Assembly: GCA_020072965.1 (NCBI GenBank)
Contig: JAIQFY010000010.1
Span: 36,018-100,017, forward strand
Source of the DNA: Terriglobia bacterium
Lineage (GTDB): Bacteria; Acidobacteriota; Terriglobia; JAIQFV01
DNA: 64,000 nt
Direction: 5' to 3'
A program made the position numbers and the translations under genes. Each line of letters begins with the position of its first letter. The first letter of the stretch is position 1. Below the pieces are notes generated by a model. That model was not told the DNA's origin and made no database searches. It was given only the letters and a program-made list of their open reading frames with translations. Shown here piece after piece: positions 1-64,000 of this stretch.

Positions 1-1191
1 GCTCTTGACCTCAGTAGCTCTCAGGCCGCTCTTAATTTCCACCCGGGAGCCCGGCACAAGACGGAGCTGGCCGTCAGTGACGACCGACTCGCCGACTTGC
101 AGCCCTTTCTCGATGACGGTGTCGGCATCCAAGGCCGCACCCACCACCACGGGGCGCGACTCGACAGTTCGATCCGGCTTTACAACGAAAACAAACTGTC
201 CTTCCTGGCCCGTTTGGATCGCCCGAGTGGGAACGATTACTGCATTGGGCCTTGCACTCAGGGTCAAGACCACATTGACGAACTGGCCCGGCCACAGGCG
301 ACGGCGCGAGTTGGGAAAGGTCCCCTTGAGGAGGATAGTCCCTGTGTTGCTGTCCACGGTGTTGTTCACAAACGTGAGGACCCCTGGTTCCGGTGATCCC
401 TCATCATTGGGGATGACACCCTTGACCCCCAGCTTTCCCGCTGCCATGTGTTTCTTGATGTCCGGCAAAAACTGCTCCGGGACCGAAAAATCTACATAAA
501 TCGGGGTAACCTGATTGATCACGACCATTGATAGGGTGTCATTGGCCTTGACGACGTTTCCTTGATGAATGAGGAGACTTCCGGTTCGCCCGTCGAGGGG
601 AGAATAAATGGAACAGTAAGAAAGCTGAACCTTGGAGTTTTCAACGGCGGCCTTATCGGCCCGGATGGCCTCCTCCAAGGTGTCATAGCTGCTTTGATAC
701 TGGTCGGCCAGTTGTTTGGGGACTATTCCCTGCTGATATAAATTTGCGTACCGTTGAGCCTGATCTGAAGTGTACTTGACCTGGGCCTGGTCCCGGGCCA
801 GATTGGCCTCCGCCTGGTTCAATGCAGCCGCGTAGGACCGTGAATCAATGGAGAAGAGAAGTTCCCCTTTCTTCACATCCTGACCCTCGACAAAATTGAC
901 CCGCGTGATCTCGCCATTCACCATCGCCTTCACGGCGACCGTGGAAAAAGCCTCACCGGTGCCGATGGCGCGAATCTCAACAGGAACTGTCTTCTGAACC
1001 ACAGCAGCCACCATGACTGGAACGGCACTCCGCATCTGAGGATCCGGCACCTTCCCGGGAGCGCTCTTGCCCGAACAACCGGAAAGCAAAGCAACACTCA
1101 AAAAAACGGAAGCCAGGGACCCAACGACCGGGTTCCAGCGTCTCGCCGAGTTCTTCACCCTAGGATGATTGCAAGGATAATGTTCCTTCAA
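1..1191 (-). CDS. RND efflux periplasmic adaptor (membrane fusion protein), partial
   Basis: This is the membrane-fusion adaptor that would link an inner-membrane RND pump to an outer-membrane channel. The frame is open from 1191 to the window edge (397 codons), so only a few C-terminal residues should be missing. The TTG start at 1191 was chosen because AGGAG lies 7 bases upstream; a GTG at 1158 is the alternative. The N-terminus is a lipoprotein signal ending L-S-G-C (Cys39). After it come the usual adaptor features: a strand ending IRAIGTGE, a lipoyl-type segment (GEITRVNFVEGQDVKKGE), then a coiled-coil hairpin region. It follows the TetR gene on the same strand, which suggests local repression of the pump; the RND pump gene itself would lie outside the window. 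Family assignment is firm, substrate unknown. Confidence 0.88.
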   Translation of the reverse strand, partial: MKEHYPCNHPRVKNSARRWNPVVGSLASVFLSVALLSGCSGKSAPGKVPDPQMRSAVPVMVAAVVQKTVPVEIRAIGTGEAFSTVAVKAMVNGEITRVNFVEGQDVKKGELLFSIDSRSYAAALNQAEANLARDQAQVKYTSDQAQRYANLYQQGIVPKQLADQYQSSYDTLEEAIRADKAAVENSKVQLSYCSIYSPLDGRTGSLLIHQGNVVKANDTLSMVVINQVTPIYVDFSVPEQFLPDIKKHMAAGKLGVKGVIPNDEGSPEPGVLTFVNNTVDSNTGTILLKGTFPNSRRRLWPGQFVNVVLTLSARPNAVIVPTRAIQTGQEGQFVFVVKPDRTVESRPVVVGAALDADTVIEKGLQVGESVVTDGQLRLVPGSRVEIKSGLRATEVKS

Positions 1192-1440
1192 AAGATTTCT
1201 CCTGGTTTAGATTCCCGGGGAACCGCCTTATGACCATGCCGGCTCTCCCCCCACCTAATAATCAACCACTCCTAAAGCGCCAGGCGAGCCCGGTCGCCCT
1301 TCTCGGTCGCAGTACAACTTTAACATCGCCTGATACCCTTCTTCAAATCCTCCGGCAAATTCAGACACGAGGGACGCCCTGCAAAGCGACGGCGTTACGA
1401 GAGACTGCTTTGTAATGACTTGCACCAATGCGGATCCAAT

Positions 1441-2100
1441 TCATCGTCGTTTCGCTCTTCCATCCGGTTTGAGAGGTGCCCCCGCTCGAGCTTGCATTCC
1501 CTGCAACCAAATATCAGTCAAAACGTCGCTCACCTGCTTGCGATCAAATTTCTGATAGTGCTTGCCGCCGAAAAGTTCCTGAATCAAGAAGTGATAGATC
1601 ACCATCCCCAGGAACCCGCGGGCGGCCAGAAGCGGATCCACCCGCCGAAACCTCTTTTCCTGGATGCGCCTGCGAATGTGCGCCGCCAGGGCTTCATAGT
1701 TCTCCGCCACATAGGTCCGGAAGAAGCGGTGTGACAACCGGTGATTTTCCAGGGCCGTAAAGAGGAGGAGCCGACTCAAGGTGGAATCCTCGGTGTTGCG
1801 GCGTAAAATGTCCTCGGCAATTGAGGCAAAGATGACGCGGTCGTTCTCGCTCGAGTGGAGCGCTGCTGCCAGTTTTTCACGCTTCCCAGCCGTCTGACAC
1901 TTGCTATCAATGACAGCCCAGTAGAGGTCCTCCTTGCGTGGAAAATGTCGGAAGATGATGGCTTCATTCACTCCGGCCCGCTCCGCAATCTGCCGCGTGG
2001 TCGTGCCCTCGAACCCCTGGAGTGCAAAAAGGGCCATGGCCACCCGCATGATTTGCTGACGGCGGTCCGCAGAAGCGATCCGACTCGATGTGTGTGCCAT
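1441..2100 (-). CDS. TetR/AcrR family transcriptional regulator
   Basis: A 219-residue repressor of the usual TetR length. Residues about 15-60 form the N-terminal helix-turn-helix (QQIMRVAMALFALQG ... TTTRQIAERAGVNEAIIFRHF), and the rest is the helical ligand-binding half, which is not conserved enough to name a ligand. The ATG is fixed by an in-frame stop five codons upstream. There is no clear Shine-Dalgarno; instead a palindrome directly abuts the ATG (2101-2118), a probable autoregulatory operator. The efflux adaptor begins about 250 bases downstream on the same strand, the standard arrangement for a drug-responsive pump repressor. Confidence 0.92.
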   Translation of the reverse strand: MAHTSSRIASADRRQQIMRVAMALFALQGFEGTTTRQIAERAGVNEAIIFRHFPRKEDLYWAVIDSKCQTAGKREKLAAALHSSENDRVIFASIAEDILRRNTEDSTLSRLLLFTALENHRLSHRFFRTYVAENYEALAAHIRRRIQEKRFRRVDPLLAARGFLGMVIYHFLIQELFGGKHYQKFDRKQVSDVLTDIWLQGMQARAGAPLKPDGRAKRR

Positions 2101-2118
2101 AGTAAGTAATCACTTACT
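2101..2118 (-). promoter_or_regulatory. Palindromic TetR-type operator at the tetR start
   Basis: AGTAAGT and ACTTACT (7-bp perfect arms, 4-bp spacer AATC) end one base before the ATG of the TetR gene. Size and arrangement fit a TetR dimer site. Binding here would cover the ribosome-binding region and any promoter just upstream. The motif and its position are read directly from the sequence; the regulator-site link is inferred. Confidence 0.6.
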
Positions 2119-2362
2119 TTGTACCTGTCGGTGAGGGTTGTCAACGAGAAGTGCGCGAATTCCAAGGAAAGAGAAACATCTCACAAGCTGGGAACGAGAA
2201 GCAGGGCATCCTCTTTCACCAAGGGCTGCGAGGAACAACCGGAAAATTCAGACTTCTCTCCTGGGGGGCCAGGTGAGTGAGATCGGAAAGGCGGTGGGTA
2301 CACGGTCAAGAGGAATCCAATCGTGGAGTCGGGGGGATGTCCTGTCGACATCGCGGGTTTTC

Positions 2363-3013
2363 TTAACTCTTCCGGGGCAATACGTAAAACATCACTGCAA
2401 AATAATGACACGCGCTTCCCGCCAGGACGAAGAGATGCCAGATGGCGTGGTTGTAAGGAATCCTCTTCCAAACATAGAAGAGGATCCCGGCCGTGTAAAT
2501 CAAGCCTCCCAGGACGAGCAGCCGGACTCCGCCCATTGGAATCATCGCCAGCATGGGTTTTATGGCGACAATCGCCATCCATCCCATCAACAAATAAATT
2601 GACACCGAGGTGACCTTGAAGTGATCCACGAAGAAGATCTTGAAGACAATCCCAAAGATCGAGAGCCCCCAGACGATGCCGAACAGGGTCCATCCCCACC
2701 CCCCATGAAGGAGAACCAGGGTAAAGGGGGTGTAGGTCCCGGCGATAAGGAGGTAGATGGAACAATGATCGATGATCTTAAGGGCGTGTTTTATGCGAGG
2801 GGATTGAACGCTGTGATAAAGGGTAGAAGCGGCATAAAGCCCCACGAGCGTGACCCCATAAATTCCGCAACTCAAAATATGCAGCCGGGACCCATGAATA
2901 AACGCCAGCGCCACCAGCACGCTCAACCCTGCCAGGCTTAGTGCCAACCCGATGCCATGCGTCAGAGCGCTGGCAACGTCTTCAGCGGTCAAAGTTCTCA
3001 TCGTCCGCATCAT
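2363..3013 (-). CDS. Hemolysin III / PAQR family membrane protein
   Basis: A 216-residue polytopic inner-membrane protein of the hemolysin III (YqfA/PAQR) family. About seven hydrophobic segments are visible. Family hallmarks are the early ALTHGIGLALSLAG segment, STLYHSV, DHCSIYLLIAGTYTPF, and the late H-x3-H motif in IWHLFVLAGSACHYFAV, whose His residues with the Asp and early His form the presumed metal site of the family. Haemolytic activity is mostly historical; bacterial members are better described as membrane-stress or lipid-related proteins of uncertain function. Two ATGs in a row begin it and a third follows at 3001, so the exact start is uncertain. It lies outside the cassette-like array that begins about 200 bases upstream. 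Confidence 0.9.
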   Translation of the reverse strand: MMRTMRTLTAEDVASALTHGIGLALSLAGLSVLVALAFIHGSRLHILSCGIYGVTLVGLYAASTLYHSVQSPRIKHALKIIDHCSIYLLIAGTYTPFTLVLLHGGWGWTLFGIVWGLSIFGIVFKIFFVDHFKVTSVSIYLLMGWMAIVAIKPMLAMIPMGGVRLLVLGGLIYTAGILFYVWKRIPYNHAIWHLFVLAGSACHYFAVMFYVLPRKS

Positions 3014-3053
3014 GTTCTAAAGATCCCCGTCCCGAAAGCTAGTCTCAGTCAGT

Positions 3054-3091
3054 GCTCCCTTACAAGGGAGCGAGAAACGGAATTCTCCGTT
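3054..3091. repeat. Two adjacent small hairpins upstream of the hemolysin III gene
   Basis: GCTCCCTT/AAGGGAGC with a 2-base loop (3054-3071) is followed at once by AACGGA/TCCGTT with a 4-base loop (3076-3091). They sit 40-80 bases upstream of the 3013 start, so a regulatory role is possible. No T-run follows on either strand, so an intrinsic terminator is unlikely. Confidence 0.4.
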
Positions 3092-3209
3092 CGCTGCATC
3101 CTGATAGGAGAAAAGCGGTCCTGAGGATTCTAATGGAAGCCGGATTGAGATGTAAACCGCAATCTTTGTCGAAGGAGCCGGGGAAATCAATTAGTTCTGC
3201 ACATGGTGT

Positions 3210-3348
3210 GGTCAGACCGGGACATTGGACAAATGGGGATAACTGGAACAATGCCTATCAAATCTGGACACTGTGAAGATGTCACAAATCGGGGCGATGA
3301 ATGCAGCTTGGTCTATGCGATGCTCAATTGTCCAATGTCGGTCTGACC
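3210..3348. repeat. Imperfect inverted repeat bounding about 90 bp, MITE-like
   Basis: The segment at 3210-3234 (GGTCAGACC..GACATTGGACAAAT) recurs in inverted form at 3327-3348, with a 2-base gap and one further extra base. The 92-bp interior holds no ORF. Gene-free region 3014-3361 otherwise contains only the two small hairpins at 3054-3091. The structure could be a small non-autonomous element or a remnant at the distal end of the cassette array. It lacks the AAC...GTT boxes of an attC site. Confidence 0.4.
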
Positions 3349-3361
3349 CTGGTTATTACCG

Positions 3362-3739
3362 CTACCCATACGTTCTGATCTCGAGGAGATGCTTGCTGGG
3401 ATCGTTGAAATATATGGTAGGCGCCATACCCCGCGCACCGGTCTCCTCCCCAGGGCCAGCATTCGATCCGACCGAATCGAACGTAGAACCAAACTCGATC
3501 CCAGCCGATTTGATTCGATTGAAGATCTGTTCGAACTCCTTCCGAGATACGGAAAACGCATAGTGCTCGAATCCGGGTGTCCCCCAAGGAGCGAACTGGA
3601 TCTGAAAATCGGGACTCACTCTCACGACAGTGAAAGGTCCATCCGTACCCTCAACCGCGAATCCCAGAATCGATGAGTAGAACTCAACGCTGGCCTTTAG
3701 ATCGTTGACCTTGATGATGATGTGATCAAGGGTTGGCAT
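3362..3739 (-). CDS. VOC (glyoxalase/bleomycin-resistance fold) protein, cassette gene 5
   Basis: A 125-residue single-domain vicinal-oxygen-chelate protein, the usual length for this fold. The start MPTLDHIIIKVNDLKASVEFYSSILGF and the C-terminal pattern YFNDPSKHLLEIRTYG give the two beta-alpha-beta-beta-beta modules; the early His and late Glu are in metal-ligand positions. Substrate cannot be named. The ATG has a strong AGGAGG 10 bases upstream, which sits right after the R' box of the attC-like site at 3759-3822. This gives the compact layout of an integron cassette: own ribosome site, one gene, attC. It is the last recognisable gene of the array in transcription order. Confidence 0.88.
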   Translation of the reverse strand: MPTLDHIIIKVNDLKASVEFYSSILGFAVEGTDGPFTVVRVSPDFQIQFAPWGTPGFEHYAFSVSRKEFEQIFNRIKSAGIEFGSTFDSVGSNAGPGEETGARGMAPTIYFNDPSKHLLEIRTYG

Positions 3740-3758
3740 GCCTAGACACCTCCTCGTC

Positions 3759-3822
3759 GCCTAAAGTTCAAATTGAGGGGCAGCCCGCTGTTGGGCTGTC
3801 CCGCTCGAATGCAGGGTTAGGC
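3759..3822 (-). other. attC-like recombination site (a)
   Basis: In gene sense it runs from an R'' box GCCTAAC (3822-3816) to an R' box TTTAGGC (3765-3759). The R' differs from consensus GTTRRRY only in its first base. Between them a stem is formed by GACAGCCC and GGGCTG around a small loop. It lies between the stop of the membrane-protein gene (3853) and the start of the VOC gene (3739). The altered G next to the crossover point suggests this copy may be impaired. Confidence 0.6.
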
Positions 3823-3852
3823 GATAGCGCCTCGAATCATGGTTGGAGTGGT

Positions 3853-4482
3853 TCATTTTGGCGCATGTCCACCGCGTCTCAATAGCGGCCATATATTTAG
3901 CAAGAGAGAGACGGCGAATGCGGGTAAGGCTACGGCGAAGTTTCGGATGGCCGTTTCGTTTTGGACAACCAGCGCCTTGATGCGAATCGCCTCTACACCG
4001 TGCCGAATCTCAATATCGGAGCCCGAATTCAAGATGGCATCTATGGGTACTGATGTCACTAAGTAGGCGAAGTATGCAATTGGAGCGATGGCAAGAAAGT
4101 GAATGATGGCGTAGGCGAACAAGCCGAGCGACTCAGCGATCAGTACTGGGGTGCCAAGTAATTGACGAAGCTCCGATGATTTACTGTTTGGATCAAGAGC
4201 CACGCTCATGCTGCCAAAGAGGATTATGAACATAGAGAGGTTTCCCCTGAGGAATATAAGCGGATCCGGTGATGTAAGCTCCCGTTGCAGCCCGTCGAAT
4301 TCCTTGAAGACGCCAGAACTGGACAACAGGCCGAATAGTAATGTGTAGACCGCTACTAGCTTAAGCAGCCCCGCTATCTTGTCTCTCACCGGCAAACGAG
4401 GCCTGATCGCTATGAGCCATAAAACAAAGGCGACCAGCCCCATGTAGAGGACAACAGTGAGAATTGATACTAGAGCCCTCAC
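3853..4482 (-). CDS. Unknown polytopic membrane protein, cassette gene 4
   Basis: A 209-residue protein I do not recognise. Hydrophobic segments lie at about residues 5-25, 40-57, 80-95, 118-145 and 182-198, so a four- or five-pass inner-membrane protein is likely. The middle carries soluble stretches (GVFKEFDGLQRELTSPDP; DPNSKSSELRQLL). It starts with GTG at 4482 behind AGGAGG (4 bases apart), itself just after the R' box GTTAGGC of attC-like site b. Base composition is visibly lower in GC than the flanking chromosomal genes, as is common for cassette genes. Function unknown. Confidence 0.72.
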   Translation of the reverse strand: MRALVSILTVVLYMGLVAFVLWLIAIRPRLPVRDKIAGLLKLVAVYTLLFGLLSSSGVFKEFDGLQRELTSPDPLIFLRGNLSMFIILFGSMSVALDPNSKSSELRQLLGTPVLIAESLGLFAYAIIHFLAIAPIAYFAYLVTSVPIDAILNSGSDIEIRHGVEAIRIKALVVQNETAIRNFAVALPAFAVSLLLNIWPLLRRGGHAPK

Positions 4483-4496
4483 AAGAACCTCCTATC

Positions 4497-4566
4497 GCCT
4501 AACGTTGCGCTTCAGTTTCGTTTTGCCCGCCGCGGGCGAAGCGTAAACAGGAAGCGATGGTTGGGG
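4497..4566 (-). other. attC-like recombination site (b)
   Basis: Gene-sense R'' is CCCCAAC (4566-4560, first base off consensus) and R' is a perfect GTTAGGC (4503-4497). Inner arms CATCGCTTC and GAAGCG pair, and the tip is a GCCCGC/GCGGGC stem. The site starts 2 bases after the stop codon at 4569 and ends 14 bases before the next gene's GTG, a spacing typical of cassette junctions. Confidence 0.7.
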
Positions 4567-4568
4567 TA

Positions 4569-5156
4569 CTACTTCTTCCTCTTTTTGAGCAACTTGTTTG
4601 CCTCATCGACAGTAAGTTCTTTGAATTCAAGCTTCGAATAGATGGCCTTTTTGGATTTTCTGTTGTCGTTGCAGAGAACACCTAGCTTGAGAGTGCCGCC
4701 CCACGAGTAGTATGAACCCCGTTTGCTTTTCCCGACCCAGTAGGCAGCCTTGTCTCCAGATACAACCAAGTACAGCTCGTATGACTTGCCATCTTGAGGA
4801 AAGAGAGTGGATAGTTGGAATCCACCCGCGAAACCAAAGCCCAATTCCCTGATATTCCAAGGGGTCACAATCACGGTCATAGAAAATGCCTGTTTCCTTG
4901 GAAGGACTTCTTTAAAAGTGGCATATCCTCTTATCTGAGGCAACACCTCTGTGAATACCAGTGTGTTGTATGTTGCGCTCCAAGAATCTTCGGGCACAAA
5001 CGAGAATCTGGATATATTCTCGACGCTCAGGAAATCGATCGTTTCGGGTTGACCCTGTTGTCCCTGGGATGGGCCCGACTTCTGAAGCGTCTGAGAGAAC
5101 GTCGACGACGAGATGCTGATCAGCAGGACCACGGCAAGAATCTTCACCCTATTCAT
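4569..5156 (-). CDS. Unknown exported protein, cassette gene 3
   Basis: A 195-residue protein of unknown function. The start at 5156 (MNRVKILAVVLLISISSSTFSQ) was chosen because it gives a clean Sec signal peptide and has AAGGAGG 7 bases upstream; an ATG-like extension to 5222 would run through the attC-like site. The mature part is a mixed polar domain containing SWSATYNTLVFTEVLP, two GFGFAGG/YYSWGG-like aromatic-glycine stretches and a very basic tail (KLLKKRKK). It is probably periplasmic. GC is lower than in neighbouring chromosomal genes. Its stop nearly touches attC-like site b. Confidence 0.7.
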   Translation of the reverse strand: MNRVKILAVVLLISISSSTFSQTLQKSGPSQGQQGQPETIDFLSVENISRFSFVPEDSWSATYNTLVFTEVLPQIRGYATFKEVLPRKQAFSMTVIVTPWNIRELGFGFAGGFQLSTLFPQDGKSYELYLVVSGDKAAYWVGKSKRGSYYSWGGTLKLGVLCNDNRKSKKAIYSKLEFKELTVDEANKLLKKRKK

Positions 5157-5173
5157 TCTTCGCCTCCTTATCT

Positions 5174-5230
5174 GCCCAACACCGGGGATAAGCTGCGTGG
5201 CGACGTTGTACCGCGGGCGCAACGTTGATT
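5174..5230 (-). other. attC-like recombination site (c)
   Basis: Gene-sense R'' is AATCAAC (5230-5224, one mismatch to RYYYAAC) and R' is GTTGGGC (5180-5174, perfect GTTRRRY). The R'-proximal 20 or so bases are identical to those of site d apart from the variable box positions, as expected for attC sites of one lineage. It separates VOC gene 2 from cassette gene 3. Confidence 0.65.
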
Positions 5231-5318
5231 AACTTTCTGATTTCTATCGCTGACGTATGTTGTCTTTAGATTTCACAACTTCGGATTCAATAATTGCGGC
5301 CGTGACGAACCAGCCCGC

Positions 5319-5705
5319 TCATTGGCCTTGAGGCGGCTGCCATAGCTCGACCTTGTTTCCCTCTGGATCCATGACCCAGGCAAACTTCCCATACTCGGAA
5401 TCGTCAATCTTCTCGAGCACATTGCAGCCTTCTTCCTTCAAGACCTTGACCAAGGCGTGGAGGTCTTCCACTCGGTAGTTGACCATGAAGGAAGCAGAGC
5501 TCGGAGCAAAGTGATTACTTTCCTGCGGATCGATTAACCAGGCAGTTGTACCTGCAACCGGCTTGCCCTCGGCGTCGGTCCAATCGAAGGCAGCTCCGCC
5601 CCAGACTTGGACATCGATTCCCAAGTGCCGCTTGTACCAAGCCTGCAGTGATGGAGCGTCTTTGGCCTTGAAGAAGATGCCGCCGATGCCAGTGACTCGT
5701 TTCAT
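5319..5705 (-). CDS. VOC/glyoxalase-like protein, cassette gene 2
   Basis: A 128-residue vicinal-oxygen-chelate domain protein. The N-terminus (KRVTGIGGIFFKAKDAPSLQAWYKRHLGI) and the C-terminal YGKFAWVMDPEGNKVELWQPP are typical of the glyoxalase / bleomycin-resistance superfamily, including the late Glu in the metal-ligand position. Substrate is unknown; small VOC proteins are frequent cargo of integron cassettes. TAGGAGG precedes the ATG by 5 bases. About 45 bases separate the start from the R' box of attC-like site d. Confidence 0.9.
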   Translation of the reverse strand: MKRVTGIGGIFFKAKDAPSLQAWYKRHLGIDVQVWGGAAFDWTDAEGKPVAGTTAWLIDPQESNHFAPSSASFMVNYRVEDLHALVKVLKEEGCNVLEKIDDSEYGKFAWVMDPEGNKVELWQPPQGQ

Positions 5706-5751
5706 GTGACCTCCTATGTGGGATGATAGTGAGAGAAATATTTCTTCTGCG

Positions 5752-5817
5752 ACCTAACACCGGGGATAAGCTGCGAAGCGGTGTCCGCGTCCGAACGCGA
5801 CGGCGCGGGCATGAGGC
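5752..5817 (-). other. attC-like recombination site (d), degenerate R''
   Basis: The R' box GTTAGGT (5758-5752) is perfect and the adjoining arm matches site c. The tip is a GTCGCG/CGCGGAC stem. The distal box reads GCCTCAT (5817-5811), only five of seven consensus positions, so this end is degenerate. It lies 45 bases after the stop of the DUF5655-type gene. Confidence 0.55.
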
Positions 5818-5862
5818 GGCATGTCCATCCTGGCAACCATGCCGCCGAAAGCTTCGTCAGCT

Positions 5863-6318
5863 TCATCCCCTTGTTCGACGGAATCTGGATTGCTCCACCA
5901 GCCCTGCCGTCCGTTCGCCCATGGCGAGGTCGAAAGCTTCACGCAGAAAGGGCATGACGGCGCGCAGGTCCTCTGTGGTTCGGACAAAGGCGACGTGTGA
6001 GACGCGCTTGCCGCTTGGTCCGCTCTTCACGAAGTGCGGTGCGCTCACCTTGCGACCGAGGTGGACCACCACCCGAAGCGCATCCCGCATTACTGTCAGG
6101 TCCGCGAAGATGCGGGTCGTCCGGAATAGCGCATACCGGTCACGCGTGACCACCTCCACATCGCCGAAGCTCCTGACCGTGGTCTCGAGTTTCCGGTAGA
6201 GATCGGCAAGTGCCGGTGGCCTGCCTTTGAGCAGGGTCGTGGCGCTGCCGACCCCGCACGCATGACGTTGGTGTGACCGACGAAACGCCCGACTACACCG
6301 GGGACATGCCCAAGTCAT
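5863..6318 (-). CDS. DUF5655-type protein with N-terminal zinc-ribbon-like motif, cassette gene 1
   Basis: A 151-residue protein. Residues 1-20 contain W-x-C-P-x-C-x-R-x-F...H-x-C, a small zinc-binding-like motif, followed by a domain of the DUF5655 type (DLYRKLETTVRSFGDVEV ... FADLTVMRDALRVVVHLGRKV). This domain is common in cassettes and mobile regions and has no established activity. AGAAGGACG lies just upstream of the ATG. The ATG overlaps the stop of a 27-codon ORF by ATGA, so translation may be coupled. It is the first gene after the large attC-like site e. Confidence 0.8.
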   Translation of the reverse strand: MTWACPRCSRAFRRSHQRHACGVGSATTLLKGRPPALADLYRKLETTVRSFGDVEVVTRDRYALFRTTRIFADLTVMRDALRVVVHLGRKVSAPHFVKSGPSGKRVSHVAFVRTTEDLRAVMPFLREAFDLAMGERTAGLVEQSRFRRTRG

Positions 6319-6398
6319 AACGTCCTTCTACACGGCGTTGCCGCGAGGATCTTCAACTCCACTTCTTCCCGTCGAACATTGAATGGATTGATCCGCAT
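6315..6398 (-). CDS. Short ORF overlapping the DUF5655-type gene start
   Basis: A 27-codon frame (MRINPFNVRREEVELKILAA...) between attC-like site e and the DUF5655-type gene. Its TGA overlaps the next ATG by 4 bases, and GCAGGAT precedes it with poor spacing. It may be a leader peptide, a cassette gene remnant or chance. Only position and overlap support it. Confidence 0.25.
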   Translation of the reverse strand: MRINPFNVRREEVELKILAATPCRRTL

Positions 6399-6425
6399 AT
6401 CCTGCGGAAAATTGGTATTCGATCC

Positions 6426-6522
6426 GCCTAACACGCCGATGATTCGGCGAATACTACTGCGATAAGCTTTTCAACATCGCGCACTTGCGACCCTTGTTGC
6501 TTTTTATCGTGGCGTGTTAGGC
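6426..6522 (-). other. Large attC-like recombination site (e)
   Basis: Gene-sense R'' is GCCTAAC (6522-6516) and R' is GTTAGGC (6432-6426), both perfect consensus. The outer arms extend to a 19-bp perfect inverted repeat (6419-6437 with 6511-6529). At 97 bp it is longer than the other four sites, approaching the size of Vibrio-type repeats. It lies between the DUF4173 gene and the DUF5655-type gene; the rest of the gene-free stretch 6319-6637 shows only the short ORF at 6315-6398. No attI or integrase gene is seen on either side. Confidence 0.72.
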
Positions 6523-6637
6523 GGATCGATATAACATCCTGTTGCTCCATTTCATAGCTAATCGAACAGGTCGCATACTCCCTATGTTAGGGCCGGTCTC
6601 AAAAAAAGGACAAGTTGAATTTTAAAATATGGTCGGG

Positions 6638-8104
6638 TCAGATCAGGATGGCTTGGTTTCGGCGGACCGCCTCCATGGCCCTGGATCGGGCCCAACTCCA
6701 CGTCCGCCAGTCCATGCGTTCTTGTGGCGACCATCGCTTGAGGATCCGTGAAGCAAGGAGGGCGCGATGCTCCGCGCTCAACTTCGGAATGGCTCTGATC
6801 ATCTCTGGTACGGCGTCCGCACTCAAGGAAGCGACATATCCGGCATCGAGCGGGTGTCCTGTGTTTTCACGGGACAAGTTGACTCGAGCGATGAATTGAT
6901 CCGGATTCACAATGTGGAGAGTGAAAACGAGCAGGAAACCGGCCATCATGGCGCCAAAGGCGAAGTGCTCCCGCCGGCCACGGAGCACCGTGACTGAAAA
7001 CCAGAGAAACACCACTGCCAGCCACGCCATGAATGTAGTCGTATAGAAGCGTTGTTCCGTTAGACCATATTCTTGTTGATACAAAACCATGCGCTCAAGT
7101 GCAGAAATCATAATGACGAACACAAGGGCCAACTGGAACCCCGCCAGCCATCCAAACACTCGCCGCTGTGATGGCTGCTCCTTGGGCATGAGCCAATGGC
7201 ACGCAAGAAGCAATGGAAGGACTAGTGCCGCCACCGCCACCAGTTCAAAAAACCCCCTGCGCGCGTACTCCGCATAAGTCAGCCCCGGAGAAACCTGTAT
7301 CCACTGCGCACCACCAAATAGGTAGCGAACCTGGACCAGGACGAAGGACAAGAAGAGAACATTCAAAGACGTCAGGACAATGCCGATTTCAATGATTCCC
7401 AGGGAGAAGGTCGGTGTATGCCAATCTTTGACGGTATGGATTTCTGTTCCAAAGATCAGCCCCCTCAAGAAACCGCCGGCCAGCCAGGCAAACAGTACCA
7501 CCATAAAAAGGTGCGAAAAGACGCTCTCGACGTTTATGTGGAAAATATCCTTTATAAAATGGCTGAAGATGGCGTCGGCCCCCGTCAAAAGTCCACCGAA
7601 CAGCAGCAGCAGGGGGAGCGCAATGAGAACACCTTTCACCACGGCAATTTTATGCTGTGAACCTCGATCCTTGACCGCATCCCGCCAGGAGATATCGCTG
7701 GAGAGGAGCGCCAATGAGCCAAAAGCCGCGTTCAGCCCGACGAGGACGGATCCCAGACCATACTCGGCCAAACTGGAGCGAAGGACCGTTCCGCCCTGGG
7801 CACGGAGCATCAAGAGCGAAAGGACAACCAGCAATGAGAAGATATCGAGCAGCTTCAGGGTGAGCGCATCGCGCCAAGCAACCCCGAATGAAAAAAGAAC
7901 CCCGCTTAAGAGCAGCCAGTGGCAGTTCCGGGCAAAGGCGTCATCGCGCCATCGCCGGGCGGCAAGAACTACGGCGCAGCCCGCCAATATCCAGAGGGGA
8001 AAGTTGAGTCCCCACGGGGTCGGGCGTAAGAGGACGTCGGCCCACAATCCCACCGTCAACGCGAAGGCAATCAATTTCAGTCCTCTGGGGGTTTTTTGAT
8101 CCAT
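6638..8104 (-). CDS. DUF4173 family polytopic membrane protein
   Basis: The start at 8104 (MDQKTPRGLKLIAF) was chosen for GAGGAG 7 bases upstream, giving 488 residues; an upstream extension to 8296 would overlap the neighbouring gene and lacks support. About ten to twelve hydrophobic segments are visible. The signature stretch LTYAEYARRGFFELVAVAAL near the middle, after FVLVQVRYLFGG, places it in the DUF4173 family. The C-terminal cytoplasmic part (AELSA-like helices, KRWSPQERMDWRTW) is soluble. Function of the family is unknown. It follows the unknown membrane protein gene by 49 bases on the same strand, so the two are probably co-transcribed. Confidence 0.85.
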   Translation of the reverse strand: MDQKTPRGLKLIAFALTVGLWADVLLRPTPWGLNFPLWILAGCAVVLAARRWRDDAFARNCHWLLLSGVLFSFGVAWRDALTLKLLDIFSLLVVLSLLMLRAQGGTVLRSSLAEYGLGSVLVGLNAAFGSLALLSSDISWRDAVKDRGSQHKIAVVKGVLIALPLLLLFGGLLTGADAIFSHFIKDIFHINVESVFSHLFMVVLFAWLAGGFLRGLIFGTEIHTVKDWHTPTFSLGIIEIGIVLTSLNVLFLSFVLVQVRYLFGGAQWIQVSPGLTYAEYARRGFFELVAVAALVLPLLLACHWLMPKEQPSQRRVFGWLAGFQLALVFVIMISALERMVLYQQEYGLTEQRFYTTTFMAWLAVVFLWFSVTVLRGRREHFAFGAMMAGFLLVFTLHIVNPDQFIARVNLSRENTGHPLDAGYVASLSADAVPEMIRAIPKLSAEHRALLASRILKRWSPQERMDWRTWSWARSRAMEAVRRNQAILI

Positions 8105-8153
8105 CGCCATTCTCCTCGAACATGAGTGAAAGAGACTGCTTTCCGCTTCGGTT

Positions 8154-8936
8154 CTAGAATCCTGCGGCAGCGGCGAGGGACTCCGGCCCCCTCCCACATC
8201 TGCAAGGCGTTGGGAGAGGTCCGAGCAGAGCTGTGGATGGAGCATCCACTCGGCTGAGCTGGAAGAATATCTTCTTATGGAAGAAACTCTCTTCATGGTT
8301 GATCAGGAAATGAGCAATGGGGTCACGGTCTGTAATCAGGAGGCGAGGGTTCTTGATCTCTTTGGGGAGTTCAAAGACCAGATAGGTCGTAAAGGATTCA
8401 CCCGGGCGTAACGGCTGAGTCATCGGAACGACCGGACCCATGCACTGTTGTAATGCCCTCATCCCGGTTGCGGAGGGTTCATAATTTCTCCCGTATTCGT
8501 CCACAACCGCCACCCAGCGCGGGCCCGGATTCAAAGGACCATTGCCACGGCGTGGGGATATCGTTCTCTCGTCAAACCATACTTTGAGCTTCGCGACGTA
8601 TAACCTCCCGGCGGGGAGGAGCTGCTCCGGCGGGGTTCCCAGACTCTCAACAGACTTCACTTCCTCCAGTATGTAGGCCAGGTGGCAGTCAATTTCGCAA
8701 AAATACTTTGGCTGCCCCAGTGCAAGCACCTGGTCCCGGCTGGTCCATGAAAACAAGAGGAGGGCTGTCGAGTAAAGGACAACCACGCCAGCCGTTGCGG
8801 CCAGTGCGGCTCTAAAAACCTTGGGCCATCGAGATATGACTGCAACAATGAGGCAGACCAGCCCGACACCAACTAGAAAGCAAGTTCCAAGAAAGGACAG
8901 TACAACGAGTGGGGCGTTTTCAGGCATGAAGGCCAT
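8154..8936 (-). CDS. Unknown membrane-anchored protein upstream of the DUF4173 gene
   Basis: A 260-residue protein I do not recognise. The start at 8936 (MAFMPEN) has AGGAGA 5 bases upstream. Two hydrophobic helices (about residues 8-33 and 42-65) are followed by a periplasmic beta-rich domain. That domain contains YVAKLKVWFDERT, WVAVVDEYGRNYEPS and RPGESFTTYLVFELP, a pattern like immunoglobulin-fold domains such as DUF4352 that bind nothing obvious. Cys residues in KYFCEIDCHLAY may pair. The C-terminal 35 residues look low-complexity. Confidence 0.65.
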   Translation of the reverse strand: MAFMPENAPLVVLSFLGTCFLVGVGLVCLIVAVISRWPKVFRAALAATAGVVVLYSTALLLFSWTSRDQVLALGQPKYFCEIDCHLAYILEEVKSVESLGTPPEQLLPAGRLYVAKLKVWFDERTISPRRGNGPLNPGPRWVAVVDEYGRNYEPSATGMRALQQCMGPVVPMTQPLRPGESFTTYLVFELPKEIKNPRLLITDRDPIAHFLINHEESFFHKKIFFQLSRVDAPSTALLGPLPTPCRCGRGPESLAAAAGF

Positions 8937-9038
8937 AAAATTCTCCTTTCCAAGCTTTGACGGCAACCAGAATAGACCGAATCGAATCCCCTTCCACTAG
9001 GCACGGCTCAAGGACCGCTAGACACCATAGAGGATCAC

Positions 9039-9773
9039 TCAGACGGCCGCCGCTTCCGGGATCCGGCCAAAGCGCCTGTGACGGGAGTGGAATTCCTCAA
9101 TGAGGGATTTGAGATCCCCCGAGTTGAAATCAGGCCAGAGCACCAGAGTAAAAAAGAGCTCTGCATAAGCGCTTTCCCACAGAAGGAAATCACTCAGGCG
9201 CTGTTCACCCCCGGTGCGAATAATCATATCGACTTCCGGTGCAGCTGGTTCAGCATGCATGACCTGAGCCAGCCGGAGGGCAAAGGAGTCCGGGCTGGGG
9301 CTGTTGCTTCCCTTGAACTGCAGCGCGGTTCGCACCAGCGTCTCGCGGGCGGAGTAATCGATGGCCAGGCGCAGGAGGAGCCGGCGACCGGCCCGTGTTG
9401 CTTTTTCGGCTGACACCATGTCAGCCCGCAATGCCGGAGGGAGCCGATCACGGCGGCCGATCACATTCATACGAATCCCGCCCCGGGCATAAGACGCCGC
9501 CTCGGCCCTGAAGAAGTTCCCGAAGATTTCCATCAATCCCTTAATTTCATCCGGAGGCCGCTGCCAATTGTCCGAAGAAAAGGCAAAGAGCGTCAGGGTC
9601 CCGACGCCCAGGGCGGGTGCGGCTTCGACGAGGTGTCGCACCGTCCTGGCGCCCGCGCGGTGACCGGCCGTCCGCGGCCAACCCCGTTGTGCGGCCCAGC
9701 GGCCGCTGCCGTCCATGATGAGGCCCACGTGCAGGCCCGATGGGATCAACGATTGCAAATTACTTTGTTTCAT
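9039..9773 (-). CDS. uppS: cis-prenyltransferase, UppS-like (undecaprenyl diphosphate synthase family)
   Basis: A 244-residue cis-prenyltransferase, which condenses isopentenyl diphosphate onto an allylic diphosphate to make polyprenyl carrier lipids. Conserved elements: HVGLIMDGSGRWA (Asp of the Mg site kept), GHRAGA, FAFSSDNWQRP, and the C-terminal RTGGEQRLSDFLLWESAYAELFF ... WPDF. The usual Asn of the MDGNGRWA motif is Ser here, which is unusual. The ATG at 9773 lies inside a 19-bp palindrome shared with the operon promoter; a TTG at 9788 is an alternative. It is the third gene after a membrane protein and a winged-helix regulator, not in the usual uppS-cdsA-dxr context, so it may be a second or specialised enzyme. 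Confidence 0.9.
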   Translation of the reverse strand: MKQSNLQSLIPSGLHVGLIMDGSGRWAAQRGWPRTAGHRAGARTVRHLVEAAPALGVGTLTLFAFSSDNWQRPPDEIKGLMEIFGNFFRAEAASYARGGIRMNVIGRRDRLPPALRADMVSAEKATRAGRRLLLRLAIDYSARETLVRTALQFKGSNSPSPDSFALRLAQVMHAEPAAPEVDMIIRTGGEQRLSDFLLWESAYAELFFTLVLWPDFNSGDLKSLIEEFHSRHRRFGRIPEAAAV

Positions 9774-9779
9774 AAAGTA
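9761..9779 (-). promoter_or_regulatory. 19-bp palindrome over the UppS-like start codon
   Basis: Forward strand reads TACTTTGTTTCATAAAGTA. It matches the palindrome at 10843-10861 in 16 of 19 positions, in the same orientation. It contains the ATG of the UppS-like gene, so a protein bound here could block translation-coupled transcription or an internal promoter. The likely binder is the winged-helix regulator encoded just upstream. Confidence 0.5.
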
Positions 9780-9794
9780 CAATCCCAAAAAAAA

Positions 9795-10202
9795 TCATCC
9801 CGAGGGGGTGCGACTTCGCATGGCCCGAATCAGCGCCTCCATATGATTGAGGTACCGATCAAGGGCGCGCCGTCCGGCGGCCGTGAGCCGATACTCGGTC
9901 CTGGGAACCCGACCCTCAAATGACTTGGTGCAGGCCACGTACTCCGCTTCTTCCAATTTACGGGCATGAACACTCAGATTCCCGTCCGAGGTGTCGAGTA
10001 GCTTCTTCAACTCATTGAAGGTCAAGGATTCGTTCACGGCGAGTGCGCTGACAATTCCCAGCCGCAAACGCTCGTGGATGAGGCGGTCGAGTTCCGGCGC
10101 CCCCTTCCCGGCCTGGCGGCCGGAAATGCTTTGGAGCCGGCGCTTTTCAACGGCCGGCTTCGATTCACGCCACGAGGAAAGAGCGCTGGACTTAGCCACC
10201 AT
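9795..10202 (-). CDS. Winged-helix DNA-binding transcriptional regulator
   Basis: A 135-residue regulator. After a basic 40-residue N-terminus comes a winged helix: ERLRLGIVSALAVNESLTFNELKKLLDTSDGNLSVHARKLEEAEYV, then the wing FEGRVPRTEYRLTAAGRRAL. This is the small MarR/ArsR-like 'winged helix DNA-binding' type that usually sits beside a membrane-protein gene. The ATG at 10202 is preceded by GAGGAGGT and overlaps the last codons of the membrane-protein gene by 11 bases, indicating translational coupling. Two copies of a 19-bp palindrome flank its operon (10843-10861, 9761-9779). Confidence 0.88.
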   Translation of the reverse strand: MVAKSSALSSWRESKPAVEKRRLQSISGRQAGKGAPELDRLIHERLRLGIVSALAVNESLTFNELKKLLDTSDGNLSVHARKLEEAEYVACTKSFEGRVPRTEYRLTAAGRRALDRYLNHMEALIRAMRSRTPSG

Positions 10203-10806
10203 ACCTCCTCGCAATGAGAGTCCCGAACAGAATATGCAAACCGCCAAAGCCCGCCGCCAGGAAGGCATTGGACCACGAGGCGGGACTGAGGAGCGCGATG
10301 ATCCCCAGGATGGCGAAGCAGAGCCCCATAAGCGGGATGATCCGGATCGAGAATGCCCCTCCCGTCATCACGCCCGTGCCATACATCAACAGCCACAGCC
10401 CGGGAATGACCTGAATCTGATCGGCCCGATAAAGCGCCACCGTCAACACGGCTCCCGCCAGCAGGGGTGGCGTCAGGCTGAGGGCGAATTTCCGTCCCGG
10501 CACGGAAAAGACCGGCAGTTGCGCCCTCCTTGCCTTCCAAAAAATCGCCACAATGCCGATGGCGAGGGCCAGGAGCGCCTCCATCAACCAGCGCGCCATC
10601 CAGACCTCGGCTGACGAACTCCGCGACGCCCCATAGGCGGCGATCAGAGCCGTGATCCCCATGACCACGCCCCCCTTCCCGGGTACCGCGGTGAATGACG
10701 AGGATCGCTCCATCGTCGCGCGGATGAACTGCAAATTTTCCAGGGCATGCGTGTGTAAACCGGGCGGGTCGGCCAGATAGGGGCGGCGCTGCGGATCGAC
10801 CGTCAT
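10192..10806 (-). CDS. Unknown membrane protein co-transcribed with the winged-helix regulator
   Basis: A 204-residue protein from the ATG at 10806 (an upstream TTG at 10857 lies inside the palindrome and is unlikely). A soluble N-terminus (YLADPPGLHTHALENLQFIRATMERSSSFTAVPGKGG) precedes five or six hydrophobic helices. The N-terminal motif resembles that of small membrane proteins regularly paired with such regulators; their function is unknown. The -10 box ends only 7 bases before the ATG, so the transcript may be leaderless. Confidence 0.72.
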   Translation of the reverse strand: MTVDPQRRPYLADPPGLHTHALENLQFIRATMERSSSFTAVPGKGGVVMGITALIAAYGASRSSSAEVWMARWLMEALLALAIGIVAIFWKARRAQLPVFSVPGRKFALSLTPPLLAGAVLTVALYRADQIQVIPGLWLLMYGTGVMTGGAFSIRIIPLMGLCFAILGIIALLSPASWSNAFLAAGFGGLHILFGTLIARRYGG

Positions 10807-10813
10807 GGGCAAC

Positions 10814-10841
10814 ATCCTAGACGAATATTCTGTTTTGTCAA
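10814..10841 (-). promoter_or_regulatory. Predicted sigma-70-type promoter of the membrane protein-regulator-uppS operon
   Basis: On the minus strand TTGACA (10841-10836), a 16-base spacer and TAGGAT (10819-10814). The -35 box starts one base after the 19-bp palindrome. Transcription would begin at or next to the ATG at 10806. Confidence 0.45.
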
Positions 10842-10842
10842 G

Positions 10843-10861
10843 TACTTTGTTATGCAAAGTA
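10843..10861 (-). promoter_or_regulatory. 19-bp palindromic operator upstream of the -35 box
   Basis: TACTTTGTTATGCAAAGTA: perfect 7-bp arms TACTTTG/CAAAGTA around TTATG. It abuts the predicted -35 box of the operon, where a bound regulator would block RNA polymerase. A closely related copy covers the UppS-like start. Confidence 0.55.
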
Positions 10862-11052
10862 AGGCATTATCGCCGAGGCGCAGGGAGGACGGAAAGCGGG
10901 CGCCCGTCCTGCAAACCTGTCCACAGGTTCTCGCCCCCACCGCGGCCGGTCATCCCCGGGTGCGACTGAAATCAGGTCCCACTTTCTTCATGACTTGATG
11001 TTCCTCCGTGGCCTCAGCAGTCGCATACGCCCCCGTTCGAAGAGTGTGATAA

Positions 11053-11082
11053 TTGACAACCGACAAAGTGGAAGAGTATGTT
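11053..11082 (+). promoter_or_regulatory. Predicted promoter of the TPR-thioredoxin gene
   Basis: TTGACA at 11053-11058, an 18-base spacer and TATGTT at 11077-11082. The expected start of transcription near 11089 lies about 95 bases before the chosen GTG. This is the only signal I see in the gene-free stretch 10862-11182. Confidence 0.4.
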
Positions 11083-11182
11083 GTCAGCGTGTCGACACTG
11101 AACCGGATCGTTGATTCCCCATCAACACCAGCATAGGCCCTTTCATTCGGTGACCCTCTCGCCCGGAGTCGCGGAGACGACC

Positions 11183-12247
11183 GTGAAGTTCAAAAAATAC
11201 CCGGCTTCAAGCCTGTTTCGGGTCCTCATCCTGGGCGCCGCCGTGAGCCTGCTTTCGCGGGGCTCATTGGCACAGGACAGCCAACCGAATTACGAGGAGG
11301 AGATCAAGCGGGCGCAGGCGAATCTTGCGACCCAGCAATACAACGAAGCAATCCACGGTTTCATGCGGGCCAATAAGCTGAAAGAAGAACGCTCGGCGGA
11401 ATGCTATCGGGGCATCGCGCAAGCTTATTATGAACTGGGCACCTATCCGATTGTGGTTGAGAATTGCGACCAAGCCCTGAAATACGCCTCCGACGATTCC
11501 ATGCGCGCGCAGGCACACCACTTAAAAGGGAATGCACTCGAGGAGCTGGCGGGAGAGAGGACCGGGGCGCTGGCCCAGGCCGAAGGAGAATACCGCGCCG
11601 CCCTGGGACTCAAGCTCAGCCTAGCCATGCCCGTTCTCCACTACAGCCTGGGAACCGTGCTCTTGAAAGAAGGACGAGTGGCCGCCGGGATTGAAGAGTT
11701 GAACGCCTACCTGCAGATCGAGCCACAGGGTTCGATGGCCGCAAAAGCACGGCAGGCGATCAACGACGCGCGCCAATCCCCCACACAGGCCCCGGCGTCT
11801 GTCGCCCGGACCGGGGCTCCTGACTTTTCCATTCGGACGCTGCAAGGACAACAACTCTCGAAGGGCACATTAGGCGGGAAGATCGTGTTGCTGGATTTCT
11901 GGGCCACCTGGTGCGCCCCATGTCGGGCGGCCCTGCCCGGGCTCGAAAAGCTGCATCAGAAATTTGCCGGAGAAGATCGTTTCGTTCTGATCAGCATCAG
12001 TGCTGACCGGAGTGCGGGAGCCTGGCGCGAGTTTGTAAAGAATGCCGGGATGGACTGGCCGCAGTATCACGATCGTGATGAAAAGATTCAACGCCTGTTC
12101 AATGTGCACAGCTACCCTACCTATGTCCTGATCGGGCCCGACGGTGTTATTCTCCAGCGGTTCTCAGGATGGGGCGGAAATCGCGACCGTCTTCTCGAGG
12201 ACGACATCACCCGAATTCTGAATTCACTTCCCCGCAAACCTCAATAA
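11183..12247 (+). CDS. Exported TPR protein with C-terminal TlpA-like thioredoxin domain
   Basis: A 354-residue exported protein. The GTG at 11183 (MKFKKYPASSLFRVLILGAAV...) gives a good Sec signal peptide ending near SLAQ; an earlier TTG at 11111 is possible but less natural. Residues about 30-200 hold tetratricopeptide repeats (EAIHGFMRANKL, ECYRGIAQAYYELGTY, MPVLHYSLGTVLLKEG). The last 140 residues are a thiol-disulfide oxidoreductase/AhpC-TSA domain with APDFSIRTLQG, the active-site WCAPC around residue 246, and a cis-Pro region HSYPTYVLIGPDG. It probably reduces periplasmic disulfides on a partner held by the TPRs; the target is not evident. Confidence 0.88.
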   Translation: MKFKKYPASSLFRVLILGAAVSLLSRGSLAQDSQPNYEEEIKRAQANLATQQYNEAIHGFMRANKLKEERSAECYRGIAQAYYELGTYPIVVENCDQALKYASDDSMRAQAHHLKGNALEELAGERTGALAQAEGEYRAALGLKLSLAMPVLHYSLGTVLLKEGRVAAGIEELNAYLQIEPQGSMAAKARQAINDARQSPTQAPASVARTGAPDFSIRTLQGQQLSKGTLGGKIVLLDFWATWCAPCRAALPGLEKLHQKFAGEDRFVLISISADRSAGAWREFVKNAGMDWPQYHDRDEKIQRLFNVHSYPTYVLIGPDGVILQRFSGWGGNRDRLLEDDITRILNSLPRKPQ

Positions 12248-12284
12248 TGTTCAAGGCATCAGGCAGCGACTCCACGCAGGCTCA

Positions 12285-12316
12285 GGTAGCCCCGGCGAGC
12301 GTACCTCTCGCCGGGC
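12285..12316 (+). repeat. REP-like palindromic repeat, copy 1
   Basis: Begins GGTAGCCCCGGCGAGCG and folds on CCCGGCGAG/CTCGCCGGG. It is the inverted counterpart of the element at 12460-12496, with the same first 18 bases. It lies between convergent genes, and no T-run follows. Confidence 0.5.
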
Positions 12317-12459
12317 CTTTGCGTGAGGTCTCTGCCACATTGCAGGGATTGTCCATTCATCCCAGAAAATGTGATGATCGATGAGTAGCTCATTGAATTT
12401 AAGGTAACGACATATAATCTGGCCTCCATCACACAAGTGCCCCCTGCGGGGTTTGTTTT

Positions 12460-12496
12460 GGTAGCCCCGGCGGGAAAGACGCTCGCCGGGGCTACC
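12460..12496 (-). repeat. REP-like palindromic repeat, copy 2
   Basis: A 13-bp perfect inverted repeat GGTAGCCCCGGCG/CGCCGGGGCTACC around an 11-base loop. Together with copy 1 it forms a head-to-head pair in the convergent gap 12248-12530. Lack of a T-run on either side argues against a simple terminator. Confidence 0.55.
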
Positions 12497-12530
12497 CGTG
12501 CAAACCCGTAACTTGGACTCGTGATTTCCT

Positions 12531-14018
12531 TCAGAGAGCCTGCTTCAAACACTCATTCAACAACGCCCACGTTTCACGAACACGCTCTTCGGTGGTTCTC
12601 AGATTGCCAATAGCGAGGCGGAGGGTGAACTTTCCTTCGAGCTTGGTATGGGAGAGAAACGCCCGGCCCGTCGCATTGACTTTCTCAAGTACCTCTTCGT
12701 TCAGGGCATCGAGTCTCTTTCCGTCCTCCAAGCCGTGAGGATGAGCGCGGAAACATACCGTGGAAAAGGGGGTCGGGGCCAACCGTTCGAAATCAGGGCT
12801 GGCATCGATCCAGCCGGCCAGTTCCCGGGCTAAGCGCAGGTGTTCCCGGATCCGCGACTGGAGCCCTTGCACTCCGAAGGCACGCACCACAAACCAGAAC
12901 TTGATGGCCCGGAACCGCCTTCCGAGGGACACTCCGTAATCCATCAGGTTTTTGACCTCCTCGTCCGCACTCGTGCGCAAATATTCCGGCACGAGGGAAA
13001 AAGCCCGCCGCAGGATGTCGGGTTTGCTCGTATAAAAAGCACTGAAATCCACAGGGGTGAACAGCCATTTGTGGGGATTGGTCACGAAGGAATCCGCATG
13101 CTCGCACCCCGCCAGGATATCCCGTTTCTCGGGCAGGATCGCAGCGCTGCCGGCATAGGCGGCGTCCACATGCAACCAGAGATGATGGCGCTTGCAGATC
13201 TGGGCGATGGCCGGCACAGGATCCACCGATGTAGTCGACGTTGTCCCCACGGTGGCACAAACACAGAAAGGCTTCCACCCGGCGGCAATATCCTCCCGAA
13301 TCGCCTTCTCCAGAGCCTCAGCATCCATTCTAAACTCTGAATCGACCGGAATTTTCCTAACCCCCTGCTGGCCTAGCCCCAGGACAATCGCTCCCTTCTC
13401 AATGGAAGAATGCGCATGTTCGCTGGTGTACATCCGCAGGCGCGGGAGATCGGTCCGTCCCGCCATCCCCTCCTCGCGAATCTTCAGGTCGAGCGACTCG
13501 CGTGCCGCCGCGATGGCACAAAGCGAAGCTACCGAGGCTGTGTCGTGGACGATGCCAAACCAACCGTCCGGCAGACCCAACATTTGACGCAGCCACCCCA
13601 GCACGACTTCCTCAAGCTCAGTGGCCGCCGGCGAGGTCTTCCACAACATCCCGTTCACGTTGTAGGCCGCCGCCACCAGCTCGCCCAGGATCCCCGGCAT
13701 CGATCCCGTAATCGAGAAATAGCCAAAAAAGGCCGGATGGTTCCAATGCGTGTTGGCCGGAGTGATGATGCGGTCCAGGTCGGCGATGGCGTCCGCCAGC
13801 GATTCCGCTTCTGAAGGAGGAGCAGGAGGCAGCTGAGAACGGACCCAGCCGGGCTTTACCGGCGGCAGAACCGGAAGCGTGCCGACGGTGTCCAAATAAT
13901 TCGCTGCCCAGTCCACCAGTCTGTAACCCATCGCCCGAAACTCTTCCGTACTCAGATCTCCCGTTCCAGAGGTCGTGACTTTGGAAGACGTTTTCGTGGG
14001 ACTCTTAGGGGTAATCAT
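12531..14018 (-). CDS. PLP-dependent group II decarboxylase (aromatic-L-amino-acid decarboxylase-like)
   Basis: A 495-residue fold-type I PLP enzyme that should decarboxylate an aromatic or related L-amino acid to its amine. Key segments: TPANTHWNHPAFFGYF (substrate pocket), the helix AYNVNGMLWKTSPAATELEEVVLGWL, HDTASVASLCA, HVDAAYAGSAAILPE with the Asp that pairs with the pyridine nitrogen, and SFVTNPHKWLFTP with the Schiff-base Lys at about residue 315. This matches the family that includes DOPA, tryptophan and tyrosine decarboxylases; substrate cannot be fixed from the sequence. No neighbour suggests a pathway. It is divergent from the zinc-ribbon gene. Confidence 0.92.
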   Translation of the reverse strand: MITPKSPTKTSSKVTTSGTGDLSTEEFRAMGYRLVDWAANYLDTVGTLPVLPPVKPGWVRSQLPPAPPSEAESLADAIADLDRIITPANTHWNHPAFFGYFSITGSMPGILGELVAAAYNVNGMLWKTSPAATELEEVVLGWLRQMLGLPDGWFGIVHDTASVASLCAIAAARESLDLKIREEGMAGRTDLPRLRMYTSEHAHSSIEKGAIVLGLGQQGVRKIPVDSEFRMDAEALEKAIREDIAAGWKPFCVCATVGTTSTTSVDPVPAIAQICKRHHLWLHVDAAYAGSAAILPEKRDILAGCEHADSFVTNPHKWLFTPVDFSAFYTSKPDILRRAFSLVPEYLRTSADEEVKNLMDYGVSLGRRFRAIKFWFVVRAFGVQGLQSRIREHLRLARELAGWIDASPDFERLAPTPFSTVCFRAHPHGLEDGKRLDALNEEVLEKVNATGRAFLSHTKLEGKFTLRLAIGNLRTTEERVRETWALLNECLKQAL

Positions 14019-14388
14019 ATCGAAACCTCGCCGAGTGTGCTGGAAAAATCAAACCTGAATTCAACGACGAGTCCCCTGCAAAGTCAACAAAGAAGATTAT
14101 AGGGTGAGACGGCGCTCAGGACGTACCCCGGGGGCGGCGGCCGGGGCATTGGGAGTTTTGTTCCTGGAATGGACCGCCCACGCGGGCAGGATGCACCTTG
14201 CCCCATAACAGAAATACCCCAGCCCTCCCAAAAAGAATTTCAGAGCCCTCAATTGGAAATGCTATAATCCCCCTTCGACGAAAACAGGTCGGCCCTATTC
14301 GGTGGGCTGAAAATGAATACAGCGGTCGCAGCAGCCACTGGACCATTAGCCATGAAAGAATCTTCCGGGAATCAGAACCACTCAAACC
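14019..14388. other. Divergent intergenic region
   Basis: 370 bases between the decarboxylase (minus) and zinc-ribbon (plus) genes. A GC-rich run at 14129-14148 can fold weakly. The only clear signal is the extended -10 at 14260-14268. Confidence 0.4.
14260..14268 (+). promoter_or_regulatory. Extended -10 promoter element upstream of the zinc-ribbon gene
   Basis: TGCTATAAT, a perfect extended -10. No convincing -35 is visible, which extended -10 promoters tolerate. The implied leader is about 115 bases. Confidence 0.45.
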
Positions 14389-15147
14389 ATGAATACCGAA
14401 CTGCAGTCAATCATCCGTCTTCAAGAACTCGATAAGCAAATCTCCACTCTCCAGCAGCGAATTGCTGCGCTCCCCCACCACTTGCGTGAAATTGAAAAGC
14501 AACTGAGCGACATCATCGAAGCCCACGCCACGGTGAAGCAGCGCATGGCGTCGAACCAGCAACAACGCCGGAAGTTTGACGGGGACATTCAGGCCCTCGA
14601 ACAGAAAATATCGAAATACAACAACCAGTTGCTCGATGTGAAAACCAACGAGGAATATCGCGCGTTCCTCACCGAAATCGAGTTCAACAAGAACGAGATC
14701 CGGAAGATAGAGGACAGAATTCTCGACCTCATGATGGCAGCCGAGGCGGATGAAAAGGAACTCAAGGAAACGGAAGCCGAATCCAAGAGGCAACAGCAGG
14801 AGGTCGCCCGGGAAAAACAACAGGCCGAATCCGAGACCCGCGGAAAACAACTTGAGGTTGATGCGTTGCTCGCGACTCGAGAGCAGGTCATAGGTTCCCT
14901 CACCGATACCATGCTGGATCTATACACCCGCATTGCGAAACTGAGAAATGGAACCGTGGTGGCCGAGGTTCGGGATCAGATCTGCACCGTGTGCCATGTC
15001 ATGCTGCGTCCACAAACTTTCAATGAAGTCATGCGGAGCCAGGGGATCATCCAATGCGACAACTGCGGCCGCATCCTTTTCTGGGTGCCGCCCGCCGACC
15101 CGGCCGCACCTCCCACCCCCTTGAGCGGGGAGCCGGTCCGTGGATAA
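14389..15147 (+). CDS. C4-type zinc ribbon domain protein with long coiled coil (DUF164/COG1579 type)
   Basis: A 252-residue protein. Residues 1-190 are almost entirely alpha-helical coiled coil (ELQSIIRLQELDKQISTLQQRI ... EADEKELKETEAESKRQQQEV). The C-terminus carries a zinc ribbon, CTVCHVMLRP and about 20 residues later CDNCGRILFW. Such proteins are widespread in bacteria and resemble nucleic-acid-binding or flagellar-regulation proteins; no specific function is assigned. The final codons overlap the RNase HI gene by 8 bases, a common pairing for this family. Confidence 0.9.
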   Translation: MNTELQSIIRLQELDKQISTLQQRIAALPHHLREIEKQLSDIIEAHATVKQRMASNQQQRRKFDGDIQALEQKISKYNNQLLDVKTNEEYRAFLTEIEFNKNEIRKIEDRILDLMMAAEADEKELKETEAESKRQQQEVAREKQQAESETRGKQLEVDALLATREQVIGSLTDTMLDLYTRIAKLRNGTVVAEVRDQICTVCHVMLRPQTFNEVMRSQGIIQCDNCGRILFWVPPADPAAPPTPLSGEPVRG

Positions 15148-15688
15148 GAGAAAAGCTGAGGAGCCGACAATATTCTTCATTGATGGCGGATCCCGCGGAA
15201 ATCCCGGGCCGGCCGGTTATGGCGTCGCCGTCAAGAATGCCGTCGGCGAGACGATGGATTCCCTTTCCGAGTATCTCGGGGTTGTGACGAATAACGTGGC
15301 GGAGTACTCCGGTTTGTTGGCCGCACTCGAATACGCCATCCGCCATCACCTGTCATTTGTCCGGATTTTTTCCGATTCCGAATTGCTGGTCCGGCAGATG
15401 ACCGGTCGATACCGCGTCAAAAGTCCGGACCTGCTCCCCCTCTTTACCCGCGCCCAATCAATGGCGGCACACATCCCCCGATTGGAGATTGAACATATCC
15501 GCCGGGAGTCGAATGCCGCTGCCGATGCCCTGGCCAACGAGGCCATGGATCGAGCGGAAGCCGGAGGACCTCAGCTTCGGACCCTCCGGTTTGACGCCAT
15601 CATTGAGAACGGCCTGGTGAGGCCCCTTGCCGCGGTTCAGTTGCCGGAAAAGAAGAAAGTCGAATGTTCCATACGGTTCAAAGACTAG
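15140..15688 (+). CDS. rnhA: Ribonuclease HI family protein
   Basis: A 182-residue RNase H fold protein that should cleave the RNA strand of RNA-DNA hybrids. All four catalytic acidic residues are visible: Asp in FIDGGSRGNPGPAGYG, Glu in VTNNVAEYSGLLAAL, Asp in FSDSELLVRQMTG, and Asp in ESNAAADALANEAMD. The GTG start at 15140 overlaps the zinc-ribbon gene, indicating translational coupling. It resembles the RNase HI-like group rather than E. coli rnhA exactly, and has a 45-residue C-terminal extension. Confidence 0.9.
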   Translation: MDKRKAEEPTIFFIDGGSRGNPGPAGYGVAVKNAVGETMDSLSEYLGVVTNNVAEYSGLLAALEYAIRHHLSFVRIFSDSELLVRQMTGRYRVKSPDLLPLFTRAQSMAAHIPRLEIEHIRRESNAAADALANEAMDRAEAGGPQLRTLRFDAIIENGLVRPLAAVQLPEKKKVECSIRFKD

Positions 15689-16635
15689 CCCGATGCCAAG
15701 CTTGGGGCGGGCCTGTCATTTTGATCGCCGCCCTGGGCTTGATCCATCCGACAGGCCTTCAGTGCCAAGCAACGAACCCCGAACCCAAATCACAAAAGCG
15801 TCCTGTTCCAGCGAAGAGGCCGGTTCCGGGTACCGCGCGAATTGAATTGACCGCTTTAGCGGCTTTACCGAACGGTCGATCGAAGCCGGTCGCGGGGCGT
15901 GAATTCTTCCTGCTGGCGGTCGATCCCATCGTTCTCAAGGCACAAATCGAAAGAGAGATTCCTCTGCCCGAAGATCTAGATCCGTCCGCGAAGAAATCGT
16001 TGGCAGTGCCAACCCTCAAGCAGTCAGACATCCAGCGGGTGGCCCAGGAATTCAAAATCACACCTGAGTGCGTCGTCCTGGCGGAGAAAGCCCCCCAGGA
16101 CGGGTCGATGTACCGAGATGAATCCAGGTACCGCCGCCTGGAGGACTATGCTCAAGTCGAAGAACTCAGGAGGAGCTACGACTCGCTTCTCAAGAAGAAG
16201 GTGAAGAAAGGAAATCTCTCCAACCTCACCGACAGCCAAAAGCTGGAACTTGTGAAGGCGCTCGATACGGAGTTCGACCGGCTGCTGCCGTCCAGCAAGA
16301 CAGCCGTCGCCGTCCGCCTCGCGCAACTCGTGGTAGAGCGGGAAAATCGTGCCTACGCGGAACGGCGCCAGCAAGTCGAGAAGAGAAACGCGGCACTGGC
16401 CCAGCGGGCCAAACGAGAAGAGGAGCTGTGGAAGGAGTTAGAGCAAAAGAGGAAATTATTCCGCACGAGCAGTGACGCCAGGGGCCTGGCGCGGTTTTCG
16501 AAGCTGTCCCCGGGAAATTACTGGGCCTACGCGCATGACTTCACCTTCGAAGGAATTGCTACCTCCTGGAATATTCCCATCCCACTGCGCCGCGACGAAG
16601 TGAAACGCATTGAAGTGATGATTGGAAACAATTAG
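15664..16635 (+). CDS. Unknown exported protein with coiled coil
   Basis: A 323-residue protein I cannot name. It overlaps the end of the RNase HI gene by 25 bases. The N-terminus (WGGPVILIAALGLIHPTGLQCQA) is a plausible signal or anchor. An Ala-Pro-Lys-rich stretch is followed by a beta segment (ARIELTALAALPNGRSKPVAGREFFLL). Residues about 210-265 form a charged coiled coil, and a small C-terminal beta domain (SDARGLARFSKLSPGNYWAYAHDFTFEG) resembles carboxypeptidase-regulatory or CNA-B-like folds. Probably periplasmic. Confidence 0.7.
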   Translation: MFHTVQRLARCQAWGGPVILIAALGLIHPTGLQCQATNPEPKSQKRPVPAKRPVPGTARIELTALAALPNGRSKPVAGREFFLLAVDPIVLKAQIEREIPLPEDLDPSAKKSLAVPTLKQSDIQRVAQEFKITPECVVLAEKAPQDGSMYRDESRYRRLEDYAQVEELRRSYDSLLKKKVKKGNLSNLTDSQKLELVKALDTEFDRLLPSSKTAVAVRLAQLVVERENRAYAERRQQVEKRNAALAQRAKREEELWKELEQKRKLFRTSSDARGLARFSKLSPGNYWAYAHDFTFEGIATSWNIPIPLRRDEVKRIEVMIGNN

Positions 16636-16763
16636 CTCAACCATTAGGAGCCGCAAGGCGGTACCGGGTCCCCCGCTCGAAATAGAGTTCCATCGACCGG
16701 AAGAGACTAATAACCTCGGTCTGCCGGGAACGATTCCTAAGGAAAAATCGCCCCGGAGGCAGC

Positions 16764-18371
16764 TCAACTGACCTGAGGACGGATGGCTCGATACAGTTGC
16801 CAGGAAAAGGCCCCGAGACCCAGACAGAAAACGGCAAGGTGCAGAATGGCTCCGATGCCGTAGGGAAGTTCAAAGACAATAAGAAGGATAACAAGGCCGA
16901 GGACCATTGCCAGGATCGTTTGCGATGTTGTCTCGGAAGTGGTTCGCAAGAGAGTCCGTCCCAGGAAGGTGCCCACAAAAATCTTCGCGAAGTACATGGA
17001 GGCGGCATAGAACATCAGGAGGAGTAGTCCCAAGGGGAGACCCATCAAGGTAATACAAGCGATAATCACGGCAATCGGCGTGGCCACGAGGACCGCAAAG
17101 CCCAGCCCAAGGCTTCGCCCCAGGGATCCGGCTGCCCGAACCGTCGATTGAAAGAATTTTGGTGCGATCGCACAGAAAAGCCAACCCAGGAGGAGAGCCC
17201 CCAGCAGCTTGACGACCTCCCAGAAATAAAATCCACGCCGTGCAAAGCGGCTCTTATGGACATTGAGGATGGTCTCAGTCTTGCCGCCCACGGCGACCCC
17301 CGGGGCGATGTGAACGTTGGTTGATTTTTGCACATGGGCTGTGAGGTTTCCCCCCACGCTCGCCGGAGGAAACAGGTTCAGCTTCCCTCCGAAGAACGAG
17401 AGGTCGTGCCCCACGTTTCCCCGGATATCCGCAGCTCCGGAAAAAACCCAGACGCTGTGTGTCACTTTGCCTTCCAGGCTCAAATCGTCACAGCCCACCA
17501 CCATGTCCCCTCCCACAGTGGCTTGCGGGTCCATGCGGAGGGATTGGATCCAACTATAGATGTTGCGCGCCACGTGCCCCGTCAGGTTCAACGACTGGCT
17601 GAAGCCGTACAGGTTGCCTTCTACGTTCCCACTGATGTCCGTCCTCTGAGCGAAACGGACGAAATCTCCTTTGACTGTCCCGTGGATCTCGACCCGGCGG
17701 GCAAAAACGATCAAATCGCCATTGACAACGCCATCCACCATGACGGTGTCCCCCGTCGCCAGCAGATTGTCGTTTATGGTCTCGCCGCTTCCGACCATTA
17801 CAGTCGCTTTGTCGCTGCGCCTCTCCAAAGCCAGCCCGGGAATCACCAACATCAGAAGCATGACCGCCCCGATTCCCCAGCGTAAGAACCCTTTATGATG
17901 ACGCCACAGCAGAACTCCGCCAGTAATCACCAGGGTTGCCGAAACCAGCACACTCGCAATGGTAACAATCTGTGACATGATGGCCGCTCCTATATTGGTC
18001 AGGTAGAATACGATTGTGAACAGCAGATTTGATTGTCCGGGCAAATGCATGGGATTCAGCCACTCCGTTGCCGGAGGAAGTTGCTGCTCCACCCAGTTGA
18101 ACAAGAGACTCAGCAGAACGGCAAGGACACTCACGGCAGCCGCCTTGCCCACCAGCTCGAGCAGCCGCGCGGGTTGAATCCCAGTCGGCACCTCTTCTTC
18201 TTCGACCTGTTGCAGCGCACTGGTCAGGACACGATTCTCGATACGCAGCAAATCCACCAGATCCCGGCAGCGCAAGCATTCGGCCAGATGGTGCCTCACC
18301 CGGCGTGCTTCCTCTTCCTGGAGTTCTCCGTCCAAATAGATGGCGTATGTCAGTTCTGGAAGGCAACTCAT
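16764..18371 (-). CDS. Membrane anti-sigma factor with polymer-forming (bactofilin-like) domain
   Basis: A 535-residue multi-domain membrane protein. The start at 18371 (MSCLPELTYAIYLDGELQEEEARR) is chosen over the overlapping TTG at 18383. The N-terminus is a zinc-finger anti-sigma domain with H-x3-C-x2-C (HHLAECLRCRDLV). Three transmembrane helices follow. Residues about 215-395 are a beta-helical polymer-forming domain with repeated short turns (GVVNGDLIVFARRVEIHGTV, GNVEGNLYGFSQSLNLTGHV). At least four more helices close the protein. The sigma factor gene overlaps directly upstream, so sequestration of that sigma factor is a firm inference. Linking it to a bactofilin-like surface domain is less common. 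Confidence 0.85.
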   Translation of the reverse strand: MSCLPELTYAIYLDGELQEEEARRVRHHLAECLRCRDLVDLLRIENRVLTSALQQVEEEEVPTGIQPARLLELVGKAAAVSVLAVLLSLLFNWVEQQLPPATEWLNPMHLPGQSNLLFTIVFYLTNIGAAIMSQIVTIASVLVSATLVITGGVLLWRHHKGFLRWGIGAVMLLMLVIPGLALERRSDKATVMVGSGETINDNLLATGDTVMVDGVVNGDLIVFARRVEIHGTVKGDFVRFAQRTDISGNVEGNLYGFSQSLNLTGHVARNIYSWIQSLRMDPQATVGGDMVVGCDDLSLEGKVTHSVWVFSGAADIRGNVGHDLSFFGGKLNLFPPASVGGNLTAHVQKSTNVHIAPGVAVGGKTETILNVHKSRFARRGFYFWEVVKLLGALLLGWLFCAIAPKFFQSTVRAAGSLGRSLGLGFAVLVATPIAVIIACITLMGLPLGLLLLMFYAASMYFAKIFVGTFLGRTLLRTTSETTSQTILAMVLGLVILLIVFELPYGIGAILHLAVFCLGLGAFSWQLYRAIRPQVS

Positions 18372-18379
18372 CGGGATGT

Positions 18380-18997
18380 TCAATTCCCTTTCTGTTTTGT
18401 CAGGATCTGTCGCAGTTCCTGTTTCCCGCGAAAAATCAATGTCGCCACATGCGCCCTCTGAAAGCCCAGTTGCCGTGCAATCTCATCGTAACTGAAGTCG
18501 CTGTAGTAGCGGAGCACCAGCGGCAGACGATACTTTTCGGGCAGAAGTCCGATGGCCTTTCTTACTTCCGCATTCTGTTCCGTCATCATTGCCTCATCCA
18601 ATGGTGAAGTCGCTCCGCCCGCCGCCGGTTGCGTCTCGGTGTCCTCATCGACCATGAATCTTTGTTCCACCTGCCGCCTTCGGATCAGGTCCACACAGTA
18701 ATGGCTGGCGATGCTATACAGCCAACCCAGGAAGGGCACCGAGCCGTTATAGCCGGCTATGCCACGTTTCAGCCGGATGAAAACCTCACTTGTCGCATCC
18801 TCGGCAGCTTCTCTTGAACCCAGCATATGTCGGCAAAGACCCAGCATCCGCGGCTTGAACAGGCGGTACAGCTCGGCGAAGGATTCGGAGTCTCCGGTGA
18901 TGGCCCGCTGTATGACGGCATCTAAGTCCAAAGCTTCGCCCCGGCTCTCCCGGCCATCCTGATTCGGCCCGTTCGCGTCGTTGCTTTCAGTCTCCAT
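18380..18997 (-). CDS. ECF-type RNA polymerase sigma factor (sigma-70 family)
   Basis: A 205-residue extracytoplasmic-function sigma factor. Region 2 is seen in ESFAELYRLFKPRMLGLCRHMLGSREAAEDATSEVFIRLKRG ... VPFLGWLYSIASHYCVDLIRRR. Region 4 is seen in GLLPEKYRLPLVLRYYSDFSYDEIARQLGFQRAHVATLIFRGKQEL. A linker of moderate length (residues 110-135) joins them. It overlaps or abuts the membrane anti-sigma gene, the classic sigma/anti-sigma pair. What signal releases it is unknown, though the anti-sigma's envelope domain suggests envelope stress. Confidence 0.93.
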   Translation of the reverse strand: METESNDANGPNQDGRESRGEALDLDAVIQRAITGDSESFAELYRLFKPRMLGLCRHMLGSREAAEDATSEVFIRLKRGIAGYNGSVPFLGWLYSIASHYCVDLIRRRQVEQRFMVDEDTETQPAAGGATSPLDEAMMTEQNAEVRKAIGLLPEKYRLPLVLRYYSDFSYDEIARQLGFQRAHVATLIFRGKQELRQILTKQKGN

Positions 18998-19065
18998 AGA
19001 GTAATACGCCGGTGGATTCGAGAAATTTCAACTTTGGCAGAAAACTGGTAAGGTGGGGTAAATCC

Positions 19066-20466
19066 TCACACCGGAGGTTGTCGATGGTGCCAATCGGTGG
19101 CCTCTTCGAAAGCGCGTGCCAGCTGGAGCAACTTCGCTTCGGACCAGGCCGCACCGGCGATCTGGAGCCCGATGGGAAGTCCCGAGCGGGTAAATCCGCA
19201 GGGAAGGACCAGTGCAGGAGTCCCGGTGAGATTGAACAGTCGCATGAATCGGGTGAGTTGGCCCCTCGCCAAAGGGACGGCTTCACTCTCGGTAATGGGC
19301 GTCGCCGGCTGGGGGGTCGCCGGAAGAACCATGAGATCGACGGTTTCAAACAGCAGCGACATTTTTCTCTGCCACTGGACCTGGATCCTTCGAGCTAAAG
19401 CGTATTCCGTGCCGGTCACCTCCAATCCCTGGCGCAATCGCTCAAGTACATCAACCCCAATTTTGTCGGGATGTTTGAGGATGTGGGCGGAGTGATACGC
19501 TGCAGCTTCGGCCTGCAGAATGAGGCCACTTGCATCCATGGCCTTCTCATATCCTTCGAATGACACCTCTCGCACCTCACATCCCAGGGCAGGGATTATT
19601 GCGACCGCCTTCTCCACTGCCGATCTCGTTTCGGGATCATTGCCGCCCAAAAAAAGCTCATCAGGAAATCCCACTTTGAATTGGAGGGGGATGTGGATGG
19701 ATGTCACCGGTGATGCAATGTCTTCAACCCTGCGGTCCACAGAGGATGGATCCCCGGCGTCATAACCGGAGACCGCTGCCAGGAGCAACGCCACATCTTC
19801 CACGTTCCGCGCCATTGGCCCGGCATGATCCTGGGACCACGACAACGGCACCACGCCGTTCAAACTCAAGCGACCATAAGTCGGTTTGAGCCCGACGACC
19901 CCACACAGGGAAGCCGGGATCCGAATGGAACCACCGGTGTCCGTGCCTATTGATCCAAGACACATCCCGGCCGCCAGTGCGGCTCCGGAGCCTCCACTTG
20001 ATCCGCCGGCAATGTAGTCCAGCTTCCAAGGGTTATGACAAGCGCCAAAATGAGGGTTGACGGTCGTAACCCCCAGGGCCCATTCGTGCATGTTGAGCTT
20101 GCCCAGAAGAATCGCCCCCGCCCTGCGCAGCCTTTCGACGATGAAAGCATCCTCCGCAGCAATCTTATCCTTCAGAAGAATGCTCCCTGCCGTCGTGGGC
20201 ATTCCCCGGACATCATACAGATCCTTTACGCCAATCGGAATCCCATGAAGCGGGCCCAGCGGCTTTCCCTGTGCCACCGCCTCCGTGGCTTTTCGTGCTT
20301 CCTGAAGCGCCGACTCACCGGCGACATGGAGGTAAGCATTGATCGCCGGATTCAGCGCTTCAATGCGCGCCAGGTAAGCTCTTGTCAACTCCAGCGGCGA
20401 CAGCCGGCCGGCACGAATCTCATCACGAGCCTTGGCGAGAGTGAGAGAAGTCAGAGAATCATCCAT
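19066..20466 (-). CDS. Amidase signature family enzyme (GatA-like)
   Basis: A 466-residue Ser-cisSer-Lys hydrolase. The catalytic Lys lies in HGIPIGVKDLYDVRG, the cis-Ser in AGGSSGGSGAAL and the nucleophile Ser in GTDTGGSIRIPASLCG. The rest follows the amidase fold (GLKPTYGRLSLNGVVPLSWSQDHAGPMAR). GatA subunits and general amidases are close relatives. No gatB or gatC is adjacent, so a general aliphatic or aryl amidase is as likely as a tRNA amidotransferase subunit. It ends 68 bases before the sigma gene on the same strand. Confidence 0.9.
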   Translation of the reverse strand: MDDSLTSLTLAKARDEIRAGRLSPLELTRAYLARIEALNPAINAYLHVAGESALQEARKATEAVAQGKPLGPLHGIPIGVKDLYDVRGMPTTAGSILLKDKIAAEDAFIVERLRRAGAILLGKLNMHEWALGVTTVNPHFGACHNPWKLDYIAGGSSGGSGAALAAGMCLGSIGTDTGGSIRIPASLCGVVGLKPTYGRLSLNGVVPLSWSQDHAGPMARNVEDVALLLAAVSGYDAGDPSSVDRRVEDIASPVTSIHIPLQFKVGFPDELFLGGNDPETRSAVEKAVAIIPALGCEVREVSFEGYEKAMDASGLILQAEAAAYHSAHILKHPDKIGVDVLERLRQGLEVTGTEYALARRIQVQWQRKMSLLFETVDLMVLPATPQPATPITESEAVPLARGQLTRFMRLFNLTGTPALVLPCGFTRSGLPIGLQIAGAAWSEAKLLQLARAFEEATDWHHRQPPV

Positions 20467-21079
20467 GGGTAGAAGGCTCCGAAGAGTTCATCCGAAATGA
20501 CCACTCTATGATGTAATCCTCCAAACAAGAATCGCCCAGTGTAAAAAGGCTGGACGTGCCAGGTTACCGCATAAAGACAAAGATGCTCAAAGGGGCAGTA
20601 CTTCCCTGAAAGCATACACTTGCATGTTTGTCGAGGCAAGATAAAGGCTTGCGTCCCACTCACGATCACCTAATTGATCGATGTCTTGCCCTCAAAACAG
20701 GAGCTTGCAAGGATCTCTGCAAGGGGTGTCTCTTGAGCCCTCAGTTAAACCGCCAACTGGATTCAATATTTTGCCCCAATGCTGGAAGCTTACGAGAAGG
20801 TCACTTTCTATTGAAAACAAATCCTCAAGATCAGAGTTAACAAACTCGCAAGAGGGAGTTGGCATCTATGAAGATGTGTGATAAAAGAGGGGGGCTTGAA
20901 CGATGGAGGACTTCCCAGGAAATACCCCACTTGAATTTTACTCTCGTGATGAGAGGCGCATCTACTATTTTATCGGACTACCGCTTTTTCAAATCCAAAT
21001 GCCGGGCGCCAGCAATCAGGGAGTTGTGGAAGACAACTAACTTGTACCACTATTTTCCAACTAGGAGGAAACTCATAAA
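20467..21079. other. Gene-free 613-bp region between amidase and cytochrome genes
   Basis: Lower in GC than its surroundings. Short frames (for example 20859-21083 plus) have no family resemblance or good ribosome site and are probably chance. No strong hairpin or tRNA is apparent. The 3' end holds the AGGAGG of the cytochrome gene. Confidence 0.4.
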
Positions 21080-21439
21080 ATGAATAAGCGAATGCAGATT
21101 GTTCTAGTTCTTGCAGTCCTCGTGTCCCTCTGTCTCGCTTTGAACCTGTTCGGACAAGCTGCGAAAATGGCTAACGCCAAGGCTCCGGACAAGATCGTCT
21201 TTGAGGCCAAGACAGGAAAAGTCACTTTTGACCACGCCAAGCATCTGGAGCGGGAAAAGAATGACTGCAAGGCATGCCACGACAAGATATTTCCTCAATC
21301 CAAAGCTCCATTGAATTTCGCAGCGGGGATGCACAAGACCGCCGAAGCGAAAAAGGCTTCCTGTGCCGCATGCCATGTGGCGGGGGGAAAGGCTTTCGAG
21401 ACCAAGGGCAACTGCAACAAGTGTCACGTGAAAGCGTAG
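21080..21439 (+). CDS. Small exported triheme c-type cytochrome (cytochrome c7/c3-like)
   Basis: A 119-residue periplasmic electron carrier. A Sec signal peptide (MNKRMQIVLVLAVLVSLCLALNLFGQA) is followed by three CXXCH haem motifs: CKACH, CAACH and CNKCH. Extra His residues (VTFDHAKHLE, GMHKTAE) stand where distal ligands are expected. Spacing and the KVTFDHAKH start match class III/c7-type cytochromes. AGGAGG lies 11 bases before the ATG. No oxidoreductase partner is adjacent, so its electron donor and acceptor are unknown. Confidence 0.92.
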   Translation: MNKRMQIVLVLAVLVSLCLALNLFGQAAKMANAKAPDKIVFEAKTGKVTFDHAKHLEREKNDCKACHDKIFPQSKAPLNFAAGMHKTAEAKKASCAACHVAGGKAFETKGNCNKCHVKA

Positions 21440-21597
21440 TGAAAAAGAAATATTGGCTCGGGAACATCGCAAAGATCAATTAACAAAGCGAACATTGCCT
21501 GGAAGAAGAATGTACGGGGGGGCCTGCGGGCCGTTGTTTGAAACCGAGGGTGAACACCTGACAGGTATCCCTCCGGTTTCCTGGTAGGGTTAAATAC

Positions 21598-21965
21598 TTA
21601 ATCTGCCAATCGGACAACCGCCGCGAGTGAATCGCAATCGCTTGAGACCCGGCTCGCATGCCCCTTTCCAGTGGTATCCTCCACGAAAAGTATACTTCCC
21701 GAAGAAAACCGCCGCACTTCGCCATCGCTCGCTGTAATCTCCCATTCGCCCGAAAGCAGGAAATAAACACTCCTTGCTGATGCCGGATGCCAATTGCCGC
21801 TCCATCCTGCCGGTGCACTCAAGAAAGCAAACTGCGTGGCCGGGATGAAGTGCGAAAGGTTGAGTGGTAGTGCAAGAGGCGCAAAGTCAGCGGGACGAGT
21901 TCCATTTTAACGTCCTCAAAATGAGATTCTCCGAGACTATCCGTGTAGAGCCGCAAGTATTTCAT
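21598..21965 (-). pseudogene. Cupin-domain protein gene with single-base frameshift
   Basis: Reading from an ATG at 21965 gives MKYLRLYTDSLGESHFEDVKMELVP. At a CCC run (21892-21894) the frame must step by one missing base to continue ADFAPLALPLNLSHFIPATQF and then WSGNWHPASARSVYFLLSGEWEITASDG ... GSILFVEDTTGKGHASRV. The combined protein, about 122 residues, is a typical small cupin with conserved His/Glu/His metal-site positions (WHPASARSVYFLL, GKGH). Either one C is lost from a run of four in this strain, or the base is a sequencing or assembly error. As written only the last 74 codons form an intact frame. Confidence 0.75.
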
Positions 21966-22231
21966 CGCCGTCCCCCACCTTTGAGATTGTCTTAACCTGA
22001 AGCAGCTTTAATCCAGCGAGCCAGGCAAATGAATAGTATTGCGGGATCCTCCCCGATGGTCAAATTTAGACCCGCTTGATAGAGAGATCTCGTTCATTGA
22101 TCAGACCGCCTTTTAACAATATTGTATTGATTTTTTCATGCTTTTGATTATTCTGGCCGATTGGGGCAATTGCGGGGCGCCTCTGAGGTGGCAGCGCGGA
22201 AAATCAAGCATCCCAAGAAGGATTTTTGTTC

Positions 22232-23287
22232 ATGATCAAAACCGTGGAATGGCTGGGCGATGGAGTTCGAATGATCGATCAGTTGAGGCTCCCCGCCGAA
22301 GAAGTGTATCCTGTCCTGAAGACATATGAAGAAGTCGCTGATGCCATTCGCCGGATGGTCGTCCGGGGCGCGCCTGCAATAGGTGTCACGGCGGCGATGG
22401 GCATTGCCCTCGGGGTCAAGCAGCAGACCTCAACCGACCAGGCCGCATTCATTGAATCCTTCAACACCATTTGCGATGTCATGGCGAAAACCCGGCCCAC
22501 GGCGGTGAATTTGTTCTGGGCCATTGACCGGATGAAGAAGGTGTTCGAGCGTTTGATCCGCGAGGGCAATCGCGACTTCGACCCCCCTCGCCTTGCCCGG
22601 GCCCTCGAAGCGGAGGCACTGAAAATTTATGAGGAAGACATTGCCTGCAACAAGGCCATGGCTCAACACGGAGCCCGGCTCATCCCGAAGAACGCTATGA
22701 TCCTTACACACTGCAACACCGGAGCCCTGGCCACTGCGGGGTTCTATGGAACTGCGCTTGGAGTCATCAAGGCCGCCCATGAGGAAGGGAAAAACATTTC
22801 GGTGTGGGTCGACGAAACCCGGCCCTATCTTCAAGGCGCGCGATTAACAGCGTGGGAGTGTCAAAAGGAAGGCATTCCGTACACCTTGATCACCGATAAC
22901 ATGGCCGGACATTTTATGAAGCTGGGAAAGGTGCAGTGTGTGATTGTCGGCGCCGACCGGATTGCCGCCAATGGCGATACAGCAAACAAAATCGGGACGT
23001 ACTCGCTTTCGGTCCTCGCCAAGGAACATCACCTGCCGTTCTACATCACGGCCCCGACTTCGAGCTTCGATCTCAAGCTGGCCTCAGGGGATGAAATTCC
23101 CATTGAGGAACGCAGTTCCCGGGAAGTCACCCACATCAAGAACATTGCGATCGCTCCCGAGGGGGCCCATGCGGCCCATCCGGCCTTTGATGTCACTCCG
23201 GCCCGGAACATCCATAACATCATTACGGAGCGGGGCGTCCTGTATAAACCTTTCGACGGCGCCATTCACTCTTTATTTGCGGGCTGA
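22232..23287 (+). CDS. mtnA: S-methyl-5-thioribose-1-phosphate isomerase
   Basis: A 351-residue enzyme of the methionine salvage pathway. It converts 5-methylthioribose 1-phosphate to 5-methylthioribulose 1-phosphate. Diagnostic stretches are the early [17 protein letters not shown], the catalytic Cys in [12 protein letters not shown], the [17 protein letters not shown] motif, and the catalytic Asp in [19 protein letters not shown]. The start [17 protein letters not shown] at 22232 has AAGGA 9 bases upstream; a TTG two codons earlier is less likely. The tsaD gene follows after 40 bases. Members of this family are occasionally annotated as eIF-2B-like, but the motifs fit MtnA. Confidence 0.95.
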
Positions 23288-23327
23288 CGGGTCCACAGAT
23301 TTCGCAGATGGCACAGAAGTCTCAACC

Positions 23328-24416
23328 ATGTTGATCCTGGGAATTGAATCCTCTTGTGATGAAACGGCTGCCGCGGTGGTGGAAAATGGTTTCCACATTC
23401 GATCCAGTGTGATCGCTTCCCAGGTGGGGCTCCACAGGAAGTATGGTGGTGTGGTCCCCGAATTGGCGGCCCGCGAGCATGTCATGTCGATCGGACCCAT
23501 CGTGCGGCAGGCGTGCGGGGAAGCCGGGGTTCGTTATGGCGACTTTGATGCCATCGCCGTGACGTACGGCCCGGGACTGGTGGGTTCGCTGCTGGCGGGA
23601 ATCTCCTATGCCAAAGCGATGTCCATGAGCCTGGGAACACCCCTGGTCGCTGTCAATCACATTGAAGGACACATCTATGCGGCGATCATGGAGCGCCTGG
23701 CCGATTCCACGAAGGAGTCCTCGACGCCCTCCCTGCCGGCCCTGGCGCTGGTTGTCTCAGGCGGGCATACCAGCCTTTTCCTGGTGCTGCGCCACTCCTC
23801 GGGCACTGGATTCCAGTATCAACTGATCGGCCGGACGCGCGATGATGCGGCCGGCGAGGCCTACGACAAAGTGGCGAAAATGCTGGGGCTCGGGTACCCC
23901 GGTGGGCCGATCATCGACCGCCTGGCACCTTTCGGAAATCCCAAAGCCGTGCCTTTCACCAAGACAAAAATCTCGGACCAGTCACTGGACTTTAGCTTCA
24001 GCGGTATCAAGACCGCCGTCCTGAGGTACGTTCAAAAAAGTAGTATCCGCCCCCTCGACCCGCGAACACACCACGACGAGAAAGATGTCCCGCCCATCAT
24101 GATTGATCTGGCTGCCAGTTTTCAGCGGACCGTCGTGGACATCCTGGTCCGCTCCCTTCAAAGGGGAATGCTGGAATACCACCCGAAGTCCATCCTGTTA
24201 TCGGGAGGCGTTGCCGCCAACAGTGAACTGAGGTCAGCCGTTCAGAACTTTTGTGCTGAGCACAAACTGGAGGCTTATATCCCCCCGCCTCGCCTGACCA
24301 CCGATAACGCCGCCATGATTGCCGCCGCTGGGCATGACCATTTCCAACGACAGGAATTGGCGGACCTCAACCTCAACGCGGAAGCCAGCCTCCAACTCGC
24401 AAAGAAGATTCAATGA
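23328..24416 (+). CDS. tsaD: tRNA N6-adenosine threonylcarbamoyltransferase
   Basis: A 362-residue enzyme that transfers the threonylcarbamoyl group to A37 of ANN-decoding tRNAs, working with TsaB and TsaE. The start at 23328 (MLILGIESSCDETAAAVV) is the normal N-terminus; upstream codons in this frame overlap mtnA. Motifs: KYGGVVPELAAREHV, the metal-binding HIEGHIYA, VVSGGHTSLFLV, DDAAGEAYDKVAKMLGLGYPGGP, LDFSFSGIKTAVL, and the C-terminal GGVAANSELR ... TDNAAMIAAAG. Full length is consistent with the bacterial family. It probably shares a transcript with mtnA. Confidence 0.97.
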   Translation: MLILGIESSCDETAAAVVENGFHIRSSVIASQVGLHRKYGGVVPELAAREHVMSIGPIVRQACGEAGVRYGDFDAIAVTYGPGLVGSLLAGISYAKAMSMSLGTPLVAVNHIEGHIYAAIMERLADSTKESSTPSLPALALVVSGGHTSLFLVLRHSSGTGFQYQLIGRTRDDAAGEAYDKVAKMLGLGYPGGPIIDRLAPFGNPKAVPFTKTKISDQSLDFSFSGIKTAVLRYVQKSSIRPLDPRTHHDEKDVPPIMIDLAASFQRTVVDILVRSLQRGMLEYHPKSILLSGGVAANSELRSAVQNFCAEHKLEAYIPPPRLTTDNAAMIAAAGHDHFQRQELADLNLNAEASLQLAKKIQ

Positions 24417-24457
24417 CGCTTTCCCCGCGTCTATCAGTGCCAGGGTCACTTCAAAAC

Positions 24458-24850
24458 CTACTTGGGGGAAGACCTTTTCTGAGGGGTCTCAAGAGAGATT
24501 GACAAAAGCTTGATGTGGGCAAGAGGACGATCAGTGGCAAGCAGTACGGAGGCGGTATGAAGATCTTTCTCGAGCTGTCGAAGATTGACGCGGCAGAACC
24601 TCCTCGGGCCGCCGGAGAGTTTTCCCAGCGCATTTCTGAAGAGCGATTGTGCCCCGTGCCGATTCCCCTTCTGAAGGTGATGGGAGCCGACGGCTGATTG
24701 AATCAAGGCCTGCATTACCCGTTTGGAGGCCCCGGCCAAAGGTCGCCAAAGATCCTCCCAAATCTCGTGGGCCTCGAAAAATCTGCCGGAATTAAACTGC
24801 GAAACTCCGTGCTCGAATTTCTCCCGGAAATCCCGGGTTTCCTCGGTCAT
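24458..24850 (-). CDS. DUF309 family protein
   Basis: A 130-residue all-helical protein of the DUF309 family. The diagnostic run is FNSGRFFEAHEIWEDLWRPLAG followed by RVMQALIQSAVGSHHLQKGN, which contains the conserved His and Glu/Asp residues of the family's presumed active or metal site. Biochemical function is unknown. It is convergent with tsaD, with a 41-base gap. The gene-free stretch upstream (24851-25161) holds nothing I can identify. Confidence 0.9.
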   Translation of the reverse strand: MTEETRDFREKFEHGVSQFNSGRFFEAHEIWEDLWRPLAGASKRVMQALIQSAVGSHHLQKGNRHGAQSLFRNALGKLSGGPRRFCRVNLRQLEKDLHTASVLLATDRPLAHIKLLSISLETPQKRSSPK

Positions 24851-25161
24851 CCGACACGCCTTGTCCCGTGAGCTGCCGACAGCACTCCAGGCTCGAGATC
24901 CGATTTTAAACCAAATTCCAAAGAAAGGATCTCATGCCAGGGGACGAGGCCGGCGGAGACACCAAAACCTGATTAACAACAATAGGAATGGATCTATTCA
25001 CGGGACCGATTGTTCTCTTCCCAAGTCTTGCTTCGTCGCTTGGCGCCTGGGTGTGGCCAAAATGGCGCGAGACCTCCCAGGCCCTAAAACAGAACGGGAC
25101 TCGCCCCCTGTGATGGAAAAACGAGTCCCCTTCAATTTCGTCAGGAATCACTCCGGATATC

Positions 25162-25614
25162 TTACTTTCTCCGCCCCTTCTTCCCAGCCTTCCTGGCCCT
25201 TCCTTTCTTCTTTGAACCTTTCGCCTTTGACTTCTTGGCGGCCTTCCTGGACTTACCTTTCTTCTTCGAAGCTTTGGCCTTTGACTTCTTGGCGACCTTT
25301 CTGGGCTTGATCTTCCTGGGCTTGATCTTCCTGGGTTTAATCTTCTTCTTCGCCGCCACTTTTTTCTTAGGGGCTACCTTTTTTGCTTTTGCCTTTGATT
25401 TGGGCTTTGGCTTCGGTGAGACATAGGGCGCAGGCTTCGGAGGAGGTGGAAGCGGAGGTTCGGGGATGGTCATTTCGGTTTCGACTGTTTCTTCGAACTC
25501 TTCTATGATTTCCTCGGATGGCTCCTCCAGTTCAGCAGCTTCCTCCAGCGACTCTTCCCTTTCGTCTGGGAATCCTCCTTCCATCTCCTCTCTCTCATCA
25601 TCACCCTCGAACAT
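25162..25614 (-). CDS. Lysine-rich histone H1-like protein with acidic N-terminus
   Basis: A 150-residue low-complexity protein with strong charge polarity. Residues 1-50 are rich in Glu/Asp. Residues 51-70 are a Pro-rich hinge (PEPPLPPPPKPAP). Residues 70-150 are dense in Lys/Ala/Ser with internal repeats: KPRKI three times, and a 16-residue KKSKAKxSKKKGKxRKA unit twice. The tail resembles bacterial histone H1-like proteins that bind DNA non-specifically. The acidic head is unusual and could act as an intramolecular mask. The internal repeats at DNA level make the length prone to slippage. CGAGAAAGGAG precedes the ATG. Confidence 0.75.
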   Translation of the reverse strand: MFEGDDEREEMEGGFPDEREESLEEAAELEEPSEEIIEEFEETVETEMTIPEPPLPPPPKPAPYVSPKPKPKSKAKAKKVAPKKKVAAKKKIKPRKIKPRKIKPRKVAKKSKAKASKKKGKSRKAAKKSKAKGSKKKGRARKAGKKGRRK

Positions 25615-26028
25615 GTCGGACTCCTTTCTCGCGCGGGATATTACCTACTGAAGAATGGGCGGGTTTAAATCCCGTGCACACAGGGCGCTAGGCGAGGCGA
25701 TTATAGTCAAATTGCCTACCTGAAGCAAACATCCTGAGAATCCTATTCAAACGATTTTCGGGACGTGCTCAGCAGGCCCCAGAAATGCCCGGGGACCGGA
25801 ACCACCGCCTTCCCTTCGCCCCGCTCACCGGTTCGGGTATCCCCTTATGCATCACTAAAAAGAGGGCTTATCTTGAGCCCTGCGTTTCGCATTGAATCTC
25901 ATTAGGTTCCTTGACACCCCCTGCTCCCTGTGTTACAAACACCTGTGAATTGTGGTGCAAGCAGCGACCGGCGCAATATATTGTTGATAGATCGACTATT
26001 AGCCTTCAGTTTAGATTAAAATCACAGA
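25615..26028. other. Divergent intergenic region with promoter
   Basis: 414 bases between the H1-like gene (minus) and the site-2 protease gene (plus). Apart from the promoter at 25911-25939 I see only a weak GGGCTTATCTTGAGCCC hairpin at 25864-25880. Confidence 0.4.
25911..25939 (+). promoter_or_regulatory. Predicted promoter of the site-2 protease gene
   Basis: TTGACA (25911-25916), a 17-base spacer and TACAAA (25934-25939). The expected leader is about 83 bases. Transcription may run through trpS to the pseudouridine synthase gene. Confidence 0.45.
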
Positions 26029-26694
26029 ATGCAAGGGAATCTAGCGCATTTTGGAATATTCATGCTCGTGCTCCTGCTTTCACTCTCGTGGCACGAGTCT
26101 GCCCATGCGTGGATGGCTGATCGGCTGGGTGATTATACAGCTCGTTACCTGGGCCGGGTTTCGCTGAATCCGCTGGTCCATATTGATGTCCTCGGCACGA
26201 TCATTTTCCCCGCAATCTCATTTTTCACAGGGGCCCCTCTGCTGGGATGGGCAAAGCCGACCCCTGTCAATCCACTCCACTTGCGCGATAAAAAATATGG
26301 CGGACTTCGGGTAGCTGCCGCGGGTCCGATCAGCAATTGTATTCTTGCAACGATGTTCATCGTCGCTTACAAGGTTGTCGTCGTACTACTGAAGAACGGT
26401 GTGGGCACGAATCTTTTGGGTGGAGTCCTGGAGCCCCTGTTCCTCCTCTTCCAACAGGCCATCTTCTTGAACGTGGGGCTCGCCATTTTTAATCTGATTC
26501 CCATTCCCCCCCTCGATGGAAGCCATATCCTGGAAGCGCTTCTTCCCTATGAGGCTGCACAGAAGTTTCAAGCGTTCCAACGGTATGGTGGGATTCTGTT
26601 GATGCTCCTGGTATTCACACCGGCTCTCAGCATTATTTTCAACCCGGTTTTCGGATTGTTAAGCTACTTTCTAAATTGGTTTATCTTGTCCTAA
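26029..26694 (+). CDS. Site-2 protease family protein (peptidase M50)
   Basis: A 221-residue intramembrane metalloprotease. The zinc motif HEXXH is HESAH in the first helix (SLSWHESAHAWMADRLGD); the second metal-binding part is PIPPLDGSHILEAL with the conserved Asp. NPLVHIDVLGTIIFPAIS and GWAKPTPVNP are typical of the small M50 group with no PDZ domain. Five or six hydrophobic segments are visible. Substrates of these short forms are mostly unknown. It is encoded directly upstream of trpS, a position it occupies in several bacterial groups. Confidence 0.93.
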   Translation: MQGNLAHFGIFMLVLLLSLSWHESAHAWMADRLGDYTARYLGRVSLNPLVHIDVLGTIIFPAISFFTGAPLLGWAKPTPVNPLHLRDKKYGGLRVAAAGPISNCILATMFIVAYKVVVVLLKNGVGTNLLGGVLEPLFLLFQQAIFLNVGLAIFNLIPIPPLDGSHILEALLPYEAAQKFQAFQRYGGILLMLLVFTPALSIIFNPVFGLLSYFLNWFILS

Positions 26695-26814
26695 GGCGGG
26701 ATGAATGGACTCAAGTTTTCTTCAGGTGGGAGGTCATTCACTACTCCTTCTGCGGGTCGCTTCACTTGAACGCGCGCCCTTGAATTCAAATCCAGGCCGG
26801 GTTCTTAATTCACT

Positions 26815-27834
26815 GTGATCGAAAGCGAAAAGGAACACAAGAACAAGCGCGTCCTCAGCGGCATGCGGCCGACGGGCCGGCTCCACATTGGTCATCTCGT
26901 CGGGGCCCTGCAAAACTGGGTGAAACTTCAAAATCAATACGAGTGTTTTCACTTCATTGCTGACTGGCACATGCTGACCACGGACTACATGGACACGTCG
27001 GAACTCGAAGACAACCGGTTTCAGATGATCCTGGACTGGCTGGCCTGCGGCCTGGATCCAAATCGATCGACCCTGTTCGTCCAGTCGTCGATCAAGGAAC
27101 ATGCGGAGCTGCATTTGTTGCTCTCCATGATTACGCCCCTCGGGTGGCTGGAGCGCGTCCCTTCCTACAAAGAGATGCGGGAGAACCTGGCGGACAAGGA
27201 TCTCAACACATACGGGTTTCTGGGATACCCCCTTTTGCAGTCGGCCGACATCCTGATGTACAAGGCTGATTTCGTGCCGGTGGGCGAGGACCAAGTCCCC
27301 CATGTCGAACTCACCCGGGAGATCGCGCGACGATTCAATTTCACTTATGGCCGGAACAGGACGGAGGCGGTCTTCCCGGAGCCGCAGGCGCTGCTGACTC
27401 CGGTCCCTCGATTGCCCGGAACCGATGGGCGAAAGATGTCAAAAAGTTTTGGCAACGATATTAAGCTCAGTGATGATCCTGCCATCGTGGAGAAGAAAAT
27501 TCTTCCCATGGTGACCGACCCAGCGCGGAAGCGGCGACAGGATCCCGGCAATCCCGACATCTGTCCGGTCTTCGATTATCACAAGGCCTTTTCGACCGAA
27601 GCGACCCAGGGATGGGCGGCGCACGGTTGTCGTACCGCCGAAATCGGTTGTATCGATTGCAAACACGGGCTCCTGAAACATCTGCTTCCCGTTCTCGAGC
27701 CGATCGCCGCCAGCCGCCGCGAGTTGGAGGCCCATCCGGAGGCCGTCCGGGAAGTTCTCGACGCCGGCAACAAAACGGCCCGGCACGTGGCTCAGGCCAC
27801 GATGGATGAAGTGCGGAAAGCCATGCGGTTGTAA
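26815..27834 (+). CDS. trpS: Tryptophanyl-tRNA synthetase
   Basis: A 339-residue class I synthetase that charges tRNA-Trp. The HIGH motif is GRLHIGHL and KMSKS is GRKMSKSFGN. FHFIADWHMLTT, MYKADFVPVGEDQVPHVELTREIARRFN and the C-terminal helical anticodon-binding region are all present, so the gene looks complete. The GTG start at 26815 gives MIESEKEHKNKRVLSGMRPTG. The scpA gene follows after 14 bases, forming a co-directional run with the cohesion genes. Confidence 0.97.
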   Translation: MIESEKEHKNKRVLSGMRPTGRLHIGHLVGALQNWVKLQNQYECFHFIADWHMLTTDYMDTSELEDNRFQMILDWLACGLDPNRSTLFVQSSIKEHAELHLLLSMITPLGWLERVPSYKEMRENLADKDLNTYGFLGYPLLQSADILMYKADFVPVGEDQVPHVELTREIARRFNFTYGRNRTEAVFPEPQALLTPVPRLPGTDGRKMSKSFGNDIKLSDDPAIVEKKILPMVTDPARKRRQDPGNPDICPVFDYHKAFSTEATQGWAAHGCRTAEIGCIDCKHGLLKHLLPVLEPIAASRRELEAHPEAVREVLDAGNKTARHVAQATMDEVRKAMRL

Positions 27835-27848
27835 CACGGGGCACCAAA

Positions 27849-28643
27849 ATGCAACTTGAACTCAAATTCCAACTTCCCGCTTACGAAGGGCCGCTCGACC
27901 TGCTCCTCGACATGATCCGCAAGCAGGAAATCGACATCTACGACATTCCCATTGCCCGGATCACGAGCCAGTACCTGGACTATATGCGGGCGCTTGAGGA
28001 TCTCGACATTAACCTGGGCGGGGACTTCATCCTGATGGCGGCGACGTTGATTCACATCAAATCAAAAATGCTGCTGCCGCCGGATCCGGAGGAAATCCGG
28101 GAGGGCGACCTGGGGGATCCCCGCGAGGAGTTAGTGCGGCAACTCCTGGAGCATGAGAAGTACAAGAACGCGGCCGAGATGCTGCAGCAGAAAGGAATGA
28201 TCGAGGGGGCTACTTACAGCCGGGCGGAATTGGAGAAATGGATTGACGAATCGGGGGAGCCGGAAATCTCGGTCACGCTTTACGACCTCGTCATGACCTT
28301 CCGCGCGGTCGTGGAGCGGGCCAAGTTGCGCACGCCTCTGGAGATTGTCCACGACGAGATGACGATCGGGCAGATGATTGCCCACCTCCGGATGCTCTTC
28401 GAAGATTCCAAGAAGCCGATCCTGTTAACCCAGATCTTCGAATCCTACACCACCCGCCGGGCGCTGGTGGTGACATTCCTGGCGCTGCTGGAGCTAGTGC
28501 GGTTGCATGCCATTCACCTCTCGCAGAAAGGAACGTTTGGTCCCATCTACGCCCAGAAGCGAGACAACTTTGAAAACGCGGTCGCCCATCTGAGCACTGC
28601 GTACCTTGAATCCGAGGAGAATCCGGAACCCACGATTCAATAA
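27849..28643 (+). CDS. scpA: Segregation and condensation protein A
   Basis: A 264-residue kleisin that bridges the SMC heads and binds ScpB in the chromosome-condensing complex. The N-terminal domain is typical: FQLPAYEGPLDLLLDMIRKQEIDIYDIPIARITSQYLDYM, followed by LGGDFILMAATLIHIKSKMLLP. The C-terminal winged helix is VTFLALLELVRLHAIHLSQKGTFGPI. A charged central linker separates them. scpB follows after about 87 bases on the same strand. Confidence 0.96.
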   Translation: MQLELKFQLPAYEGPLDLLLDMIRKQEIDIYDIPIARITSQYLDYMRALEDLDINLGGDFILMAATLIHIKSKMLLPPDPEEIREGDLGDPREELVRQLLEHEKYKNAAEMLQQKGMIEGATYSRAELEKWIDESGEPEISVTLYDLVMTFRAVVERAKLRTPLEIVHDEMTIGQMIAHLRMLFEDSKKPILLTQIFESYTTRRALVVTFLALLELVRLHAIHLSQKGTFGPIYAQKRDNFENAVAHLSTAYLESEENPEPTIQ

Positions 28644-28730
28644 ATTTGTGGTCGGAGAATGCGGGAACGGGAAACTAACCCCATCCGGCAATCCCCCACA
28701 GGAAAGCCAGAACTGGAACGAGAAGAAATC

Positions 28731-29405
28731 ATGACTGAACAAGAATTGAAGTCCGTCGTTGAAGCCATTGTCTATATCGCTGCCGAGCCGGTTCCGTTGA
28801 AGACGCTCCGCGACCTGTTCCCCAACGAGCCCACAGAGAAGATTGCTGCGGTGGTCGGGGAATTGACGGCGGAATATCAAGCCCCTCACCACGGCATTGA
28901 AATCCGGGAAGTGGCGCACGGCCTGAAGATGTCGACCAAACCCGAGCACTACGACATTCTCAAACAGTTTGCGAGGGCGCAACGTCCCCCCACCCGGCTC
29001 TCCTTGTCCGCCCTGGAAACCCTGGCTTGCATAGCCTACAAGCAGCCGGTTACCCTGCCGGAGATCCAGCAGATTCGAGGTGTGAATGCCTCCAGTGTGA
29101 TTCATACCCTGCTCGAGAGAAAGCTGATCACGGCCGCCGGCCGCAAGGCGGTGGTCGGGAGACCAATCCTGTACCGGACGACCAAGGAGTTCCTTGTCCA
29201 TTTCGGATTGAAGGATCTTTCCGAGCTCCCCACGCTCAAGGAATTTGAAGAGATTGCCAGCCACGGTTCTTTCTCTGCCGACGCCGCTTCGCTCGGCTCG
29301 TCGAAGGGCATCCCCGATCCGTCGGGGACAGTTGGTTTTGCTGACCCGTCTGCAGAATCGATTCAGGTACTCGACGATCCCGCCGAGGACGGGCCGACCT
29401 ATTAA
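28731..29405 (+). CDS. scpB: Segregation and condensation protein B
   Basis: A 224-residue partner of ScpA in the SMC complex. It consists of two winged-helix domains: residues 1-80 (LKSVVEAIVYIAAEPVPLKTLRDLF ... EIREVAHGLKMSTKPEHYDIL) and 90-165 (LSLSALETLACIAYKQPVTLPEIQQIRGVNASSVIHTLLERKLI). The second contains the family signature AYKQPVT-EIQQIRG. The start at 28731 was chosen over 28659 because the protein aligns naturally there and GAGAAGAAA precedes it. The pseudouridine synthase gene starts 6 bases after its stop. Confidence 0.94.
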   Translation: MTEQELKSVVEAIVYIAAEPVPLKTLRDLFPNEPTEKIAAVVGELTAEYQAPHHGIEIREVAHGLKMSTKPEHYDILKQFARAQRPPTRLSLSALETLACIAYKQPVTLPEIQQIRGVNASSVIHTLLERKLITAAGRKAVVGRPILYRTTKEFLVHFGLKDLSELPTLKEFEEIASHGSFSADAASLGSSKGIPDPSGTVGFADPSAESIQVLDDPAEDGPTY

Positions 29406-29411
29406 CGACCG

Positions 29412-30128
29412 ATGAAACAACGACTTCAAAAGATCATCGCCGAAGCAGGGATTTGTTCGCGTCGACACGCGGAGACCCTGATCGTCTCAGGCTGCGTGTC
29501 GATAAACGGCAAAATGGAGACGACCCTGGGAACCAAGGCCGACCCGGAAATCGATCACATCAAAGTTAATGGAAAACTCCTGGTGGCCCCCCAGCAACAC
29601 ATCTACGTCCTGCTTAACAAACCCAAGGGCGTCGTTTCAACCGCCTTTGATCCCGAAGGGCGAACCACGGTGACCGAGTTGATTCGGGGAGTCCAGGGAA
29701 GGATCTACCCGGTGGGCCGTCTTGATTACCACACCGAGGGGTTGCTCCTGCTGACCAACGACGGCGACTTCGCGCAGATCGTCATGAAAGCGGGGATTCA
29801 CTGCCCTAAAACCTATCTCGCCAAGGTGCGCGGCACGCTCGCGGACGAGGCCCTGGATCGGCTTCGCAAAGGGATCGTCATCGACAGGGTCAGAACCGCA
29901 CCCGCCCGCATCATTCCTGTGAGAAAGGCTGACAATAGCTGGTACGAAGTCACCCTGATCGAAGGCCGTAACCAGCAAATCCGGAAGATGTTCGAGTATG
30001 CCGGGCACCCCGTGGAAAAGCTCAAACGCATCCGGATTGGCTTCCTGGAAGATTCAAATCTGCGGCCGGGAAAATACCGGGCCTTGACCCCGCAGGAGGT
30101 CGCCCGGTTTAAAAAGATGGGGCCGTAG
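29412..30128 (+). CDS. rluB: RluB/RsuA family pseudouridine synthase
   Basis: A 238-residue rRNA-modifying enzyme. An S4 RNA-binding domain occupies residues 1-60 (RLQKIIAEAGICSRRHAETLIVSGCVSINGK). The catalytic domain contains YVLLNKPKGVVST and the motif PVGRLDYHTEGLLLLTNDGDF with the nucleophilic Asp. The end EVTLIEGRNQQIRKMFEYAGHPVEKLKRIRIG is typical. RluB modifies 23S rRNA U2605 in E. coli; RsuA and RluF are related, so the exact site is not certain. The position after scpA-scpB is conserved in many bacteria and supports RluB. Confidence 0.92.
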   Translation: MKQRLQKIIAEAGICSRRHAETLIVSGCVSINGKMETTLGTKADPEIDHIKVNGKLLVAPQQHIYVLLNKPKGVVSTAFDPEGRTTVTELIRGVQGRIYPVGRLDYHTEGLLLLTNDGDFAQIVMKAGIHCPKTYLAKVRGTLADEALDRLRKGIVIDRVRTAPARIIPVRKADNSWYEVTLIEGRNQQIRKMFEYAGHPVEKLKRIRIGFLEDSNLRPGKYRALTPQEVARFKKMGP

Positions 30129-30327
30129 TCCTTTCCCCGACCTCCGGAATCACGGGAGAGCCGGCTTTATCCCAGGGTGGTTTTTCCCGTGGCCGGAAAT
30201 TCAGAGTTATAAAGATCGGCCTTCGTTGCCCCCTGGTGAATTCAAATGGAATTTTTTCTTGCGGGCATGGTAGGATGGTTGTTGTCCGGGCTCCTCAGTG
30301 AGTGTAAGAGTAACCTTCAGGGCTGAG

Positions 30328-30768
30328 ATGAACCTATACGACAAGATCTTTGCCGACTCCAAAACCATTGCCGTCGTGGGGCTGTCGTCCAATCCGTCGC
30401 GCCCGAGTTACGGCGTGACGCGTTACATGCAGTCCGTCGGATATCGCATCATCCCCATCAATCCCAACGAAACCGAAGTCTTGAATGAAAAATCCTATGC
30501 CCGTTTGGAAGACGTCCCGGTCCCGGTGGACATCGTTGATATTTTCCGGCGCTCGGAGTTTGTCGAGCCCCTCGTGGACAGTGCCCTGAAGATCGGCGCC
30601 AAAGTAATCTGGATGCAGGAGGGGGTGTTTCACCGCCAGGCGGCTGAGCGCGCGCGTCGGGCGGGATTGGTTGTTATCATGGACCGATGCATCTTGAAGG
30701 AGCATATGAGTTGGGTCTATACCCATCAACATGCCTCCCCTTTACAACCCACAAGTGAAGTGTTCTAA
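30328..30768 (+). CDS. CoA-binding domain protein (YccU-like)
   Basis: A 146-residue Rossmann-type CoA-binding protein. The signature is KTIAVVGLSSNPSRPSYGVTRYMQSVGYRIIPINPNE and later VDIVDIFRRSEFVEPLVDSALKIGAKVIWMQEGV. The C-terminal CILKEHMSW contains the conserved Cys and Glu-His. The family is widespread with unknown role, perhaps in CoA sensing or metabolite repair. The ATG at 30328 is preferred to the frame's upstream start at 30298 because MNLYDKIFAD is the family N-terminus. Confidence 0.9.
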   Translation: MNLYDKIFADSKTIAVVGLSSNPSRPSYGVTRYMQSVGYRIIPINPNETEVLNEKSYARLEDVPVPVDIVDIFRRSEFVEPLVDSALKIGAKVIWMQEGVFHRQAAERARRAGLVVIMDRCILKEHMSWVYTHQHASPLQPTSEVF

Positions 30769-30932
30769 TACAACATCTCTTGGGTTGGATTGAATCGCCT
30801 TCATAATTAATTGGTTTTTTCGAGATGCAGCTTCCATCAACCCTTCCCAATTGGCCATTGTATTAATTTGAATACGAGGCTTCCTGACGGTACAGGCTTG
30901 ATCTCCTTGACCGGGTGGCCCATTTTGTGCCC

Positions 30933-32252
30933 ATGACGAAATTCGATTCCACCCCCCGGATCCTTATCGTAGACGATGAAGTGCGGTTGACGGAGAGCCT
31001 CGAGTCGCTCGCCTCGGCGATGGGGTTTGTGTGCCAGGTGGCGCACTCGGGATACGACGCGCAAGAGCGGCTGCTGGCGGAAGAATTTGATTTGATTATC
31101 ACCGACCTCCTGATGCCCGGGATCAGTGGATTAGATCTCATCGATTTTGCCTCCGGTCATGGGCTCTGGACCCCCATCGTGGTCCTCACCGGACAAGGTA
31201 CGGTCAATGCTGCCGTCCAGGCGATGAAGCAAGGGGCCTACGATTTCGTGGTCAAACCCTTCGATCCCGATCGATTTCGAACGGTCCTGATTCATGCGCT
31301 CGAAAGAAGTTCTTATGAGCGCAAGCGGCTGGAACATATCCGGCACACCGAACAGCTTCAAGCGGAGATCCGGGAGTCCAAGCAGTATCTGGAGCTGGTC
31401 TTGCAGAGCGCCGAAGATGTCGCCATCATCACGACCAACCGCGAGGGCAAGATCAAGACTTTTAATACGGGCGCCGAGAAACTTTTCGGGGCGCCCCTCG
31501 ATCAAGTCCTCGGGCAGCCTATTGATCTCTGGTTCCCGAATGCGAAGATCATCAAGCACGCCCACGATTTCCTGAACGGACAGCGTCGTGAGGCGTGGCG
31601 GGAGGAACTGGCCTTCGAGAATTTGAATGCCTCCCAACTTTGGATCCACGTCGTGATGCGCTGGATGGAGTCCCCTTCTCCCTTCCTCGCCGGACTGATT
31701 GTGGTGGCGACCGACATCACCCAGCGGCATATCCTCCGGGAAAAACTGAAGATCCTCTCCATCACCGACGACCTGACCGGCCTTTATAACCAGCGCTATT
31801 TTTATGAATCCCTGCGGAGGGAAATGGAGCGCTCCAACCGCCGAAACGCCCCGTTTGGACTGGCCATGTTTGATATCGACCACTTCAAACGATATAACGA
31901 TGAGTTCGGACACCTCAAGGGCGACGAGATTCTGCGCAAGCTCGGTGAAGTCATGAGGTCGACCATCCGCAGGATCGATTACGGCTTCCGGTATGGCGGC
32001 GATGAGTTCGCGGTCCTGCTGCCGGAAACCGAACTGGAACACGCCGTCCTGATCACGGAGCGCATCCGCGCCAACACCAAGGCGCAGTTCGAAGGCCAAG
32101 TCACCCTGTCGATCGGGGTGGTGCAGGGCAAATCTCCCTGCGATGAGCGCCGCTTGATTGAAGCCGCCGACCGGGCCATGTATGAATCCAAGCGCGCCGG
32201 CGGCGATTACGTCTCCTTCATCAGCAAGTCTCTGACCCTCACCAAACAATAA
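30933..32252 (+). CDS. Response regulator with REC, PAS and GGDEF domains (diguanylate cyclase)
   Basis: A 439-residue signalling protein that should make cyclic di-GMP. Order: receiver domain (residues 8-125; ILIVDDEVRL, phospho-acceptor Asp in LIITDLLMPGISG, Lys in FVVKPFDPDRF), a helical linker, a PAS domain (about 140-255; VAIITTNREGKIKTFNTGAEKLFG), and GGDEF (about 270-430; LTGLYNQRYF, MFDIDHFKRYND, FRYGGDEF). An RxxD inhibitory I-site (RRID) sits just before the GGDEF loop, so product feedback is expected. A GTG at 30915 would add six residues. No kinase gene is adjacent. Confidence 0.93.
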   Translation: MTKFDSTPRILIVDDEVRLTESLESLASAMGFVCQVAHSGYDAQERLLAEEFDLIITDLLMPGISGLDLIDFASGHGLWTPIVVLTGQGTVNAAVQAMKQGAYDFVVKPFDPDRFRTVLIHALERSSYERKRLEHIRHTEQLQAEIRESKQYLELVLQSAEDVAIITTNREGKIKTFNTGAEKLFGAPLDQVLGQPIDLWFPNAKIIKHAHDFLNGQRREAWREELAFENLNASQLWIHVVMRWMESPSPFLAGLIVVATDITQRHILREKLKILSITDDLTGLYNQRYFYESLRREMERSNRRNAPFGLAMFDIDHFKRYNDEFGHLKGDEILRKLGEVMRSTIRRIDYGFRYGGDEFAVLLPETELEHAVLITERIRANTKAQFEGQVTLSIGVVQGKSPCDERRLIEAADRAMYESKRAGGDYVSFISKSLTLTKQ

Positions 32253-32350
32253 TCGGGGCTAAGAGGAGGTGCCTGCTTCATCTCATCAGAGCAGGGCATT
32301 GAACCACGTTCCCAGCTGCCACTTCCCTTCTTGTGGTCCGCTTACCCATT

Positions 32351-32372
32351 CTGAAATTTCCAATTTGAGATC
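32351..32372. repeat. AT-rich palindromic motif, copy 1
   Basis: Minus-strand TCAAATTGGAAATTTCAGA; related to the motifs at 48027-48049 and 53606-53629. Confidence 0.35.
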
Positions 32373-32499
32373 GAAGAGGATGACGCCAGCGGGCACGAGA
32401 ACAGCTCCCCGGAGAGGACACGGACCGCTTTCAGTGCCATGCGCTCATCCGGCTACCGGCGAGATGTTTCGGTTCCTGAGCATCCGCCGGGAATCGTGT

Positions 32500-32640
32500 T
32501 GACTACTGACCCAACCGTGCGATTCGTGCCCTCCACCATGCCAATCCCCCCCAACGGCAGTCGGGGGATCGTTCAGGTCCAGCCTTCAGGACCAGAGCCG
32601 CGCGCTTTTTCATACTCCTCAACCGCTACCATGCCAGCAA
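32500..32640 (+). repeat. Degenerate intergenic repeat unit A
   Basis: Contains TTGACTACTGACCCAACCGTG, a CCCCC/GGGGG hairpin (32546-32567), then GATCGTTCAGGTCC and ACCAGAGCCGCGCGCTTTTT, and ends AACCGCTACCATGCCA. Each block has a counterpart, in the same order, in unit B. Confidence 0.5.
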
Positions 32641-32710
32641 GCAGAGAACGTTTTTTGATTTCATCTGAGGGAAGCGGTGTAAATTCCACGTCTCACCCTG
32701 CCGAGAGGCA

Positions 32711-32744
32711 GGATTTGAAGAATCCCCCAGCTCCCGCTGGGGGG
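32711..32744 (-). repeat. Hairpin repeat, minus orientation (H4)
   Basis: CCCCCAG/CTGGGGG with a 6-base loop (32724-32743). On the minus strand the stem is followed by GATTCTTCAAATCC, matching the conserved tail of the family. Confidence 0.5.
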
Positions 32745-32775
32745 ATTGTCCCCTCGTGCCTTGCCGGTCAGTAGG

Positions 32776-32811
32776 CTGAGTCTGAAAGATCCACCACCTC
32801 CCGGTGGTGGG
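32776..32811 (-). repeat. Hairpin repeat, minus orientation (H5)
   Basis: CCACCACC/GGTGGTGG with loop TCCC (32791-32810). On the minus strand it is followed by ATCTTTCAGACTCAGCC. The stem sequence differs from H4 but pairing is preserved and the tail is conserved, which suggests selection on structure. Confidence 0.5.
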
Positions 32812-32889
32812 ATTCGCGTCACGCGCATGTGGGGCGATCCGTGCCGGCAGGCATCGATTCCTCGCCGTTTCCGCCCGCCAAGAATCGCC

Positions 32890-33094
32890 TTGCCTATTAA
32901 CCCAACTGTGCAATTGGTGCCCTCAAACATGACAATTCACCTGGCAGAAGTCGGGGGATCCTTCAGAGTCGGCATACTGGAGCCGCAAGTTCACTCCCAC
33001 ACAATCCCCCCCGATGGCAGTCGGGGGATGGTTCAGATCCCACCTCCAAGACCAGAGGCCTGCGCTTTTTAAAGTGTCTTAACCGCTCCAATGC
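32890..33094 (+). repeat. Degenerate intergenic repeat unit B
   Basis: Parallels unit A but with a second G-rich hairpin block inserted. Its hairpins end at 32957 and 33027, each followed by GAT and TTCAGA, and it closes with GACCAGAGGCCTGCGCTTTTT and AACCGCTCCAATGCCA. Confidence 0.5.
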
Positions 33095-33147
33095 CAAATT
33101 CAGGCGCCGTATCGGCTGCAATTATGCTGATTCATGGTCCATCCGGA

Positions 33148-33735
33148 TTACCTAGCGAGCGCAATGACCCGATCGATTAGCGCTTTCGCCTCGAATGGCG
33201 CGCTCTTTTCAGTCGTGTCATCCCAAATGACAAAGTAAGCCCGTACTTTGCCATCTGCTTCGCGACGACGCAATGCGAGCACGGTAAAGTAGCAATCCAT
33301 ACAGTTGCCAACCGTTGATCCACCCCAATTGGAAGGCTTCGCCCGAGTGACGATTTGTGCCAAACGCTGCAGGGCTTCAGGAGTGAGCTCGTTTCTGCAC
33401 TTGGCATGAGGAGGAGTACAGTTCACCACCCCCTTAGAGGTGATCGCAATGTCGCCCCTGCCGGCCCCGTTAAATCCGCCGCGCGTGATCACCTGCACGA
33501 CCCATCCATTCTCTGCCTCCGGCACCTTCACCGAATTGATGGCATCCGCAAACATGGCAGGAACAGGTGTCCCGTCAATCAAAATTACCTCCTCTCGGGT
33601 GGGTTGATTGCTCTTATCAGGAGAAGCGGAGGGAGACTGGCTCAACAGGTTTAATGGCAGGAGAATCAGCAGAGTTACTAGTGCAACCCCACCCTGAAAC
33701 CCTCTGATAAGGATCCGTATCCATACAAAGTTCAT
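33148..33735 (-). CDS. Unknown exported protein
   Basis: A 195-residue protein of unknown function. The start at 33735 (MNFVWIRILIRGFQGG) gives a signal peptide ending near LLSQS and has GGAAGGA upstream; three upstream ATG/GTG codons would add seven residues. The mature protein is small and soluble, with four Cys in pairs (NCTPPHAKCRNE and GNCMDCYF), and ends VIWDDTTEKSAPFEAKALIDRVIALAR. The pattern is shared by small exported proteins of related bacteria, but no activity is known. Confidence 0.65.
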   Translation of the reverse strand: MNFVWIRILIRGFQGGVALVTLLILLPLNLLSQSPSASPDKSNQPTREEVILIDGTPVPAMFADAINSVKVPEAENGWVVQVITRGGFNGAGRGDIAITSKGVVNCTPPHAKCRNELTPEALQRLAQIVTRAKPSNWGGSTVGNCMDCYFTVLALRRREADGKVRAYFVIWDDTTEKSAPFEAKALIDRVIALAR

Positions 33736-34013
33736 CTTGTTGTCCTTCCCTGTCACAGACCTCCTTTGGCTGACGGCGACCCTGGCACATGAGAAATTCA
33801 GAAGCCGCGAGAGATCAAACTCTTTAGAGCCTCTCGTCTTCCAAAGCGAGTTGCCTTCTCAGTGAGAACCAGATTTGATGCTTGCAAGAATTTCGGCAGA
33901 TCTCAGCCACCGGTGATTGCCTTCTGTGAATTTGGACGGAGAGCACTCGTCATCTTCACAAATGCCGTCTGCAAAGACTTGAAGCGATCCTTCATGACCC
34001 ACCCTAATTCGCC

Positions 34014-36401
34014 CTACTCACTTCGTAACGCCACCATCGGATCGACTTTTGTCGCCCTCCGCGCCGGGAGGCAACAGGCAAGGAGCGCCACCATGATCCA
34101 GAGAAAAGAAACTCCTGCATAGGTCAATGGGTCTGTCGTGGCGACCCGAAAGACCATGCTGGCAATCACCTTGTTCAATGCCAACGCCCCGGCCAGTCCA
34201 ACGGCTTCGCCCACTATGACGAGCAGAAGCACTCGACCGAGGACCAAGGAAACGACGTCTATTCCCCCTGCACCCAAAGCCATGCGGACACCAATTTCGT
34301 GCGTCCGCTGGCTCACCGAGTAAGAGACGACTCCGAAGATCCCAACCGCTCCAAGAACCAATGCCAACGCAGCAAACGACCCGAACAAAAGCATATTGAC
34401 TCTTCGGGGGCCCAGGGATTTCGTCCGGCGTTCTTCCAAGTCCATCAGATCATATGACGGCTGGCTTTTGTCGATGCCGGCAATCTGGCTGCGCACCGCT
34501 GCAGCCAGATCCATCGGATCCCCCACCGTTCGTACCAGGACCGTCATGTGGGGTTCGCTGGCCTGCAAATAGGAGCAATACATCCCCGGCGATGCCTCAC
34601 TCTCCAACCCATCGCGCACATCACTTACCACTCCAACAATCGTCATCCAGTTATTCTTTCCGATCCAGCTCTCGACCCTTCGGCCAAGGCAGTCCCCATC
34701 AGGGAAAAAATGGCGAGCGAAAGACTCGTTGACTATTAAGACGCTCGGGGAGCCCTCACGGTCGGAATCCGTGAAATAACGCCCCTGTTTGAGAGGAATG
34801 CTCATGGTCCGGAAATAATCGGAACTCACGACCGAGTACGACAAGTTGGCGATGCTCTCATTTCGTCCTTCAATCGATAGATTCGATCTTGAGCCGCTGT
34901 ATCCCAGCAAAGGGACGGATGAGCTCGCGCCAACCGATTTGACTCCCCTCAGGCCCTTGATCCGCTCCATTACCTGCTGAAAGAACGATGCCTGATCCAG
35001 AGGTTTCGGGTACTTGGAGAGCGTAAGGTCGATGTTCATGGTCAGGATACGTTCTGATTTGAATCCCGGATCGATGCCACGAAGGTGGAGAAAGCTCCGC
35101 AAGAGCAAGCCGGCGCCGATTAACAGTACCATGGTCAGAGCAATCTCGCCGACGACCAGGAGGCTGCGGAAGAGGCGGCCCGACCGGGCTTCGGTTGAAC
35201 TGCGGCCTGCCTCTTTGAGGGACTCATTCAAAGGAATCCGGGACGCGTGGAGGGCGGGGGCTAGACCGGATGCAAGTCCGGTGAGCAACGTCAGAACCAA
35301 ATTGAATCCCAAAACCCGATGGTCGAGGCGGATGGGATCCAGAGTCGGCAGGTTCGCGGAGATAAACGCAACCAGAACATCTTTTCCCCAAGTCGCCAAT
35401 ACTAAACCTAAGGTCCCCCCGAATAAAGCCATCAGCAAGCTTTCAGTAAGAAGTTGCCGGATGATTCGGGCCTTGCCGGCACCCAGGGCGAGCCGTATGG
35501 TCACCTCTTTGTTCCGGGCAGAGGCACGCGAGAGGAGCAGGTTGGCGATATTGACGCAGGCAATCAGGAGCACGAAACCCACGGCGGCGAGGAAGATGAG
35601 CAAGGAGCGCTTCACACCGTGGGTGATTTCTTCGTGCCATTCGGTCACTACGGCATGCCTCTTGGTGCCTCTCCTTAGAGTGGACTGCATGATCGTATCC
35701 AGCTCCGCAAGGGATTGTTCATGGCTCACTCCGGGCTTCAGCCGAGCAATCACACGCACCAGCAAGACACTCGCCTCTCCGGCCACGGACAGGGAGAGGG
35801 GCGTCCACAGGCCATAACTAAATGAATATTGATCGGGAATCTGAAAAGAGGCCGGAAGAACGCCAATGATGGTGTAGCTCTTGGCATCCAAGGTCAGCGT
35901 TCTACCGACGACGGAGGGATCCGACGAGAATCGGCGCTTCCACAAGGCGTGACTCAGGAGCACGACCGCAGGGGTGCCGGAACCGTCGTCGTCGGGCGAG
36001 AAATTTCGTCCCACCACGGGCTGAACGCCCAAAAGAGGCATGAAGGATGGAGTGACGGTGCCACAGGTCACTCGCTCTGCCTCGTCCCCAACGGTCAGGT
36101 TACCTTGGAACCCCATGTAAGCCGCGATGTGACTAAGTGTCTGGCTACGGTCCTTCCACGCAAGATACTCGGCCCTAGTGGCGAATGGACCATAGGTGTT
36201 CCCCCGGATATAAACAAGCCGCTCGGGTTCAGGGTAGGGCAAAGGGCGAAGAAGCACTCCATTGACCACCGTAAAGATCGCCGTCGTGGCCCCAATGCCT
36301 AAAGCGAGTGTTAGAACCACGGCCGCAGTTACGCCGGGGCTTCGTGCGAGCATCCGAAGGCCATAGCGGACATCCTGGGCAATATCTTCGATGAATCTCA
36401 T
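34014..36401 (-). CDS. MacB/FtsX-type ABC permease (acidobacterial orphan permease type)
   Basis: A 795-residue permease with the double-module layout of ADOP proteins. The start MRFIEDIAQDVRYGLRMLARSPGVTAAVVLTLALGIGATTAIFTVVNGVLLRPLPYP is diagnostic. A periplasmic MacB core domain follows, then FtsX helices around LLIACVNIANLLLSRASARNKEVTIRLALGA and a second set near the C-terminus (SVSQRTHEIGVRMALGA). No ATP-binding subunit is encoded nearby, hence 'orphan'. Such proteins may take part in lipoprotein or peptide export or be regulatory; role unknown. No good ribosome site precedes 36401. Confidence 0.9.
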   Translation of the reverse strand: MRFIEDIAQDVRYGLRMLARSPGVTAAVVLTLALGIGATTAIFTVVNGVLLRPLPYPEPERLVYIRGNTYGPFATRAEYLAWKDRSQTLSHIAAYMGFQGNLTVGDEAERVTCGTVTPSFMPLLGVQPVVGRNFSPDDDGSGTPAVVLLSHALWKRRFSSDPSVVGRTLTLDAKSYTIIGVLPASFQIPDQYSFSYGLWTPLSLSVAGEASVLLVRVIARLKPGVSHEQSLAELDTIMQSTLRRGTKRHAVVTEWHEEITHGVKRSLLIFLAAVGFVLLIACVNIANLLLSRASARNKEVTIRLALGAGKARIIRQLLTESLLMALFGGTLGLVLATWGKDVLVAFISANLPTLDPIRLDHRVLGFNLVLTLLTGLASGLAPALHASRIPLNESLKEAGRSSTEARSGRLFRSLLVVGEIALTMVLLIGAGLLLRSFLHLRGIDPGFKSERILTMNIDLTLSKYPKPLDQASFFQQVMERIKGLRGVKSVGASSSVPLLGYSGSRSNLSIEGRNESIANLSYSVVSSDYFRTMSIPLKQGRYFTDSDREGSPSVLIVNESFARHFFPDGDCLGRRVESWIGKNNWMTIVGVVSDVRDGLESEASPGMYCSYLQASEPHMTVLVRTVGDPMDLAAAVRSQIAGIDKSQPSYDLMDLEERRTKSLGPRRVNMLLFGSFAALALVLGAVGIFGVVSYSVSQRTHEIGVRMALGAGGIDVVSLVLGRVLLLVIVGEAVGLAGALALNKVIASMVFRVATTDPLTYAGVSFLWIMVALLACCLPARRATKVDPMVALRSE

Positions 36402-36474
36402 ACGGTTGATGAAAGCAGGCCTGGCGATGGACAACAGGCATGCAAGAGTTGAACACCCGAATGCGAACACAATC

Positions 36475-37023
36475 CTACTTGCCGCCAAATCGGAACACTA
36501 CCCCGGCGGAGAAGCGGAAGTTGTGCTGCGTATCTCCAAAGGATCGAGTCAGCATATATTCGGCTTGCGCAGCCCGGATTGCCACGCTCCTGCTGACCTT
36601 GACGTCCACACCACCTCCCACTGTCATGGCAAAGGCATTGTCCTTTACCCCGGAATTGGTATGAAATCCTCCGAACAAAGTCTGAAAGAAGGGTGTTACC
36701 CTCTCATTCTTCCGATAAGAAAGGCGAGGACCGAACAGATAGGATACCGAATTGACGGGTACAACGAATCCCGATGAGTGATAGTATCCCAGGTCGGCAA
36801 CCACTCCCAACCACTCGTTTAGATTGCCCGAGATAGAAAGATCGGCGCCGTGCAGATTGATGGTCGGTGGTACACCAGTGCTGGCATTAGAAGAGATACT
36901 TCCGACATGGATATAAGAATAACCAACAGAGACCTCGGCTTGCGGAGTCTCCTGGGCGCAAACAATTAACGGAATTACCGAAAGTATTAGGGTGACAAAT
37001 AACAGCAGCTTAATGGTCTTCAT
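36475..37023 (-). CDS. Outer-membrane beta-barrel protein
   Basis: A 182-residue exported protein. A signal peptide (MKTIKLLLFVTLILSVIPLIVCAQ) is followed by alternating beta strands: AEVSVGYSYIHVGS, GVVADLGYYHSSGFV, YLFGPRLSYRK, PFFQTLFGGFHTN and the terminal strand FRFSAGVVFRFGGK. This is an OmpA/OmpX-like eight-stranded barrel. It is encoded 73 bases upstream of the orphan permease on the same strand; whether the two act together is unknown. Confidence 0.85.
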   Translation of the reverse strand: MKTIKLLLFVTLILSVIPLIVCAQETPQAEVSVGYSYIHVGSISSNASTGVPPTINLHGADLSISGNLNEWLGVVADLGYYHSSGFVVPVNSVSYLFGPRLSYRKNERVTPFFQTLFGGFHTNSGVKDNAFAMTVGGGVDVKVSRSVAIRAAQAEYMLTRSFGDTQHNFRFSAGVVFRFGGK

Positions 37024-37732
37024 GATTAGTATTAGTCTCCTTTAGTCATTTTAGACATCCATGGAAAGCATTATCTAATCCGATGCCAGGTCCCTTTGAG
37101 AGGATCGGAACAGTTAATTCAACAGATCCCAGAGGGACAAAAGGAGAGGGGATTGACTTCCCTGATCCCTCGCTTACGCCATCGTTACTGCACATGAGGC
37201 TGGACCAGATCGTAATCACGTACAACCAGATACCGTCCACATGGTCGGGCCCGCTCTTTTCGTTTGTTTCACTCGGGGGTCTCATCTGCATCCTTCCCGC
37301 CATCATCGTTCAATATGAACGCTGTTCGTTGCACGGCCCACAAACACTGCTGCCTTTGTGCCCTGTCCTAAGAGAAGCTTATGGCTCAATGATGACGCGG
37401 GGAACCCTCAACTAAAGCCTCGAGTGGCCAGCAGATCGTTTTATCGTGACGAGGGGCCGACGGGGGAGGCTGGCCAAAGAAAGTCTAGAACTTGGGCGGT
37501 GCGAATTCAAGGGAAATGTTTCACATGTGCTGAAAGATCCAAAATACTGAGATGGGGTTGATCTCAGGGACGGCCAGCGGCTTAGCCGCCTCCGCCAAGG
37601 CGGAGGCGGCTAAGCCGCATCTAATCACAGGAGTTTTTGAAACGGTGAAACTGTCTGATGATCTTTAGTTTTCTCTACAATAGGGACGATCTCTCCCACA
37701 ATGAGCCGTCCCCAATCCTGATTCAAACACCT
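37024..37732. other. Gene-free 709-bp region downstream of priA
   Basis: No frame here resembles a known protein; the longest (37083-37415 plus) lacks a ribosome site. The main structure is the 42-bp hairpin at 37577-37618. Confidence 0.4.
37577..37618. repeat. Very strong 20-bp-arm hairpin
   Basis: Perfect 20-bp arms separated by AA (37577-37596, 37599-37618), built from the modules GGCTTAGCCGCC and TCCGCC. It lies about 115 bases after the priA stop. There is no T-run on either strand, so it looks more like a REP or selfish palindrome than a terminator. Confidence 0.65.
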
Positions 37733-40246
37733 TCACATCATATTGGTGGGATCGACGTCGATGAAAACATTCGGCTCCAGGATGTTCTTGCTCTCGCAGA
37801 ACTCCACACAGCGCTCGATCATCTCCTTGAGAGCCTGGCGGCGGCTCGCTTTCAGGAGCAACTGCCAGCGATAATCCTGTTTTAGCCTGGCGAGCGGGGC
37901 GATGGCGGGACCCAGGACCCGTACCTCCGGCAGAGGATTTGCGCGAAGGTGCTCGCCCAGCGCCTTGGCCAGTTTCATCGCTTCGTCGAAGTCCCGGTGC
38001 CGAATCCCGACCAGCGCGAGCTGCCCAAATGGGGGATAGTGCATCATGCGCCGGTAGTGAATCTCCTTGTTATAAAACTCAATAAAATTCTGCCGGGTGG
38101 CGCAGCGAATGGCGTAATGCTCCGGATAAAAGGCCTGGAGCAGGACTTCGCCGGGCGTGGCGCCGCGACCCGACCTCCCCGCCACCTGAGTCAGTAACTG
38201 GAAGGTCCGCTCGGCGGCTCGAAAGTCAGGGAAGCTGAGCGCCCCATCGGCGTTCAAGACACCCACCAGCGTTACGCGGGGAAAATCGTGGCCTTTCGCA
38301 ATCATCTGGGTCCCTACCAGGATGTCGGTCACCCCCTCACTGAATTCGCCCAGGATGCGATGGTAGCTGCCGCGCCCTTGCGCGGTATCACGATCCAAGC
38401 GTGCAATGCGCGCCGGAGGAAATGCCTCCCGCAGTTTCTCTTCGATCTGCTCGGTGCCTCCCCCCACGAAATAGAGGTGTTCGCTCTCGCAGCTCCAGCA
38501 CTTTTGGGGAACCGGGCCGACAGCGGCGCAGTAATGGCACAGCAGGATGTGCCGGCGCTTGTGATAGGTCATGGTGATGGAGCAGTTCGGACATTGCCGG
38601 GTCGCCCCGCAGGAACGGCACAGCACAAACGAGGAAAATCCCCTGCGATTCAGCAGCACCAGGACCTGCTCGCCGGCTCGCAGTCGCGCTTCAATCGCCG
38701 TCACCAGATCGCGTGAAAACATCTCGTTTTTCTTCGATTCCTTGAACTCCTTGCGCATGTCGACGACCTTGACCTCGGCCAGCGCGCGTGACTCCACGCG
38801 ATGCTTCAAGGCAATCAGTTGGTACTTTCCTCGCTGAGAATTGTAAAAGCTCTCCATGGAGGGTGTGGCCGAGCCAAGCAGGACGACCGCCTGTGACATC
38901 TTTGCCCGCACCACCGCCACGTCGCGAGCGTGATAGCGCGGCGATTCCTGCTGCTTGTAAGAGCCTTCATGTTCTTCATCGACCACCACCAATCGCAGGT
39001 CTTCGAGGGGAGCAAACACCGCGGAGCGGGTCCCGATGACCACCCTCGCCTCCCCATTCTTGATCCGCCACCATTCGTCGTGCCGTTCACCTTCAGATAG
39101 GGCGCTGTGGAGGATCGCAACCCGTTTCGGAAAGCGGGCGGCGAAAGTGCGTGAGGTGACCGGGGTCAACGCGATCTCCGGGACCAGCATCAGGGCGGTT
39201 CCGCCTTCAGCGAGCACGCGCTCAATGGCGCGAAGGTAAATTTCGGTTTTGCCGCTCGCGGTCACACCATGGAGCAGCACGGTGCTGAAACTGCGGCGGC
39301 CGAGCGCGTCTTCAATAATCCGTAAAGCCCTCTTTTGATCGCCGTTGAGCTCTACATGCGGTGTCTGGGGGAAGGCCATCCCATGATCGCCGCTTCTAGG
39401 GAGCAGTTCAAGGGGCGTCCGATCGGTGTGTCTTGATTCGAGGACAACCAGATTTCGTCTGGCCAGGGTCTGGATGGAGGAGGCCGAGACACCCCCCTGG
39501 GCCATCAGTTCTCTTACAGGGATGGCCGCCTGGCGTTGATTCAGAAATTCGAGGACTTTGTGTTGCCCTTCGGATAATCGAAGCTTCAGGAGTTCAGACT
39601 CCCCGATCGAGGAACTGCAGACGTAGAGCTGTTCCTTTTCCCTGACCGGAGATTTTGTCTTTTCACTCGAGACGCGGAGTTCCCCACTGTCTTGTAACCG
39701 GATCAATACTTCTTCCCATGGGGGTCCGCTGAACTTCTTCAGCAAACTGCGGCGATCCATGACTCCCTTTGCGGCGACCGCCCGCAAGAGCTGCACCTCA
39801 CAGGGTTCTTCGGGAGACTCCTTGAAAAGCGTTCCCGTTCGGGCGGTCTGCTCAAGCGATTCAACTCTCAGGCTTCCTTTCGGCGTCAGATGCATAAACT
39901 GGCGCGTTGAGCTGGTGAAAGCCAGTGGGCATGCCGCCCGCAGCACTTCGCCGATGGGGGCGAAGTAATAGTCCGCGACCCAGAGACAAAGCTCATACAT
40001 GCCGGTTGAAAGAACTGATCCCCCTTCCAGGACCTCGGAAATGGGCTTGATTTCAAAATCCGCCTTGTCGGCCGACTTTCCTTTGAGCGCCGTCACAACC
40101 CCCACCACCCGGCGTTTTCGGAATGGAACGATCACCCGCGACCCAAAGATGACCTGCGGGCGCAAGGACCCCGGCACGTCATAGGTGAAGGAGTGTCGAA
40201 ATGGAACCGGGAGCGCCACTTCAATGGTGAAATCGGAAAGACCCAT
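37733..40246 (-). CDS. priA: Primosomal protein N' (replication restart helicase)
   Basis: An 837-residue helicase that reloads the replisome at stalled forks. The N-terminal DNA-binding domain begins FTIEVALPVPFRHSFTYDVP. Walker A is HGVTASGKTE, Walker B is VVDEEHEGSYKQQESPRYHARDVA, and the later motif QMIAKGHDFPRVTLVGVLNAD is present. The zinc-binding insert has eight Cys (CRSCGATRQCPNC and CHYCAAVGPVPQKCWSC). Length is normal or slightly long (E. coli PriA is about 730), with the extra residues in the N-terminal half. All motifs are intact. Confidence 0.97.
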   Translation of the reverse strand: MGLSDFTIEVALPVPFRHSFTYDVPGSLRPQVIFGSRVIVPFRKRRVVGVVTALKGKSADKADFEIKPISEVLEGGSVLSTGMYELCLWVADYYFAPIGEVLRAACPLAFTSSTRQFMHLTPKGSLRVESLEQTARTGTLFKESPEEPCEVQLLRAVAAKGVMDRRSLLKKFSGPPWEEVLIRLQDSGELRVSSEKTKSPVREKEQLYVCSSSIGESELLKLRLSEGQHKVLEFLNQRQAAIPVRELMAQGGVSASSIQTLARRNLVVLESRHTDRTPLELLPRSGDHGMAFPQTPHVELNGDQKRALRIIEDALGRRSFSTVLLHGVTASGKTEIYLRAIERVLAEGGTALMLVPEIALTPVTSRTFAARFPKRVAILHSALSEGERHDEWWRIKNGEARVVIGTRSAVFAPLEDLRLVVVDEEHEGSYKQQESPRYHARDVAVVRAKMSQAVVLLGSATPSMESFYNSQRGKYQLIALKHRVESRALAEVKVVDMRKEFKESKKNEMFSRDLVTAIEARLRAGEQVLVLLNRRGFSSFVLCRSCGATRQCPNCSITMTYHKRRHILLCHYCAAVGPVPQKCWSCESEHLYFVGGGTEQIEEKLREAFPPARIARLDRDTAQGRGSYHRILGEFSEGVTDILVGTQMIAKGHDFPRVTLVGVLNADGALSFPDFRAAERTFQLLTQVAGRSGRGATPGEVLLQAFYPEHYAIRCATRQNFIEFYNKEIHYRRMMHYPPFGQLALVGIRHRDFDEAMKLAKALGEHLRANPLPEVRVLGPAIAPLARLKQDYRWQLLLKASRRQALKEMIERCVEFCESKNILEPNVFIDVDPTNMM

Positions 40247-40588
40247 GGGAAAATATTAAGGAATTACTTCCTCTCGATTATAATGACACATCAGGGAGAG
40301 GTACCTTACTCTCAGAAACCCTGAAAGCTCTGAAAAGGTCAGTCTCAGTCTCTACTCGTGTTTCTCATTTACTGCATTGGGAGTTGCGCGCGATCAAGTT
40401 TTGGTAGCCGCGATGGGCGGTCTTCTCATCCCGGAATCTTGGCGGGGCGGAAGCAGAAATCCGGAATGAATGGCTCCGTCGTGCAATTTTGGCGGACATC
40501 CCGGCTATCAGAGCAGATCTCTTGTGACGGTCTCACTAATGCATGACCGCCACTTGGTTCAACTCAAGAACGATGACGAGGTCAAGCC
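40247..40588. other. Divergent region between priA and yjbQ
   Basis: 342 bases. A TATAAT serving priA lies at 40277-40282. On the plus side I see no clear promoter for yjbQ and no coding frame. Confidence 0.35.
40277..40282 (-). promoter_or_regulatory. Predicted -10 box of priA
   Basis: A perfect TATAAT on the minus strand, 30 bases before the priA ATG. No good -35 is visible at 16-18 bases. Confidence 0.4.
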
Positions 40589-41002
40589 ATGCAATTCTAC
40601 ACAGAATACCTCTGGTTCAGCACAAAAAAGCAGCGCGACTTCATCAACATCACCTCACAGGTTGATTCGGCGCTCCACAAGTCGGGCATACAGGATGGTA
40701 TGATCCTGGTTTCGGCGATGCACATCACCGCAGGTGTATACGTCAACGATGCCGAGGACGGTCTCATTCAGGATATTGAGGAATGGCTCGAAAAGCTGGC
40801 CCCGTATCGAAAGGACTACCGGCATCATCGCACGGGCGAGAGCAACGGCGATGCCCATTTAAAGAACCTGTTGATTGGTCATGAGGTCATCGTTCCGGTA
40901 ACCCAGGGAAAGATGGATTTCGGGCCTTGGCAGCAGATCTACTATGCGGAATTCGATGGCCAGCGCCGCAAGCGCGTTCTCGTGAAAGTGATGGGTGAAT
41001 GA
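40589..41002 (+). CDS. yjbQ: Secondary thiamine-phosphate synthase-like protein (YjbQ/UPF0047)
   Basis: A 137-residue protein of the YjbQ family. The diagnostic part is [36 protein letters not shown], followed by [56 protein letters not shown]. The conserved His/Asp/Glu/His cluster in [14 protein letters not shown] is present. Some members rescue thiamine auxotrophs, hence the name, but the native role is uncertain. The stop overlaps the start of the Nudix gene, so the two are co-translated. Confidence 0.93.
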
Positions 41003-41439
41003 TGAAGCGCAAATTCCCGACGCGGCCCATTGTGGGAGTGGGCGCCGTCATTCTCCGCGGCGATTCGGTCCTGCTGATCCAGCGGGGAACCCCGCCACTC
41101 CAGGGCGAGTGGTCGTTACCTGGCGGGGTGGTAGAAATCGGCGAAACCTTGAAGGAGGCCGTTAGACGGGAAATCAAAGAGGAGACTCACCTCGAGATTC
41201 GGATTGGCCCGCTCGTGGAGCTGTTCGAGCGGATCCAGCGCGATGGCAACCGAGTCGCCTACCATTATATTATTGCCGACTACCTGGCCTGGAAGATCCG
41301 CGGTCGACTCAAGGCCTCATCCGATGTCCGGTCAGCTCACTTCGTCCCCAGAACAGAGCTCGCCCGTTATCATCTAACCGAAACCGCGCAGCGGGTCATA
41401 GCGCGGGGATTTGAACTGGCAAAGAAGACCCGGCATTAA
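40999..41439 (+). CDS. Nudix hydrolase
   Basis: A 146-residue hydrolase of nucleoside-diphosphate-X compounds. The Nudix box is [26 protein letters not shown]; the last Gly of the consensus is His here, a variant seen in ADP-ribose-pyrophosphatase-like members. The N-terminus [23 protein letters not shown] and the C-terminal [15 protein letters not shown] fit the ADP-ribose/NADH pyrophosphatase group. Two consecutive ATGs begin it; 4-base overlap with yjbQ. It is convergent with the FmdB gene. Confidence 0.92.
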
Positions 41440-41537
41440 CGTAACCCCACGGGGCGACTCAGCCTCGACATTCCGGGCGCTTCCTTGGCGAACTCAGCGG
41501 TTTATTCTTAATACGGATAAATTCGGGATTTGTTTTT

Positions 41538-41855
41538 TCAGGAAGGCTTTTTGGAATCTTTCCCAGAAGAGGTCTTTGATTCGGTGGGGGTCGTACCTGA
41601 CTCTCCGGCTTTGGTTTCACTAGTAGTTGTTTTTTCGGTCGATTCTGCCTTTTTAGATCCTCCACTCTCCGACTTATTGCCGTACTCGGTGACATACCAG
41701 CCCGATCCTTTGAACCGGATTGCAGGGGCGGAGAGCATTTGGGACACTCGCCTCGCTCCACACTGGGGACATCGTGAAACCGGGGGATCAGACAATTTCT
41801 GCAGCCTCTCAAACTGAAAACCGCATTTCAAGCACTCGAACTCATAAATGGGCAC
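41538..41855 (-). CDS. FmdB family zinc-ribbon protein
   Basis: A 105-residue protein. The first 45 residues form the FmdB/CxxC regulatory zinc ribbon: MPIYEFECLKCGFQFERLQ and RCPQCGARRVSQMLS. A short conserved stretch (IRFKGSGWYVTEYG) follows, typical of the family. The remaining 40 residues are a Ser/Thr/Glu/Lys-rich disordered tail. These proteins are sometimes described as amidase-regulating or simply as putative zinc ribbons; no proven activity. Confidence 0.9.
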   Translation of the reverse strand: MPIYEFECLKCGFQFERLQKLSDPPVSRCPQCGARRVSQMLSAPAIRFKGSGWYVTEYGNKSESGGSKKAESTEKTTTSETKAGESGTTPTESKTSSGKDSKKPS

Positions 41856-41871
41856 GACTTCTCACCTCATC

Positions 41872-41974
41872 GTGGGGCAGACGTCCCGTCTGCCCTTCTT
41901 CTCATAAATCTGGGACAAAGATCCTGTCTGCCATTCTTCTCATAAACCTTGGGCAGACGGGACGTCTGCCCCAC
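41872..41974. repeat. Paired REP-like palindromes in a 24-bp inverted repeat
   Basis: Two 24-base arms (41872-41895, 41951-41974) are perfect inverted copies. Each arm is itself a hairpin (GGGCAGACG/CGTCTGCCC, 3-base loop). Between them is a partial repeat, with CTTCTCATAAA present twice. The layout resembles a BIME, a pair of REP elements head to head. Confidence 0.65.
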
Positions 41975-41989
41975 TTCTCCCGCGCTGTC

Positions 41990-42601
41990 TCAAGTCGAGG
42001 AGTGCGAATTTCCAGCTGCCGCCGAATTATCCGCGGTGTTCAATCCCTCCAGTCCGATATCCTTTGCAATCGGTTTAAGGGAGTCGATCACAAAGGCGAT
42101 GTGATCGTTCAGATCCACGCCGAGCTCACTGGCGCCATTCAAGATATCGTTACGATTCACACTGCGGGCGAAGGCCTTGTCCTTCAGCTTCTTCAGAACC
42201 GATTTCGGTTCTACCTCAAAGATCGACTTATTGGGTTTGACCAGCGCGACCGCCGTCACAAAACCTGTGAGTTCATCGCAGGCAAAAAGGACCTTTGCCA
42301 AAGGCGTATCTCGAGGAACGCCGGTGTATTCAGCGTGACCAAGAATGGCGCGACGCAAATCTTCGGGGTACCCCTTTTCGCGGAGGATTTCAGACCCCTT
42401 GAGCGGATGATCGGGGGCGTTGGGATATCGCTCGTAATCAAAATCATGGAGCAATCCCGCCAGGCCCCATTTATCCTGATCCTCGGCCTGCTTGCGAGCA
42501 TAGGCTCGCATGACCGCCTCCACGGCCAGGGCGTGCTTTCGCAGGCTCTCAGATTGCGTATACTCGCACAATAACGCCCAAGCATCATCGCGATTTGGCA
42601 T
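41990..42601 (-). CDS. HD domain (HDIG-type) phosphohydrolase-like protein
   Basis: A 203-residue helical protein with an HD metal-dependent phosphohydrolase fold. The His-Asp pair lies in GLAGLLHDFDYERYPNAPDHPLKGSEIL; an upstream His (RKHALAVEAVM) and the later HAEYTG and ACDELTGFV complete the metal site. HD proteins of this kind hydrolyse nucleotides or cyclic nucleotides; which one is not evident. The C-terminal 30 residues are low-complexity. The BIME-like repeat lies just after it. Confidence 0.9.
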   Translation of the reverse strand: MPNRDDAWALLCEYTQSESLRKHALAVEAVMRAYARKQAEDQDKWGLAGLLHDFDYERYPNAPDHPLKGSEILREKGYPEDLRRAILGHAEYTGVPRDTPLAKVLFACDELTGFVTAVALVKPNKSIFEVEPKSVLKKLKDKAFARSVNRNDILNGASELGVDLNDHIAFVIDSLKPIAKDIGLEGLNTADNSAAAGNSHSST

Positions 42602-43080
42602 CGTGTTCTCCCCCGGTGACGCGGCAGCAATTCTCCAACAAAAGACGGATCGGAACCTTACTTAATAATATCCAGTCGTGTGGATGTCAACCTCTATTAC
42701 TGCTATTCCTGCACAGCAAAACATGCCCCGGGCCCTCGAGGTGCCATGTCAGTAACATTTCAGCAGTCTTTGTCCAGACAAGGGCATAAAAATTCATCAT
42801 TAGGAGGCCAGGAATACAGGAAGTTAAAAACCTTCAATTTAGAAGGAAGGTGATTATCCCGCCGTGGCGCCTTTTCCATCAACGACCGATTCCCTGGCTT
42901 CATGGTTTCCTAATAAAAGCTGGTCTTGTTTCCGGCTTGTTCGGATTAGGAGCGCATAAGGCTGTGAAGGGACAGAATTGCGGCAAAGAGGCTTTATGGT
43001 GGGCCGAGCTCCCCTGCCCCAAAGCCCATAGACCCATGCTATAATACGCCGCAGGTTGAACTAGAGAGCGGGGACTTGTT
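42602..43080. other. Gene-free 479-bp region
   Basis: Divergent gap upstream of the HD and TPR genes. The clear signal is the extended -10 at 43037-43045. Several short frames lack ribosome sites and family resemblance. Confidence 0.35.
43037..43045 (+). promoter_or_regulatory. Extended -10 promoter of the TPR gene
   Basis: TGCTATAAT, a perfect extended -10. It predicts a start of transcription near 43052 and a leader of about 30 bases to the TTG at 43081. This supports 43081 over the in-frame ATG at 43127. Confidence 0.5.
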
Positions 43081-44695
43081 TTGGTTCGTAAATCTCTGTA
43101 TTGGTTAGCGATACTCCTACTGGGCCTTGTCAGGCTGGATGGCCTCTGCTTCGCCGCCAAGTCGGTGGTATACCAAGAACCCCACGATGGAATGGATCGG
43201 GCAAAGTTTTGTCGAAACGCTGAATGAGCAATTGGTATCGAGCTGGCTCAGCCCCGTCACTGAGGAACAACGAAATGCCATCTATGAGCGGCTGGGGCTG
43301 CCCTATGACGGAGACTTTAGTCGTGCCACTTTAATCAAGGTGGGGGAGGAATTGGATGCCAATTATGCAGTGGTGGGATCATATCATTACGAACAATCCG
43401 AATTCTCTGTGGCGGCGGAATTGATCAATGTGGATGCCTCACGCCTTGAGGCAACTTTCGGGGAAAAGGGGCCGCTGGACACGCTCAAGAAGATTCAAAG
43501 CCGGATTGCCTGGCGGGTTTTGACCCACTTCGATTCCATCTTTCCTTACAATCAGGAAGAGTTTTACAAGCAATTCGGAGAAGTCCCCCTCAGCGCCTTT
43601 GAGAATTACGTGCGCGGCCGCCGGGCGGTCGACAGCAAGTCTCAACTTCAATACTTCCTCAAGGCTGAACGCATTGACCCGGCCTACTCAAATGCGATTT
43701 TTCAGATAGGAAGGCTCTATTTCCAGCAAAAAGACTATGCCACCTCCCAGCTCTGGCTGCGACGGATCACCAAGGAGGAGCGGCATTTCCATGAGGCCGC
43801 ATTTTATCTGGGGCTCGATTATTATTTCATGAAGAATTTTGATAAAGCGGCGGCGGCATTCAGCTCTATCCTCACCGAGCTGCCGTTGAATGAAGTCTAT
43901 AACAACCTGGCGGCGGCGCTGAGCCGAATCGCGGGTTCGACCCAGGTGGTGCGCAACTATCAGAAGGCGATTGAGGGTGACCCGGGAGAACCGGATTTCT
44001 ATTTCAACCTCGGCTATTACTTCTGGAAATCGGGCGATCAGGGTCCGGCCGCGCGCTATCTTCGCGAATCACTTCAACTGAATCCGCAGGATGCTGAAGC
44101 AGCCTACCTGTTGGCCAACTCGCTGGAAACCTTGAAGCAGGCGGACGAAAGCTCACATTTCTTACGATTAGCCTCGCGGCTCAATCCCAAGGCCGTCAAC
44201 TGGACGGCCGCGTCCCTGCCCCCTTTGGAGCGGGTTAAACTCAATTATGATGCGCTGGCTTTTCGGGAGTTGAGGGCCACTCTCGACTTCCTTCAGGAAC
44301 AGAAACTGAAAAATCGCCCCCCCGCAGAGCAGATTTCGGAACATCTGAGGCAAGGGGTTGAATACTTCGACGAGTTAAGAAACCAAGATGCGGTCCGGGA
44401 GTTTGAACGGGCCCTGGCACTGGACCCCAATTTAAGCGAGGCGCATGGATATCTGGGCCGAATCCGTGAACGGGAGGGGGAGTTGGAGGACGCGATCAAG
44501 GAATGGAAGATTTCGCTTCGGGCCGCCGATTCCGCCATTGCGCACGCCGCGCTTGCTCATCTCTATTACAACTTGAACCGGCCAAAGGACGCAGAACAAG
44601 AGGTCGCCGCGGCGTTGGCCCTGGAGCCGGAGAATCGCGATGCCCTCGAATTAAGGGCTTTGTTGCAGCAAAAATCATCAACAGGAAAAAGATAG
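43081..44695 (+). CDS. Exported TPR protein with N-terminal TolB/FlgO-like domain; apparent +1 frameshift near the 5' end
   Basis: From a TTG at 43081 (GGGGA 6 bases upstream) one frame reads MVRKSLYWLAILLLGLVRLDGLCFAAKSVVYQEP, a good signal peptide. The rest of the protein continues in the next frame from the CCCC run at 43180-43183: removing one C joins QEP to TMEWIGQSFVETLNEQLVSSWLS. The first domain (about residues 35-150) resembles FlgO/TolB-like domains (NYAVVGSYHYEQSEFSVAAELIN). After it come at least eight tetratricopeptide repeats. As written, translation would need an internal start near 43127 with no signal peptide. Sequencing error or a real mutation are both possible. Confidence 0.75.
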
Positions 44696-44763
44696 CCCGT
44701 CTTGTGCTATTCTGGAGAGGCCATTTCGGCAAACTGATAACCCGATTCATCCCCATAACGGCC

Positions 44764-46077
44764 ATGAAACAACGACGCTACACCAACGGATTGCTCACCA
44801 CCGCGCTGGTTCTCGGCGGATGGCTCTTCGCGGCAACTGGACGGGCCGAGATTATACGCATCACCTTAAACGACGAAATCATTCATCCCATCACCGCGGA
44901 GTATGTCATCCGCTCGATTGATTATGCCAACACCCGCCATGCCGACGCGGTCCTCATCAGCCTATCGACACCGGGAGGACTGGAATCCTCCATGCGCGAG
45001 ATCATCGAAAAAATTGTGGCCTCGCCAGTCCCGGTTATCATCTATGTCAGCCCCAGTGGCGCGCGGGCTGCTTCCGCGGGCTTTTTCATCCTTCTGTCAG
45101 CCGATGTAGCAGTGATGGCGCCGGGAACGAATACTGGCGCGGCCCATCCCGTGGCGCTGAATCCCATTTCAGGAGGTTCGATCCCCCTTGATGAATCGAT
45201 GAAGAAGAAGATCGAAGAAGACAGCGCTGCCTATATGCGCAGTCTCGCCCAAAAGCGAGGCCGCAACGTGGGACTCGCGGAAAAAGGGGTCACCGAGGCC
45301 AAGTCGTTTTCCGATTCTGAAGCGCTGGCCGGCGGCTTAATCGATGCGGTTTGTAACACCCCGGAGGACATTTTTGACCGCTTCGACGGAAAAACGATCA
45401 AGCGGTTTGGGGGTACGACGACCGTCTTGCATCTGAAGGGCAAGCCTCTCACCGACGCGGGGATGACCTTGCGCCAGCGCTTTCTCGACAAGGTGTTAAA
45501 TCCCAATATCGCCCTTGTGCTGGGGGCAATGGGGATCCTGGGAATCTACGTCGAATTCAGTCATCCAGGCTTGATCTTTCCCGGCGTGGGGGGAGCCATT
45601 GCGTTTGTGCTGGCGCTTTTTGCCTTCCATTTGTTGCCCATCAACTATGTCGGTGTAATCATGATTCTGCTGGCTGTTGTTCTGTTCATTCTCGAGGCCA
45701 AGATCACCAGCCATGGCATTCTGGCGTTGGGCGGAGTGGTGTCAGGAGTGATTGGCTCCCTGATCCTGGTGGATTCACCTATCCCGGAACTGCAGATTCA
45801 CAAGTGGACGGCCCTCTCCGTGTTTCTGCCGCTGGCGATTATCACGGTCTTTCTGCTGCGGCTTGTATTGATCGCGCGAAAACATAAGGCTGAGACGGGG
45901 GAGCAGGGGATGATGGGGCTGGAGGGGATCGCCTACACGAAGATCGATCCCCTGGGAAAGGTTTATGTGCGCGGCGAGTACTGGAACGCCACGGCCACGG
46001 AACCGATTGAGAAGGGCAATCCCGTCATCATCACTGCGGTCGAAGGACTGAAGCTGAAAGTCCGGCAAAAAAATTAG
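44764..46077 (+). CDS. NfeD family membrane-bound serine protease (ClpP class)
   Basis: A 437-residue member of the long NfeD family. The start at 44764 (MKQRRYTNGLLTTALVLGG) gives a signal peptide. The ClpP-fold protease domain contains VLISLSTPGGLESSMREII and the nucleophile Ser in YVSPSGARAASAGFFI. Four or five transmembrane helices follow (residues about 225-365), then an OB-fold NfeD domain (GLEGIAYTKIDPLGKVYVRGEYWNAT). Such proteins cleave or chaperone membrane proteins together with stomatin-type partners. The slipin gene lies 145 bases downstream, the usual operon partner. Confidence 0.93.
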   Translation: MKQRRYTNGLLTTALVLGGWLFAATGRAEIIRITLNDEIIHPITAEYVIRSIDYANTRHADAVLISLSTPGGLESSMREIIEKIVASPVPVIIYVSPSGARAASAGFFILLSADVAVMAPGTNTGAAHPVALNPISGGSIPLDESMKKKIEEDSAAYMRSLAQKRGRNVGLAEKGVTEAKSFSDSEALAGGLIDAVCNTPEDIFDRFDGKTIKRFGGTTTVLHLKGKPLTDAGMTLRQRFLDKVLNPNIALVLGAMGILGIYVEFSHPGLIFPGVGGAIAFVLALFAFHLLPINYVGVIMILLAVVLFILEAKITSHGILALGGVVSGVIGSLILVDSPIPELQIHKWTALSVFLPLAIITVFLLRLVLIARKHKAETGEQGMMGLEGIAYTKIDPLGKVYVRGEYWNATATEPIEKGNPVIITAVEGLKLKVRQKN

Positions 46078-46221
46078 CCCCCCTTCGCGTAAGGCCTTCC
46101 GGAGTTTTTTCTGTCCGTCGGAGGGCGGCTGGGAACAGAACGAGCCTTAAACCTGTCCTTGAGCATGAAATCACCACGCGCGCCCATGCGCTCAACCTGA
46201 GCCTCACCTGAAGGAGGATTT

Positions 46222-46992
46222 ATGTCATCCGCATTTGAGCCCAATTTCTTTCTGGTCCTGGTCGTCATCCTTGTGTTGTACTTGATGAGCTGCATCAAGA
46301 TTCTGGCCGAGTATGAACGGGGAGTCATTTTCAGATTGGGTCGCCTGTTGGAGCACGCCAAGGGGCCGGGGATTATCTTTGTCTTCAAGCCCATCGATCG
46401 CATGGTAAGAGTCTCGCTCCGCCTGGAAACCCATGAGGTTCCGCCTCAAGATGTCATCACCCGAGACAACGTGGCGGTTAAAGTCAACGCGGTCGTCTAT
46501 TTCCGGGTGATTGAGCCACGACAAGCCATCGTTGAAGTTCGAGATTATTATTTTGCCACCTCCCAGTTGGCTCAAACCACCTTGCGATCCGTCCTGGGCG
46601 AAGTGGAGCTGGACGACCTGCTGTCCCAACGTGAAAAACTGAACGAGCGCCTGCAGGCCATTATTGATCAGCACACTGGACCGTGGGGTATCAAGGTGGC
46701 CCTGGTCGAGGTCAAGCAGGTGGATCTCCCGCAGGAGATGCAGCGCGCCATCGCGAAGCAAGCCGAAGCGGAACGCGAAAAGCGTGCCAAGATCATCCAC
46801 GCCGAAGGAGAACTGCAGGCCTCTCAGAAACTTATGGAGGCAGCCCAAATCCTGTCGGCTCAACCGACAGCCATTCAGCTTCGCTACCTGCAAACACTGA
46901 CCGAAATCGGCGTTGAGAAAAACACCACCATCGTCTTCCCCCTCCCCATCGACATCATCAGCAAATTGACGGAGGGCTGGAAGAAGAGCTAG
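46222..46992 (+). CDS. Slipin (stomatin/SPFH family membrane protein)
   Basis: A 256-residue bacterial stomatin homologue. One N-terminal hydrophobic hairpin ([21 protein letters not shown]) is followed by the SPFH domain: [55 protein letters not shown], and a helical region [32 protein letters not shown] precedes the ATG. SPFH proteins form large ring assemblies at membranes and are often substrates of or partners to NfeD-type proteases, which is the gene just upstream. Confidence 0.95.
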
Positions 46993-47013
46993 TTCTGAAT
47001 CCGGAGCTTAGAC

Positions 47014-47685
47014 ATGGCAACAAAAAGATCCTCGGGACAGTATGAATTGGTGCTGGAGAACCGGCAACTCGTCTTCATCCTGTTTGGCGCTGTGCTCCTT
47101 TGCGGCATTTTCTTTACCCTCGGTTTCCTTGTGGGCCGCGAACAACGTGACCTGAGCGTGCGCAATGACACCAGCAAGCTGGAGGGCCAGGAGTCTGCCG
47201 TCCCCACAAATAAACTGGCCTCAAAGAAGGAAGTCCCACCCCTCGATGCTTCGAAGCCCAAAAAGGCCGATCAAGACGCGATCAACAAGGAGCTTACCTT
47301 TTACAAGACCGTTGAAGGGAAGTCGGGGGAAAATCCGAAGGTGAACCCAAAAGAGGAAGCTAGCGGGGGGGAGAAAGGGAAGGATCACTCCTCCCGCAAA
47401 GCGACGACAGCGCCTCCGAAGACCTTACCGGTCGCATCAGCGTCCGCCCCAGCAAATACCATCATCTACCAGATCGCGGCCTTATCAAAATCAGATGATG
47501 CTCAAGCGCTGGTGCGAAAGCTGAAGGAAAAGGGGTTTCAAGCCTTCCTCGTTTCCCCTCCAGGGGATTCCGGCTCTGACAAATTGTACCGAGTTCAGGT
47601 CGGACCCTTTTCCGATTCAAACGTGGCAGAGCAGATCAAGGCCAAGCTAGTAGCCAATGGGTACACACCCATTACCAAGAAATAG
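47014..47685 (+). CDS. SPOR domain membrane protein
   Basis: A 223-residue bitopic protein. A cytoplasmic N-terminus precedes one transmembrane helix (LVFILFGAVLLCGIFFTLGFLVG). A long Lys/Pro/Glu-rich periplasmic linker leads to a C-terminal SPOR domain (IIYQIAALSKSDDAQALVRKLKEKGFQAFLVSPPG ... LYRVQVGPFSDSNVAEQIKAKL), which binds denuded peptidoglycan at the division site. It follows slipin by 21 bases and is probably part of the same transcript. It may be a division-related protein analogous to FtsN/DedD. Confidence 0.9.
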   Translation: MATKRSSGQYELVLENRQLVFILFGAVLLCGIFFTLGFLVGREQRDLSVRNDTSKLEGQESAVPTNKLASKKEVPPLDASKPKKADQDAINKELTFYKTVEGKSGENPKVNPKEEASGGEKGKDHSSRKATTAPPKTLPVASASAPANTIIYQIAALSKSDDAQALVRKLKEKGFQAFLVSPPGDSGSDKLYRVQVGPFSDSNVAEQIKAKLVANGYTPITKK

Positions 47686-48026
47686 GATTCTCCGTTCGGG
47701 AACCATCGAAAGGGAGATTGACTCGTCCAGGCTGCAGGGCTGCTGTCTTCCGATCCACAAAGTTGTGCCGCTTCCCTTTTTTCAATTCATTCTACTCTCC
47801 TCGCCCATTCAGCCTGGAATACCAGAGTTGAAGGGCCGTTTCGGTGACACCCCTCAATCCGTGCCTTGAATACTTCCAAAGACGCGGGTCTGAGCGCGAA
47901 GCGACTCTAAAGCCTCTTTGCCCTTTCCTGGAGATGCGACTGCCGATTCGAATTCAAGGCCTCGGAGATGTTCCGGAAGACCTTCTCAAGGCTAGTTTTT
48001 AGCCCTGCCGCAACACTGTCTCTCCT

Positions 48027-48049
48027 CTCAAATTTGAAATTTCAGATCT
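48027..48049. repeat. AT-rich palindromic motif, copy 2
   Basis: TCAAATTTGAAATTTCAGA, the central copy of a three-copy intergenic motif. The core AAATTTGAAATTT is self-complementary. Confidence 0.35.
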
Positions 48050-48204
48050 TGCACGTCGATCAGTTGAAGTTCGGATGCGTGATGCGATCGGCCAGTGCAA
48101 CGACCTTCCAACCCCCGCCCGGTCGGCTGACATCACTCCCCGGGAGCTATGGGCGCACGATTCCGGTCTTTCCCTGCCAGGACCTGAGAAGAGTCTTTTG
48201 ATCC

Positions 48205-48336
48205 CTATTTTGATCTTTCAGAGAATATCTCCGGGATCTTGATTTCGAAATTCAGGTTCAGTAAACGCAGAATGAGATACCGTTTCCGATTCCAGAACCG
48301 ATCCGCGAGTCCCATGAACCAGAGCAGGACCTTCAC
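48205..48336 (-). CDS. Possible small ORF in a longer stop-free minus-strand frame
   Basis: A 43-codon frame from a GTG at 48336 reads VKVLLWFMGLADRFWNRKRYLILRLL and ends EIKIPEIFSERSK. The same frame is stop-free back to 48555, through the 48-bp duplication, but has no ATG or good ribosome site there. It could be the tail of a decayed gene. Low confidence. Confidence 0.2.
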   Translation of the reverse strand: MKVLLWFMGLADRFWNRKRYLILRLLNLNFEIKIPEIFSERSK

Positions 48337-48453
48337 ACCCTGAAGGAAGGATGCGGTATGAATTCGTGCCCCTAAGGTGCACACTGTTCGATGTGAGAAT
48401 ACGAGGCGGCCCCAGGTGGCTGTCCAGATCAGAAGAAACGTTTCTTGATCATG

Positions 48454-48549
48454 AGGTTCCTGAGCAGACGCGAAATATTGCGAAGCTTGGCGCCTCCCCT
48501 TAGGTTCCTGAGCAGACGCGAAATATTGCGAAGCTTGGCGCCTCCCCTT
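48454..48549. repeat. Perfect 48-bp tandem duplication
   Basis: Two identical 48-base units, 48454-48501 and 48502-48549, each containing AGGTTCCTGAGCAGACG and CGCCTCCCCTT. Complete identity suggests recent origin or turnover by slippage. It lies 60 bases before the sigma-like gene, in the region where a promoter would be. Confidence 0.8.
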
Positions 48550-48609
48550 CTGTTGTCACCTCTTCGCATCAAGTATACAATACGAGCCGTTTATCCTAAT
48601 TCGTCTACC

Positions 48610-49494
48610 ATGCCAAATCCGTCGACCGATCAGCAGCTCATCGAATTGCTGGAGCGCAAACCGCGGGAGGGGTGGCCTCTTTTCCTGGAGACCTACGCAC
48701 GCCTGATTTACTCATACTCTCTTAAGTCATTTCATGACATTGACATGGTCTCGGATTTCAACCTATTCGTTTACGAATCCCTGGCGGCCCAGAATTTCAA
48801 GAAACTCAAATCGTTCAAGTTTCGTTGCAAGCTGAGCTCCTACCTGGTGACTTTGCTGGGTAACCTGAAGTCCGATTTTACCCGGACCAAATTCGGGCGC
48901 AAAACCCTTCCTGAAAGGATCAAAGGGCTTCCGCCGTTTGCGCAGACCTTGTTCAAATTCCGCCATTGGGAAAACCTGTCGCCTGAAGAGGCCGCCCTGA
49001 AGATGAAGTCTGCATTTGGAGACGTGGCGAGTGACGAGGCCATTGAGGTGGCCATGGACCGAATCAATGAATGCCTCAGTATCAAAATGCGTGGGAGGAT
49101 TCAGAATATCCGGCAGCGTAAGGCGCTGGTCGATTACCAGGCGACCACCTCGGTCGCGGCGTCCCCGTCTGTGGATCCGGACCCGTTTCTACAATTGCCT
49201 GACTTGTCTATGAATCCGGAGGTTCTTCTACGTCAATTCGAGAAAGAAGAGCGATATGTGAAGCTGGTGGGAGATTTCCAAGACCTGGTCGATGCCCTCC
49301 CGTACCAGGAACGGCGTCTTTTCATGCTGCGGTTCGATAAGGGGCTGTCAGCGAAGGAAATTTCCCGAAAAATGAATATTCACCCTTCTGAACGGGTGTA
49401 CACGCTGTTGAATCAAATCAAAGAGCGCCTGGGTGCCGAACTGCGCCGACAGGGGTATACCTCAAAGATCCTGGAAGATACTTTTAGAGATTAG
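48610..49494 (+). CDS. Sigma-70-like RNA polymerase sigma factor (divergent)
   Basis: A 294-residue protein with a weak sigma-factor organisation. Residues 15-105 resemble region 2 (WPLFLETYARLIYSYSLKSFHDIDMVSDFNLFVYESLA ... KLKSFKFRCKLSSYLVTLLGNLKSDFTR). Residues 225-285 resemble region 4 (LVDALPYQERRLFMLRFDKGLSAKEISRKMNIHPSERVYTLLNQIKERL). The long middle part (residues 105-220) is not typical of ECF sigma factors. No clear ribosome site precedes the ATG. The zinc-finger/peptidase gene follows by 130 bases, like a cognate anti-sigma gene. Confidence 0.78.
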   Translation: MPNPSTDQQLIELLERKPREGWPLFLETYARLIYSYSLKSFHDIDMVSDFNLFVYESLAAQNFKKLKSFKFRCKLSSYLVTLLGNLKSDFTRTKFGRKTLPERIKGLPPFAQTLFKFRHWENLSPEEAALKMKSAFGDVASDEAIEVAMDRINECLSIKMRGRIQNIRQRKALVDYQATTSVAASPSVDPDPFLQLPDLSMNPEVLLRQFEKEERYVKLVGDFQDLVDALPYQERRLFMLRFDKGLSAKEISRKMNIHPSERVYTLLNQIKERLGAELRRQGYTSKILEDTFRD

Positions 49495-49624
49495 ACCGAA
49501 AGTGGCGGAAATTTCCGTCTAAATGCTTTGAAATGGGAGTCGTACAGGAATTCCGATGATGCGGGTTGGCAATTGAAACCATGGCGTTAGTCCTGAAGGA
49601 GTTAGAACAGAATCGTCCCAACCT

Positions 49625-51874
49625 ATGAGCTGCATTGATATCGCGAAGATCGAAGCTTGGCTGAAGGGCGTGGAACCGGCTCCCTTGGACAGGGAGGCTC
49701 TTTCGCACCTGAGAGGTTGTCGGAATTGTATCCAGAACCTGAGGATTGCCCTTGCGCTCAGAGCTTCAGCCGCGATTCCAAATGGGGAGTCCTTCCGTCG
49801 CCCCTCCTCTCTTTGTGTGGCGCACATCGAGGATGAAACCCGCCTTGCCTATCTCGACGATACCCTGGAAGAGGGTGAGAGATCTGCTTTTGAAAATCAC
49901 TTGCCGGAATGTGCAGCCTGCAGACAGGTACTCCTCGAGTGGGAATACGAGATCGTGGACCTCGAACGGAGCGAGGCGGAGGTGCCTGCCTCTCTTCTCA
50001 CAAGTGCTCATCGCATTGGGGAAGCAGAGATCGCGCGGCACGAATCGGCCGGGTGGGTGGCTTCCTGGCTCAAAGGCCTTTCTGGATTCACCTCGGGAGG
50101 ACTTCGTCCCCGCTGGGTTGCCGCCCTGGCAGTTCTTGTGATCGTGGGGGTGACCTCCGTTTTCTATTTCCGGTCCCCCAAGGGAATCGATTCGAATCAA
50201 CGGGCCCGATTGGGTGTATCGCCTTCGCCTTCCGGCGGTCAATTGGCTCAAACACAAGTTCCCGGGCAGGTGACAACGAAAGCCAGCGGAGTCGATCCGG
50301 CCACCGTTGATCGAATCCAAAAGATCTTGGATCAGGTTGAACGAGCGGCTGATTCGCTGCACCCGCGGCAGGTTCGACTGAATGTCATCGATTCGAATGA
50401 ATACATTGCCCAGGTTTCCCCCGAAGGTGAATTGACCCTTTCGACCCGCTATATTGCCGCCACCCGGAATGACGATGAGATGGCTTTCTTGCTGGCACAC
50501 GAGGTATCTCACCGCCAGCATCCCACGAGTTGTATCCTCTCCTTCTCTACCTCACGTGATCAATCGGCGAAGATGCTCAACTCTTCGGCACAGAAGCAGG
50601 GTGAACTTCAGGCGGATCGAATGGGGGTTTTCCTTGCGTCCGTGGCTGGATTCCAGGCTAACGCAGCAGAAACCCTTCTTGGTCGAATCCAGAACATTCC
50701 GAATATTTCCGACAAGTCTCATCCCGAATTCAATGCGCGTTTAGAAGAGACCGCGGGCGAGCTTCACTCCATTGTTCGGTCCGTTGAACTTTTTCGTGCG
50801 GGTATTTCATTTTTCAACACCGAGCAGTACAGTAGGTCGGTGGCAGTTTTTGAAGCCGTGGCTGGGCTTTTTCCAAGTCGTGAGGCTTTCAATGATCTCG
50901 GGTTGGCGTATCACAAGTTGGCCATGGAATATTCGCCGCAAAACTGGGGCTTTAAGAAATCTGTGATTCTTGACCCGGTGGCCCGGGCTATTGAACCGGT
51001 CCGTGAGGACTTGCCGGAAGCTAATTTGTTTACGGAGTTCCTGAACAAAGCGATCGAACACTACCAGCAGGCCATTTCGCGGGATCCTTCCTACGTCGCG
51101 GTACGCATTAACCTGGCTAGTGCCCTGGACGAAAAGGGAGATTACGCTGGCGCTCGCCGCGAACTCGCAGATGCCCTGAAAATGAAGCCGGTGGCCCAGG
51201 AAAAGGCGAAGGCCCTGAATAACCTCGCGGTCATTGCAGCGAAACAATCTCAATGGGACGAGGCCTCAGCGTTGCTGGCACGCGCAGTCGAGGCCGACAG
51301 CGCATTTCCTGACCCGCACTTCAACCTGGCCCGAGTTTGGGAGTTGCAGGGCAAAGCTAAGGACGCATACGGCGAATACGGCCGGTACGCCAAATTGGCC
51401 GATAACCAACGGGATGGCTGGCTCCGGATGGCCTATAACAAGTTGGATAAGCCTTGGACAGGAATGACAGCAGAACCTTCGGAGATTCTTCCAAAGCTGG
51501 GACGGGTCCAACTGGGCGCCACTCTGACCGGGATTTCGAGGCTATTGGGCGCACCGGCCGTAACCTGGCAACTCAAGACGCCCACGCATTTTGACGTTTT
51601 TGTGAGCCTCTTTGAGGCTTCCGGCCTGCTGATTTCAGGCTCCGAAGACGTCATCGACTTTGTTCAAACTACTTCCCGCTATTCAGGGATCGATCCAGCC
51701 AATCATCTCTCCCTCGGCATGACCCGCAACGAGTTGGCCACACGGCTTCGTAATGCGGCGCGCGTGCCGGTTTCGGGGACCCGCGAAGGCTATATCAACT
51801 TCGGCCGTGGTCTGGGCATCAACTTCCGCAACGAGAAGGTGGACGCCTGGTACATCTTCGAACCCGTCGACTGA
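49625..51874 (+). CDS. Fusion of zinc-finger anti-sigma-like modules, M48-like peptidase and TPRs
   Basis: A 749-residue protein with an unusual domain order. Residues 1-110 carry two H-x3-C-x2-C motifs (HLRGCRNC about 28-35, HLPECAACR about 92-99), as in zf-HC2 anti-sigma factors. A single transmembrane helix follows (about 164-182). Residues 225-370 are an M48-like metallopeptidase domain with HEVSH at 292-296 and a downstream acidic residue in QGELQADRMGV. Residues 380-610 hold tetratricopeptide repeats. The last 130 residues contain two similar segments (LGATLTGISRLLGAP, LGMTRNELATRLRNA). If the cytoplasmic part binds the sigma factor encoded upstream, the periplasmic peptidase would lie on the same chain. 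Confidence 0.82.
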   Translation: MSCIDIAKIEAWLKGVEPAPLDREALSHLRGCRNCIQNLRIALALRASAAIPNGESFRRPSSLCVAHIEDETRLAYLDDTLEEGERSAFENHLPECAACRQVLLEWEYEIVDLERSEAEVPASLLTSAHRIGEAEIARHESAGWVASWLKGLSGFTSGGLRPRWVAALAVLVIVGVTSVFYFRSPKGIDSNQRARLGVSPSPSGGQLAQTQVPGQVTTKASGVDPATVDRIQKILDQVERAADSLHPRQVRLNVIDSNEYIAQVSPEGELTLSTRYIAATRNDDEMAFLLAHEVSHRQHPTSCILSFSTSRDQSAKMLNSSAQKQGELQADRMGVFLASVAGFQANAAETLLGRIQNIPNISDKSHPEFNARLEETAGELHSIVRSVELFRAGISFFNTEQYSRSVAVFEAVAGLFPSREAFNDLGLAYHKLAMEYSPQNWGFKKSVILDPVARAIEPVREDLPEANLFTEFLNKAIEHYQQAISRDPSYVAVRINLASALDEKGDYAGARRELADALKMKPVAQEKAKALNNLAVIAAKQSQWDEASALLARAVEADSAFPDPHFNLARVWELQGKAKDAYGEYGRYAKLADNQRDGWLRMAYNKLDKPWTGMTAEPSEILPKLGRVQLGATLTGISRLLGAPAVTWQLKTPTHFDVFVSLFEASGLLISGSEDVIDFVQTTSRYSGIDPANHLSLGMTRNELATRLRNAARVPVSGTREGYINFGRGLGINFRNEKVDAWYIFEPVD

Positions 51875-52181
51875 TCTAAACTCGCAAAGCACGTTTCCAC
51901 CGCCTCCCTTTGATATAAATTCGGAAGGCCGTGCACGCTGCCGCCTTGCAGGAGCCCGAGGGGCGGCTCCGGCTCTCATACTTGAGTTCTCAAGGGTTGT
52001 CAGCAACCCGAATGAAGGGTCGGGTCACCCCTTCCCTCGGAACGGCTGGCCGTTGGTTGGTTGACACTCACCAATCCTCTAAGTTATAGTCAGCTTCGGC
52101 ATAATGGAGTGGCGCGTCGACACTCGTCCCTGACTCAGCACTATACCCCTTAAAGTTGCTTTTAGCTCAGTTTCGACCGGC
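51875..52181. other. Intergenic region with small hairpins and the pgsA promoter
   Basis: GGAGCC/GGCTCC (51950-51969) and GGGTTG/CAACCC (51993-52008) hairpins follow the peptidase gene with no T-run after them. The pgsA promoter lies at 52061-52090. Confidence 0.4.
52061..52090 (+). promoter_or_regulatory. Predicted promoter of pgsA-amrA
   Basis: TTGACA (52061-52066), an 18-base spacer and TATAGT (52085-52090): a strong sigma-70-type match. The leader to the pgsA ATG would be about 85 bases. Confidence 0.5.
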
Positions 52182-52817
52182 ATGAACCTTCCTATTGCGC
52201 TGACACTCTCGCGAATTTTTCTTGTCCCCGTTGTGGTGGTGGTGTTGCTTTCAAGCCGATTCCCTATTTTCCCGGACCTTTACGCCCAATATCAGGAGTT
52301 CATCGCGGTGACGCTTTTTCTGGCAGCGGCGATCACTGACTCTCTCGACGGCTATTTTGCAAGAAAGAGAGGCCAAGTCACCACCCTGGGAATTCTCCTC
52401 GATCCGATTGCGGACAAGCTCTTGATCTCCGCGGCCCTCATCTCTTTGGTGAAAACGGTTCCGTGGGTCCCGGCCTGGCTGGTGGTATTAATCATCGGTC
52501 GTGAGTTTGTCGTGTCCGGCTTGAGGAACATAGCGTCCGCGGAAGGGTTCACCATTGATGCGTCGGAATTGGGCAAGATCAAGATGATCCTGCAAGTGAT
52601 CGCGATTACACTGATCATCATCGGGAGCAAGCATAAGAACTTTGAGTTGTTGGGACGAGTGGCGCTTTATCTGGTGGGGTTCTTTGCCGTGCTTTCCGCC
52701 GTTCAGTATTTTCGCCGCTTCTGGGGCAAAGTGGACAGCAGCATCAAAGAACGTCAGCGCCGCCGCCGCTCGCTCCTGCTTCGGCGAAAGATGAGACGCG
52801 ATGTGGAAGTTAAGTAA
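52182..52817 (+). CDS. pgsA: CDP-diacylglycerol--glycerol-3-phosphate 3-phosphatidyltransferase
   Basis: A 211-residue inner-membrane enzyme of phosphatidylglycerol synthesis. The CDP-alcohol phosphotransferase motif D-x2-D-G-x2-A-R-x8-G-x3-D-x3-D is complete in DSLDGYFARKRGQVTTLGILLDPIADK. Hydrophobic segments flank it as expected, and ELGKIKMILQVIAI is typical of PgsA. The C-terminus is very basic (RQRRRRSLLLRRKMRRD). The end overlaps the amrA gene by 17 bases, indicating co-translation. Confidence 0.95.
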   Translation: MNLPIALTLSRIFLVPVVVVVLLSSRFPIFPDLYAQYQEFIAVTLFLAAAITDSLDGYFARKRGQVTTLGILLDPIADKLLISAALISLVKTVPWVPAWLVVLIIGREFVVSGLRNIASAEGFTIDASELGKIKMILQVIAITLIIIGSKHKNFELLGRVALYLVGFFAVLSAVQYFRRFWGKVDSSIKERQRRRRSLLLRRKMRRDVEVK

Positions 52818-53361
52818 GGAAGATCATTCCTTTCTGCTCTCCCTTGCCCGGAAGACGATCTTCGACCATCTTCACAATCAGCCCCTGTCTCCTCCCGGAG
52901 CCATCCCTGAAGGTCTCTTGCTTGAGAAATGTGGTGCCTTTGTAACCCTGACCCAGGCACACCAACTCCGCGGGTGCATCGGCTACACCGCCGCTTTGAA
53001 ACCGCTCTATGAGACGATCATGGATTGTGCCGTCTCCGCAGCCACTCGTGATCCGAGGTTCGCCCCGCTCCAGGCCGAGGAGCTTCCTCGCACTCACATT
53101 GAAATCTCTGTTCTTTCACCCATGTTTGAAGTCAAGGATGTAAATGAAATTGTAGCGGGAAAGCACGGCCTCATGATTTCACGAGGGAATCGGAGGGGCC
53201 TGCTTCTCCCGCAGGTGGCCACTGAATACCACCTCACCCGGGAGAAATTCCTGGACCAAACCTGCATGAAAGCAGGTCTTCCCCCGAAGTCCTGGAAGGA
53301 ACCCGGGACACGCATTGAGGCGTTCACCGCGGTTGTATTCGGTGAACCCGAAGAAGAGTGA
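52801..53361 (+). CDS. amrA: AMMECR1 domain protein (AmmeMemoRadiSam system protein A)
   Basis: A 186-residue AMMECR1-family protein. The signature is LRGCIGYTAALKPLYETIMDCAVSAATRDPRFAPLQAEEL, followed by HIEISVLSPM. GLLLPQVATEYHLTREKFLDQTCMKAGLP is also characteristic. It belongs to the group often encoded with Memo and radical-SAM genes, which are not in this window. Function is not established. The start overlaps the pgsA end. Confidence 0.92.
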   Translation: MWKLSKEDHSFLLSLARKTIFDHLHNQPLSPPGAIPEGLLLEKCGAFVTLTQAHQLRGCIGYTAALKPLYETIMDCAVSAATRDPRFAPLQAEELPRTHIEISVLSPMFEVKDVNEIVAGKHGLMISRGNRRGLLLPQVATEYHLTREKFLDQTCMKAGLPPKSWKEPGTRIEAFTAVVFGEPEEE

Positions 53362-53703
53362 GTCCCCTGAATTCTTCCCCTCCCTCGCGTTTACCCGAAT
53401 TCCGGAATCAGGAAACACCGGTTTGCGCTGATCCTGGATTCAAATTTTAAGGGTCTCTACCGGGCGTTAGGTTCTCCAATGCAAATCAATTGTGCTGGAT
53501 TTGACGAAGAAGGAAACTTTTCCGCCATAGCATGGCTCGAACTAGAAGGGACAGGCGACTGACTCTGTTCAATCGGTCGATGATTTACGAGCAAGACGTC
53601 TGGCCCTCTTAATTTGAAATTTCAAATGTATTTCGCGGGGGGGGATGCAAGCAACCCGTTGCGTCGCGCGGTCCTGAAACCGGTCCAACTCCGGGGCCCG
53701 CGA
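53362..53703. other. Convergent gene-free region
   Basis: 342 bases between amrA and the M1 peptidase gene. One copy of an AT-rich motif lies at 53606-53629. No terminator with a T-run is apparent. Confidence 0.35.
53606..53629. repeat. AT-rich palindromic motif, copy 3
   Basis: AATTTGAAATTTCAAATG; contains a TTTGAAATTTCAAA palindrome. Confidence 0.35.
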
Positions 53704-55707
53704 TTACTTAGACTCAACTGCCGCCTCCTTGTAGGGTTGGGCCATGTATTTCCTTGCCTCCTCCTGGGCGCCTTGGGTGTTGTCGTTGGTGTCGATGGCC
53801 TTCCGATATTCCTGGACGGCGCGTTCCCTCTGGCCCAGGGCATCATAGACCTTGCCCAGATTGATGTGGCTGAACACTTCCAGCCACTTCGGATCCAGAT
53901 CCCCATTGAGCGCCTCGCGGAAGGCATTGGCCGCCGAGTTGTAGTTTCGCTGTGCCAGAAATGCTTCTCCGATCCGGAAGTGCGCCAGGGAATTGTGCTT
54001 TTCGAGGTCCAGAGCCTTCTTGTACGCATCTACGGCCTCGACGTACTCGCCCTGATCAAACAGCTCCTTGCCCCGCTGAATCGCCGTCAGGATATGCGTC
54101 TTCGAATCATAGCGAAGGAGCCGGTGATGCGGGTCGAGGTCAACTCGCACCGGTTGTCCAAAGGTTTCGATTTCGAAGTCCGACGTTGTGCCGGACAACT
54201 CCACGGTCTTGGACTCCGGTTTCCCTTGCGTTTCGATGGAGACTTCCACCGGCATTCGCAAAGTGTCCATGTCCTGTTCCACATGCCCTTGAACACGGAA
54301 TCCTTTTTGAGTCCGGAAGACCGTGTACTTCAGCCGAAAATCCGGCGCCCCCGTTGAAAGAACCCATTCCGCAAAAAAGTACGTCAGATCCTGGGCCGTC
54401 ACCTGTTCGACCAATCCCTTGAAGTCGGCCGTCGTGACGGGCTGGTAGGCAAACTTCGTTGCAAAGGTCTGAAGCGCAGTCGAGAACTTCGTGTCGCCAA
54501 TAACATAACGCAACATGTGCAAGACACAGGCACCCTTGGATTGCACCACGGAACGGTATTCGTCAGTCTCTTCAGTCAAGCGGCTCGCATTCGAGATCGA
54601 GGCTGCACTCTCGTGCACCAAGGCTTTGATGCTGACATCCTTCATTTCGTCCTCATAGGCGCCTTCGCCTGCATAGCTTTCCATAAACAAGGCGGCGGAA
54701 TAACTCGCAAACCCCTCGCTGAGCCAGTAGTCACTCTTAGAGCGCGGGCTGAGCCTGAGACCCCACCACTGGTGAGCAATTTCGTGGGCCAACAGCCGGT
54801 AATTCACCTTCGTGCTCAGGGTCCGGCGAGCCAGCAATGTCAATCCTGCTGCCGAGTACCCTCCCACCGTGGAGTCATCCATTTCAGCGATGGTAAGGCC
54901 GGCGAAGGGATACAGCGAGAAACGGCTGGTGTAAAACCCGATAATCTTGCCAGCCATTTCCCCGTAGTCCTTCGCCAGGTTCGTCTCCGATTCGCGGAGG
55001 TAAAAGGTGACCGGAATGGACTCCGTCTGCACCGTGGTTTGGACGTACTTCCCCGCGGCCACCGTGAGAGGAAACTGCTGTCCGTCGGCCGCCCAGTGAT
55101 ACACATCTTCCCTGGCTCCCTTGTCCACTCCCGTTAGCTTCCCCTGTGAAACCACGACAATCCCTTTGGGGACCGACAGGTTCAGCTGAACCGCGGCGCG
55201 ATCAAAGTTGTAGCCATTCATCGGCACCCAGAGGGACCGCGCCAGGAGGTAGGAGCCCTCCTCATCGATGTTGGCGAGCTTCACGTCTTCGACGGGGCTG
55301 CGATCGGACTTATTCAAGGTGCCGTGATACTCAAATACCAACGTGGCCTCTTGCGACTTGGTGAGCGAGGTATCGAGATCGATGGACAACTTGGAAGCCT
55401 CAGGATCCTGGGTGAATCGAACGGGTCGATTCTTTTCATCGGAGATCCGGGCTGGCGTCAAATTGGCGTTGAAATCAAACTCGAGGTGTGAAACGTCGCT
55501 CTCGAGTGGGGTAAACTGTATTTTGACCTTCGCTTCGAGCTGGTGAGTGGCGGGGTTGAGGGAGGCATCGATGATATAATTCTTGACGTCGATTCGCCCG
55601 CGTGGATCCGCAACTTCCTTGGCCATCGTTAGGACGGCACCCTGGAAACAGAGGGAGAAACAGACTGCTGTTAACGTGCGGCCGAACCACAATCGATTCA
55701 AAAACAT
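53704..55707 (-). CDS. M1 family aminopeptidase-like protein with C-terminal TPRs
   Basis: A 667-residue exported gluzincin. The start at 55707 has AAGGAAGG upstream; an ATG at 55722 overlapping the lpxB stop (ATGA) is the alternative. After a signal peptide comes an M1-type N-terminal beta domain. The zinc site is HEIAHQWWG at about residue 308 with the third ligand in WLSEGFASYSAALF. The GAMEN motif of classical M1 aminopeptidases is replaced by a stretch around STVGGYSAAGLTLL, so exopeptidase specificity may differ. C-terminal TPRs occupy the last 120 residues (FDQGEYVEAVDAYKKALDL, NYNSAANAFREAL). Confidence 0.9.
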   Translation of the reverse strand: MFLNRLWFGRTLTAVCFSLCFQGAVLTMAKEVADPRGRIDVKNYIIDASLNPATHQLEAKVKIQFTPLESDVSHLEFDFNANLTPARISDEKNRPVRFTQDPEASKLSIDLDTSLTKSQEATLVFEYHGTLNKSDRSPVEDVKLANIDEEGSYLLARSLWVPMNGYNFDRAAVQLNLSVPKGIVVVSQGKLTGVDKGAREDVYHWAADGQQFPLTVAAGKYVQTTVQTESIPVTFYLRESETNLAKDYGEMAGKIIGFYTSRFSLYPFAGLTIAEMDDSTVGGYSAAGLTLLARRTLSTKVNYRLLAHEIAHQWWGLRLSPRSKSDYWLSEGFASYSAALFMESYAGEGAYEDEMKDVSIKALVHESAASISNASRLTEETDEYRSVVQSKGACVLHMLRYVIGDTKFSTALQTFATKFAYQPVTTADFKGLVEQVTAQDLTYFFAEWVLSTGAPDFRLKYTVFRTQKGFRVQGHVEQDMDTLRMPVEVSIETQGKPESKTVELSGTTSDFEIETFGQPVRVDLDPHHRLLRYDSKTHILTAIQRGKELFDQGEYVEAVDAYKKALDLEKHNSLAHFRIGEAFLAQRNYNSAANAFREALNGDLDPKWLEVFSHINLGKVYDALGQRERAVQEYRKAIDTNDNTQGAQEEARKYMAQPYKEAAVESK

Positions 55708-55718
55708 GGACCCTTCCT

Positions 55719-56951
55719 TCATTCCGGATTGCCCGACACTACTGCTGCCGGCTCCAGAGTCACCTGCTTGGATTCAACTTTCACCGTTTGAGTTTCCAGA
55801 TGGGACAAAACAATTTGAGCCGCCTTCGCCATCGGGGAGTGGCCTGTCGAGAGAATTGCCTTCAGGGCCGCCACCTCCTCTAACATGGCTTGACGCGCGG
55901 CACGGTCTTCGAGCAGCTTCAGGACTTCCCTCTCCAGGCTCCGGGGCGAAAAATCCGACTGGTAAAGCTCGGGAACCACCCCTCGATTCAAAATCAAATT
56001 TACAAGACAGTAGTAATCGACGTCAATCAGCTTTTGCCCGATCCACCAGCTCAGGGGAGCCACTTTGTAGACACAAATGAGGGGCACGCCCAGAAGCGCA
56101 GCCTCCAGGGTGGCGGTCCCGGAAGAGATCACGGCCAGGTTGGAATACTTCATGATTTCGCGGGTGTACTCCTCGATCACCTTGACGGGCGCGACCTGAT
56201 TCCGAGCACGTTGCCATTTCTCGATACCCAGCGTGATGAACGCCCTCCCCACCGATGATGAAACGGCCAAAATAAACTGGATTTCAGGTCGATTGGAGTG
56301 AAGGCGCACGACCGTGTCCAGGATGGGAAAGAGGTTATGGCGGATCTCGTTCTTGCGGCTCCCCGGCAACAAGGCCACTCGCGGACGGTTGGAATCAATC
56401 CCAAATTGCAAGAAAAATTCCTCCTGCCCGCCTTCCACTTTCAGCATTTCGACCAGGGGATGGCCGACGTACTCAACGGGAATTCCCATGTCCTGGTAGA
56501 ACTTTTTCTCGAAGGGAAGAATGCAGATCATTTTGTCGATCAATCTTCGCAAGACTCTGAGCCGGCCTCGGCGCCAGGCCCAGAATTGAGGGCTGATAAA
56601 ATAGACAATTCGAACCCCGCGGGTTTTCAGGCGAGACGCCAGCCGGATATTGAAATCCGGGAAATCAACCAATATCACCAAGTCGGGTTTCCTCTGCTCC
56701 GCCGCAGCCAGGATTTTCAGAAATCCGTCAAAAAGGTATTCCAGATGGGAAAGCACTTCAACAAAGCCGTGGACCGATATCTGTTCCACGGTGACGATTG
56801 CCTCCACGCCGGCCTGTCGCATCGCCTGGCCAGCACAGCCAAAGAAAGACACGGGTTTCCTTGCCTGCCTTTGAATCTGTCGGACCAGTTCGGCGGCATA
56901 CATTTCGCCCGAAGCTTCCCCGGCAACGATCAAGACCCTGTATTCCTTCAT
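55719..56951 (-). CDS. lpxB: Lipid-A-disaccharide synthase
   Basis: A 410-residue GT19 glycosyltransferase that joins UDP-diacylglucosamine and lipid X in lipid A synthesis. The N-terminus YRVLIVAGEASGEMYAAELVRQIQ and later FFGCAGQAMRQAGVE, ILVDFPDFNIRLASRLK, YFISPQFWAWRRGRL and VALLPGSRKNEIRHNLFPI are all diagnostic. ISSGTATLEAALLGVPLICVYKV forms the UDP-sugar site. The ATG at 56951 is preferred to 56969 because it matches the family N-terminus. It lies between the LpxL-like and M1 genes, all on the minus strand. Confidence 0.95.
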   Translation of the reverse strand: MKEYRVLIVAGEASGEMYAAELVRQIQRQARKPVSFFGCAGQAMRQAGVEAIVTVEQISVHGFVEVLSHLEYLFDGFLKILAAAEQRKPDLVILVDFPDFNIRLASRLKTRGVRIVYFISPQFWAWRRGRLRVLRRLIDKMICILPFEKKFYQDMGIPVEYVGHPLVEMLKVEGGQEEFFLQFGIDSNRPRVALLPGSRKNEIRHNLFPILDTVVRLHSNRPEIQFILAVSSSVGRAFITLGIEKWQRARNQVAPVKVIEEYTREIMKYSNLAVISSGTATLEAALLGVPLICVYKVAPLSWWIGQKLIDVDYYCLVNLILNRGVVPELYQSDFSPRSLEREVLKLLEDRAARQAMLEEVAALKAILSTGHSPMAKAAQIVLSHLETQTVKVESKQVTLEPAAVVSGNPE

Positions 56952-57008
56952 TGGTCCCGCCAATTCCATCCGCCCATTTTAAGCGGAGCCGTCTCCGCTA
57001 ACTCCCGG

Positions 57009-57911
57009 TCAATTGTAAAGGGCCGGTTCACCCTCAGGCCGTGTCTTCCACCGGCGATGAACCCACAACCACTGGTCGGGATGCATCCGGATTTTCTCCT
57101 CGAGAATCCGGTTGAACCGGGCCGTATTGCCGATCACATCAGCTTGAAAATTCCCCGTATCCACGAGGACAACCGGGGGCTCAAACCGGAGACGATGCTT
57201 CTTGATTTGTTCGTCCCAGATCAGCAGCCCGGGAACGACGGCAGCACCGGTCCGCATTGCCAGGGTCGCCAGACCGGCCGTGGTGGAAGCGGGAATCCCA
57301 AAGAAATTTGCAAACACCCCCTCCTCCCGGGAAGCATTCTGGTCGATCAGAATCCCCACCGCTTCGTTTTGGCGTAGTGCACGCAGAACCTCGCGCATGG
57401 AATTGCGCTTGTCGATTCCGACATTGCCCGCCAACTGCCGATACCGCATAATCAAGGCGTCAACCCGTGGATTATCGAGAGGTCGAACCAGAAACTTGAG
57501 AGGATATCCGTAGACCGAATGTGCGAACGAAGCCAGTTCCCAGGCCCCAAAATGGGCGCTCATAATCAGGATCCCTTTCCCCCGCTTCTTCGCCTCGGCA
57601 TAATTCTCAAATCCATCGTAAACGACAATCCGATCGATGCCCTTCAGGGTGAATTTGGGAAACTGGCTGAATTCTGCAAGCAAGCGGGCAAGATTCCTGA
57701 AGACCCCTTTAACAATCCGGCGATGCTCGCTACCGGAAAGGTGTGGAAGCGCAAGGCTCAGGTTGTAAGAGGCAATCTGTCGCAATCGTCCGGCGAAACA
57801 ATATCCCAGGAACCCAATCAGCTGGGTGACGAGTTTTGCGACCGGCCGCGGCATCCAGGTGAGGGCTTTCAGCAGCGTCGCGGCCAGAAGAAATTCGAGT
57901 CGTTCGCGCAA
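57009..57911 (-). CDS. Lysophospholipid/lipid A acyltransferase (LpxL/HtrB family)
   Basis: A 300-residue membrane-associated acyltransferase that adds a secondary acyl chain to lipid A. The catalytic H-x4-E is in MSAHFGAWELAS. KRNSMREVLRALRQNEAVGILIDQNASREEGVFANFFGIPASTTAGLATLAMRTGAAVVP is the acceptor region, and WLWVHRRWKTRP is the usual C-terminus. LpxL, LpxM and LpxP cannot be told apart from this sequence alone. It begins an lpx-type cluster with lpxB 57 bases downstream. Confidence 0.93.
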   Translation of the reverse strand: MRERLEFLLAATLLKALTWMPRPVAKLVTQLIGFLGYCFAGRLRQIASYNLSLALPHLSGSEHRRIVKGVFRNLARLLAEFSQFPKFTLKGIDRIVVYDGFENYAEAKKRGKGILIMSAHFGAWELASFAHSVYGYPLKFLVRPLDNPRVDALIMRYRQLAGNVGIDKRNSMREVLRALRQNEAVGILIDQNASREEGVFANFFGIPASTTAGLATLAMRTGAAVVPGLLIWDEQIKKHRLRFEPPVVLVDTGNFQADVIGNTARFNRILEEKIRMHPDQWLWVHRRWKTRPEGEPALYN

Positions 57912-58112
57912 TGGGTTCCCCGAATGAAGATGATCATTACTGGATTAGGTCAAAGATTGCGGCAAGCGATTTGAGCGATACGGGATGACCGCATCCCCCA
58001 GTGTGGCGTTCAATCTCGAGACAGGATAGTATAGTATCATTACTCCGCCCGTCGTGGCACGGATGAACACTGCCTGAAAACCGCAGTCAACTGGCTGGAT
58101 GAGAAACCGAAC

Positions 58113-59753
58113 ATGCTTAACCGTCCGTCCCGCATGATCCTTCTGACCCTGGGATTTGTGGTCATCATCCTGCTCTTTTTTCTTCGGCTGGACGCCATGG
58201 GGCTGACTGGTCCTGATGAGCCACGGTATGCCGAAGTGGCCAAGGAAATGTTCCAGTCGCACGATTACATTACTCCGCGGCTCCTGGGGCAGCCGTGGTT
58301 CGAAAAGCCGGTGTTGTATTACTGGCTGGCGGCCTCTGCTTATTCCATCGGCGGGGTAAATGAAACTGCGGCCCGGCTGCCCTCAGCCGCAGCTGCCTTC
58401 CTCCTGACCTTGACACTATTCCTCGGGACGCGGCCGATTCTTAACTTTGAAACCCGGTGGCTGAGTTCCATCATATTCGGTACCAGCCTTGGGACCATCG
58501 CATTCTCCCGCGCTGCCTCGACGGACATGCTTCTGACCGCCACATTCAGCATCGCCATGATCCTTTTCTGGGTGACTCTGCTGGATCGGTCCCCCACTCC
58601 ATCCGTACCCAGGGTCGCCCTCGCCTACCTGTCCCTCGGTTTGTCGGTCCTGGCAAAGGGCCCGGTGGGGATCGTTCTCGCCATGGCAATCCTGTTCTGC
58701 TACTTTTGGATCTCCGGGAGGTGGGCAGAGATTAAGAGACTTCAGATCCCTTTGGGAATTGTCCTGCTCGCGGCCGTCGATCTTCCGTGGTTTCTGTTGT
58801 GCTTTCGGGCAAACGGTTGGGCTTTCATCGATACCTTCCTGATTCACCATAACCTCTTGCGGTTTACAACCAACGAATTTCAGCACGGGCGCCCACTCTG
58901 GTTCTATGTCCCGGTCATCGTGGGGGCGCTGCTTCCTTGGACATTTCTTTTGCTCCTGCCGGGGGGTCGATGCCGTGAGCTCTTCAATCGTGATGCCTGG
59001 AGGAATCATCCTCAGAGGGTCATCCTGGGTGTGTGGGTTGTTATTCCCTTTCTATTTTTCACGATCGCCCGATCCAAGCTCCCCGGATACATTCTTCCGG
59101 TGCTGATTCCTCTCTCGATCCTCCTTGGCATTTCTCTCTTCTCCGCAAGTCGACAGTCCCCGGACGCCGGTTCCCCCAAGAACGGCCGATGGTGTCTCCT
59201 TGGAGCTCTCGGGCTCGAGGGGTTATTCTTCACATGCCTTCTGATCTTCTCCCACCGGATCGCCTCAAGATTCGGGCTCACCCTCAGCGGTCTGGATTGG
59301 ACCCTTGGAGTCACCGCAGCCCTCATGATCGTCATGCTCATCGGCAGTTTCTTCCATAGACTGGGGCTGCTCATTGCTGTAGGGAGCCATGTACTCCTGG
59401 TGACGGTTCTGGTGATTATCTCCGCTCTCTCCTTTCTTCCTCGCCTTGATTCCGAGATCTCGGCACGCCCCGCTGCGCAAGCGATCCTCCAAGTTGTCAA
59501 ATCACCGCGCGTTTTTGTCCTGGACGTCCCGCGAAGTGCCCGCTATGGGCTCGATTTTTACCTGACACCTCCGCCTGTGCCGGCCACTTCGATCGAAGAG
59601 GTCTTCCGCCACGGGTCAGAGGACATCGTTTTTCTCGTGCTACCATCCAGGACTTCGAACAGACACGGAGCCGATGCCTCCCAGGTCGCTGGTGACCTGA
59701 TATATCAATCCCGCGACATTAAGGTTTTGAAGATCAAACCTCATCCTGAATAA
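58113..59753 (+). CDS. Glycosyltransferase family 39-type (ArnT-like) membrane protein
   Basis: A 546-residue polytopic transferase using a polyprenyl-phosphate sugar donor. The first periplasmic loop contains LTGPDEPRYAEVAKEMFQSHDYITPRLLGQPWFEKPVLYYWL, the catalytic GT39/ArnT signature with the Asp-Glu pair. About eleven or twelve transmembrane helices follow, then a soluble C-terminal domain. ArnT adds aminoarabinose to lipid A; location next to lpxB and the LpxL-like gene suggests lipid A or glycan decoration, but the sugar is unknown. It is divergent from the acyltransferase gene. Confidence 0.92.
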   Translation: MLNRPSRMILLTLGFVVIILLFFLRLDAMGLTGPDEPRYAEVAKEMFQSHDYITPRLLGQPWFEKPVLYYWLAASAYSIGGVNETAARLPSAAAAFLLTLTLFLGTRPILNFETRWLSSIIFGTSLGTIAFSRAASTDMLLTATFSIAMILFWVTLLDRSPTPSVPRVALAYLSLGLSVLAKGPVGIVLAMAILFCYFWISGRWAEIKRLQIPLGIVLLAAVDLPWFLLCFRANGWAFIDTFLIHHNLLRFTTNEFQHGRPLWFYVPVIVGALLPWTFLLLLPGGRCRELFNRDAWRNHPQRVILGVWVVIPFLFFTIARSKLPGYILPVLIPLSILLGISLFSASRQSPDAGSPKNGRWCLLGALGLEGLFFTCLLIFSHRIASRFGLTLSGLDWTLGVTAALMIVMLIGSFFHRLGLLIAVGSHVLLVTVLVIISALSFLPRLDSEISARPAAQAILQVVKSPRVFVLDVPRSARYGLDFYLTPPPVPATSIEEVFRHGSEDIVFLVLPSRTSNRHGADASQVAGDLIYQSRDIKVLKIKPHPE

Positions 59754-59814
59754 TCGGTTATCTCAACTTGAGCAGAGATCAGGGGGGGAGACTTCCCCGG
59801 GGGACGCCACTGGG

Positions 59815-60153
59815 TCAGTTAATTCTCATTCGCCCCGTAAAGCCCTCTTCATAGGTATGATAGTGATCCAGCGCTTTTTCGGGATATTTCCAGCAATAGT
59901 ACCCTTTGCCATTATCGAAATCGACGAGCCAGAGCCCTTTGATTTCACACCCCAGCTTCTTCATCTGCTCCGCCCAGGAAGTGACGATCATTTCGTACCT
60001 CTCTTCCAGTTCTGTCCGATGTTCTTCGGCCGCGGGGGCGCGCAACTCTTCTGTAATTCCATTGATTTGTTGGAAGGCGTCATGTGTCACCTTCCAAACG
60101 TACGGGATCAATTGCTTGGCTTCCTGATAGGTAAAAATCTTCTTCTCGCTCAT
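59815..60153 (-). CDS. DUF2203 family protein
   Basis: A 112-residue protein with the DUF2203 pattern: FTYQEAKQLIPYVWKVTHDAF ... MIVTSWAEQMKKLGCEIKGLWLVDFDNGKGYYCWKYPEKALDHYHTYEEGFTGRMRI. Function unknown. The start at 60153 (MSEKKIFTY) is the family N-terminus; the frame extends to 60201 but lacks support. Convergent with the glycosyltransferase gene. Confidence 0.9.
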   Translation of the reverse strand: MSEKKIFTYQEAKQLIPYVWKVTHDAFQQINGITEELRAPAAEEHRTELEERYEMIVTSWAEQMKKLGCEIKGLWLVDFDNGKGYYCWKYPEKALDHYHTYEEGFTGRMRIN

Positions 60154-60261
60154 TGGCCTATACCCACAGTGGATCCCCTCTTTCAGGGCGCAATGATGCA
60201 ACAGAGGACGTGCCCGAGAACTCCTTTACCTCCGTCACATCGGGTGTATCCAGGAACGCAG

Positions 60262-60696
60262 TCACGATCCCTGTGACTGCCTTGCCGGCCGCTTCTTTCT
60301 GAGAAAAGACTCAAAATAGCAGATCGATTGACGATGGATAATGGGGTCTGAGTGCGGGTTTTCAATCTGTCGGGTGGCCACGTCGAAAACCAGTTCCCCA
60401 TGCATGTAGGGCTGATGATTGTCTTCCAGGATATACCTGGCCACCATTTTCCCGTTCTTGTCATGAATCATCGCGAAGCGGACTGCCTGGTAAGGGTGTC
60501 GTTGAGGGAAATGCGGACATCCACCGGGATAGCCAAAATTGCAGAGCTCCTTTTGAACAGGATCCTCCGGAACTATGGTACCTGTACTGTTCGCACGACA
60601 TTCGCCGACAAATCCATCCCCCAGGGGGGCTTCAGGGCGCCCGGGCCAGCGCCGGTGATCCATTGGTTCCAAAGGGAAAAAAAAAGGACACGCCAT
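60262..60696 (-). CDS. Unknown small protein with conserved MACPFF N-terminus
   Basis: A 144-residue protein. Residues 1-65 hold four Cys (MACPFFFPLEP, GECRA, LCNFGYPGGCPHF) spaced like a metal- or cofactor-binding site, with RRWPGRPEAPLGDGFVG between. The later part (VRFAMIHDKNGKMVARYILEDNHQPYMHGELVFD) looks like a small beta domain. I have a sense of this pattern from acidobacterial small proteins but cannot name a function. GAGGTAGG precedes the ATG. Confidence 0.7.
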   Translation of the reverse strand: MACPFFFPLEPMDHRRWPGRPEAPLGDGFVGECRANSTGTIVPEDPVQKELCNFGYPGGCPHFPQRHPYQAVRFAMIHDKNGKMVARYILEDNHQPYMHGELVFDVATRQIENPHSDPIIHRQSICYFESFLRKKRPARQSQGS

Positions 60697-61116
60697 GATT
60701 GCCTACCTCTTGATACTGAAGGGAGTGTTCGAGCGGGTCGACACAGATCTTATTCGGACCCACGCGGCATTATACCAAACTTCCATGGCTCTTCCTCAGC
60801 CTTAAAGTCGGTGGATAAATGACGGTGAGGCCTTGTAGTCTATCTCATTATAAATCCATTCCGAATGACAACCAGTCCGAACCCGCGAATTGAATTAGGG
60901 CCACTGAAGTATTGTGATTTTGGAAGGAATGGCGGGATTCTCAACCTTCGCCGAGAATCGTGGGAATGAGAATTTCAACACACAAGGAGAGGCCCGGAAA
61001 TCCCTTTCATTCGAGACTCCCCTTGTGTTGGACCTATTCGAATACAAGCAGCCGGGAGAGACCCCTATCTTCCAGGCGACACCGAATCTTTGAGCTCTCC
61101 CCACCTCGGATAGACC
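60697..61116. other. Gene-free 420-bp region
   Basis: A weak inverted repeat (CAACACACAAGGAGA near 60979 against CTCCCCTTGTGTTGG near 61018) is the only structure noted. No coding evidence. Confidence 0.3.
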
Positions 61117-61476
61117 TTACTGTTCAAACACCAGGGCCTGTTTGGTCCCTCCGATGCGTATCTCCGTAAGCGTTCGAGTTCCATCACTGTTGGTTCGATA
61201 GACGACTGCCGTGTTGGAATACTTCTCATCCCGATCTACAAGGCGGGCATCGGTTGTGGCGGCAACTTTGTCGACGTGCTTGAATGTCACAGTCGCATCC
61301 GGACTGTGTGTCACCCAGCTTACCTTGTAATCCCCAGGAGCCACCTGGCCGCCACGGAGTGACAGCGGATGTGTCACTGTTACCGTGACAGAATCCTTTG
61401 CCAAAGCTGGAACGCTGGCCATCAAAAGAACGGCCAATGTTAGAACTGAGATCTTCCATTTCATTTGCTTTGTCAT
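61117..61476 (-). CDS. Unknown small exported protein
   Basis: A 119-residue protein with a Sec signal peptide (MKWKISVLTLAVLLMASVPALA) after MTKQ. The mature 95 residues are all-beta in appearance: VTVTVTHPLSLRGGQVAPGDYKVSWVTHSPDATVTFKHVDKVAATTDARLV ... VVYRTNSDGTRTLTEIRIGGTKQALVFEQ. Repeated GDYKVSW-like strands recall small fold domains in acidobacterial exported proteins. GAAGGGAGAG lies 5 bases before the ATG. Function unknown. Confidence 0.75.
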   Translation of the reverse strand: MTKQMKWKISVLTLAVLLMASVPALAKDSVTVTVTHPLSLRGGQVAPGDYKVSWVTHSPDATVTFKHVDKVAATTDARLVDRDEKYSNTAVVYRTNSDGTRTLTEIRIGGTKQALVFEQ

Positions 61477-62097
61477 TTTTTCTCTCCCTTCACATCCAGT
61501 TGACGATCCAAATAAGCAAGTTGGCTTTACACCAGTGATTCACGAGTTACAACGGGCACGTTTCGATTGACCACCCCCTTTTGTCTCGAAATTTTTTCCC
61601 CGCCATCTGAGCCAACGGGGTCTTCACCAGGGGCCACCTTTACGCAGAAGGTCTGCTGCCAAACCCAAACTGCTGCGCGGAGCCATTGTGGCTGGCTGCT
61701 GAATCGATTGAGAGGAGGCTCCACGGGACCCTCCCCAAGGATTTCGTGTTCATTCGATTAGACGAAATATCATTCCAATTGTTTCAGTCGCGAGGGAAAT
61801 CGCGTGTAATTTTTTGTCTCCAGTCACAACCTGGATTTTCCCCGCCCGGGTGTCTGCATGTGATTCTTGACTCTGCTCCTGAATCAGGCCGGGACAGTGG
61901 GTAGGTGTTGTTTCTGGGTTCGAATGAGGGGGACGCGGTTTATCCGGTTGATGATCTTACGCCATTGCAGAATGTGGAAACGGATGGATATCCAAGCTTG
62001 ACCGATTTGAGAACCGTCGCCGCGGCACCTTGTTAAATGAGGCCCCGGCGGAGTCGATCCGGGGTCGGGAGCGGATGTGTGAGAGGTAGGCGGGAGG
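61477..62097. other. Gene-free 621-bp region
   Basis: Several short frames exist (61567-61761, 61686-61904 plus) but without ribosome sites or family resemblance. No hairpin with a T-run was found. Confidence 0.35.
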
Positions 62098-62784
62098 CTA
62101 GCCCAGGAATTTGTAGCCGGTCCCGTGGATGGTAATAATGAACTTCGGTTCGGATGGCTTCTCTTCGATCTTCTGTCGAACCTTCGCCACATGGTTGTCT
62201 ACTGTTCGGGTGGTCGGATACTGATCGTAGCCCCACACATCATCCAGGAGCCGGTCACGACTAAGCGTCTCGCCGCGATGCTGGACGAAGTATTTCAGGA
62301 GTTCGAATTCTTTTGTTGACAGATCGAGAGGGCGTTTGTTGCGCGTGGCCTGATGTTTCACGAAATCGAGTTCGATATTGCCGAACCGGTATTGTTCGAT
62401 CCCCTGATTGCGCCCTTCAATCCGGCGCAGGACGGCTTTGACACGGGCCAACAGCTCCCGGATGCTGAACGGCTTGGTCACGTAGTCATCGGCGCCAAGC
62501 TCAAGCCCGACGACCTTGTCGATCTCCTGTCCGCGCGCGGTCAGCATAACCACGGGCATGGTATAGCCTTTTGCCCGCAGCTCTTTGCAAACGTCCAACC
62601 CGCTCTTTTTGGGCATCATGATGTCAAGGATCACCAGATCGGGTTTTTCACCGATGGCCTTGCTCAGACCGACCTCTCCATCGTTGGCGGAGATGACCTC
62701 GTAACCCTCCAGCTCAAAATTGTCCGTGAGTCCCATCACCATGTTGGGTTCGTCTTCTACAATAAGAATTTTCGGTTTCGTCAC
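62098..62784 (-). CDS. OmpR/PhoB-family response regulator
   Basis: A 228-residue regulator from the GTG at 62784 (AGGGAGAA upstream). The receiver domain holds ILIVEDEPNMVMGL, the phospho-acceptor Asp in LVILDIMMPKKSG, and VTKPFSIRELLARV with the conserved Lys. The C-terminal winged helix ends RGETLSRDRLLDDVWGYDQYPTTRTVDNHVAKVRQKIE ... IHGTGYKFLG, the PhoB/OmpR type. Its GTG overlaps the stop of the kinase gene, so the two are translationally coupled. Confidence 0.95.
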   Translation of the reverse strand: MTKPKILIVEDEPNMVMGLTDNFELEGYEVISANDGEVGLSKAIGEKPDLVILDIMMPKKSGLDVCKELRAKGYTMPVVMLTARGQEIDKVVGLELGADDYVTKPFSIRELLARVKAVLRRIEGRNQGIEQYRFGNIELDFVKHQATRNKRPLDLSTKEFELLKYFVQHRGETLSRDRLLDDVWGYDQYPTTRTVDNHVAKVRQKIEEKPSEPKFIITIHGTGYKFLG

Positions 62785-64000
62785 GCTACATTCTCCCTGT
62801 GGGTGGCTGTTGTTGAATGAGATTCCTCGATCTCGTCCGAAGCGGACCATTCCCCTGGCCCCGGTTCCGGCAAGGGCAGTTGGATGACAAACCGGCTTCC
62901 CTCCCCGACACGGCTCTCGACTTTGATTGTCCCTCCGTGGGCTTTGACAATATGATTCACCAGCGACAGGCCCAGACCGCTTCCCTTGGTGTCGTGCACC
63001 AGACTGTTTGCGGCTCGGTAGAATTTCTCAAAGATCCTCTTCTGATCCACGCGGGCAATGCCGATGCCACGATCCGCGACCATGATCTTTGCCGTCTGAC
63101 CTTCGCGGCTGACGGTCACGGTAATCGATTTCTCATTTTCGGAATATTTGAGAGCGTTATTGAGAAGATTCAAAATCGCTTGCGAAATGGCATCCCGGTC
63201 GATCCGCGTTGGCGGGAGGGTGTTGTCAATGTCCACCTTGAGCGTGAATCCCTGCTGCTCCACATGAAAGCGGTAGGACTCAATGGTCTCGCGGACAACC
63301 TCGGGAATCGACTCCCGCAAGAACTTATACTCCTTCTTCCCCGCCTCGATCCGCGAAAAATCCAGGATGTTGTTGATGAGCTGAGTCAGCCGCTCACTCT
63401 CTTTCCGGATAATGCTGAAATACTCCCGTTGTCGTTCCGTGGATTTCACCCGGTCCAATTCCAACGTTTCCGCAAAGAGCCGGATCAACGCCAGCGGGGT
63501 CTTGAACTCGTGAGAGACGTTGGACACAAAATCTGATTTGAGCTGAGCCAGTTGCATCTCTCGGGACATGTTGCGCAGGGTCAGGAGCATGCCTCCGATC
63601 AGCACCACCACGAGGAAGGTGACCATCAGGAAATTCCAGCGGATGTAATGGTTCGCAATTCCCTCGATCGTGGCTCCTTTGGGCTTAATAGCGCTGACAA
63701 AAAAGCGCCAAGCGCCATAACCCATGATCCGCTTCACTTCAAAATTGTAAGAGTCAATGGGCTGAGAGCTGGCAATGATGTTTTGTTCCTCGTTCATGTA
63801 ATGGATGGCGATGATGGTCGATTTCAGGTTGCGGCGGTCGCCTGATGCCGACTCGTTTTCCATCTCCCGGAAGATTCGAGGGAAAAACTCGTTGGCTAGA
63901 AACGGCGTGTCCAGGATGTAGCCCCCGATCCGGAAGCTGTCGTCGTAGGGAGGGAGGACAAAATACACCACGATATTCACGTCGTCATGCTCATTGCGCC
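62781..64000 (-). CDS. Sensor histidine kinase, partial at the N-terminus
   Basis: A membrane kinase partnered with the downstream regulator. The frame stays open to the window edge, so the true start is beyond 64000; the first ATG/GTG inside is at 63980. A periplasmic segment ends at a transmembrane helix (FLMVTFLVVVLIGGMLLTL). The H box is FVSNVSHEFKTPLALIRL, the N box is LNLLNNALKYSE, the G1 box VADRGIGIA, and G2 GSGLGLSLVNHIV. It lacks an obvious HAMP domain. Sensory input is unknown. Confidence 0.93.
   Translation of the reverse strand, partial: RNEHDDVNIVVYFVLPPYDDSFRIGGYILDTPFLANEFFPRIFREMENESASGDRRNLKSTIIAIHYMNEEQNIIASSQPIDSYNFEVKRIMGYGAWRFFVSAIKPKGATIEGIANHYIRWNFLMVTFLVVVLIGGMLLTLRNMSREMQLAQLKSDFVSNVSHEFKTPLALIRLFAETLELDRVKSTERQREYFSIIRKESERLTQLINNILDFSRIEAGKKEYKFLRESIPEVVRETIESYRFHVEQQGFTLKVDIDNTLPPTRIDRDAISQAILNLLNNALKYSENEKSITVTVSREGQTAKIMVADRGIGIARVDQKRIFEKFYRAANSLVHDTKGSGLGLSLVNHIVKAHGGTIKVESRVGEGSRFVIQLPLPEPGPGEWSASDEIEESHSTTATHRENVA

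Follow-up and report, generated by a model that had tools for sequence, protein, structure and literature searches.

How did five genes on one strand, set apart by palindromic elements and accompanied by no integron integrase gene (intI), come to stand together in an acidobacterial genome? The original prediction, made from the letters of the window (the whole stretch of 64,000 nucleotides that was analysed), described the locus as five cassettes with five attC-like sites and no integrase, that is a CALIN. Operationally, a CALIN consists of at least two attC sites with no integrase nearby (Cury et al., as cited in PMC8618304). The array is a CALIN under this definition, the count of five attC sites has to be reduced to three (a, b and d), and the block is very probably a decayed chromosomal integron that lost its intI. 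Three routes to CALINs have been published, of which loss of intI is one (PMC8618304), and Acidobacteriota are already among the phyla listed with integrons (PMC8618304; PMC8352920).

The inserted block and its cassettes

The array lies on contig C100 of a 5.9-Mb assembly in 108 contigs (G000). The phylum, Acidobacteriota, follows from G153, a genome of the same phylum, one contig of which is identical over 3,665 bp to a contig of an Acidobacteria MAG. Comparison by blastn with a sister species of the same genus (G297) delimits a 3.5-kb insertion, window 3159-6643, that is missing at the equivalent place in the relative: window 1-3158 corresponds to L161 7027-10182 and window 6644-8124 to L161 10242-11722. 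In the sister species the genes on either side of the block adjoin each other, and the gap between the matching stretches is about 60 bp. The block holds five minus-strand cassettes and no integrase gene. Reading of the sequence confirmed the predicted five minus-strand genes with AGGAGG-type ribosome-binding sites, the boxes are present where they had been placed, and the lack of an integrase gene in the window was borne out by a whole-genome search with TIGR02249, which gave no match on C100. The features are as follows.

3159-6643, no strand assigned: whole inserted block, delimited by blastn against the sister species
3210-3348, no strand assigned: MITE-like short inverted-repeat element of about 140 bp, beyond the last gene and within the inserted block
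3362-3739, minus: cassette 5, VOC gene (PF00903, E 7e-10), own attC missing
3759-3822, minus: attC a, near-consensus (covariance model 31 bits, E 4.7e-5)
3765-4502, minus: cassette 4, unknown membrane protein (3853-4482) with attC a
4497-4566, minus: attC b (15.2 bits by covariance model, 16.2 by profile)
4503-5179, minus: cassette 3, unknown exported protein (4569-5156) with attC b
5174-5211, minus: half attC c, L'-R' arm only, from comparison with G297:C50
5180-5757, minus: cassette 2, VOC (glyoxalase-like) gene (5319-5705; PF00903) with damaged attC c
5752-5879, minus: attC d of 128 nt, in which the variable loop is long and L'' has two extrahelical bases (16.8 bits by profile)
5758-6376, minus: cassette 1, DUF5655 gene (5863-6318; PF18899, E 2e-13) with attC d
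6371-6567, minus: attI-like site, with copies beside intI 3' ends in G000, G297 and G305
6552-6582, minus: trace of an intI 3' end, reading G-V-x-x-x-F-D-x-L-stop

In the free form of a cassette, its own first bases make up the box with which R'' pairs. Cassette 1, which begins TTCGAC, has the start box GTTCGAC, pairing at 7/7 positions with its own R'' box GTCGAAC; the start GTTAGGC of cassette 4 pairs at 7/7 with its own R'' GCCTAAC, and the start box of cassette 3 at 6/7. In all three, pairing with the own R'' box is better than with the R' box that now follows.

Searches with the DUF5655 and VOC cargo revealed no strong special function: the DUF5655 protein has a weak match to the PADLOC candidate defence model PDC-S18 (E 1.6e-7), and the last VOC gene obtains weak Fos-like scores far under the cut-off. 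The small inverted-repeat element, with termini GGTCAGACC...GGTCTGACC, has several dispersed copies in the host genome and the sister species; since it is dispersed alone, its role as the end of a mobile unit is unsupported. Between the left border of the block at 3159 and position 3361, the covariance model and the combined score revealed no attC site.

The attC sites and the movement of cassettes

Are the elements between the genes true attC sites? A covariance model was trained on 42 sites, which stem from integrase-bearing contigs of other organisms and from plasmid class 1 integron cassettes; none came from the host genome, which avoids circularity. Two sites of the window were found by this model, a with 31 bits (E 4.7e-5) and b with 15.2 bits. 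The original prediction had named a covariance search that recognises none of the sites as what would speak against it, and this did not occur. The weakness of site b by the covariance model alone counts against the decayed-integron reading, as does the failure of the same model to find site d, probably owing to its long loop. After this miss a two-arm profile that ignores loop length was adopted. In the gene orientation it gives 44.7 bits for a, 16.2 for b and 16.8 for d, and in the opposite orientation 9.2, 3.1 and -4.1 bits, respectively. This strand bias agrees with the orientation of the genes and thus argues for a cassette array; DNA folding also makes the bottom strand the stabler one for a, b and d. 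All three sites pass the combined score cut-off of 22; real sequence free of integrons (142 kb) and shuffled sequence (192 kb) yielded no site that did so. They carry R''/R' and L''/L' arms and, like known attC sites, extrahelical bases on the L'' arm, where two such sites suffice for a CALIN. A simple strict box scan was dropped as it missed most known attC sites, and a search of Rfam gave no matching family at either threshold.

The sites differ in their state of preservation. The R' box of site a, TTTAGGC, has one substitution, located at the crossover base, and the arms of this site are near-identical to those of an IntI-linked site in a proteobacterial MAG (L095 4030-4093). Site d had been placed at 5752-5817, which proved too short: its R'' box GTCGAAC lies at 5873-5879, within the 3' end of the DUF5655 gene. 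Its arm score is 13.4, and a shorter attC at C64:16706-16777 in the same genome repeats both arms, with 31/31 and 32/35 identical positions. Site c, predicted as a full attC, consists of the L'-R' half. Judged against the copy of this VOC cassette at G297:C50, where the R''-L'' arm is retained, some 51 bp that contain this arm were deleted here near 5296-5302, between CGGCCGC repeats. Comparison of the arms upheld the observation that sites c and d have the R'-side arm in common. Taken literally, the statement that four of the five R' boxes are perfect is correct, but one of the four is the box of the fifth site (e), which is not an attC site (see below).

Single cassettes of the window are found in relatives, where they have moved as units with breakpoints at the attC core. 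In the sister species, cassette 3 occurs on C38, with homology covering window 4504-5174, the ends of which are attC crossover points. Cassette 2 occurs on C46 and on C50, in both cases cut by the contig end; in the C46 copy the R' box of site d marks the beginning of homology. Both cassettes have other neighbours there than in the window, and the attC-bounded ends of homology coincide with the crossovers. The other outcome named as speaking against the prediction, related genomes with all five genes in fixed order and no palindromes between them, is not what G297 shows: it lacks the block and has two of the cassettes elsewhere. The VOC gene of cassette 2 is also present in a different genus (G298). 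Its synonymous divergence (dS) is 0.05 against G297:C50 (127 codons) and 0.13 against G298; the value of 0.03 against G297:C46 comes from 43 codons only, as the contig ends there, and has to be read with this caveat. Four neighbouring chromosomal genes have dS values of 0.32-0.66 between the host genome and G297. Since the divergence of cassette 2 is far below that of these four genes, it changed genome or array later than the separation of the species, and its near identity to the sister-species copies shows that cassettes were still being moved in recent times.

The attI-like site and the origin of the array

What stands at the head of the array? The original prediction placed a fifth attC site, e, at 6426-6522. 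This assignment was rejected: the profile gives 0.3 bits, a 19-bp perfect palindrome (6419-6437/6511-6529) takes the place of two spaced arms, and the element recurs in the genome within a longer repeat of some 200 bp. This repeat, at 6371-6567, has the properties of an attI-like site by its position and breakpoint. About ten copies were found in three genomes: in the host on C64 (three full and one part), C15, C104 and C100, in the sister species on C46 and C1, and on two contigs of G305, a genome from another family of the same class. Most copies adjoin the 3' end of an intact or decayed intI. In the C64 copies the intI ends read THLLIRGPAGVRSPFDGL, SYVLNRGPAGVRRPFDKL and similar; the C15 copy and both G297 copies retain a longer intI relic, and at G305:C698 an open frame of 250 aa is preserved, with 65% identity to the host's own IntI over the final 119 aligned residues. 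In the window the trace of intI at 6552-6582 is recognised through alignment with those copies in C64, C15, G297 and G305 in which the C-terminus of IntI is still encoded. In all full copies homology stops at the AATG/TT crossover, where an ATGTT or TTGTT core is followed by a differing R' box and cassette; in the window the core box GTTCGAC occupies 6371-6377 and crossover falls between 6377 (G) and 6376 (T). A recurring position beside intI together with a common breakpoint is what is expected of attI, where the first cassette joins, and this points to the window array as an integron that lost its intI.

Two further findings count against this reading. The window trace comprises only about 30 bp, seen through the aligned copies, and is all that is left of a functional intI; and among the copies found none adjoins a full-length intact intI of its own lineage, the best being the 250-aa frame of G305:C698. 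The sequence that replaces intI upstream of the attI-like site is common to window 6590-6623 and C104:10889-11118, from which it follows that the truncated form is older than the split of these two copies.

How could the present arrangement have arisen? Very probably, an integron platform stood at this place with intI reading toward attI, and IntI added cassettes singly at attI, resulting in the order attI, DUF5655, VOC, exported protein, membrane protein, VOC. Subsequently, intI was lost save some 30 bp of its 3' end, attC c lost one arm through the deletion between the short repeats, and the last cassette its attC, perhaps when the small inverted-repeat element settled beside it. Alternatively, or in addition, since the two are compatible, an integron already without intI could have been duplicated in one piece inside the genome, inverted-repeat elements on its flanks included, as a small transposable or duplicated unit. 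Such an event would fit the non-intI stretch that the window and C104 have in common upstream of the trace, the same inverted-repeat element beyond the array in both, and the empty site in the sister species; it is nevertheless unlikely, as the element is dispersed alone in both genomes, the contents of the two arrays differ, and neither a transposase nor a target-site duplication was identified. More improbable by far is a true orphan CALIN, created by off-target insertion by an IntI encoded elsewhere at a place where no platform ever stood. Off-target insertion is a published route to CALINs (PMC8618304) and an intact IntI is encoded on another contig, but what heads the array is an attI-like site with an intI trace and not an attC beside chromosomal sequence. 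With three well-formed attC sites, one half site and a fifth inside an attI-like element beside the remnant of intI, the block is better described as a decayed integron than as a mere group of attC sites. An ordinary operon-like run of genes with palindromic terminators between them, as the common strand and the own ribosome-binding sites of most genes might suggest, can be dismissed in view of the attC profile scores with their strand bias, the empty place in the sister species, and the single genes found elsewhere with attC-core breakpoints, which refute it.

Compared with the CALINs of Cury et al. (as cited in PMC8618304), the decayed integron of the window is alike in having at least two attC sites, single-gene cassettes in the same orientation and no nearby intI; it differs from that description in being headed by an attI-like site and an intI trace, so that origin by intI loss is directly readable. 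In Xanthomonas, chromosomal integrons likewise keep their arrays after truncation or loss of intI, with extra arrays elsewhere on the chromosome (PMC12444791), whereas the present host belongs to another phylum and keeps one intact integron and several attI copies of a second lineage. In Treponema, intI is also transcribed toward attI and the cassettes, and integron loss leaves attC remnants (PMC3607928); here, in Acidobacteriota, several dispersed arrays occur per genome. The window array thus adds to a known kind of element, one in which the origin of an orphan array is clearly visible.

Other arrays of the host genome

Could an integrase encoded elsewhere still act on the window array? The search for IntI outside the window that had been proposed with the original prediction found an intact IntI on C34 (TIGR02249, 459 bits in the whole-genome search; 54% identical to IntI1), so the genome is not integrase-less. 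Beyond this intI lie at least eight attC sites, after which the contig ends. The sister species has an intI at the same place, with 91% protein identity. The C34 integron, a sedentary chromosomal integron of this genus, pairs IntI with an attC array in the same genome as the window array; it differs from the latter in that its attC sites form a largely uniform family of 68-75 nt and its attI is of a different type. Across the phylum, TIGR02249 matches above the cut-off were obtained in 87 of 297 genomes drawn from Acidobacteriota. Further arrays or attC sites lie on C12, C15, C30, C37, C64, C70, C89, C90 and C104 (about ten arrays), with broken or relic intI on C70, C89 and C15. The intI relics of C15 and G297:C46 have in common a stop at the catalytic tyrosine codon, and a frame-breaking deletion is common to all three long intI relics.

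The VOC cassette at G297:C46 (dS 0.03-0.05 between the species) sits behind such a dead intI relic and probably arrived there after its integrase had died, a hint that arrays with dead intI still received cassettes. On this ground it may tentatively be proposed that the genus has a distributed integron, in which one intact IntI serves about ten dispersed arrays in trans, including those with attI and dead intI. The attI-like site and attC a, b and d of the window are putative functional substrates, and the C34 IntI may still be able to move the window cassettes in trans. Alternatively, the gain of cassettes may be explained by homologous recombination between arrays and not by an integrase acting in trans.

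The case is less usual in how many arrays and attI-like copies a single genome carries and in this hint of cassette gain with a dead intI. Arguments on how CALINs arise are mostly based on counts; in the present case a single genome displays the steps next to one another, with an intact integron, intI relics of several lengths, attI-like arrays without intI, and cassettes that differ between sister species. Two questions can now be put to the test: whether an integrase encoded elsewhere keeps arrays active that have none of their own, and in what way integron platforms increase in number within one chromosome, as the C64 copies invite one to ask. These copies (G000:C64:1448-24668; L153, L154) comprise an attI-like site with an intI tail, repeated three times in full and once in part in the same direction over 23 kb, and each full copy precedes its own short cassette array. 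Of the broken genes, C70:46485-47065 encodes an IntI without an internal stretch and C89:86974-87149 is a 3' relic, with attC sites beside each. The complete chromosomal integron on C34 spans G000:C34:61121-69439 (L009 11122-19440) with its array running off the contig end, and its first cassette resembles, by eye, a toxin-antitoxin pair of the Phd/YefM-YoeB type.
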